DNA from: Chryseobacterium gleum
GTDB taxonomy: Bacteria > Bacteroidota > Bacteroidia > Flavobacteriales > Schleiferiaceae
DNA length: 33,566 nt
Direction: 5' to 3'
Assembly: GCA_945883565.1 (NCBI GenBank)
Contig: CAMCXO010000027.1
Coordinates: forward strand, 1-33,566
In this document: piece by piece, positions 1 through 33,566 of the stretch
Numbering within the stretch: the stretch's first letter is position 1
Layout: the number at the start of each line of letters is the position of its first letter
The notes under the pieces: generated by a model
Told to the model about the DNA's origin: nothing
The model's database searches: none
What the model saw: only the letters and a program-made list of their open reading frames with translations
Made by a program: the position numbers and the translations under genes

Positions 1-20
1 TTCGAATCCTTCTCTCCCCA
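1..20 (+). tRNA. tRNA-Tyr, 3' fragment cut by the window edge
   Basis: Only the T-loop (TTCGAAT), the 3' half of the T-stem, the acceptor 3' strand TCTCCCC and discriminator A are present. The implied 5' acceptor is GGGGAGA. That acceptor with discriminator A fits bacteroidetal tRNA-Tyr, and Tyr is expected here because the next genes are Gly, Thr and tuf, as in the E. coli tyrU-glyT-thrT-tufB array. The anticodon lies outside the window, so the identity is inferred. No CCA end is encoded. Confidence 0.7.
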
Positions 21-37
21 CGTATTTAGATTTTGAT

Positions 38-110
38 GCGGGCGTAGCTCAGTTGGTAGAGCATCAGCCTTCCAAGCTGAGGGTCGCGGGTTCGAGTCTC
101 GTCGCCCGCT
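38..110 (+). tRNA. tRNA-Gly (anticodon TCC)
   Basis: This is a full 73-nt cloverleaf. The acceptor strands GCGGGCG and CGCCCGC pair perfectly and the discriminator is T. The anticodon stem TCAGC/GCTGA encloses the loop CTTCCAA, with anticodon TCC at 71-73. The T-loop is TTCGAGT. CCA is not encoded and must be added after transcription. It sits 17 bp after the Tyr gene and 15 bp before the Thr gene, so the three are probably cotranscribed. Confidence 0.97.
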
Positions 111-125
111 CAAACGTCTAAACCT

Positions 126-197
126 GCCGGTGTAGCTCAGGGGTAGAGCGTTTCCTTGGTAAGGAAAAGGTCAGGGGTTCAATTCCCCTCATTGGCT
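126..197 (+). tRNA. tRNA-Thr (anticodon GGT)
   Basis: This is a 72-nt cloverleaf. The acceptor GCCGGTG pairs with CATTGGC, including two G-T wobbles, and the discriminator is T. The anticodon stem TTTCC/GGAAA encloses the loop TTGGTAA, with GGT at 158-160. CCA is not encoded. It ends 45 bp before the tuf start with no terminator between, so a joint tRNA-tuf transcript is likely, as in the E. coli thrT-tufB unit. Confidence 0.97.
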
Positions 198-242
198 CGA
201 ATTCATTGGATTCTTTAATAACGCAAACAAACAACCTCAGAA

Positions 243-1430
<1,188 letters not shown>

Positions 1431-1448
1431 TATTAATAATCAATGGTG

Positions 1449-1490
1449 AAAAGGCGCCGGTTTATAAAATCGGGGCCTTTTATCCTAAAA
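1449..1490 (+). terminator. Rho-independent terminator after tuf
   Basis: AAAAGG (1449-1454) pairs with CCTTTT (1476-1481). The stem continues inward through CGCCGG/TCGGGG with one G-G mismatch, around a TTTATAAAA-like loop. The 3' arm ends in T-rich sequence (TTTTATCC). It lies between the tuf stop and tRNA-Trp, so it probably limits read-through from the tRNA-tuf unit. The short U tract suggests partial rather than complete termination. Confidence 0.65.
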
Positions 1491-1561
1491 ACGGGTGTAG
1501 TTCAAGGGTAGAATCGCGGTCTCCAAAACCGTTGATGGGAGTTCGAATCTCTCCACCCGTG
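1491..1561 (+). tRNA. tRNA-Trp (anticodon CCA)
   Basis: This is a 71-nt cloverleaf. The acceptor ACGGGTG/CACCCGT pairs perfectly, and the discriminator is G, the expected identity base for Trp. The anticodon stem GCGGT/ACCGT encloses CTCCAAA, with CCA at 1523-1525. The T-loop is TTCGAAT. No CCA tail is encoded. It ends only 13 nt before the secE start, so the secE-nusG message probably begins with, or is cut out next to, this tRNA. The tuf - tRNA-Trp - secE - nusG order is common in bacteria. Confidence 0.97.
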
Positions 1562-1574
1562 CTTTGAAACAGAA

Positions 1575-1769
1575 ATGGATAAAATAAAAGCTTACATTAT
1601 GGAATCATACCAAGAGCTCGTGGAAAAAACCACTTGGCCCTCTTGGTTAGAATTATGGAAGAGTTCAGTGGTAGTTGCCATTGCTTCTGTGATCATAGCG
1701 CTGTTGATTTTTGCCATGGACAAAAGCATCAGTGCAGTTCTGAAAATTGTTTACGACATCTTTAAATAA
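1575..1769 (+). CDS. secE: Preprotein translocase subunit SecE
   Basis: SecE clamps and stabilises SecY in the inner-membrane SecYEG channel. The 64-residue product is the short single-span form typical outside Gammaproteobacteria. It has an amphipathic N-terminal helix carrying the conserved TTWPS motif (19-23), where SecE touches the cytoplasmic side of SecY. One transmembrane helix follows (about residues 30-50, rich in V, A, I and L). It sits 13 nt after tRNA-Trp and 15 nt before nusG, the near-universal secE-nusG pairing, and is presumably cotranscribed with it. No Shine-Dalgarno sequence is visible. Confidence 0.95.
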   Translation: MDKIKAYIMESYQELVEKTTWPSWLELWKSSVVVAIASVIIALLIFAMDKSISAVLKIVYDIFK

Positions 1770-1784
1770 GTTTAAGATCGATCA

Positions 1785-2333
1785 ATGAGCGAATCAGGGA
1801 TGAAGTGGTATGTTGTTCGCGCCATTAGTGGTCAGGAAAACAAAATCAAGTCGTATATAGAAAGTGAAATTGAGCATCTTAATTTAAAAGATTACGTTGG
1901 TCAAATCCTTGTACCGACGGAGAAAGTGTTCCAGTTTCGAAATGGTAAGAAAGTGAGCAAAGAACGTACCCATTATCCTGGTTATATAATGGTTGAGGCA
2001 CATCTTAGTGGAGAAGTGGTACATGCAATTAAAAGTGTTACTGGGGTAATTGGGTTTCTAGGAGAAACCAAAGCTGGCGATCCTACGCCTATTCGACAGG
2101 CCGAAGTAAACAGGATGCTTGGCAGAGTTGATGAGCTAATGGAGACTTCGGAGCAGATGCATATGCCTTTCTTTGTGGGTGAAAATGTTAAAGTAATAGA
2201 TGGACCTTTCAATGGATTCAATGGTACAATTGAAAAAGTAAACGAAGAAAAACGCAAGTTGGAAGTTATGGTCAAAATATTTGGGCGCAGAACTCCTCTT
2301 GAATTAAGCTTCATGCAAGTAGAAAAAGAATAA
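1785..2333 (+). CDS. nusG: Transcription termination/antitermination factor NusG
   Basis: NusG binds RNA polymerase, reduces pausing and links transcription to Rho or to the leading ribosome. The protein has 182 residues. The N-terminal NGN domain covers about residues 6-115 (KWYVVRAISGQENK near the start, then THYPGYIMVEA at 62-72, the region facing the polymerase clamp). A linker follows, then a C-terminal KOW domain at about 128-182 (FFVGENVKVIDGPFNGFNGT at 129-148). No inserted domain is present. It lies between secE and rplK, the standard position, with 74 nt of leader before rplK. Confidence 0.97.
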   Translation: MSESGMKWYVVRAISGQENKIKSYIESEIEHLNLKDYVGQILVPTEKVFQFRNGKKVSKERTHYPGYIMVEAHLSGEVVHAIKSVTGVIGFLGETKAGDPTPIRQAEVNRMLGRVDELMETSEQMHMPFFVGENVKVIDGPFNGFNGTIEKVNEEKRKLEVMVKIFGRRTPLELSFMQVEKE

Positions 2334-2347
2334 ACAAAGATGTGAGC

Positions 2348-2377
2348 AACTGTCTGTAGATGCTTCCAGTTTACAGA
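2348..2377 (+). promoter_or_regulatory. Possible structured leader upstream of rplK-rplA
   Basis: In the 74-nt nusG-rplK spacer, TCTGTA (2353-2358) can pair with TACAGA (2372-2377), and AACTG (2348-2352) can pair with CAGTT (2367-2371). The two pairings cross each other with no connecting loops, so they are more likely alternative hairpins than a pseudoknot. In E. coli, L1 represses the L11-L1 mRNA at this position. Whether this element is an L1 site is speculation from position alone. Confidence 0.25.
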
Positions 2378-2407
2378 TCAAGAGCAAACCAAAATAAAGA
2401 AACAAAA

Positions 2408-2845
2408 ATGGCCAAAGAAATAAGTACGTACATCAAACTTCAGGTGAAGGGCGGTGCGGCCAATCCTTCCCCTCCGGTAGGACCTGCTTTGGGTTCTAAA
2501 GGGGTGAATATTATGGAGTTCTGTAAGCAGTTTAATGCTCGAACCCAAGATAAGGCTGGCAAAATTCTTCCCGTAGTTATTACGGTTTATACAGACAAGT
2601 CTTTTGATTTTGTCATAAAGACCCCTCCGGCTGCAGTTCAGCTTATGGAAGTCGCTAAGCTTAAAGGCGGCTCTGCCGAGCCAAACAGGAAGAAAGTGGC
2701 TAAAGTAAGCTGGGAGCAAGTTAGGACCATCGCTCAAGACAAAATGACTGATTTAAATTGTTTTACAATTGAATCAGCCATGTCGATGATTGCTGGTACC
2801 GCTCGCAGCATGGGCATCTCAGTAACCGGCGAAAAACCCTTCTAA
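2408..2845 (+). CDS. rplK: 50S ribosomal protein L11
   Basis: L11 forms the base of the GTPase-associated centre on 23S rRNA together with L10 and L12. The start at 2408 gives [20 protein letters not shown], a typical L11 N-terminus, and 145 residues, close to the family's roughly 141. An in-frame start at 2360 would add 16 residues that do not look like L11, so it is rejected. The N-terminal domain carries the proline-rich stretch [13 protein letters not shown] (about 21-33). The C-terminal rRNA-binding domain carries the GTARSMG-like signature near the end. It is 11 nt upstream of rplA and must be cotranscribed with it. The leader is A-rich with no clear Shine-Dalgarno. Confidence 0.97.
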
Positions 2846-2856
2846 ACCAAGAAATA

Positions 2857-3549
2857 ATGGCAAAGCTCACAAAAAAGCAAAAAGAAGTGGCCGGTTTAAT
2901 CGAGCGCAATAAACTCTATTCAATTTCAGATGCGAGTGAATTGGTTAAGAAAATCACAACTACAAAGTTTGATTCCAGCGTTGATTTAGCTGTTCGATTA
3001 GGCGTTGATCCACGAAAAGCTAATCAAATGGTAAGGGGAGTCGTTACGCTGCCTCATGGAACTGGTAAAACTGTGCGTGTTCTAGCTCTTGTGCCTTCAG
3101 AGAAGGAGGCAGAAGCTAAGGAAGCTGGTGCAGATTATGTTGGTCTAGATGAATATTTAGAAAAAATTAAATCTGGCTGGACCGATGTGGATGTTATCAT
3201 AACTATGCCGTCTGTTATGGGCAAGCTTGGCCCTTTAGGGAGAATTCTTGGTCCACGTGGATTGATGCCTAATCCCAAGACTGGAACCGTAACAATGGAT
3301 ATAGGTAGAGCTGTTGCAGAGGTAAAGGCAGGTAAAATTGATTTTAAAGTAGATAAGTATGGCATTGTTCATGCTGGTATAGGCCGAATTTCCTTTGATA
3401 GCCATAAGTTAAAAGAGAATGCTGAAGAGTTAATCAAAACATTGGTGCGCTTGAAACCAACTGCTGCTAAAGGCACATATGTGAAAAGCATTTATATTTC
3501 ATCAACTATGAGCAAAGGCATTGCTATAGAAACTAAGTCAATCGTTTAA
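2857..3549 (+). CDS. rplA: 50S ribosomal protein L1
   Basis: L1 builds the mobile L1 stalk that moves deacylated tRNA out of the E site. In many bacteria it also represses its own L11-L1 mRNA. The length of 230 residues matches the family. Recognisable parts are [20 protein letters not shown] near 42-61, LPHGTGKT, and the central signature [20 protein letters not shown]. The C-terminal part has [16 protein letters not shown] and an ending of the [12 protein letters not shown] type. The start directly follows rplK by 11 nt. The gene runs to within 14 nt of rplJ, so no separate rplJ leader exists. Confidence 0.98.
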
Positions 3550-3563
3550 TTCCCGAAAGCCGT

Positions 3564-4085
3564 ATGAATAAACTAGAAAAAGATAAGATAATAGACGAGC
3601 TTAAGGAAATGTTGCAGACTGCAGGCACCATTTACATTACAGATGTATCAGGTTTGAATGCAGAGAATACTAGCGCATTGAGAAGGTTATGCTTCAGTCG
3701 CAATGTGAAAATGAATGTGGTTAAGAACACTTTGCTTAAAAAAGCGATGGAGCGTTCTGGACTGAAGTTTGACGAGCTTTTTCCCGTTCTAAAAGGAAGC
3801 ACAAGCGTTATGATTGCCGATACAGGCAATGTGCCTGCTAAGCTTATCAAGGAATTTAGAAAGAAAGGTAGTATTCCTGCTTTGAAAGGTGCTTGGGTGG
3901 AAGAAGCCATTTTTATTGGCGACAATCAAATTGAAACCTTAATTAATCTCAAGTCGAAGAACGAATTGATTGGAGATGTAATAGCTCTTCTTCAATCTCC
4001 CGCTAAGAATGTCCTTTCTGCTTTACAATCTGGAGGTTCTACCTTGGCTGGATTGGTTAAAACCCTTCAGGAAAGAGATAACTAA
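3564..4085 (+). CDS. rplJ: 50S ribosomal protein L10
   Basis: L10 anchors the L12 dimers to the ribosomal stalk. The 173-residue product has the expected layout. An rRNA-binding N-terminal domain begins MNKLEKDKIIDELKEML and contains the VKNTLLKKAM motif. A long C-terminal helix that receives L12 dimers follows, ending SGGSTLAGLVKTLQERDN. It lies 14 nt after rplA and 54 nt before rplL. In Proteobacteria, L10-L12 represses translation through a long rplJ leader, and the 14-nt gap here leaves no room for such a leader outside coding sequence. Cotranscription with both neighbours is likely. Confidence 0.97.
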   Translation: MNKLEKDKIIDELKEMLQTAGTIYITDVSGLNAENTSALRRLCFSRNVKMNVVKNTLLKKAMERSGLKFDELFPVLKGSTSVMIADTGNVPAKLIKEFRKKGSIPALKGAWVEEAIFIGDNQIETLINLKSKNELIGDVIALLQSPAKNVLSALQSGGSTLAGLVKTLQERDN

Positions 4086-4139
4086 CGTACGCACTCATAG
4101 CTTCCATAAACAAACACTAACAGTAAACAACAACCCAAA

Positions 4140-4520
4140 ATGGCAGATATCAAAGAACTCGGTGATGCTCTAGTAAACCTCACCGTAAAAGAAGTAAATG
4201 AACTGGCTTCTTATTTAAAAGAAACATATGGCATAGAGCCTGCAGCGGCAGCTGTAGCCATAGCGGCCCCCGTAGGTGGAGGTGCAGGAGAGGCGGCAGT
4301 TGAAGAGAAAACATCATTTGATGTCATCCTTAAAGCAGCTGGCCCCTCTAAATTGGCAGTAGTGAAATTAGTTAAGGAATTGACTGGTCTTGGCTTGAAA
4401 GAAGCAAAAGAATTAGTTGATGCCGCCCCTAAAGCTCTAAAAGAAGGTGTTGCCAAAGATGAGGCCGATGCCCTTAAAAGCCAGCTTGAAGAAGCTGGTG
4501 CTGAGGTAGAAGTTAAGTAA
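4140..4520 (+). CDS. rplL: 50S ribosomal protein L7/L12
   Basis: L7/L12 is the multicopy stalk protein that recruits translational GTPases. The protein has 126 residues. The N-terminal dimerisation helices (about 1-35) bind L10. A flexible Ala/Gly/Pro/Val-rich hinge follows (about 34-54, containing [16 protein letters not shown]). The compact C-terminal domain starts at [10 protein letters not shown] and includes the factor-binding helix with [21 protein letters not shown]. The 54-nt upstream spacer is A/C-rich without a Shine-Dalgarno sequence. Downstream, a 105-nt spacer holding a stable hairpin separates it from rpoB. That is where bacteria commonly uncouple high stalk-protein output from lower polymerase output. 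Confidence 0.98.
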
Positions 4521-4543
4521 TCTCCTCCTTTACAATAGGTTGT

Positions 4544-4571
4544 AGGTCTGTGAACCTTAGTTCGCAGGCCT
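4544..4571 (+). terminator. Hairpin between rplL and rpoB, candidate attenuator or RNase processing site
   Basis: AGGTCTGTGAAC (4544-4555) pairs with GTTCGCAGGCCT (4560-4571) around the loop CTTA. The result is a 12-bp uninterrupted stem including two G-U pairs. No T run follows, so it is not a full intrinsic terminator. In E. coli the same spacer holds a partial attenuator and an RNase III site that lower rpoBC expression relative to the stalk proteins. A matching role here is inferred from position. Confidence 0.6.
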
Positions 4572-4625
4572 CAGCCTGTTTGCGTTAATATCTCTTCAGA
4601 AGCAGTGTAAATAAACCCTAGTTCA

Positions 4626-7600
4626 TTGGCCACTCAAACTTCCAACCGAATTTCATTCGCGTCTATAAAGTCTCAGATCGAATATCCTGACTTTATGGAC
4701 ATTCAGATTAAATCTTTTCAGGATTTTTTTCAGCTTGAAACCAAGCCTGAAAATCGAAAAGATGAAGGTCTTTTTAGAACCTTCTCAGAAAATTTCCCAA
4801 TTACCGATGCTCGAAACCAGTTTGTTTTGGAGTTCCTCGATTATTTCGTTGATCCGCCTCGATATTCAGAAGATGAGTGCATAGAGCGTGGTTTAACTTT
4901 TAGTGTGCCACTTAAGGCAAGGCTGAAGTTATACTGTACTGATCCGGAACACGAAGATTTTGAAACCATTGTGCAAGATGTCTATCTTGGTACGATTCCA
5001 TATATGACACCACGTGGAACTTTTATAGTAAATGGCGCAGAACGCGTTGTGGTTTCACAGTTGCACCGTTCACCTGGGGTGTTCTTCGGTCAGAGCTATC
5101 ATGCCAATGGAACAAAACTTTACAGCGCTCGAATAATTCCATTTAAAGGTTCTTGGATTGAGTTTGCGACCGACATTAACAATGTAATGTATGCTTACAT
5201 CGACAGAAAAAAGAAGTTACCGGTCACAACTCTCCTGCGAGCCATTGGGTTCGAAAGAGATAAGGATATTTTGGAGATTTTTGACTTGGCAGAAGAGATT
5301 AAAGTAAGCAAAACGGCACTTAAGAAAGTTTTGAGCCGCAGGCTTGCTGCACGTGTTTTGAAAACGTGGATTGAGGACTTTGTAGATGAGGATACTGGCG
5401 AAGTGGTAAGTATTGAACGTAATGAAGTAATTCTTGACCGAGATACCGTTCTTGAAAAAGAACATTTGGAGGCTATATTAGATGCCGACGTACCAACCAT
5501 TTTGCTTCACCGTGAGGATGTAGAGTCGGCTGATAATTCTATAATTTATAATACTCTTCAAAAAGATCCGACTAACTCTGAAAAAGAGGCTGTAGAACAT
5601 ATATATCGACAATTGAGAAACGCCGAACCTCCTGACGAAGAGACGGCTAGAGGAATTATAGACAAACTTTTCTTTTCAGAAACCCGTTATAATCTAGGTG
5701 AAGTAGGACGTTACCGCCTCAACAAAAAATTAGGACTGGACGTCGAGCGTAGTGTTCAAGTCTTAACAAAAGAAGATATTATTCTAATAATTCGCTATTT
5801 AATCGAATTGATTAATTCTAAAGCGGAAGTAGATGATATTGACCACTTAAGCAACAGAAGGGTGAGAACTGTTGGTGAGCAATTAGCTAACCAATTTGGA
5901 GTTGGTTTATCGAGAATGGCAAGAACCATTCGTGAGCGAATGAATGTTCGGGATAATGAGGTTTTTACGCCTATAGATTTGATTAATGCAAAGACTCTGT
6001 CTTCTGTTATCAATTCATTTTTCGGCACCAATCAGTTGAGCCAATTTATGGATCAAACAAATCCATTAGCAGAAATCACACACAAACGCAGGATGTCTGC
6101 ACTTGGGCCTGGCGGTCTTTCTCGAGAAAGAGCTGGTTTTGAAGTTCGTGACGTTCACTACACGCATTACGGTCGATTGTGTCCTATAGAAACCCCAGAA
6201 GGCCCAAACATTGGTTTGATTTCTTCTATGTGTGTTTTCTCGAGAGTAAACCGCATGGGCTTTATCGAAACCCCATACCGCCAAGTGGAGAATGGCAAAG
6301 TTCGTGTTGATTTGCAACCGTCTTATTTGAGTGCGGAAGAAGAGGAAAACATGGTAATTGCCCAAGCCAATGCGCCCATTGATTCAGAAGGTAACTTCCT
6401 TAATAAGCGTGTTAAGGCCCGTGATGAAGGTGACTTCCCTCTTGTAGAGCCCGAACAAGTTCAATTTATGGATGTTGCTCCAAATCAGATTGCATCCATT
6501 TCGGCATCTTTGATTCCTTTTCTCGAACATGATGATGCTAACAGGGCATTGATGGGATCGAATATGATGCGTCAGGCTGTGCCACTAATGATTCCTGAGG
6601 CTCCAATTGTTGGGACTGGTTTAGAGCGCCAAGTGGCAAGAGATTCTAGGGTTCTGATAAACGCTGAAAGTGAAGGTGTAGTGGAGAAAGTAGATGCTCG
6701 CGAAATTGTTATAAAGTATGACCGAAGCGATGACGATGCATTGGTTAGTTTTGAAGATGAGTACAAGTCTTACAATCTAATTAAATTTAGGAAGACGAAC
6801 CAAGGCTCCACTATTAATTTAAAGCCAACTGTTAGCGTTGGTCAAAGAGTAAGTAAAGGTGATGTTCTCTGCGAAGGCTATGCAACAGAAAAGGGTGAAT
6901 TGGCACTAGGGCGAAATCTATTGGTTTCGTTTATGCCTTGGAAGGGCTATAACTTTGAAGACGCCATTGTAATTTCTGAAAGAGTGGCCAGGGAGGATAT
7001 TTTTACATCCATTCATGTTGAAGAATATAGTTTAGAAGTTCGTGATACCAAGTTGGGTATGGAAGAACTCACACCTGATATTCCTAATGTTAGCGAAGAA
7101 GCAACAAAAGATTTGGACGAAAATGGAATTATACGAATTGGCGCTGAAATAAAACCGGGAGACATCTTAATTGGAAAAATCACACCCAAAGGTGAAAGTG
7201 ACCCCACTCCAGAAGAAAAATTGTTGCGTGCTATATTCGGAGATAAGGCAGGAGACGTTAAAGATGCGTCTTTGAAAGCTAGTCCGTCTAATTATGGAGT
7301 AGTGATTGACAAAAAGCTTTTCTCGAGGAGTATAAAAGATAAGCGTCAGAGAAGCAAAGACAAAGAGGAATTAGAGGTATTGGAGCAAGAATACACAGCT
7401 CAAATGGAAGAGCTTAAAGTTAGATTCCTTGACAAACTCAATGTTTTGGTTAGTGGAAAAACCTGTCAAGGTGTTTCCAATGATTTAAATGAAGTAGTAA
7501 TTCCTAAGGGCACGAAGTTTACGCAGCGAATCCTTAACAGCATCGAGGATTATACCCGTTTAACCGGTGGTACTTGGACTACAGACGACGACAAGAATCG

Positions 7601-8435
7601 TCTGATTCAAACTCTTTTGCATAATTATAAAATCAAGGTTAGCGACATCACTGGTGTTTATAAACGCAAGAAGTTTACCATAACTGTTGGAGACGAATTG
7701 CCAGCCGGCATAATAAAGTTGGCCAAAGTGTATATCGCACAAAAGCGTAAGTTAAAGGTTGGTGATAAAATGGCCGGCCGACACGGTAATAAAGGTATAG
7801 TAGCTCGAATAGTTCGAGATGAAGACATGCCCTTTTTGGAAGATGGTACCCCGGTAGACATTGTATTGAACCCATTAGGGGTGCCTTCAAGAATGAATAT
7901 TGGTCAGATTTATGAAACCGTTTTAGGTTGGGCAGGCAAAAAGCTAGGAAGAAAATTTTCAACACCAATATTTGATGGAGCTTCACTAGACGAAATCACC
8001 AAGTATACAGACGAAGCAGGGCTTCCACCTTTCGGTCATACCCGATTGTACGATGGTGGAACCGGAGAGGCGTTCCACCAAAAAGCAACTGTGGGTGTGA
8101 TTTATATGCTCAAATTAGGCCATATGGTTGACGATAAAATGCATGCGCGGTCAATAGGACCATATAGCTTAATTACACAACAACCATTAGGAGGTAAGGC
8201 CCAATTTGGAGGACAGCGTTTTGGAGAAATGGAAGTTTGGGCTATTGAAGCTTTTGGTGCCTCAAACATCCTTAGGGAGATATTGACTGTAAAGTCAGAT
8301 GACGTTGTGGGCCGTGCTAAAACTTATGAAGCCATTGTGAAAGGTGAGGCTTTGCCGGAACCTGGAATTCCCGAATCATTTAATGTATTGCTGCACGAGT
8401 TACAAGGCTTGGGTCTTAAAGTAACTCTAGAATAA
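4626..8435 (+). CDS. rpoB: DNA-directed RNA polymerase subunit beta
   Basis: This is the catalytic-core beta subunit. At 1269 residues it is the size usual in Bacteroidota. The start is TTG at 4626: it gives [20 protein letters not shown], the expected N-terminus, while an in-frame TAA at 4608-4610 and no intervening ATG rule out an upstream start. No Shine-Dalgarno sequence precedes it. The rifampicin pocket is intact and of sensitive type, with Gln473, Asp476, His486 and Ser491 corresponding to E. coli Gln513, Asp516, His526 and Ser531. Further conserved parts are [34 protein letters not shown] and the C-terminal [18 protein letters not shown]. It sits 25 nt upstream of rpoC in one operon. 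Confidence 0.98.
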
Positions 8436-8460
8436 CCAAAGACCCAATAAAGTTAACAAT

Positions 8461-11400
8461 ATGCCCATCAGAAATACAGACAAAAACAGCAATCCTGGAG
8501 GCTTTGGCTCCATAACTATTAGTTTAAGCTCGCCAGAAGATGTATTGGCCAAATCTAGTGGTGAAGTTTTAAAACCAGAAACGATTAACTATCGCACCCA
8601 TAAACCTGAAAGAGATGGCTTGTTCTGCGAGCGCATTTTTGGTCCGGTAAAAGATTATGAGTGCTTTTGTGGAAAATACAAGCGCATACGGTACAAGGGT
8701 ATAGTTTGCGATCGTTGTGGTGTAGAAGTTACTGAGAAAAAAGTTCGTCGCGAGCGCATTGGCCATATAAATTTGGTCGTGCCTGTTGCACATATTTGGT
8801 ATTTCAGGTCTCTTCCGAATAAAATAGGATACCTTTTGGGCTTACCTTCAAAGAAGCTCGATATGGTTATCTATTACGAGCGTTATGTGGTAATTCAACA
8901 AGGTCTTGCTACTAAACCAGATGGTTCTGTACTTGATTATATGGAGTTCTTAACAGAAGAAGAATACCTCGAAATTCTTGATCGGTTACCACAGGAAAAC
9001 AACTATTTGGATGATAATGATCCAAACAAGTTCATTGCTAAAATGGGTGCAGATGCTCTTATAGCCCTTTTAGAAAGAACCAAGCTAGACGAACTTTCTT
9101 ATGACCTTAGACATAAGGCCAGCACAGAAACCAGTCAGCAACGCAAGCAAGAAGCCTTAAAACGTCTTCAGGTAGTTGAGGCATTTAGAGATGCAAACCT
9201 TAGTATGGTTAACAAGCCAGAATGGATGGTGATGAAGATAATTCCGGTGATTCCACCAGAATTACGCCCATTAGTGCCCTTGGATGGTGGACGATTTGCT
9301 ACATCTGATCTTAACGACTTGTATAGAAGGGTAATTATCCGAAACAACCGATTAAAGCGATTACTCGAAATTAAAGCTCCTGAAGTAATACTACGCAATG
9401 AAAAGCGCATGCTTCAGGAAGCTGTAGATTCACTTTTCGACAACACGCGAAAAGCATCTGCAGTTAAAACTGAATCAAATCGAGCCTTAAAGTCTTTATC
9501 TGATAGTCTAAAAGGCAAACAAGGCCGCTTCCGTCAGAATTTACTTGGAAAACGAGTTGACTATTCAGCACGTTCTGTAATTGTTGTGGGGCCTGAACTA
9601 CATCTTCACGAATGTGGTTTGCCGAAAAACATGGCCGCAGAGCTTTACAAGCCCTTTATTATAAGAAAACTGATTGAAAGGGGTATAGTTAAAACGGTAA
9701 AGTCTGCAAAAAAAATTATAGACAAACGTGATCCTGTAGTTTGGGATATTCTTGAGAATGTAATGAAGGGACATCCAGTTCTTCTGAACAGAGCCCCAAC
9801 ACTCCATAGATTAGGCATACAAGCCTTTCAGCCAAAACTAATCGAAGGAAAAGCAATACAACTCCACCCATTAGTTTGTACTGCCTTTAATGCCGATTTC
9901 GATGGCGATCAGATGGCGGTACACCTTCCATTGGGGCCGGCTGCAATTCTTGAGGCTCAGATTCTTATGCTTGCCTCGCACAATATTTTAAACCCTGCCA
10001 ACGGTTCTCCAATAACTGTGCCTTCGCAAGACATGGTTCTTGGATTGTATTACATGACAAAGGCACGAAAAAGTACTGATGAAAAGCCCGTAAAAGGTGA
10101 AGGTATGGTGTTTTATTCGCCGGAAGAAGTAGAAATTGCTTTCAATGAGCGACGTGTGGATCTTCATGCAATTATTAAAGTAAAGCATAGAGTAGAAGAA
10201 AATGGCGCTTTGTCTATTCGCCTTATTGAAACAACTGTAGGACGAGTACTTTTTAACCAAGTTGTTCCAGTCCAAGTGGGATTTATAGATGCAATTCTTA
10301 CGAAAAAAGCATTGCGCGACATTATAGCCGGAATTCTGAAGAAGACCAATGTCGCATCAACTGCCAAATTTTTGGACGACATGAAGAATTTGGGCTTCCA
10401 AACAGCGTTCAGAGGAGGTCTATCTTTTTCACTTGAAAATATTATTATTCCAAACGAAAAAGATAGCTTGGTGAAAGATGCCAATGAGCAAATTGAAGGC
10501 ATCTTATCTAGCTACAATATGGGTCTTATTACCAATAACGAACGCTATAATCAAGTTATTGACGTTTGGACCAATACCAACGCTCGCCTCACGGAAAGAG
10601 CCATGTACTATTTGAGTAACGACGATCAAGGCTTCAATCCGATTTTTATGATGTTGGATTCAGGAGCACGTGGTTCAAAAGAGCAAATTCGCCAGCTTTC
10701 GGGTATGCGTGGTTTGATGGCTAAGCCTCAAAAATCTGGTTCAGGAGGAGGCGAGATTATAGAAAACCCCATTATTTCTAATTTTAAAGAGGGGCTTTCT
10801 ATTCTAGAGTACTTTATATCTACCCATGGTGCTCGTAAAGGTTTGGCCGATACTGCGCTTAAAACTGCTGACGCAGGTTATCTTACCCGTCGTTTGGTCG
10901 ATGTGGCTCAAGATGTTATTATAAATGAGGAAGATTGCGGAACTCTGCGTGGACTAGAAGTTAGTGCCCTCAAGAAAAACGAAGAGGTAGTTGAACCACT
11001 TAAAGATCGAATAGTAGGTCGAGTTTCTCTTCACGATGTGATTAACCCACTGAATGGGGTGCGAATTGTTGAATCTGGGGCACTTATATCCGATCAAATG
11101 GCTGATGCAATTGAAGCATCGCCAATAGAAATCGTGGAGGTGCGTTCAGCATTAACCTGTGAGTCAAAACGAGGGATTTGTGCCAAATGTTATGGACGAA
11201 ACTTGGCTACCGGGAAAATGGTGCAGATTGGTGAAGCTGTAGGGGTTATTGCGGCTCAATCTATTGGCGAACCAGGTACTCAGCTTACCCTTAGAACATT
11301 CCACGTGGGTGGAACCGCTGGTAACGTAGCAGAAGAAAGCAAATTGATAGCAAAGTTCGATGGCATTCTTGAAACGGACGAATTAAGAACCGTTATTAGC

Positions 11401-12777
11401 GAAGATGGAAATGTGGCCAATACCGAAATTGTAATCGGTAGAACAGGTGAAATGCGTTTAGTTGATGATAACACTGGCATTACACTTATGACTGCCATTC
11501 TTCCCTATGGCTCAACCATGCGTGTTAAAGACCGTTCTAAACTCAAGAAAGGAGAAGTAATTTGTGAGTGGGACCCTTGGAATGCCGTAATAATCGCTGA
11601 AGTATCGGGTGTTATTGCTTACGAAGACATTGAGCAGGGTTATACCTATAGGGTTGAAATTGACGAGCAAACCGGCTTCCAAGAAAAGGTTATTTCTGAG
11701 TCAAGAAATAAAAAGCTTATACCAACCTTATTGATTAAAGACGAATCGGGTAATACACTAAAATCCTATAACCTTCCAGTTGGAGCCCACTTGGTTGTAG
11801 AAGATGGAGAGACTATTAAAGTAGGTAAAGCTTTAGTGAAAATCCCTAGAAAGAGTGCGAAGGCCGGTGATATTACGGGTGGTTTACCTCGAGTAACCGA
11901 GCTCTTTGAAGCTCGTAATCCATCTAATCCCGCAGTAGTGAGTGAAATTGATGGCATCGTAAGCTACGGTAAAATCAAACGTGGCAATCGCGAAATTATG
12001 GTCGAATCTAAGACCGGCGAGGTGCGTAAATATCTTATTAACCTGAGCAAGCAAATATTGGTGCAAGAAAACGACTTTGTGAAGGCTGGAATGCCACTTA
12101 GTGATGGCGCCATCACTCCAAGTGATATTTTGGCCATTCAAGGACCAACCAAAGTACAAGAGTATTTGGTTAACGAAGTTCAAGAAGTGTATCGTTTGCA
12201 AGGTGTAAAAATCAACGACAAACACTTCGAGGTAATCGTTCGCCAAATGATGCGCAAAGTGGAAATCAACGACCCAGGCGACACCATGTTCTTAGAGGGC
12301 CATTTGGTGCATAGCAACGATTTCATCGAACAAAATGACTGGATTTATGACAAAAAGGTTATTATGGACGCTGGTGATTCAGCGAATCTTAAAGCTGGAC
12401 AAATTGTTACTTCCAGACAGTTGCGAGACGAAAACTCATTGTTAAAACGCAATGACAAAAAGCTTGTTGAAGCAAGAGATGCACAACCCGCAACCGCTAC
12501 GACCATGTTGCAGGGTATCACCCGCGCTTCTTTGCAAACCAAATCGTTTATATCTGCGGCTTCATTCCAAGAGACCACCAAAGTATTGAACGAGGCAGCC
12601 GTTAGTGCCAAACGAGATACTCTTGAGGGTCTTAAAGAGAACGTAATCGTGGGGCATAAAATTCCAGCAGGTACTGGACTCAAGCGTTACGACAAGTATA
12701 TTGTTGGCTCACTTGAAGAATATGAGCGCATGATGTTAAATAAACAAAAAGAAGAATCATTAACCGAGATTAACTGA
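8461..12777 (+). CDS. rpoC: DNA-directed RNA polymerase subunit beta'
   Basis: The beta' subunit carries the active-site magnesium and the clamp. The length of 1438 residues is in the Bacteroidota range. The active-site loop NADFDGD is at 477-483, with Asp479, 481 and 483 chelating Mg. The N-terminal zinc ribbon uses Cys68, Cys70, Cys83 and Cys86. The second zinc site uses Cys826, Cys900, Cys907 and Cys910. The trigger-loop region contains [20 protein letters not shown], with a Gly/Ser-rich stretch in place of the usual sequence around it. The rudder, bridge-helix and lid regions look complete. The stop TGA (12775-12777) is 1 nt before the next ATG, so translation of the DUF3467 gene is probably coupled to rpoC. 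Confidence 0.98.
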
Positions 12778-12778
12778 T

Positions 12779-13099
12779 ATGGACGAGCATAACTCTTACC
12801 AACAAGGCCAAATCAATATTGAAATTCAAGAGGAGGTGGCTGGAGGTGTATACTCAAACCTCGCGGTAGTTAATCATTCTAATTCTGAGTTTGTTCTCGA
12901 TTTTGTTCAAGTCATGCCAGGAGTTCCTAAAGCTAGGGTTCGAAGCCGAATAATTTTAACGCCTCAACATATGAAGCGCCTGGTTAAGGCTCTTCAAGAT
13001 AATGTAATGCGTTTTGAACAAGCCTTTGGTGAAATTGAAGATCAGGCAAGCCAAATGCCAAACGTTGGTATGCCTTTTGGCCCAACAGGTCAGGCTTAA
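12779..13099 (+). CDS. DUF3467 family protein coupled to rpoC
   Basis: This is a small acidic protein of 106 residues with no signal peptide or membrane segment. I recognise the DUF3467 pattern: an N-terminal strand region (INIEIQEEVAGGVYSNLAVV), then HSNSEFVLDFVQVMPGVPKARVRSRIILTPQHMKRL and a C-terminal helix, ending in a Gln/Pro/Gly-rich tail. The biochemical function is unknown. The start is 1 nt after the rpoC stop and the operon terminator lies just downstream, so it is the last gene of the nusG-rpoC unit. From memory this linkage recurs in Bacteroidota. Tight coupling to rpoC suggests a role with RNA polymerase or its assembly, but that is inference. Confidence 0.88.
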   Translation: MDEHNSYQQGQINIEIQEEVAGGVYSNLAVVNHSNSEFVLDFVQVMPGVPKARVRSRIILTPQHMKRLVKALQDNVMRFEQAFGEIEDQASQMPNVGMPFGPTGQA

Positions 13100-13117
13100 G
13101 GCCAATGCTTAAAAGTT

Positions 13118-13154
13118 AAAACCGCTTTACCTTTTGGTAAAGCGGTTTTTTTTA
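13118..13154 (+). terminator. Strong intrinsic terminator of the rpoBC operon
   Basis: AAAACCGCTTTACC (13118-13131) and GGTAAAGCGGTTTT form a perfect 14-bp stem closed by the loop TTTT (13132-13135). A run of T residues follows to 13153. It begins 19 nt after the DUF3467 stop and ends the long ribosomal protein/polymerase unit. Confidence 0.95.
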
Positions 13155-13258
13155 TACTAATGCTTATCCATTGTAGGGCTTTTATCTTCAATCCCTTTTT
13201 TAATTTATTAAATGATGAAAATATTTTCGGTTACTATTCAATTTATAAAAACAAATAA

Positions 13259-13278
13259 AATCCCTTAAAGAGGGGATT
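13259..13278 (-). terminator. Hairpin upstream of the YegP-like gene, possible minus-strand terminator
   Basis: AATCCCTT (13259-13266) and AGGGGATT (13271-13278) form an 8-bp stem around the loop AAAG. On the minus strand the stem is followed by TTATTTGTTTTT, which looks like a terminator tail. On the plus strand only GTTTTC follows. It could stop antisense transcripts that run past the amylase gene toward rpoC. The rest of the 219-nt gap 13100-13318 is A/T-rich, with a possible weak promoter (TTG at 13277-13279, CACTTTTA at 13300-13307). Confidence 0.4.
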
Positions 13279-13318
13279 GTTTTCAGCATTTTAAAAACCC
13301 ACTTTTAACAAAAAAAAC

Positions 13319-13684
13319 ATGGCAAGATTTGTAATTTATCTCGAAAACAGTACTTACCACTTTGAACTTGAAGGGGCTCATGACGAAGACATTTTAATGG
13401 TAGGCGAATTGTTGTACAGCACCCTTCAGGAAACCGAAGAGGCGATTGACTTAGTAATTTCTGATGGAGACGACATTACTTGTTACGGAAAGGACCCCAA
13501 ACCAAAACGCCGAAAAAAGAACCCCAAAGGCGCTTACTATTACCATTTTATTCTAAAGAACTCACAAATACATGTTGGGACGAGTATGCCATTTGCCGAT
13601 GAAGCCCAATGCGATTTAGGCATTCAAAACTGCATCGATGCATTAAGTGGTACTCTCGACCCAACTGTGGTGGTTGAACTTTAG
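13319..13684 (+). CDS. Small two-repeat protein, probably YegP-like (DUF1508)
   Basis: The 121-residue protein has no signal peptide or membrane segment. Two halves look like a duplicated short beta-beta-beta-alpha unit. One is about residues 12-47 (YHFELEG, then LLYSTLQETEEAIDLV). The other is about 70-112 (AYYYHFILKNSQIHVGTS, then FADEAQCDLGIQNCIDAL). A basic linker (PKPKRRKKNPK) joins them. This resembles the tandem layout of YegP, in which each repeat ends in a helix of the type GIxSV. The match is by eye and weak; YegP function is itself not established. The gene stands alone between the rpoBC terminator and a convergent amylase, with stop codons 2 nt apart. Its transcript probably ends in the hairpin at 13715-13754. 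Confidence 0.75.
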   Translation: MARFVIYLENSTYHFELEGAHDEDILMVGELLYSTLQETEEAIDLVISDGDDITCYGKDPKPKRRKKNPKGAYYYHFILKNSQIHVGTSMPFADEAQCDLGIQNCIDALSGTLDPTVVVEL

Positions 13685-13686
13685 GG

Positions 13687-15555
13687 TCATCTGTTTACAT
13701 AAACATCGAAGCTTAAAGCGGGTATTACATTGGTAGTACCCGCTTTTATTTTATAATTTCCGAATAGGCTAGTTAACTCTTTGTCGCCAGAAAGTATCTC
13801 TTTGAAGCGGTTAAAGTCAATGTTCTTTTCTACTTCCGAACGGTTTAGAACACACATCATAATATCATCTTCATAGGTCCAGAAATAAACGTAGATGCCA
13901 TCAATTGGAACAAAGTGAACAAATTTTCCGGAAAACAAATGAGGAGATTGTTTTCTGAAGTTGGCTAATGTCCTGATATAATTGAAAGCATCTTCCTCAT
14001 CAGGCATACGTCCTGCAGATTCAAATTTATTCACGGTATCTTCAGACCAACCGCCAGGGAAATCTTGACGAATTACACCATGACTAGCCGTTTCTTTCAT
14101 CAATATTTCACTCCCATAATACACGCATGGAATGCCTCTAGATGTAAGTAACACGCCCATAGCCAACTTCCATTTGCTGAAATCTTGGTTAAGTTGCCCA
14201 TAAACACGAGCCAAATCGTGATTGTCTATAAACGTTACTAGCTTTTCGGGATGGGTGTACATCCAATCGCCTACCAAGCTCATATATAACTTACCTAATC
14301 CTTTGTCCCACTCGGCAGGTTCTTTGGCCATTTCTACTGCTGAAAAACAAAACTGAAAATCGAGCACAGAGGGTAATAAGCTGGTCTTTTTGCCTAAAGC
14401 CGGATTGCTGGTAAACCCACCTTGAATTTGATGGCCGCTAACCCAAATCTCACCAGTCATAAAAAAGTCAGGGTACACTTTGTGAACAGCCATAATCATG
14501 CGATTCATGAATTCTTGGTCGGGATAAGCATAAGTATCTATGCGCAAACCATCTAAACCAGCAGTAGTTATCCACCAAATGGTATTTTGAATCATGTAAC
14601 GAGCTAAATGTGGGTCGCGCTGATTTAAATCAGGCATTGTTGGCACGAACCAACCATCTTGAAAATGCTTGGTGTCGTATTCAGAAGCGTGGGGATCAAC
14701 AAAAACCTCTGCCCTGTAATTGGTTTGGGTGTACTCTGGCCAGTGGTTAATCCAGTTTTTAAAGGGAGGATTGGTATGAAAAGGATGCATACTTCCACAG
14801 TGGTTAAAAACCACATCCATAATAAGTTTCATGTTACGCGCATGCAATTTTTCTCCTAACTCAACAAATTGAAGATTGCTTCCAAAGCGTGGGTCAACAG
14901 TGTAAAAGTCTGTTATAGCATAGCCGTGATAACTTTCTTTTGGTTGATTGTTTTCTAGCAAAGGACAATTCCAAACAGTCGTTATACCCAAATCCTCTAA
15001 ATAGTCGAGCTTATTTAATATACCCTGGATATCACCACCATGTCGGCCAAAAGGTGCTTTTCGGTCTATTGTAGACTCATTCAAGTTCTTGAACGCATCA
15101 TTCTTAGGGTCGCCATTGACAAACCTATCGGGGCTTATTAAATAAACAACATCGGCCGAATGAGGCGATTGAGGGCTGTAATTGGACTTTGGTTTAATGG
15201 ACCATGTGTGACCCTTTTTTCGGCTTTTATCAGCCTTTAAAACGTATTCACCTGGTTCTACATTCTTGTTTAGCCAAATGGTTGCCAACAAATAATTGGC
15301 CGACTCACTGGGTTTCCACCCAATTAACTGCGCCCCATTGGGGCCATCCAGACTTAAATTCTGCACTTTGTCGAGATTTTCACCGTAGACCAACAGCTCC
15401 AAAGTGTCTACATTCAATCCTGTAAACCAGTTCGGCGGATCTATACGATTTATACTTTGGCCATTTAAAGAGGTTGATAACCCCCCAATAACCAGCATTC
15501 CCAAACAATTTTTCACAAAATGATTTACATCATACATTCTCTTCACCTTTTTCAT
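13687..15555 (-). CDS. Secreted GH13 alpha-amylase / cyclomaltodextrinase-type glycosidase
   Basis: This enzyme should hydrolyse alpha-1,4 glucans such as starch, maltodextrins or cyclodextrins. Numbered from the chosen ATG (622 residues), a signal peptide (about 1-33, ending LSTSLNGQ) precedes an N-terminal Ig-like module of the Cyc-maltodext_N type. The TIM barrel follows, with region I DVVFNH, nucleophile Asp340 (GLDGLRIDTYA), acid/base Glu369 (MTGEIWV) and Asp447 (FIDNHD). A C-terminal beta domain of the cyclomaltodextrinase type ends the protein. There is no T9SS sorting tail, so it is probably periplasmic. The open frame extends to 15624, overlapping the divergent gene, so 15555 is preferred. 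An ATG at 15537, with an AGGTGA-like sequence upstream, is also possible. It is divergent from a starch-binding-like protein with a shared palindrome between. Confidence 0.93.
   Translation of the reverse strand: MKKVKRMYDVNHFVKNCLGMLVIGGLSTSLNGQSINRIDPPNWFTGLNVDTLELLVYGENLDKVQNLSLDGPNGAQLIGWKPSESANYLLATIWLNKNVEPGEYVLKADKSRKKGHTWSIKPKSNYSPQSPHSADVVYLISPDRFVNGDPKNDAFKNLNESTIDRKAPFGRHGGDIQGILNKLDYLEDLGITTVWNCPLLENNQPKESYHGYAITDFYTVDPRFGSNLQFVELGEKLHARNMKLIMDVVFNHCGSMHPFHTNPPFKNWINHWPEYTQTNYRAEVFVDPHASEYDTKHFQDGWFVPTMPDLNQRDPHLARYMIQNTIWWITTAGLDGLRIDTYAYPDQEFMNRMIMAVHKVYPDFFMTGEIWVSGHQIQGGFTSNPALGKKTSLLPSVLDFQFCFSAVEMAKEPAEWDKGLGKLYMSLVGDWMYTHPEKLVTFIDNHDLARVYGQLNQDFSKWKLAMGVLLTSRGIPCVYYGSEILMKETASHGVIRQDFPGGWSEDTVNKFESAGRMPDEEDAFNYIRTLANFRKQSPHLFSGKFVHFVPIDGIYVYFWTYEDDIMMCVLNRSEVEKNIDFNRFKEILSGDKELTSLFGNYKIKAGTTNVIPALSFDVYVNR
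13715..13754 (+). terminator. Plus-strand terminator embedded in the 3' end of the opposing amylase gene
   Basis: AAAGCGGGTA (13715-13724) and TACCCGCTTT (13737-13746) form a perfect 10-bp stem with a 12-nt loop. TATTTTAT follows on the plus strand. The stem begins 31 nt after the stop of the YegP-like gene. On the minus strand the same bases encode the amylase residues KAGTTNVIPAL, and no T run follows there. It therefore acts for the plus-strand gene only. Confidence 0.7.
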
Positions 15556-15562
15556 ACTTTTG

Positions 15563-15585
15563 ACTATTGTAAAGTTTACACTAAG
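15563..15585. promoter_or_regulatory. Palindrome in the amylase / starch-binding protein divergent promoter region
   Basis: TGTAAA-G-TTTACA occupies 15568-15580 and is a perfect 13-bp palindrome with one central base. With one mismatch on each side it extends to TA at 15565-15566 and TA at 15582-15583. It lies 12 nt upstream of the amylase ATG and 25 nt upstream of the plus-strand ATG. LacI-family operators often read TGTAAA-CG-TTTACA, so this could be a shared operator controlled by maltose or starch. No regulator gene is in the window. I see no convincing TAnnTTTG element for either gene here. Confidence 0.5.
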
Positions 15586-15605
15586 TAACCCAAAACTCAG
15601 CAAAA

Positions 15606-16937
15606 ATGAAGAAACTCTACGCAACTGCGGCAGTTTTATTTGCCGCCATCATTGCGAATGCACAAGTGAACCTCACTTTTCAGGTTGACATGCAAAATCA
15701 AACCGTAGGCGCCGATGGCGTTCACGTTGCCGGAAGCTTTCAGGCAGCAGCCGGTTTTCCAGGCGATTGGGATCCAGCTACCACTGCTTTAACAGACCCA
15801 GATGGTGATAACATTTACGAGGTAACTGTAAGCGTTCCTGCAGGTACTTACCAGTATAAGTTTGTTAATGGCAATGCATGGGGAAGCGACGAAAGCGTAC
15901 CGTCATCTTGTGCCGTAAGCAATAACCGTGAAGTGGTTGTGGCAGCTTCTGCTATTACCACCCCTAACGTATGTTTCGGAAGCTGTGACCCATGTCCTTC
16001 AGGACCCATTCCGGTTTTCAACATCACTTTCGAAGTGGATATGAGCACTACTTGCGATGTAGACTCTGTTGACGTAGCCGGTATGATGAATAACTGGAGT
16101 GGTGGCGATATGCTTAGAGATCCTGATGGTGATGGTATTTACAGCATCACATTACCCATCGACTCGGGCGAAGTTCAATACAAGTTCCGCCGCTATTTCC
16201 AAGGCAGCGCTAACTGGGAAGGCATTGCTAATAGAATTCATACAGCTAATGGCGTGGCCACAGTGCCTTACACCTGCTTCAATGCTACTACGGCTTGTTC
16301 GCCAGTTCCTGCTCCGGCCGATGTTACTTTCCGTGTTGACATGAGCAATGAAGCCCCTGATGCTTCTGGTATTTTCGTAATTGGTGATTTCACCTCACCA
16401 GCTTGGCAGGCCGGTGCCATTCAATTGTTGCCCGATCCAAATGCTCCAGGTTTCTACCAAGCTACCTACAATATGTGTCCAGGTACTTTCTTCTGGAAGT
16501 TTGTAAACGGTAACCCCGATCCAAACGTATCAGTTGTTGAAGTGGAAGAAGGCTTCCCAAATGGCGACAGCATTTGTAATCAGCCCAATGGTTTAGGTGG
16601 TTTTAACCGGGTTACCACCCGCACCAACAACCAGCCTTTAACTTTGGCGTATGTTTTCAACACTTGCACAGAAGTAATTGGTCTTGAGGAAGGTTTTGCA
16701 ACTCAATACATCGAAGTATACCCAAATCCTGTAAATGGTGTTTCGCACATCAATTTGGGCAATGGCGAGTTGTATAATGTGAGCATCTACGACATGAGCG
16801 GCCGTCAGGTATTAAATTTAGGCGAGCGCAATGGTGAAGTAGAAATTAATGGCAACACTTTAAAAAGTGGTATTTACTTGGTAAACATCGTTCGCAAGAA
16901 CGGTGAAACCCGTACCACCCGCTTTGTGGTTCAATAA
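15606..16937 (+). CDS. T9SS-exported protein with three starch-binding-like modules
   Basis: The protein has 443 residues. A signal peptide (1-20, ending ANAQ) is followed by three related modules at about 21-124, 138-231 and 238-354. Each opens with a VDM motif (FQVDM, FEVDM, FRVDM). Modules 1 and 2 share DPDGD-IY then a YKF motif; module 3 has a diverged version with FFWKFVNGN. This pattern fits the CBM20/CBM48-like beta-sandwich that binds starch or glycogen. Cysteines are frequent, suggesting disulfides outside the cytoplasm. Residues 368-443 form a type A T9SS sorting domain (VYPNP, then a KSGIYLVNI motif), so the protein should end up on the cell surface or be released. No catalytic domain is present. 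The divergent amylase suggests it captures glucans on the surface for that enzyme. Confidence 0.88.
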   Translation: MKKLYATAAVLFAAIIANAQVNLTFQVDMQNQTVGADGVHVAGSFQAAAGFPGDWDPATTALTDPDGDNIYEVTVSVPAGTYQYKFVNGNAWGSDESVPSSCAVSNNREVVVAASAITTPNVCFGSCDPCPSGPIPVFNITFEVDMSTTCDVDSVDVAGMMNNWSGGDMLRDPDGDGIYSITLPIDSGEVQYKFRRYFQGSANWEGIANRIHTANGVATVPYTCFNATTACSPVPAPADVTFRVDMSNEAPDASGIFVIGDFTSPAWQAGAIQLLPDPNAPGFYQATYNMCPGTFFWKFVNGNPDPNVSVVEVEEGFPNGDSICNQPNGLGGFNRVTTRTNNQPLTLAYVFNTCTEVIGLEEGFATQYIEVYPNPVNGVSHINLGNGELYNVSIYDMSGRQVLNLGERNGEVEINGNTLKSGIYLVNIVRKNGETRTTRFVVQ

Positions 16938-16959
16938 TTGGAATTTTAGTCTTATTTGG

Positions 16960-16995
16960 AATAGCCGCCCATTCGGGCGGCTATTTTGTTTTTAG
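16960..16995 (+). terminator. Intrinsic terminator after the starch-binding-like gene
   Basis: AATAGCCGCCC (16960-16970) and GGGCGGCTATT (16975-16985) form an 11-bp perfect stem with the loop ATTC, followed by TTGTTTTT. It separates this gene from prfB. It also argues against a prfB start at the in-frame TTG at 16986, which lies within the terminator. Confidence 0.93.
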
Positions 16996-17035
16996 TCCGT
17001 TTTATTTATTTACTCATTTTGATTGGGCTAGTATC

Positions 17036-17043
17036 TATTTTTG
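17036..17043 (+). promoter_or_regulatory. Promoter -7 element of prfB (TATTTTTG)
   Basis: TATTTTTG matches the Bacteroidota -7 consensus TAnnTTTG exactly and lies between the preceding terminator and the prfB ATG at 17049. The nearest TTG-like -33 candidate (TTTTG ending at 17021) is 14 nt away, shorter than the usual 17-23. Only 5 nt separate the box from the ATG, so the message would be leaderless or nearly so. Confidence 0.5.
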
Positions 17044-17048
17044 CCCCT

Positions 17049-18161
17049 ATGGCAACATGGGAACACGCGAAGGAATTGGGCATGCGTTTGCAAACACTTA
17101 AATCGTATTTGCACTTAAATCAAAAGCGCATTGAAATAGCCAATTTGGAAGAAAAAACAGGCGATCCTGGTTTTTGGGACGACAACAAAGCCGCTGAATT
17201 GTTGATGAAACAATTGCGCGCTTTGCGTTTTTGGGTAAACGGATATGCCGAAGCAGAAAAACTTTATGAAGAGGTTCAAATTGGCTTCGAATTTTTAAAG
17301 GAGGGAGGTATGACCGAAGAGGAGGTAAATGCTATTTACCAAACATGCAGTGCCCGAATTGAAGAATTGGAGTTTAGAAACATGCTTTCTGAAGAAGAAG
17401 ATAAACTCAATGCCGTTTTGCAAATAACGGCTGGTGCCGGAGGAACAGAAAGCTGCGATTGGGCCTCTATGTTAATGAGGATGTATTTGATGTGGGCCGA
17501 AAGGCATGGTTATAAAGTGAGCGAAATGAATTTTCAGGAAGGCGATGTGGCTGGGGTAAAAACGGTAACACTTGAAATTGAAGGCGATTATGTTTTTGGA
17601 TACTTAAAAGGTGAAAATGGGGTACACCGTTTGGTACGTATTTCTCCTTTCGATTCAAATGCCAAACGCCACACCTCCTTTGTTTCGGTTTATGTTTATC
17701 CCATGGTCGACGATTCCATCGAGATTCTGGTAAATGCATCCGACATTGAATGGGATACTTTTAGATCTAGTGGGGCAGGGGGGCAAAATGTAAACAAGGT
17801 AGAAACCGGCGTTAGGTTAAGACACAAGCCTTCGGGTATTGTTATAGAGAATACCGAAACACGCTCACAACTTCAAAACAAAGAAAGGGCTATTCAATTG
17901 TTAAAATCTCGACTTTACGAACAAGAAATACAGGCCAGAAACGAAAAACGCGCCGCAATTGAAGCCAATAAAAAGAAAATTGAATGGGGTTCGCAAATTC
18001 GAAACTACGTTCTTCACCCTTATAAATTGGTTAAGGACGTTAGAACTTCTGTTGAAACTTCAAATACAGATGCCGTATTAAATGGCGAAATCGATATGTT
18101 CCTAAAGGCCTATCTCATGCAAGAAGGTCAAGCAGCACCGGAAGAAGAGGTGGAATTATAA
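17049..18161 (+). CDS. prfB: Peptide chain release factor 2, without programmed frameshift
   Basis: RF2 ends translation at UGA and UAA. From ATG 17049 the protein has 370 residues (MATWEHAKELGMRLQTLKSY). Both key motifs are present: SPF (in RISPFDSNAKRHTSF), which reads the stop codon, and GGQ (in SSGAGGQNVNKVETG), which triggers hydrolysis in the peptidyl transferase centre. Most bacterial prfB genes carry an in-frame UGA near codon 25, bypassed by +1 frameshifting at a CUU-UGA-C site. Here the region reads straight through as TAT TTG CAC TTA (17108-17119), so this autoregulatory switch is absent. The upstream in-frame TTG at 16986 lies inside a terminator and is rejected. A TAnnTTTG box ends 5 nt before the ATG. 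Confidence 0.95.
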   Translation: MATWEHAKELGMRLQTLKSYLHLNQKRIEIANLEEKTGDPGFWDDNKAAELLMKQLRALRFWVNGYAEAEKLYEEVQIGFEFLKEGGMTEEEVNAIYQTCSARIEELEFRNMLSEEEDKLNAVLQITAGAGGTESCDWASMLMRMYLMWAERHGYKVSEMNFQEGDVAGVKTVTLEIEGDYVFGYLKGENGVHRLVRISPFDSNAKRHTSFVSVYVYPMVDDSIEILVNASDIEWDTFRSSGAGGQNVNKVETGVRLRHKPSGIVIENTETRSQLQNKERAIQLLKSRLYEQEIQARNEKRAAIEANKKKIEWGSQIRNYVLHPYKLVKDVRTSVETSNTDAVLNGEIDMFLKAYLMQEGQAAPEEEVEL

Positions 18162-18196
18162 GTCTAAATAAACCGAAAGGCTTCTTTAAACATTCT

Positions 18197-18229
18197 TTGG
18201 CGTTATTTGGTGCAAGGCTTATACTTTTA
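18197..18229 (+). promoter_or_regulatory. Possible promoter of the SBBP/CHU_C gene
   Basis: TTG (18197-18199, within TTTGG) and TACTTTTA (18222-18229) are separated by 22 bp, within the 17-23 bp known for Bacteroidota promoters. The -7 box differs from TAnnTTTG only in its last base. It ends 4 nt before the ATG at 18234, again suggesting a very short leader. Confidence 0.45.
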
Positions 18230-18233
18230 TACC

Positions 18234-21200
18234 ATGCCGCGTTTAAAGTTACTGTTTTTATGGTTATCTCATTTAGTTTCATTCGTCCTTAGCGCACAGC
18301 CCCTATTTGAAGAGAATCGTGGCCAGTGGCCTTCGCAAGTTTTGGTCTATGCTGCCATGCCGAATGCGGAAATGTATTTTGAAGGCAATCGAATACGTTG
18401 GAATTTGAGAAAAGCCGAAGATGCCGCTGCTTACCATGAATTCCATCACCGCCCTCAGGGTGTTTTACCGCGTTTGCATTTGCACACAATTCAAATGGAA
18501 CTTGTAAGTTGCCAGTTAGGCAACTTGCATTTTAAAGGCAACACTTCTTCCACCAACTTCAACTATTTTTCTTCCAAAGTACAAATTGGGGGTATAAAAC
18601 GGTATTCCGCCTTTGTTCAAAAAGAGGTGTATCCGGGTATTCACATGCATTTTCAAAAAAACCAAGATCTTAAATACGAGTTTGAAGTTAGTCCACATGC
18701 AAAGCCCGAACAAATTAGAATGAAATGGACTGGACAACAAGGGCTTTATATTAATGAAAAGGGTGAGTTGGTATTGGAAACTTCTGTGGGCGAAATGATT
18801 GAGCAGAAACCGTATGCTTACCAAATTCTAGATAATGGAAGTCAAGTTCCGATTGAATGCCACTTCGTTTTGAATCAAGATGAAATTAGTTTTGATTTGG
18901 GTCCATATGATTCAAGTAAACCCCTTATTGTAGATCCGGTTTTGGTGTTTAGCAGTTACAGCGGATCTTCTTCCGATAATTGGGGATTTACGTCTACTTT
19001 CGATCAAGCCGGAAATTTGTATGTAGCGGGAATTGTATTTGGAGCAGGGTATCCAATAACCTTAGGTGCCTACGATACCAGTTTTGCCGGGGTTACCGAT
19101 ATCGCCATCATGAAGTTTAACCCAGATGGCACTAACTTGATTTATAGTACCTATTTGGGAGGCTCCAACAACGAACAGCCCCATTCTTTAATTTGCGCCA
19201 ACGACGAACTGGTTTTAATGGGGGTAAGTGGTTCGCCCGATTTCCCGGTTAGCTCCAATGCTTACCAAAATACCTTCGCAGGTGGAACCCCAACTTCCGG
19301 AACAGGTGCTACTTTTCATGCTGGAACTGACATAATAGTGTGTCGATTCTCGGCTGATGGCACCCAGCTTTTGGCCTCTACCTTTGTGGGAGGCAGTGGT
19401 AACGATGGCCTTAACGGGCAAATTAGAAACCAGTATGGCGACGATACACGCGGAGAAATTATCGTAAACCAAGCTAAGGAGGTTTTTGTAGCCAGTAGCA
19501 GTTTAAGCCAAGATTTCCCCCTAATGGGTGCTGGTTTAAATACAGTGGCCGGTGGGGGGCAGGAAGGGGTGGTTTTTAAACTTTCGGCAGATTTGAGTCA
19601 GCTTTTGTGGGGTTCTTATGTTTCTACCCAAGGCAACGACGCTGCTTTGGGTCTGCAATTTGGCGCTAACGATACCTTATACGTTTGTGGCGCTACAGCC
19701 GGCGATAGCCTGTTTTACAATCCGGTAGGTGGTAAAAACAGCTTTTTAGGTGGAAGCACCGATGCCTATATTGCTCTTTTTGAACAACAGAATGGCGAAA
19801 TGCTAAACTTCAAATATGTAGGGACTCAGGGGCGGGATGTGGCCTTTTTTATAGATACCGACCCCATTGGTCGACCATGCATTCTTGGTCAAACCGATGG
19901 CGTTCGCCCAACGGTGCCAACCAATCTCTATGGCGACAACAACTCGCGTCAATTTGTCATGATGCTTTCGAATGGACTAGATCAAGACCTGCGATTTACC
20001 AGAATTGGTCGAGGTGTTCAGGCCTATGATTTTGCTCCTTCTGCCTTTAGAATTGATTCTTGTGGGGTATTGTATTTAGCTGGATGGGGAGGCCCTTTGG
20101 CTTCGCCTGGCAGCAGTGTTCAGGGCCTTTACGTAAGCAATAATGCTTTTCAATCCACCACCGATGGCAATGACTTTTATTTTTTAAGTCTCGATTTGAG
20201 CTGGCAAGAAGCCAATTATGCCACCTATTTTGGTGGTTCGGGCGTAGCTGAGCATGTAGATGGGGGCACCAGTCGGTTTAGTAAAAAAGGGGTTATTTCT
20301 CAAGCCATTTGTGCAGGTTGTGGAGGCGTATCCACAACGCCCGCACAACCTTCAAGTGTTTGGTCGCCAACCAACAACAGCACCAATTGCAATATGATGG
20401 GGGTAAAAATGGCTTTCGAACAGCAATCTACCCAAGCACGTATAAACCTTTTAACCGATACCGTTTGTCTTGGAGATACTGCCCGTTTTATGCTAAACTC
20501 TGCCAATGCCAATGTTGTGTATTGGGATTTTGGCGATGGCAATGCCGATACGGTCTCAGGAATAGAACAATGGGTTTATAACCAAACGGGGGCTTATCAA
20601 ATTCTGGTAAAAGCCTATAACGCCTTTTGTGGAAGCTCAGATTCGGATTCGGTAATGGTTTATGTTATTGATCCCTCTAACAATGCACTTTTTACAGTAG
20701 ATTACGATTCCTGCGATGTGGACTATAAGGCCCGTTTTGCTTTAAGCGGAAGTTTTATTAACCCCAGTTTCCATACCACAACCGGTGTGGTTTTAAACAG
20801 CAATCCTGTCGATTTTTCTTATTCCAATCCAGGTATATATAAACCTTGGGTCAGTTATACATCTTCGGCATGTTCTCAAACATACTACGATACCTTAACT
20901 GTTAAATTTAATGCGCTTAAGCTGAGTTTAAATGTGCAAATAGATTATGTTCCCTGCCGAGATGGACTCCAATTGAAACTGGTTATTCAGAACAGACCCG
21001 ATATTCCGATTACCATCGATTTTGGAGACGGAAACGACAGCGCAGGCAGGGGCGCTTTTTGGGTTTACCAATATCAACAAGCCGGAAATTATACCATTAA
21101 GGTTTCTATAGAGGACAGCACTTGTAAACAAAGTCAGGTCTTTGAAAAGCCTGTAAGCATAGGCTTGGGCGTGCCTCCCGAACGCCAATTCCCCAATGTG

Positions 21201-21452
21201 TTTACCCCGAACGGAGATGGACTGAATGATGTTCTCGATTTCGAAACCTCACTTGGTTTTTCTTTAGGTGATAACAGCCAGTTAAATATTTTTAATCGGT
21301 GGGGCCAATTGGTATTTACAGGCCGCGCAATTTGGGATGGAAAGTTTAGCAACACCCTTTGTGCACCCGGGGTTTATTTTTGGACCCTCACTTTAGACAC
21401 CGGTTGTGGCGATCTCGAAACACATAGGGGTCTGGTGCACTTAATGAATTAA
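18234..21452 (+). CDS. Large T9SS type B surface protein with SBBP-like propeller, PKD and CHU_C domains
   Basis: The protein has 1072 residues from ATG 18234. A TTG 27 nt upstream would spoil the signal peptide and is rejected. The signal peptide covers 1-21 (ends LSAQ). An N-terminal domain (about 22-240, starting PLFEENRGQWPSQVLVYAA) is of the type that precedes SBBP repeats (DUF7948-like). Repeated beta-propeller-like units follow (about 240-720), with GNLYVAG, STYLGGS and FPVSSNAYQNTF motifs. Two PKD-like modules contain FGDG motifs near residues 764 and 927. The C-terminal about 88 residues are CHU_C (FPNVFTPNGDGLNDVL, then IFNRWGQLVF), the type B T9SS sorting signal. It is predicted to be secreted and surface-attached. 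The function is unknown; adhesion is a common guess. An ArsC-like gene follows 5 nt after the stop. Confidence 0.9.
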   Translation: MPRLKLLFLWLSHLVSFVLSAQPLFEENRGQWPSQVLVYAAMPNAEMYFEGNRIRWNLRKAEDAAAYHEFHHRPQGVLPRLHLHTIQMELVSCQLGNLHFKGNTSSTNFNYFSSKVQIGGIKRYSAFVQKEVYPGIHMHFQKNQDLKYEFEVSPHAKPEQIRMKWTGQQGLYINEKGELVLETSVGEMIEQKPYAYQILDNGSQVPIECHFVLNQDEISFDLGPYDSSKPLIVDPVLVFSSYSGSSSDNWGFTSTFDQAGNLYVAGIVFGAGYPITLGAYDTSFAGVTDIAIMKFNPDGTNLIYSTYLGGSNNEQPHSLICANDELVLMGVSGSPDFPVSSNAYQNTFAGGTPTSGTGATFHAGTDIIVCRFSADGTQLLASTFVGGSGNDGLNGQIRNQYGDDTRGEIIVNQAKEVFVASSSLSQDFPLMGAGLNTVAGGGQEGVVFKLSADLSQLLWGSYVSTQGNDAALGLQFGANDTLYVCGATAGDSLFYNPVGGKNSFLGGSTDAYIALFEQQNGEMLNFKYVGTQGRDVAFFIDTDPIGRPCILGQTDGVRPTVPTNLYGDNNSRQFVMMLSNGLDQDLRFTRIGRGVQAYDFAPSAFRIDSCGVLYLAGWGGPLASPGSSVQGLYVSNNAFQSTTDGNDFYFLSLDLSWQEANYATYFGGSGVAEHVDGGTSRFSKKGVISQAICAGCGGVSTTPAQPSSVWSPTNNSTNCNMMGVKMAFEQQSTQARINLLTDTVCLGDTARFMLNSANANVVYWDFGDGNADTVSGIEQWVYNQTGAYQILVKAYNAFCGSSDSDSVMVYVIDPSNNALFTVDYDSCDVDYKARFALSGSFINPSFHTTTGVVLNSNPVDFSYSNPGIYKPWVSYTSSACSQTYYDTLTVKFNALKLSLNVQIDYVPCRDGLQLKLVIQNRPDIPITIDFGDGNDSAGRGAFWVYQYQQAGNYTIKVSIEDSTCKQSQVFEKPVSIGLGVPPERQFPNVFTPNGDGLNDVLDFETSLGFSLGDNSQLNIFNRWGQLVFTGRAIWDGKFSNTLCAPGVYFWTLTLDTGCGDLETHRGLVHLMN

Positions 21453-21457
21453 CAAAC

Positions 21458-21811
21458 ATGTTGTACACCCTTATTCACAATCCTCGATGCGCCAAGAGCA
21501 GGGAGGCTAAGGCTTTTTTAGAAGCCCACCACATAAAGTTTGAAACCTTTTTATACCTTGAAGAAGGCTTAACTCCTGCTTTTTTAGAAGCACTTTTAGA
21601 AAAGTTGGAATTAGAACCATTAGAAGTCATTCGAACCAAAGAATCGGTTTGGCAATCACAATTTGCTGAACTCGAATTGAACGAAGATGAACTTATTTTA
21701 AGTATTGTGGAAGAACCTGTGCTGCTTGAACGTCCCATTCTTTACAACGCCGACCATGCCGCCATTGTAAGAAGCGAACAAGCTTTGAAGTCATTCTTAA
21801 ATCTCGAATGA
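21458..21811 (+). CDS. ArsC-family thioredoxin-fold reductase
   Basis: The 117-residue protein belongs to the ArsC/Spx/YfgD family, whose ArsC members reduce arsenate to arsenite with glutathione and glutaredoxin. The N-terminal motif HNPRCAKSRE holds the catalytic Cys11, matching Cys12 of plasmid ArsC. Arg59 (IRTKE), Arg92 (ERPI) and Arg105 match the three arginines (60, 94, 107) that bind arsenate, so enzymatic activity is plausible. The YfgD branch looks alike and has no proven arsenic role. No other ars gene (efflux pump or ArsR) is near, so arsenate resistance is not supported by context. It is probably cotranscribed with the preceding surface-protein gene (5-nt gap). I see no good terminator before the convergent gene, whose stop is 46 nt away. 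Confidence 0.9.
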   Translation: MLYTLIHNPRCAKSREAKAFLEAHHIKFETFLYLEEGLTPAFLEALLEKLELEPLEVIRTKESVWQSQFAELELNEDELILSIVEEPVLLERPILYNADHAAIVRSEQALKSFLNLE

Positions 21812-21857
21812 GTAAGATTACAAACCCATAGCGGCTATTTTTAAGACATCTCGTGTT

Positions 21858-23321
21858 CTATCCCAAGTGGCCACTGTCTTCATCGTCGGTTATTACTACC
21901 GTTTCTTCTTCAGGTTGTTGGTAACCAAACAAGCGTTTTTCTTTAATAAGGGTGTCTACATATTGTGGTAAATATTGTTCCCAACCTTTTTCACCATTTC
22001 TAATTTGTGCCAATACAGCCGGAGAGAAAATTTGAAGAATGCTGGGGTCAAAATTCTCAATGTCTACTACACGTTTGTTAAAAACCAAATAATCGTAAAG
22101 TGGTTTCATGCGTGGGTGTACCTTTAAATTGCCCAGGGTTTGTAACTCACTCTTGGGGGAGGCTTGAGAAGGATACACATACATTTTTAAGTCGTTCGAG
22201 AATAATACCCCCATGGCCTCCAGTATGCCCCCTTTCAACTCGCGGTAATACTTCTCATTAAAAATTTCCTTCAAATTGGTGAGCCCCATAATGAGCCCCA
22301 TTCGCATTTTGGTGTAGCGGCTAAAATATTCGGCCAAGCGCCAGTATTCTTGATAATTGCTAATTAAAACCGTTTGCCCTAAAGAGCATAAAATTTCGGC
22401 TCGGTCTAAAAAATCCTGCTCATTAATTTCACCATCTGCCCTGAGGTTGCTCAAGGTAATCTCAAAGAGCACTACAAGGTCTTGTTTGTTTACCTTTTTT
22501 TCTTTCACAAACATTTGGTAGCCCTTTTGGAGCATATCGAGATTTACTTTGGTAACCGGTCTAAAACTACCTCTTAGAGCCAAAATGTTCTTTTTATAGA
22601 GCAAAGCTGCCGGTAAAATATTTTGACCATTCGAGCCAAAGATTACGGCATCGGTCATGCCATTTCGAATTAATTGCAAGCTCAACAAACGGTTGTCAAC
22701 ACCTTCAAACGCCGGTCCATAAACATGAATCATGTCTATCTCCATGCGGTCGAGATGAATGTTGTCGTAAAGCGATTTTAGCATTTGGTTTACATCGTGG
22801 CTGTAGTTAAAAGCCCCGTAAATGAGGTTAACCCCCATTTCTCCGATGGTTTCTTGTTGCAGCTTGGCATCGTTTTCACGCATGCGAATGTGGAACATGA
22901 CATCACTGGGTTCTTGCTCGGGTTCCGATTGAAACCGGATGCCCATCCAACCATGGCCCTTAAACTGTTTGGTGAAATTGATGGTGGCTACCGTATTGGC
23001 GTAGGCAAAAAAACGGCGATTTGGAGTAGCTGAATTGTCTAATCGCTCCAGCATTAAGCCATACTCGTGCTTCAGCATTTTACGAAGCCGATCTTCGGTT
23101 ACATACCTGCCATCGGTTTCTTTGCCATAAATCGCATCCGAAAAGTCTTTGTCGTATGCCGACATGGCTTTGGCAATTGTTCCCGACGCCCCACCGGCTC
23201 TAAAAAAGTGTCGAACTGTTTCCTGACCAGCACCTATTTCAGCAAAAGTGCCATAAATGTTGTGGTCGAGATTAATTTTTAACGCTTTTTGTGCCGGAGT
23301 GAGGGGGAAATACTGTTTCAT
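21858..23321 (-). CDS. Conserved protein of unknown function, 487 residues
   Basis: This is a soluble protein without signal peptide or membrane spans. It has long conserved-looking stretches: a start region with NLDHNIYGTFAEIGAGQETV, then RHFFRAGGASGTIAKAMSAYD, GHGWMGIRFQ, GVNLIYGAFNYSH and GSFRPVTKV. I remember closely similar proteins of about this length in many phyla. They are sometimes labelled TonB-dependent receptor or nicotinate-nucleotide adenylyltransferase, but nothing here supports either label: there is no beta-barrel character and no HxGH nucleotidyl-transferase motif. The C-terminus is acidic (EEETVVITDDEDSG). The start is ATG 23321, preceded by a TAnnTTTG box. It is transcribed alone and divergently from the metallo-hydrolase gene. 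The function remains unassigned. Confidence 0.9.
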   Translation of the reverse strand: MKQYFPLTPAQKALKINLDHNIYGTFAEIGAGQETVRHFFRAGGASGTIAKAMSAYDKDFSDAIYGKETDGRYVTEDRLRKMLKHEYGLMLERLDNSATPNRRFFAYANTVATINFTKQFKGHGWMGIRFQSEPEQEPSDVMFHIRMRENDAKLQQETIGEMGVNLIYGAFNYSHDVNQMLKSLYDNIHLDRMEIDMIHVYGPAFEGVDNRLLSLQLIRNGMTDAVIFGSNGQNILPAALLYKKNILALRGSFRPVTKVNLDMLQKGYQMFVKEKKVNKQDLVVLFEITLSNLRADGEINEQDFLDRAEILCSLGQTVLISNYQEYWRLAEYFSRYTKMRMGLIMGLTNLKEIFNEKYYRELKGGILEAMGVLFSNDLKMYVYPSQASPKSELQTLGNLKVHPRMKPLYDYLVFNKRVVDIENFDPSILQIFSPAVLAQIRNGEKGWEQYLPQYVDTLIKEKRLFGYQQPEEETVVITDDEDSGHLG

Positions 23322-23337
23322 GGTAGTTTTAGCTGCT

Positions 23338-23345
23338 CAAAGTTA
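23338..23345 (-). promoter_or_regulatory. Promoter -7 element (TAACTTTG) of the 487-residue protein gene
   Basis: Read on the minus strand, TAACTTTG is an exact TAnnTTTG match 16 nt upstream of the ATG at 23321. No TTG is seen at the proper -33 distance, so the element may need an activator or may be weak. Confidence 0.45.
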
Positions 23346-23389
23346 GGCATGCATATGGGCTTAGAATTGAGATATATCACACTTTAACT

Positions 23390-24184
23390 ATGATTTATAT
23401 TCAAATGGTGCTTTTAGGAACCGGAACCTCTCAGGGTATTCCGGTTATTGGCTGCTTATGTCCTACATGTTCTTCTCCCCACGCCTTTGACAAACGTTTG
23501 CGCGCTTCGGCCTTATTTCAATACAACAACAAAAATATTCTAATCGACGCCGGTCCCGATTTGCGTCAACAGCTCCTAAAACAAGGCGTCAGCCAAATAG
23601 ATGCCGTAGCTTTTACCCACGAGCATCAAGATCATACTGCAGGTCTCGACGACTTAAGGCCGCTTATGTTTAAACAGAATGCTCCAATGCCATTGTATTG
23701 CAGCGAACGGGTTGAAACAAGGTTGAGGCAACAGTATGCTTATGCGTTCGAAAACCCCGATTATCCCGGTGTTCCAAAGTTTGAGTTTCATCGACTGGAA
23801 GGGCATTTCGCGAAAATAGAAGGGCTGGATTTTCAACTCATTCACGCCAAACATGGCGAATTGCCCGTTTTAGGATTCCGATTGGGCCCCTTTTCATACC
23901 TTACCGACTTAAGCCAAATTGATGAATTTGAGCTGAATAAAATTACAGATTCTGAAATTCTGGTTCTCGATTGTTTACGCCCAAAACCCCATTGGAGCCA
24001 CTTGCATTTAGACGCCGCCATCGAAATAGGAAAACGGAGTGGTGCCCAAGAAGTATACTTTACCCATTTAAGCCATGCGTTTCCTCCTCACAACATTTTG
24101 CAAAACCATTTGCCTCAGGGGTTTAAAGCTGCATACGATGGACTAAAGCTGCAAACCCAATATGTTGCGAACAATAGGCGTTAA
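23390..24184 (+). CDS. PhnP-like metallo-beta-lactamase-fold hydrolase
   Basis: The 264-residue protein has the MBL fold. The PhnP subgroup cleaves cyclic phosphodiesters. Seen here are the start motif VLLGTGTSQGIPVIGC, a cysteine cluster C22-x-C24-xx-C27 (probable structural zinc site, as in PhnP), and the metal-binding motif THEHQDHTAGLDDL with His77, His79, Asp81 and His82. Further metal ligands are expected at the His of HAKHGELPVLGFR, at the TDLS region, and at YFTHLSHAFPPH near the C-terminus. The catalytic set appears complete. ATG 23390 is used; Met6 would also be possible. There are no phosphonate genes nearby, so a C-P lyase role is not suggested and the substrate is unknown. Its last 42 bp overlap the 3' end of the convergent marC-like gene. 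Confidence 0.9.
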   Translation: MIYIQMVLLGTGTSQGIPVIGCLCPTCSSPHAFDKRLRASALFQYNNKNILIDAGPDLRQQLLKQGVSQIDAVAFTHEHQDHTAGLDDLRPLMFKQNAPMPLYCSERVETRLRQQYAYAFENPDYPGVPKFEFHRLEGHFAKIEGLDFQLIHAKHGELPVLGFRLGPFSYLTDLSQIDEFELNKITDSEILVLDCLRPKPHWSHLHLDAAIEIGKRSGAQEVYFTHLSHAFPPHNILQNHLPQGFKAAYDGLKLQTQYVANNRR

Positions 24185-24784
24185 GCCGCTAAAGAAGAAT
24201 TCGACTGCAATAACCATTACAATTAGGCCCATCAAACGCATCATCACGTTGTTACCTGTTTCGCCTAACCAATTGGTTATACGCGATGCAAACAAAAGGC
24301 CCAAAGTATTTATTCCAATTACCACCGCAATGGTACCAATTAGCACCAATTTGCGCTCCCAGTTATGGGCATCTTGCATAAGTACAATTGAATTGGTAAT
24401 GGCACCTGGGCCCGTAATCATGGGGATAGCGAGAGGGGTAATGGAAATGTCGCCCACATATTGCTGAACCTTTTTTTTTGGTATTCGGGTGGGTCCTAAA
24501 CGGGCCTGAAGCATGTCTTGTCCCAACATAAAGAAAATAATTCCCCCGACTACCCTAAAGCTGTTTACCGAGATACCGAAAAACTTAAAAATGAATTCTC
24601 CAGTAAATGCAAACGCCAGAAGCGTTATGAAGGCAACCAAATTGGCACGACGGGCCGTGCGATGACGTTCGGCCTGTTCAAGGGAGGCCGTCATGGTCAT
24701 AAATACCGGCATAACCCCAAATGGGTTTATTAAGGTAATAAACGACGTAAATACCAAAAGGGCAAATTCGTAGTGTGCGTCCAT
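24143..24784 (-). CDS. MarC family integral membrane protein
   Basis: The 213-residue protein appears to have six hydrophobic segments. MarC family features include the opening FTSFITLINPFGVMPVFM, a GGIIFFMLGQDMLQA segment, and PLAIPMITGPGAITNSIVL in the middle, where a re-entrant Pro/Gly-rich segment is typical. The family was named after the E. coli marRAB locus, but a role in multidrug resistance has been disproved there and its transport function is unknown. It is transcribed alone from a TAnnTTTG promoter element and overlaps the 3' end of the convergent MBL-fold gene by 42 bp. Confidence 0.93.
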   Translation of the reverse strand: MDAHYEFALLVFTSFITLINPFGVMPVFMTMTASLEQAERHRTARRANLVAFITLLAFAFTGEFIFKFFGISVNSFRVVGGIIFFMLGQDMLQARLGPTRIPKKKVQQYVGDISITPLAIPMITGPGAITNSIVLMQDAHNWERKLVLIGTIAVVIGINTLGLLFASRITNWLGETGNNVMMRLMGLIVMVIAVEFFFSGLTPIVRNILGLQL

Positions 24785-24805
24785 GCCTTAAAATGTAATA
24801 GGTGG

Positions 24806-24813
24806 CAAAGGTA
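24806..24813 (-). promoter_or_regulatory. Promoter -7 element (TACCTTTG) of the marC-like gene
   Basis: Read on the minus strand, TACCTTTG matches TAnnTTTG exactly and ends 21 nt before the ATG at 24784. A TTTA lies 23 bp upstream as a poor -33 candidate. Confidence 0.5.
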
Positions 24814-24840
24814 GCCCCCTGTATGTGGCCGGTGTGTAAA

Positions 24841-25329
24841 CTAAATGCTGCGTTTTAGCAAAGCCATTTCCACAGCAGCGGCTGCTGCCTCGTGGCCTTT
24901 ATTGCCGTGTTTTCCGCCTGAACGGTCTAACGATTGCTGAAGATTATCGTCGGTTAAAACGCAAAAAATAACCGGGCTTTCGCCCAATAAGTTAATGTCT
25001 TTAATGCCTTGAGACACCGCTCCGCATACAAAATCGAAGTGAGGGGTTTCGCCTCTAATAACGCTGCCTATGGCTACTACCGCATCAAATTTGCGCTGAA
25101 CGGCCAATTGTCGACAGGCATAAACCAATTCAAAGCTGCCCGGTACTTCGGTTCGCTGAATGTCTTGTACCTCGGCACCGGCTTTCACCAAACTCGAAAA
25201 ACAGGCTTTGTACATAGATTCGGTAATTTCGCTGTTCCAGCGACTAATTACCAAAGCGAAACGCAATCCACGGGCTTTTAGCCCCAGATTGTCTGCAAAT
25301 CGGTCTAGATGCTGATGCGCTGTAGACAT
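24841..25329 (-). CDS. ribH: 6,7-dimethyl-8-ribityllumazine synthase
   Basis: This enzyme condenses 5-amino-6-ribitylamino-uracil with 3,4-dihydroxy-2-butanone 4-phosphate in the penultimate step of riboflavin synthesis. ATG 25329 gives 162 residues starting MSTAHQHLDRF. The longer frame from 25365 would overlap the upstream gene by 35 nt and is rejected. Family motifs are the Phe/Trp-containing start FALVISRWN, VPGSFELVYA, the phosphate-binding GSVIRGETPHFDFVC with the catalytic His, and GGKHGNKGHEAA near the end. The start is 1 nt after the stop of the TPR gene, so the two are translationally coupled. No other rib genes are present and no FMN riboswitch is visible upstream of the pair. Confidence 0.97.
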   Translation of the reverse strand: MSTAHQHLDRFADNLGLKARGLRFALVISRWNSEITESMYKACFSSLVKAGAEVQDIQRTEVPGSFELVYACRQLAVQRKFDAVVAIGSVIRGETPHFDFVCGAVSQGIKDINLLGESPVIFCVLTDDNLQQSLDRSGGKHGNKGHEAAAAAVEMALLKRSI

Positions 25330-25330
25330 T

Positions 25331-26023
25331 TTACTTATTGCCCGCCAAAGCTTCGGCCCTTGCAATCATTTTATTGGCATCGGTGGCCTCGCGCGATTTT
25401 GGGTATCGATTTTTGATATCGTTATAATGCTTTAAGGCTTTTTTATAATCGCCTTGCATTTCGGCTGTTAAACCGGCTTTGCGAATTAAAAAAGGAAGCA
25501 AAAACTCATTGTCCTGACCTGCAATGGCCTTTTCATAATATTCCAGAGCTTCTTTCGGCTGATTGATTTCGTGGAACGCATCGCCTATGGCACCATAGGT
25601 TAACATGGTAAAAACGGGGTCTTTCGGACTAAATTTATCTAACTCGCGAATGGCATTTTCGAATTCTCCCAAATTCATATAAGACATTCCAGCGTAATAA
25701 TGCGCCAAATTGCCTGTTTTGGTGCCAGAGTATTCATCTGCCACATCCAAAAAGCCCAATTGTTCGCCATTGCCGTTTAATGCTTGCTGTAAGGAGTCGC
25801 TTTCAAAGGCCAGCTGCGCAAATACAATGGCTTCTGCTGCTGCTTTTTCACGAGGCGCCAAATAGTAATTGGTATAGCCCCAATAGCCACCAACCAACAC
25901 CAATACCCCAATTACCGCAGTGGTAATGTGTTTTTGATTTTTCTGTATAAACTTCTCAACTCCCGAAATTTGGCTAACCACATCAACCAAAACTTCTTCT
26001 TCGTGCTTTTTATTCTCTGCCAT
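25331..26023 (-). CDS. TPR-containing membrane-anchored protein
   Basis: The protein has 230 residues. A short charged cytoplasmic tail is followed by one transmembrane helix at about 33-54 (TTAVIGVLVLVGGYWGYTNYYL). A periplasmic part made of tetratricopeptide-type helices follows, with units such as HYYAGMSYMNLGEFENAIRELD, AIGDAFHEINQPKEALEYYEKAI and AEMQGDYKKALKHYNDIKNRYP. The layout resembles the YfgM/PpiD-type periplasmic chaperone ancillaries associated with SecYEG, but the sequence similarity is only of the TPR kind. It is the first gene of a two-gene unit with ribH (1-nt gap). From memory that linkage recurs in Bacteroidota; a functional link to riboflavin synthesis is not evident. Confidence 0.88.
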   Translation of the reverse strand: MAENKKHEEEVLVDVVSQISGVEKFIQKNQKHITTAVIGVLVLVGGYWGYTNYYLAPREKAAAEAIVFAQLAFESDSLQQALNGNGEQLGFLDVADEYSGTKTGNLAHYYAGMSYMNLGEFENAIRELDKFSPKDPVFTMLTYGAIGDAFHEINQPKEALEYYEKAIAGQDNEFLLPFLIRKAGLTAEMQGDYKKALKHYNDIKNRYPKSREATDANKMIARAEALAGNK

Positions 26024-26056
26024 GGTGGTGCAAAAATTCTCTTTTCAAATAGGCGG

Positions 26057-26064
26057 CAAAGCTA
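26057..26064 (-). promoter_or_regulatory. Promoter -7 element (TAGCTTTG) of the TPR-ribH unit
   Basis: On the minus strand TAGCTTTG matches TAnnTTTG exactly, 33 nt upstream of the ATG at 26023. A TTG lies 15 bp further upstream, slightly closer than the normal 17-23. It is divergent from, and 26 bp away from, the recF box. Confidence 0.5.
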
Positions 26065-26090
26065 ATGGATTTTAACATGCAATGCTTCCC

Positions 26091-26098
26091 TAACTTTG
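26091..26098 (+). promoter_or_regulatory. Promoter -7 element (TAACTTTG) of recF
   Basis: TAACTTTG is an exact TAnnTTTG match ending 5 nt before the recF ATG at 26104. Transcription would then begin at or next to the start codon, predicting a leaderless mRNA. At the -33 distance there is a T-rich stretch (ATTTTA) instead of TTG. Confidence 0.5.
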
Positions 26099-26103
26099 AA
26101 CCA

Positions 26104-27210
26104 ATGAATTCGCTTTTTTTATTGCAGCTCCGACTGTACAACTTTCGTAATCATCCTCAGTTAAGCCTCACTTTTAGTTCCAAAATAAATGGCATTGCCG
26201 GGCCCAATGGCACCGGAAAAACCGCCCTTCTCGAAGCCATTCACTTTTTAAGTATGGGCAAAAGCCCTTTCACTTCAAACGACAAAAACTGCTTGCTATT
26301 GGGTGAAAATGCTTTTATGCTTGATGGCCAATACCAACGAATTGAGCAAAGTGAGCACATACAATGTGGCTGGCAAGAGGGAAGTAAAAAGACCCTAAAG
26401 CGAAACAGTAAAACCTACGAACGACTCGCCGACCACATTGGCCTATTGCCTTGTGTTACCATTGCCCCAAAAGACCACGAACTGATAGAAGGCCCGGCCG
26501 AGCTGCGCCGAAAGCTCGTTGATTCGGTACTTTCACAGGCCAACTCGCGCTATTTAAATGCCTTGCTTACTTACTCTAGGGTGTTACAGCAACGAAACGC
26601 CTTTCTAAAGCAACAACAGCAAGCGCATACGCCCGATTTTGATACCATGTTGGAGCACTATGATTTTCAGCTTTTTCAAAACGGACAAGTTATTATTGAA
26701 TACCGCAGCCAACTGGCCCAACAGCTCCAAAGGCCATTAAATACCTATTACCATCAATTGAGCCAAGGCCGCGAAAGCGCGTCCATCTTGTATCAGGCTT
26801 CTTTGAAGGCAGAAGATTTTCTTCAAAGCCTTAAACAAAACAAAAACCACGACCTCCGCCTTGGATTTACCGGCAAAGGACCTCATAAAGATGATTTTGT
26901 ATTTCAACTACAGGATCAGGCACTAAAAACCTTCGCCTCACAAGGCCAGCAAAAGAGCTACCTCATTGCTCTTAAACTCGCTCAATTCGAGTTTATAGCG
27001 CAAAACATTGGCATAAAGCCTATCATGTTGCTCGATGATATTTTCGACAAACTCGACGAAAACCGGGTAGAACAACTTGTAACTTTGGTCAATTCGACCA
27101 GCTTCGGGCAAATATTTTTAACCGATACCGATCCGGAGCGCACCGAACGCATTATTAAACACATTAATCAAAACGCCAGCCTTATTCGCTTTCCACTAAA
27201 CACCCCCTAA
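26104..27210 (+). CDS. recF: DNA replication and repair protein RecF
   Basis: RecF is an SMC-like ATPase that, with RecO and RecR, loads RecA at gapped DNA. ATG 26104 gives 368 residues beginning MNSLFLLQLRLYNFRNH, matching the family start. An in-frame ATG at 26065 would add 13 residues without family support. Walker A is GPNGTGKT (33-40). The ABC-type signature is SQGQQKS (about 279-285). Walker B is MLLDDIFDKLDENR (about 306-319). The central helical arm is present. The gene is followed after 2 nt by a DUF721 gene, a common bacteroidetal pairing. It is not next to dnaA, dnaN or gyrB here, unlike in many other bacteria. Confidence 0.96.
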   Translation: MNSLFLLQLRLYNFRNHPQLSLTFSSKINGIAGPNGTGKTALLEAIHFLSMGKSPFTSNDKNCLLLGENAFMLDGQYQRIEQSEHIQCGWQEGSKKTLKRNSKTYERLADHIGLLPCVTIAPKDHELIEGPAELRRKLVDSVLSQANSRYLNALLTYSRVLQQRNAFLKQQQQAHTPDFDTMLEHYDFQLFQNGQVIIEYRSQLAQQLQRPLNTYYHQLSQGRESASILYQASLKAEDFLQSLKQNKNHDLRLGFTGKGPHKDDFVFQLQDQALKTFASQGQQKSYLIALKLAQFEFIAQNIGIKPIMLLDDIFDKLDENRVEQLVTLVNSTSFGQIFLTDTDPERTERIIKHINQNASLIRFPLNTP

Positions 27211-27212
27211 AC

Positions 27213-27506
27213 ATGCGCCGTAACCAAGATGAAGAAACCGCTTTTGGCATACTTAAGGAAGTGTTTGCCGCATACGGTCTTAACCAAGGTCTCGATTTGG
27301 CCCGGTTGCGACTGCATTGGAAAACCTATTTAGGCCCCGACCTCGACCGAGCCACCAAAAACCTCAGTTTAAAAAACGGTGTTTTGTATGCCACTATGGA
27401 TGGCTCTGTGCCACGTGCCGAAGTGTTTAACCGCCGAAGCGCCCTATGTGCCTACTTAAACGAACATCTCACCGATTTAAAAATTAGCACCATACGTCTG
27501 GTTTAA
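27213..27506 (+). CDS. DUF721 (DciA-like) protein
   Basis: The 97-residue protein has the short DUF721 domain: an N-terminal helix with LKEVFAAYGLNQGLDLARL, the WKTYLGPDLDRATKNLSLKNGVLYATM core, and the VPRAEVFNRRSALCAYLNEHL helix. DciA proteins carry this domain and recruit or load the replicative helicase DnaB in bacteria that lack DnaC. This copy is the compact single-domain form without an extra disordered arm, so a helicase-loader role is plausible but unproven. It starts 2 nt after the recF stop and is probably cotranscribed with it, which places it with replication and repair. Confidence 0.85.
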   Translation: MRRNQDEETAFGILKEVFAAYGLNQGLDLARLRLHWKTYLGPDLDRATKNLSLKNGVLYATMDGSVPRAEVFNRRSALCAYLNEHLTDLKISTIRLV

Positions 27507-27666
27507 ATATCAAAGTAATAGTGTTTCAGGGCATCTCTATAAAGGTAAAAGCTGGTTTTAGAATTATGAGTCACTTTATGCCCCTTCAGTAACTCAATTT
27601 TCGTTTTTTCAGCTTAACGTTTTGGCTTTTGTTGGTTTTTGTTTTTTTAACATGGCTTTTACATTT

Positions 27667-27699
27667 TTGTGTTCTTGTGGGGTTAAGCCTGTATATTTG
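27667..27699 (+). promoter_or_regulatory. Promoter of the sensor kinase/response regulator unit
   Basis: TTG (27667-27669, end of a TTTTTG run) and TATATTTG (27692-27699) are separated by 22 bp. This is a complete Bacteroidota promoter (TTG, 17-23 bp, TAnnTTTG). It ends 12 nt before ATG 27712 and supports that start over an upstream in-frame TTG at 27622. The remaining 205-nt gap (27507-27711) has no gene. Confidence 0.65.
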
Positions 27700-27711
27700 A
27701 AAAAACCACCT

Positions 27712-29715
27712 ATGGGCTTAAGGCTATTATGGCTTTTGTTGTTAGCATTGGCTTTTGGGCTTGGTGCACAACCAGTTTCGGTTTACGATTCGGTATTTTT
27801 TAACGAACAGCGTGAGTTAGGGCTTTTGTTGAGCTCTAATCCGCAGGCCGGTGTTAAGCGTGTACGCCAATTGGTGGCCGATGCGGCTTCTAAACCGCTG
27901 AGTTTGTCGCGCTACCAGGCAGTGGGAATGGCCCATACGCTGTGGGGGGCTTATTTGGCCCGTTTGGGCAAATCCGATAGTGCCGAAATGGTTCAGCGTA
28001 TTTGTTTGGGATTGTACCGTCGCGAAAACGACACCTTGCGCATGAGCTCCATTTATTATAATCTGGGCATTGCGGCCATGCGAAAGGGCTATTTGTACAC
28101 CACCCAACAGTATGTAGACAGTGCTTTGAGCTGTTACCAGATTTTAAATCTCTATGACAAGCCTGTAAGGGCCTATGCTTTGCAAATGGCGGTTTACAAT
28201 AATGGGGGAGAATATGAAAAGACCCTTATGCTGCACCGAAAGGCGCGGCCAATGCTGTTGAGGCTAATGAATCAAGAGCCGGATGCAGCCACTCAAAAAA
28301 ACTTAAGAGAATTGGAGGTCGGTTACTTTAATGCCATGGGAAATGCGTGGTCGGGGCTAAGGCAAGAAGACAGTGCTTTTGTGTATTTTGCCCAGGCATA
28401 CCGCCTTATAGAGGCTGAGCAATTGCAGTCTATTAAGCTCCAAATCGGAGCCAACTACTGCAAATCGGCCGCTACTTTGGGCAAATTCGATTTGGCAAAC
28501 CGCTTGTTGGAATCGCTTTTACCTGAATCAGATTCATCTAACCACCACACCCATTTTACCTTGGTGGCTGCAAAGGCCGAGGTACTGAACAAACAGCAAA
28601 AAACAGAAGAAGCATTGGCGCTTATGGCGGGCATTATGGCCCAATTAAAGCCTGATGATTTGCCCGATTTGTATGGCGATATGTATGAAGTTTACAGCGA
28701 ACTGTGCCAAAGTGCCAAGCAGTTTGAAGCATCGCTGTACTATAAAAACAAGGCCGACAGTGTGCGGCTTTTTACTTTAGACGAACGCAAGCGCCTGCTG
28801 GGAGAAGAGCTCAGTCAGAAATTCGAACTGCGTGAAAAAGATTTAAACATTAAGTTTTTAGAAGAAACTCAGCTTTTAAAAGACGATTTAATTGAAAAAA
28901 CCAATCAGCGAAACCGATTGTACCTCATTTTGGCTTTAGCGCTTGCGGTGGCAGTGGCCCTTGCCCTTTATGCATGGCGCATCACCTTAGAACGCAACCG
29001 CAAAACCCAAGAGCTTAACGGGGCTTTGAGTGAGGCGCTTAATTTCCAAAATGCACTGTCTACCGTACTTACCCACGACATTCGCAACTATTCGGCGGCG
29101 GTTGATATTGCCCCTAAAATTATTGCCCACCACCTGGGGGCCGGTCGTTACGATGAGGCTAAAACCATGCTACAGGCTATGGCCCTGCAACTGCACCAGC
29201 TTCACTTAAGTGTTAACAATCTTATGCTTTGGGCAGTGCCTCAAATGCGTTCGGGTGCTTTTGGCACTTTAGAGTCTTGCAATGCCGCCAAACTGATAGA
29301 ACAACAAGTGGAAGCTGTAAACGATTTAGGCCTTTCGGCGGGCATTCTAATTAAAACGGAAGTCCAAGTGCCCGAATCGCTGGTTTTGCATAAAACGGCT
29401 TTTGAAGTGGTTTTGCGCAATATGTTGTTTAATGCCCTTAAGCACAGTAAAGCCCAAAACCTGAATATTAAGGCCACATTGAGTGAAAAGCGGTTAAATT
29501 TGGTGATAAGCGACGACGGCATTGGCCTTGACGAAAGGGCTGTGGAATCTTTCGGTATGGGTTCTCAAGAATTGGCCAATCATTGGAAAAACACCCAGGG
29601 GGGGTTTGGACTTTGGATTATGAAGTTGTATTGCGAAAAAGCCGATGCCCTTATAAGCTATACCCGTTTAGGTGAAACAAGCCAGTTTGTTTTTCAATTT
29701 CCTTTATCTGAATGA
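27712..29715 (+). CDS. TPR-type sensor histidine kinase
   Basis: The protein has 667 residues from ATG 27712. A signal peptide or N-terminal anchor (1-20, ending GLGAQ) leads into a periplasmic part (about 21-390) with TPR-like helices (for example GKSDSAEMVQ, YYNLGIAAMRKGYLYTTQQYV). After a coiled stretch comes one transmembrane helix (about 404-422, rich in L, A and V). The kinase core has the dimerisation/phosphoacceptor helix TVLTHDIRNYSA with His455. The HATPase domain has an N box (NMLFNALKHSK, about 570-580), G1 (DDGIGLDE) and G2 (GGFGLWIM). The usual proline after the H box is missing. The stop overlaps the ATG of the response regulator (ATGA), so the two form a cognate pair. The signal is unknown. 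Confidence 0.92.
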   Translation: MGLRLLWLLLLALAFGLGAQPVSVYDSVFFNEQRELGLLLSSNPQAGVKRVRQLVADAASKPLSLSRYQAVGMAHTLWGAYLARLGKSDSAEMVQRICLGLYRRENDTLRMSSIYYNLGIAAMRKGYLYTTQQYVDSALSCYQILNLYDKPVRAYALQMAVYNNGGEYEKTLMLHRKARPMLLRLMNQEPDAATQKNLRELEVGYFNAMGNAWSGLRQEDSAFVYFAQAYRLIEAEQLQSIKLQIGANYCKSAATLGKFDLANRLLESLLPESDSSNHHTHFTLVAAKAEVLNKQQKTEEALALMAGIMAQLKPDDLPDLYGDMYEVYSELCQSAKQFEASLYYKNKADSVRLFTLDERKRLLGEELSQKFELREKDLNIKFLEETQLLKDDLIEKTNQRNRLYLILALALAVAVALALYAWRITLERNRKTQELNGALSEALNFQNALSTVLTHDIRNYSAAVDIAPKIIAHHLGAGRYDEAKTMLQAMALQLHQLHLSVNNLMLWAVPQMRSGAFGTLESCNAAKLIEQQVEAVNDLGLSAGILIKTEVQVPESLVLHKTAFEVVLRNMLFNALKHSKAQNLNIKATLSEKRLNLVISDDGIGLDERAVESFGMGSQELANHWKNTQGGFGLWIMKLYCEKADALISYTRLGETSQFVFQFPLSE

Positions 29716-30422
29716 CGTATAAAACCGTTGTAATAGAAGATGAACCCATTCACCTGGAAAATGCCCGCTTAATTTGCGATGAATTGGGTTGGCCTATATT
29801 GGGTTATGCCGATAATGTTTTTGATGGTTTGGCCTTGGTTTTACGCCACAAGCCCGACCTGGTTTTGCTCGATATTATGCTTAAAGAAGGAGGCAATGGC
29901 TTAGAACTCCTCAACGATATTCGCAAACACCTCGACCCTCTTATTGTACTTACAACCAGTATGCTCAATACCGATTTCATAAACCGGGCAGCCCAGGCCG
30001 GTATTGGCAGCTACCTCATTAAACCCTTGCAAAAAAGCACCCTGTATTCGCAAGTAAGCCTAGAAATGCAAAAAAGACTCCATCAGGTTCAAGGGCCTGC
30101 AGAAGCTGTTTTGCTTAAGCATGCCACCGGTACCGATAGAGTGTCTTTTCAAGATATTTATTATCTGTCTACAGCAGGCAACCGCTATTGTACCTATTTC
30201 TGTAAAAACCGCGAGTACCGCATTCGCATTGGGCTTACCGAAGCCATGGCCGAGTTGCCAGGCAGTATGTTTATTCGCATACATAAGTCGTATGCCATTC
30301 GCGTTTCGGCCATTCGCACCCTTTTGGGCCAACACGATGTTATGCTCGAAAACGGCGTTGTATTGCCTGTAGGGGAGGGGTTTAGAAAAACCATTTTAGA
30401 GGCCTTACAAAGGCTAAAGTGA
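29712..30422 (+). CDS. LytTR-family response regulator
   Basis: The protein has 236 residues. The receiver domain (1-120) has the acidic pocket Glu9-Asp10, phosphoacceptor Asp54 (LVLLDIML), Thr81/Thr82 and Lys104 (LIKPL). All residues needed for phosphorylation are present. The LytTR DNA-binding domain (about 130-235) is recognisable by IYYLSTAGNRYCTYF, FIRIHKSYAIRVSAI and the ending VLPVGEGFRKTILEAL. The start codon overlaps the kinase stop (ATGA), so the two are translationally coupled. Its targets are unknown. The T9SS surface-protein gene 111 nt downstream is the first candidate, and the repeat GGGTGA-AAAA lies in between. Confidence 0.94.
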   Translation: MTYKTVVIEDEPIHLENARLICDELGWPILGYADNVFDGLALVLRHKPDLVLLDIMLKEGGNGLELLNDIRKHLDPLIVLTTSMLNTDFINRAAQAGIGSYLIKPLQKSTLYSQVSLEMQKRLHQVQGPAEAVLLKHATGTDRVSFQDIYYLSTAGNRYCTYFCKNREYRIRIGLTEAMAELPGSMFIRIHKSYAIRVSAIRTLLGQHDVMLENGVVLPVGEGFRKTILEALQRLK

Positions 30423-30437
30423 CAGAAAAACCGGGTT

Positions 30438-30483
30438 GGGTGACAAAATACCCCCTTTCAGGTCGATTTTTAGGGTGAAAAAT
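30438..30483 (+). promoter_or_regulatory. Direct repeats and -7 box upstream of the last surface-protein gene
   Basis: GGGTGACAAAA (30438-30448) and GGGTGAAAAAT (30473-30483) are near-identical, with starts 35 bp apart. Downstream, TAGTTTTG (30504-30511) matches the TAnnTTTG promoter box exactly and lies 22 nt before the ATG at 30534; no TTG is seen at -33. LytTR regulators often bind imperfect direct repeats upstream of a promoter. Here the spacing is larger than the usual roughly 21 bp, so binding by the adjacent regulator is only a possibility. Confidence 0.3.
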
Positions 30484-30533
30484 TCGCAGAAATTAAAGTC
30501 GGATAGTTTTGATGTTAATAACCCATCAACCCT

Positions 30534-33503
30534 ATGAAACCAAAATTCAACACCTTATGGCTGTTTGGTATGCTGCTAATCGCTTTTAGCACCTTCGCAC
30601 AGCCTACTGCCGAGGTTACAGCCTTTCAAGGCTCGCTAACCCTAAACAATCCCCAAGCCTACACCAATTCAGAAATGGTGGTAAATCATGCGGTTAAAAA
30701 TGAATTAGGCGAAACATACCTAACCGGGTATTTTAAAGGCGATGTTAATTTCCACCCCAATGGTGGCAGTACATGGCGCAGCTCCAATCAGGGCATTAAC
30801 GGCTTTAACCGAAACGACGCCTTTTTTATGAAACTCGACAGCACCGGCAACATAGAATGGCTGCATACTTTTGGAGACGATAGAAACGATTCGGGCGAAT
30901 TGTTGATGTTGGCAAACGATGGAACCGTGTATTTATTAGGGTCATCGCCCAGTAACCTCGATTTAGACTTTGGCCCTGGTCAACATCTTATTAACAATTT
31001 TGCCTCGGCTTATGGCAGTTTTATTGCTGCTTATCAACCCAATGGAAACCTTATTTGGGCGGGCTTGCTAAATGCCAGCTACAGCTTAGCCTCTTCGTCT
31101 ATTTCATGCCAAGCCACTTCGCTCGACATCTACCAAAACGAATTACGCATTGCACTTTCTAACCGCGGTGCCCTTTATTACAACAATACTCTACTTGGAT
31201 TTGAAAACGCTTATGGATCTCCTCCTAACGTTGGGTTTGTAGAAGATATTTATGTTGTGAGCTTAAATCGATTAACAGGTGGCCACTTGTGGAACCAGCG
31301 AAGCTTTTCTGTTCCTGGCGCTATTGGTACAGACATTTATGGCTTAGGCCACGATTCTCAGGGCAATGTTTATGCAGCAGGTACTGTAAATGGCACGGTA
31401 CGGTTTAACAGTGCCGACCTTAATACCCATTACATTTCGGGTTATGAAGATGGTTTTATTTGGAAACTCGATAAAACCGGGAACTTTCGCGATGTGAAAT
31501 TTATCCGCAGTCAGGGTATTTACTCATCTTCACAACGAGATCACCTTAGCAGTTTGCACATAGACAACGATAAACTATACATAGGAGGATATTTCTATGG
31601 CGATAGTGTTGATCTCGATCCAGGCCCCAGTAGTGTTCAAATTGTAAAAACCGGCAGTGGTACCGATGCTTTTTTGGTTGAGTGGGACACCACGTTAAGT
31701 TACCACAATCACTTGCATTGGTCGGGCTTGGGCAACCAAATTCTTTACAATATCCAAACCGATTCGCTAAGAAATGTATATGCTTTGTTGCAGAATTCGG
31801 GCAGCACTTTTATAGACCCCGTTGGGCAAACCCTTCCGGCTACCGAATATACAGGCCTAGGTTACGCCACCTCCAATATTATAATGGCCTGTTTTAACGA
31901 GCAATTTCAGTTTCAATTCGGTCTTAAAACCAGCAGTCCATCGGCCAATGCTTCATCTGCCGTGGCCAGACGAAGCAGCGTTGGAAACGGACATTGGCTG
32001 GTTTCAGGTTATTTCAAAGGCCAGATAAATCTTAATCCCACCAACAACAGTTTGTTTTCAGCCGCAGGCACCCAAGATGGGTTCTTTATAGACATAGCCA
32101 ACCTACCACAACCCTTGCCTCAGGTGCAAACGTTAAACGCCACACTTCAAAGCGCCGGCGAGGCCTTGTTTTCTGCAAGTATTCCGGTAGGCACCGGCAA
32201 TGTGCAAACCAAAGGTTTTTGCTGGAACTTTACAGGAAATCCTAATTTTAACGATGCCTTTGTAAACCTGTCGGCCAATTCGCCTTTTGCTTACACCCTT
32301 ACGCCTTTAAATGCCGGCAGTACCTACTATGTACGCGCCTTCGCCATAAGTTTAAACCAAGATACCGTTTTCGGCAACGAACTGTCTCTTTTGGTTCCTG
32401 TTTCGTGCCTAAACGGAGGTGGCTGGGCCACCCGACAGGCGCTCTACAGCCTCGAGTTTTCGCACAGCTTGTTTACCACCACCCCCAATGTGGCGCTACA
32501 ATACCGATTGCAAGGCGAAAACCAGTGGACCCAATTACCGGTTAGTGGTGCAAGCCGCACTGTAAACAACTTGGCACCCGGTCTTTACGAATACCGTTTT
32601 TATGGCATTGGCACAGCCGATACCCTTTGCATCGACACCATTGGGGTATTTTGCGCCCGCAACGTTCAATATTCCGCCAATGTGTTCCAAGCCGGTTACC
32701 TCGATGCCCTGCCGGCCAACAGCGCTCGCGTAAACATCTTTAACGTAAGTGGCGGAAAAAGTCTTTACAAATTCGAGCTCGAAAACATCATAAGTCATCA
32801 AACCCTAAGGGCCGAAAACCGCCGAAACTATACCTTTTCTCAATTAAACGGCGGCATATACTACTTAAGGGTTTTCGATGCTTTCAATTGCTTGGCCGAT
32901 TCGGTAATGCCCGTTGTTATAAATGCCCTCGATACTGCTTACATACCTAACCTGATAAGCGCGGTAAACAGCAGCCCCAACGGTTTTCGTCCCATTTGGA
33001 ATCGACCCCGTCAAAACGGCCAAATCATGCCTGGGGTTTTAAGCTACCAACTGCGTGTTCGCAACGAAACCGATAACCAATTGGTAAATGTTTACACCAA
33101 TATAGCCGATACCTTTTTGCATGTAAACAACCTCATTCCCGGAAAATTGTATCGATTTAACGTTCGCAGCCGCTACAACCCGGGAAGCGGAGCGCAAAAC
33201 TCGGCCTACTCCATTCGCCGTGATCGAAACCTCGGGATTGGCGGAAACAAAAATCCTGATGTATCTATGACACCCACAGCCAATGTTCGCGTATATCCCA
33301 ATCCAACCCCAAACATTTGCCACATAGAAGCACAACAAGGCTCCAATATTAAACTCCTTGACATGCAAGGCCGATTGTTGCAAAAGTTAGAGCCAACCAA
33401 CCTGCACACAGAAATAGATTTAAGCCCCTATGCCGCAGGCACCTATATGCTTATAATAGAAGGTCCTACCCAGCCCAAAGCATACAAAATTCAGAAACTG
33501 TAA
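30534..33503 (+). CDS. Large T9SS type A surface protein with propeller-like repeats
   Basis: The protein has 989 residues. The signal peptide is 1-22 (MKPKFNTLWL, ending STFAQ). The first about 530 residues hold several beta-rich units that include YLTGYFKGDVNFHPNGG, LDLDFGPG, YIGGYFYGDSVDLDPGPS and LVSGYFKGQINLNP. The recurring core GYFxGxVxLxP suggests a beta-propeller of the SBBP-like class. Further on are fibronectin-III-like segments (around 540-620 and 810-900, the latter with SYQLRVRNETDN and GKLYRFNVRSR). The last about 70 residues form a type A T9SS sorting domain (VRVYPNPTPN, then YAAGTYMLII). It is predicted to be exported across the outer membrane. The substrate or partner is unknown. 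It follows a two-component pair that may control it, and a clear terminator follows. Confidence 0.9.
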   Translation: MKPKFNTLWLFGMLLIAFSTFAQPTAEVTAFQGSLTLNNPQAYTNSEMVVNHAVKNELGETYLTGYFKGDVNFHPNGGSTWRSSNQGINGFNRNDAFFMKLDSTGNIEWLHTFGDDRNDSGELLMLANDGTVYLLGSSPSNLDLDFGPGQHLINNFASAYGSFIAAYQPNGNLIWAGLLNASYSLASSSISCQATSLDIYQNELRIALSNRGALYYNNTLLGFENAYGSPPNVGFVEDIYVVSLNRLTGGHLWNQRSFSVPGAIGTDIYGLGHDSQGNVYAAGTVNGTVRFNSADLNTHYISGYEDGFIWKLDKTGNFRDVKFIRSQGIYSSSQRDHLSSLHIDNDKLYIGGYFYGDSVDLDPGPSSVQIVKTGSGTDAFLVEWDTTLSYHNHLHWSGLGNQILYNIQTDSLRNVYALLQNSGSTFIDPVGQTLPATEYTGLGYATSNIIMACFNEQFQFQFGLKTSSPSANASSAVARRSSVGNGHWLVSGYFKGQINLNPTNNSLFSAAGTQDGFFIDIANLPQPLPQVQTLNATLQSAGEALFSASIPVGTGNVQTKGFCWNFTGNPNFNDAFVNLSANSPFAYTLTPLNAGSTYYVRAFAISLNQDTVFGNELSLLVPVSCLNGGGWATRQALYSLEFSHSLFTTTPNVALQYRLQGENQWTQLPVSGASRTVNNLAPGLYEYRFYGIGTADTLCIDTIGVFCARNVQYSANVFQAGYLDALPANSARVNIFNVSGGKSLYKFELENIISHQTLRAENRRNYTFSQLNGGIYYLRVFDAFNCLADSVMPVVINALDTAYIPNLISAVNSSPNGFRPIWNRPRQNGQIMPGVLSYQLRVRNETDNQLVNVYTNIADTFLHVNNLIPGKLYRFNVRSRYNPGSGAQNSAYSIRRDRNLGIGGNKNPDVSMTPTANVRVYPNPTPNICHIEAQQGSNIKLLDMQGRLLQKLEPTNLHTEIDLSPYAAGTYMLIIEGPTQPKAYKIQKL

Positions 33504-33527
33504 ATTCCAAAGTATCGATTTCGAAAG

Positions 33528-33549
33528 ACCGCCTTCGGGCGGTTTTTTT
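33528..33549 (+). terminator. Intrinsic terminator after the last surface-protein gene
   Basis: ACCGCC (33528-33533) and GGCGGT (33538-33543) pair around a stable TTCG tetraloop, followed by a run of seven T (33543-33549). It starts 25 nt after the stop codon at 33501-33503. Confidence 0.93.
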
Positions 33550-33566
33550 ATTGAACAAGGGGGCCT

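Follow-up and report, generated by a model that had tools for sequence, protein, structure and literature searches.

The Sus system of Bacteroides thetaiotaomicron comprises SusC-SusD, a SusA-type GH13 enzyme and an outer glucan binder that consists of X25-type modules. Its binders SusE and SusF are taken to be outer-membrane lipoproteins that assemble with SusCD, and SusF has been described with three X25 modules (in the part of PMC9112005 drawn on here). Marine Flavobacteriia carry alpha-glucan PULs in which GH13, GH65 and GH31 enzymes are found together with SusC/SusD, and a SusE-like binder is reported for those with a looped SusD (in the part of PMC11093988 drawn on here); the terms 'T9SS' and 'CBM' do not occur in the main text of that article. 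Stand-alone X25 starch binders without an enzyme domain are represented by the X25 pairs of Sas20 and Sca5 from Ruminococcus bromii, which belong to a Firmicute dockerin/cohesin amylosome, form one binding cleft from two X25 modules and, as far as the same part of PMC9112005 describes them, have no T9SS. In the pullulanase of Bacillus acidopullulyticus the X25 domain (2wan) is an accessory module within the enzyme.

Here we analyzed a DNA stretch of 33,566 nt (the window) encoding a GH13 enzyme and a protein with three putative glucan-binding modules, designated the binder. The locus shares the SusA-type enzyme and the X25-type binder with the B. thetaiotaomicron system, and SusC-SusD is present in the genome. 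It differs in that the binder gene is divergent from the SusA gene and the pair is located outside the SusCD locus. In place of the lipoprotein anchor of SusE and SusF the binder has a T9SS tail, and unlike the Bacillus X25 it stands outside an enzyme; the marine PULs differ by their SusE-like binder. No precedent for a T9SS-delivered starch binder was found among the open-licence papers listed in our searches.

A GH13 gene and a binder gene form a divergent pair

The gene pair in the window is real, with the GH13 gene on the minus strand, the binder gene on the plus strand and about 50 bp between them:

13687..15555, minus strand: SusA-type GH13 gene, similar to neopullulanase/cyclomaltodextrinase; ATG at 15555 giving 622 aa
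15555..15562, plus strand: TACTTTTG, resembling a Bacteroidota -7 element as judged by eye
15568..15585, plus strand: TGTAAAGTTTACACTAAG, intergenic operator-like site; exact match to the pattern, the relaxed motif being kept before binder genes
15606..16937, plus strand: binder gene, 443 aa, with signal peptide, modules M1, M2 and M3 and a T9SS type A tail

At its longest extent (13687-15624) the GH13 ORF has a TTG start, which would run into the binder gene; the ATG at 15555 is therefore the likelier start. TACTTTTG was compared with TAnnTTTG, which we take to be the consensus of the Bacteroidota -7 element.

The Pfam domains Cyc-maltodext_N, Alpha-amylase and Cyc-maltodext_C are all above cut-off in the GH13 protein, and its best PDB matches are the neopullulanase SusA (9fyz, E 9.9e-140) and a cyclomaltodextrinase (1h3g, E 2.1e-123). 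By this domain set and these closest relatives the enzyme is assigned to the SusA type. Residues D340, E369 and D447, presumably the catalytic acid residues of GH13, are invariant columns among 17 aligned homologues. The N-terminus has a signal-like stretch (by eye) and a search with Pfam and TIGR04183 found no T9SS tail, suggesting a periplasmic location.

The binder consists of three modules and a T9SS sorting tail

The binder gene is divided as follows:

15606..15665, plus strand: signal peptide, residues 1-20, ending ..NAQ by eye; A19 and Q20 invariant in 19 homologues
15666..15998, plus strand: module 1 (M1), X25/AMPK glycogen-binding type, residues 21-131; from Pfam, fold and conserved residues
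16011..16298, plus strand: module 2 (M2), residues 136-231; from CBM20-like fold and conserved residues
16314..16670, plus strand: module 3 (M3), residues 237-355; from the family alignment; single platform Trp
16716..16934, plus strand: residues 371-443, type A sorting domain of the T9SS at the C-terminus; PF18962, TIGR04183

M1 is above the Pfam cut-off for PF22058 (X25_BaPul_like, E 9.3e-17) and PF16561 (AMPK1_CBM, E 1.2e-9). M2 and M3 of the window binder have no Pfam match of their own and are visible in the family alignment, M2 also in the structure model. Profile matches of the binder include the pullulanase X25 (2wan, 3.3e-8), which is the best solved-structure sequence match to M1, SEX4 (2.5e-4) and a glucoamylase starch-binding domain (7.1e-4). 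In the predicted model M1 resembles the glycogen-binding domain of AMPK (1z0n; Z 8.5, rmsd 2.5, 81 aligned) and M2 resembles CBM20 domains, most closely that of a glucoamylase (2vn4; Z 10.8, rmsd 2.5, 91 aligned). The model is poor over residues 308-378 (pLDDT <50), a range touching M3, and folding from the single sequence gave a pLDDT of 34.5. A Foldseek search with a six-sequence model returned Ig/Fn3-type chains on top, CBM26 and CGTase among the matches, with low TM-scores and large rmsd, and was given no weight in the interpretation. SusE and SusF were not among the 50 matches listed in the VIA structure comparison, which has no bearing against either.

The tail matches PF18962 (Por_Secre_tail, E 2.4e-13) and TIGR04183 (59.8 bits, cut-off 23). 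By this C-terminal domain the binder is a type A cargo of the T9SS, whose SprA is encoded in the genome. No Cys follows the signal stretch (by eye), the T9SS tail standing in place of an outer-membrane lipoprotein anchor, and the window binder has no match to the SusE/SusF families PF14292, PF16411 and PF17142 at E <= 0.1. Domains, tail, alignment and M2 model thus agree with the original prediction of a GH13 enzyme paired with a T9SS-sorted three-module protein.

Binding-site residues are conserved in modules 1 and 2

The binding site of X25 and CBM20-CBM48 modules consists of two aromatic residues plus Lys/Asn, and this aromatic platform is retained in M1 and M2. Among 19 homologues, W55, K85 and N107 of M1 are present in all and W92 in 18; in M2, W164 and W204 are present in all and K193 in 18. 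M3 has one Trp: W267 and N334 are found in 19/19 and K298 in 18/19 homologues, and the second platform Trp is absent, position 304 being Trp in none of the 19. In the window binder DPDGD occurs in the first two modules and is missing from M3, as originally noted. The proposal that this difference signals different binding properties was not supported: strict DPDGD occurs in M1 of just 3/19 homologues, many relatives reading TQVG.. in the same loop, and the motif was dropped as a functional mark. Judged from the alignments, the trait distinguishing module 3 is the absent second Trp.

Position-specific clades were obtained for M2 (10 rows, support 99/92) and M3 (9 rows, support 97/93) in a tree built from 37 module sequences; M1 rows are not united in any one supported clade. 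The genome also encodes a T9SS protein of 2521 aa in which a GH13 is fused to the same module series; its last two modules group within the M2 and M3 clades. Other enzyme-free multi-module binders occur in the genome, for example in L070, and a protein in L112 has an M1-like module beside a cellulase-like stretch (by eye).

Such modules are thus not necessarily starch-specific, and those of the binder could bind another glycan or serve as mere spacers in a T9SS surface protein. We consider this very unlikely. The cellulase-like neighbour in L112, the missing platform Trp of M3 and two proteins with such modules on contig C3 for which no tie to starch genes emerged (L072:3503-5932, L071:8183-9391) speak for it, and are set against the near-invariant W/K/W/N set of M1 and W/K/W set of M2, profile matches to glucan-binding domains and the pairing with a maltodextrin enzyme. 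The binder presumably binds alpha-glucan.

The pair is conserved in relatives

A divergent SusA gene adjoins the binder gene in 18 of 19 loci with a full-length binder (18 genomes, our own included), so that the pair is kept together as the original prediction required of relatives. In G008, binder and SusA are on separate contigs. Five SusA loci were found without an adjoining binder (G008, G026 with two, G027 and G029). Among the 18 relative loci, maltodextrin genes accompany the pair, with an MFS transporter beside it in eight and a GH65 in five. A separate single-protein scan for related loci gave seven.

SusCD is encoded elsewhere in the genome and SusE/SusF were not detected

The pair had been described as lacking SusCD. 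This is correct for the window, whose ORFs include no SusCD, so that the pair is not adjacent to SusC-SusD and does not constitute a PUL; it is not correct for the organism, since the single SusD_RagB match of the genome (contig C20) lies in a GH13-SusC-SusD locus (L074) on another contig than the pair. An operator-like motif is found upstream of that locus, too. A self-contained starch system independent of SusCD had been implied by the original description. The SusCD-free window could indicate it, as could the MFS transporters beside eight relative pairs, which might import the products. This reading is highly improbable and was discarded: SusC-SusD and GH13 are present under the same motif, and an MFS importer of the inner membrane leaves passage through the outer membrane unexplained.

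A profile search of the genome gave no match to PF14292 and PF16411; in the paralogues in L069 and L070 the PF16411 cut-off is reached by the summed whole-protein score and by no single stretch. Two other genera, represented by G014 and G015, encode a short T9SS protein between SusD and SusA, in the SusE slot of a SusC-SusD-binder-SusA operon; its X25 match is below threshold (17.9 and 19.7 bits, Pfam cut-off 27). A stand-alone SusE above cut-off was found in none of 20 binder-bearing genomes and in three of four binder-less SusA genomes, a contrast that also tracks taxonomy, 19 of the 20 belonging to one family. PF14292 is above cut-off within frames of 2573-2684 aa in three binder-bearing genomes (G005, G009 and G017), and SusE-type domains are therefore not missing from these; a 361-aa frame in G009 is below cut-off (22.4 bits).

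The original suggestion of a SusE/F analogue with another export route gains support from the three X25-type modules, the T9SS tail, SprA, the lack of PF14292/PF16411 matches and the T9SS protein in the SusE slot. Alternatively, the binder might be a released or surface adhesin that fixes cells to starch or glycogen particles outside SusCD uptake. T9SS type A cargo can be either anchored or released, the pair is not linked to SusCD in its own genome, and enzyme-free multi-module binders (L070) are present as well. We regard the adhesin as unlikely, because the motif is common to the pair and the SusCD locus, the binder is divergent from a SusA-type enzyme in 18/19 loci, and G014 and G015 have a T9SS protein in the SusE slot.

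A shared operator-like motif points to a candidate regulator

The operator-like motif TGTnnnnnnTACACTWAR precedes the pair, the GH13-SusC-SusD locus and other alpha-glucan genes. It was first spotted by visual inspection of the pair regions and of five genomic regions (contigs C18, C20, C27, C30 and C52), which are therefore not independent of its definition. Exact matches in the genome number 13, corresponding to 12 places since one site is matched on both strands, versus 3 for the backward control. Three of the remaining seven places fit the alpha-glucan picture; the seven are located on C5 (GH31), C26 (pfkA and NrtR), C57 (glgB, GH57) and C40 (T9SS protein), at C4:16 and C58:117 (contig ends with identical flanks) and at C4:63348 (within an ORF).

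The strict motif is present in 9 of 18 testable pair regions. A relaxed form, fitted after the pair regions had been inspected, is found upstream of the binder in 18/18 testable loci; dinucleotide shuffling, repeated for 200 rounds, gave 0.02 such loci on average and never more than 1. Matches in other genomes (control in brackets) amount to 12 (0) in G018, 11 (5) in G016, 2 (0) in G013 and 8 (3) in G037. Places outside the pair were inspected in G018, in G037 and, for all but three of its matches, in G016; 4/11, 3/7 and 4/6 fit, respectively, and several of the non-fitting matches fall within ORFs. The motif was not found in L171-L173 and L175-L178, and L174 has one, upstream of SusA at a contig end.

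Between the NrtR gene and pfkA, the genome contains the symmetric site AGTGTA-N5-TACACT with two 6-bp arms, and motif sites are at the same position in G016 and G018. The adjoining gene (L102:3613-4326) encodes an NrtR_WHD (E 1.8e-25) and a Nudix-like domain, which makes this NrtR-family protein the candidate regulator and likeliest owner of the site. The same domain combination, a Nudix-like domain with an NrtR/AraR winged helix, is found in BtAraR/XylR, which have sugar-use genes with SusCD in their regulon; the regulon proposed here concerns alpha-glucan and glycolysis instead (compared with part of PMC4666351). 'Starch' and 'flavobacter' do not occur in the main text of that article, and no precedent for an NrtR starch regulon was found among the open-licence papers listed in our searches.

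That another regulator reads the motif, or that it is a promoter element rather than an NrtR operator, is a serious alternative to which we give slightly less than even weight. The genome encodes one LacI family protein (C55), the CTWAG flank of the motif is asymmetric with constant orientation relative to the binder across pairs, and L173 (G015, 12.8 kb) has neither the strict nor the relaxed motif despite an NrtR gene in its alpha-glucan cluster; L172 (G014) likewise has none. The symmetric site beside NrtR, its counterparts in G016 and G018 and the reversed motif before the C18 and C30 genes argue against it. LacI was set aside as first-choice regulator, being the only one of its family and having no strict motif around its gene (L105). 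The shared site would tie the binder to the remaining genes of starch use in the cell.

Discussion

The domains, the conserved pairing and residues, the common motif, the SusCD and T9SS genes of the genome and the undetected SusE/F are supported by the sequences. On this basis the binder is probably a T9SS-delivered counterpart of SusE/SusF that acts together with SusCD. As a T9SS-exported multi-X25 protein, presumably at the surface, it would take over the SusE/SusF role by retaining extracellular starch, glycogen or maltodextrin, which T9SS-secreted amylases would cut and whose pieces SusC-SusD would import. The periplasmic SusA-type enzyme would then cut the imported maltodextrins and feed the maltose-phosphorylase pathway. 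Both genes diverge from a short intergenic stretch with a single operator-like site, which is common to the pair, the SusCD locus, secreted amylases and glycogen/glycolysis genes and would most likely be owned by an NrtR-family sugar-sensing repressor.

A wider proposal is that in a Flavobacteriales family X25 binders exported by the T9SS have taken the place of the lipoproteins SusE/SusF in many genera. All of alpha-glucan use, from outer binders and secreted amylases through SusCD and the maltose phosphorylase operon to glycogen enzymes and phosphofructokinase, would be under one operator read by an NrtR-family sugar sensor new to starch. We put this forward tentatively and consider it rather doubtful as a whole.

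If a T9SS-exported protein fills the SusE/F role, SusCD uptake would be compatible with binders delivered by another machine. Domain models of SusE/SusF would overlook such binders, and genomes with 'SusCD without SusE/F' would be misread. Alpha-glucan recycling has been proposed as a large carbon flow (in the part of PMC11093988 drawn on here), and the common motif would provide a concrete, testable alpha-glucan regulon for environmental Flavobacteriales.

A divergent SusA-binder gene pair

The pair consists of a GH13 gene, here called the SusA gene, and a gene for a putative binder, in the following arrangement:

Upstream of the pair: rpoC (named by eye)
13687-15555, minus strand: SusA gene
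15606-16937, plus strand: binder gene, 443 amino acids, with a signal-like start, three modules (M1 to M3) and a T9SS type A tail
Downstream of the pair: release-factor-2-like gene (named by eye)

The GH13 protein contains Cyc-maltodext_N, Alpha-amylase and Cyc-maltodext_C domains (Pfam); its top solved relative is SusA (9fyz, E 9.9e-140), and it is also close to the Flavobacterium-type cyclomaltodextrinase 1h3g (E 2.1e-123). Starting at the listed TTG, the SusA frame would overlap the binder gene; with the ATG at 15555 the two genes are 50 bases apart, and gaps computed for related pairs range from 25 to 207 bases. Downstream of the pair, 18207-21452 encodes a 1081-aa protein in which DUF7948 and PKD are combined with a T9SS type B tail.

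Searching 40 genomes, the own genome included, yielded 19 full-length binders in 18 genomes, and the SusA gene is divergent and adjoining in 18 of the 19. The exception is G008, where the binder lies at a contig end and SusA is found on another contig next to an unrelated gene. The search from the SusA side (E <= 1e-60, same 40 genomes) gave 28 matches in 25 genomes: 18 are paired with a binder, two (G014, G015) have a short T9SS protein as neighbour, five have no adjoining binder (G008, G026 twice, G027, G029) and three are unclassed, being at a contig end or fragmentary (G019:C488, G023, G025). An MFS transporter adjoins the pair in 8/18 relative loci, GH65 in 5/18 and an extra GH13 in 6/18 (46-100% identity to the L064 GH13, itself included). 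Locus L060 additionally carries two relatives of the genes that follow susD in the own genome.

The binder modules resemble alpha-glucan-binding domains

M1 matches X25_BaPul_like (9.3e-17) and AMPK1_CBM (1.2e-9) in Pfam. A binder profile of 19 homologues found pullulanase X25 (2wan, 3.3e-8), the SEX4 glucan phosphatase (2.5e-4) and the glucoamylase starch-binding domain (7.1e-4). AMPK beta subunits match less well, at 0.015 and above, and from about 0.13 on unrelated haemagglutinin chains match too. In a structural model that calls for caution in fold comparisons (six-sequence alignment, mean pLDDT 58.6), M2 resembles CBM20 domains, with Z 10.8 and rmsd 2.5 over 91 aligned positions for 2vn4, and M1 resembles the glycogen-binding domain of AMPK, with Z 8.5 and rmsd 2.5 over 81 aligned positions for 1z0n.

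Among the 19 homologues, W55, K85 and N107 of M1, W164 and W204 of M2, and W267 and N334 of M3 are invariant, and W92 (M1), K193 (M2) and K298 (M3) are each present in 18; M3 has no second Trp. We take these conserved residues to be candidate AMPK/CBM20 ligand-site positions. DPDGD, by which the original prediction told the modules apart, sits in a variable loop. In the module tree, M2 and M3 form supported clades that span genera, and the two final modules of a 2521-aa T9SS amylase of the own genome fall within them, which argues that module specialisation is older than the divergence of these genera. An M1-like module is also found alongside a cellulase-like stretch (by eye) in a protein from Prolixibacteraceae (L112:6186-9121), so this module type may not be starch-specific.

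The genome contains one SusCD locus and no SusE/SusF match

The original prediction placed the pair outside a SusCD system; the own genome has one SusD_RagB match, in a locus (L074) that runs GH13(T9SS)-SusC-SusD and then has two small genes. Further alpha-glucan genes of the own genome are:

C18, L069:6935-14500: 2521-aa GH13, nine X25/CBM-type modules, fn3, T9SS tail
C52, L070:394-2904: 836-aa T9SS protein, X25-type modules and fn3, without enzyme domain; shared motif upstream
854-aa GH13 with modules and T9SS tail
GH31 with T9SS tail
glgB, GH57 and GH65

The secreted protein of about 285 aa after SusD (L074:8893-9744) has no Pfam match and might be another part of the glucan system; its counterpart at L060:3901-4761 matches DUF4961, a domain that recurs close to the N-terminus in T9SS GH13/GH31 enzymes (L069, L101, L194, L196). 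Contig C3 has a second NrtR-family gene (L072:1211-1984), and close to it CBM48/AMPK-type module proteins are encoded (L072:2080-5932, L071:8183-9391), of which the 809-aa one carries a T9SS tail. In Saprospiraceae, T9SS proteins with related modules stand just upstream of SusC/SusD-like genes (L109, L110; by eye).

PF14292 and PF16411 had no match in the own genome, and the positive control, Bacteroides ihuae, matched; the module paralogues reach the PF16411 cut-off solely through summed weak matches. PF14292 was found in 7/40 genomes. Across 24 classable SusA genomes (G023 left out; full and short binders both counted), stand-alone SusE frames (368-382 aa, over cut-off) occur in 0/20 binder-bearing versus 3/4 binder-less genomes, with a Fisher p of 0.002 that ignores ancestry, 19 of the 20 binder-bearing genomes being one family. 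Counting any PF14292 match, the figures are 3/20 versus 3/4. PF14292 also lies within open frames of 2573-2684 aa, unlike the SusE of about 370 aa (G005:C10/L205, G009:C57/L206, G017:C1/L204). In G029 a real SusE lies after SusD. In G014 and G015 this position is occupied by a short T9SS protein whose X25 match falls below cut-off; of all the observations, this one points to replacement most directly.

A shared motif and a candidate NrtR-family regulator

Between the pair genes lies TGTAAAGTTTACACTAAG (15568-15585). Allowing one mismatch yields one additional match in the window, in rpoB-side coding sequence, versus 0.58 expected. In the own genome TGTNNNNNNTACACTWAR has 13 exact matches versus 3 for the control. 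Sites stand upstream of the pair and of the SusCD locus, before the genes for the 2521-aa amylase and the 836-aa binder, and before the GH65 operon, GH31 and glgB; a further site separates pfkA from an NrtR-family gene. The remaining four places are either out of keeping with such genes or impossible to assess. On C26 this NrtR-family gene (L102:3613-4326) is divergent from pfkA-gapA, and the site between them (L102:4405-4422) has two 6-bp arms, AGTGTA-N5-TACACT. A motif site likewise separates pfkA from an NrtR gene in G016 and G018, and before SusC in G016 and G037.

The encoded protein matches NrtR_WHD (1.8e-25), AraR_C and Nudix. NrtR-family sugar regulators of Bacteroidetes include BtAraR and XylR, according to PMC4666351. 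Judged from these sites, the C26 protein is a candidate regulator of an alpha-glucan/glycolysis regulon. The motif was not found in G014 and G015, although the G015 cluster includes an NrtR gene, which counts against a link between NrtR and the motif.

A possible SusE/F-like role

X25 modules, SusA, SusCD, T9SS tails and NrtR regulators are all individually known. In the open-licence papers searched, we found no precedent for a T9SS-delivered multi-X25 binder divergent with SusA and sharing a motif with SusCD, nor for an NrtR alpha-glucan regulon. Inferring every localisation and binding step, we propose that the binder is most likely on or near the cell surface, where it would raise the local amount of alpha-glucan available to SusCD and to secreted amylases, and that the SusA enzyme would act in the periplasm. 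The binder is most likely SusE/F-like in its working, yet outside the SusE and SusF families by the tests made.
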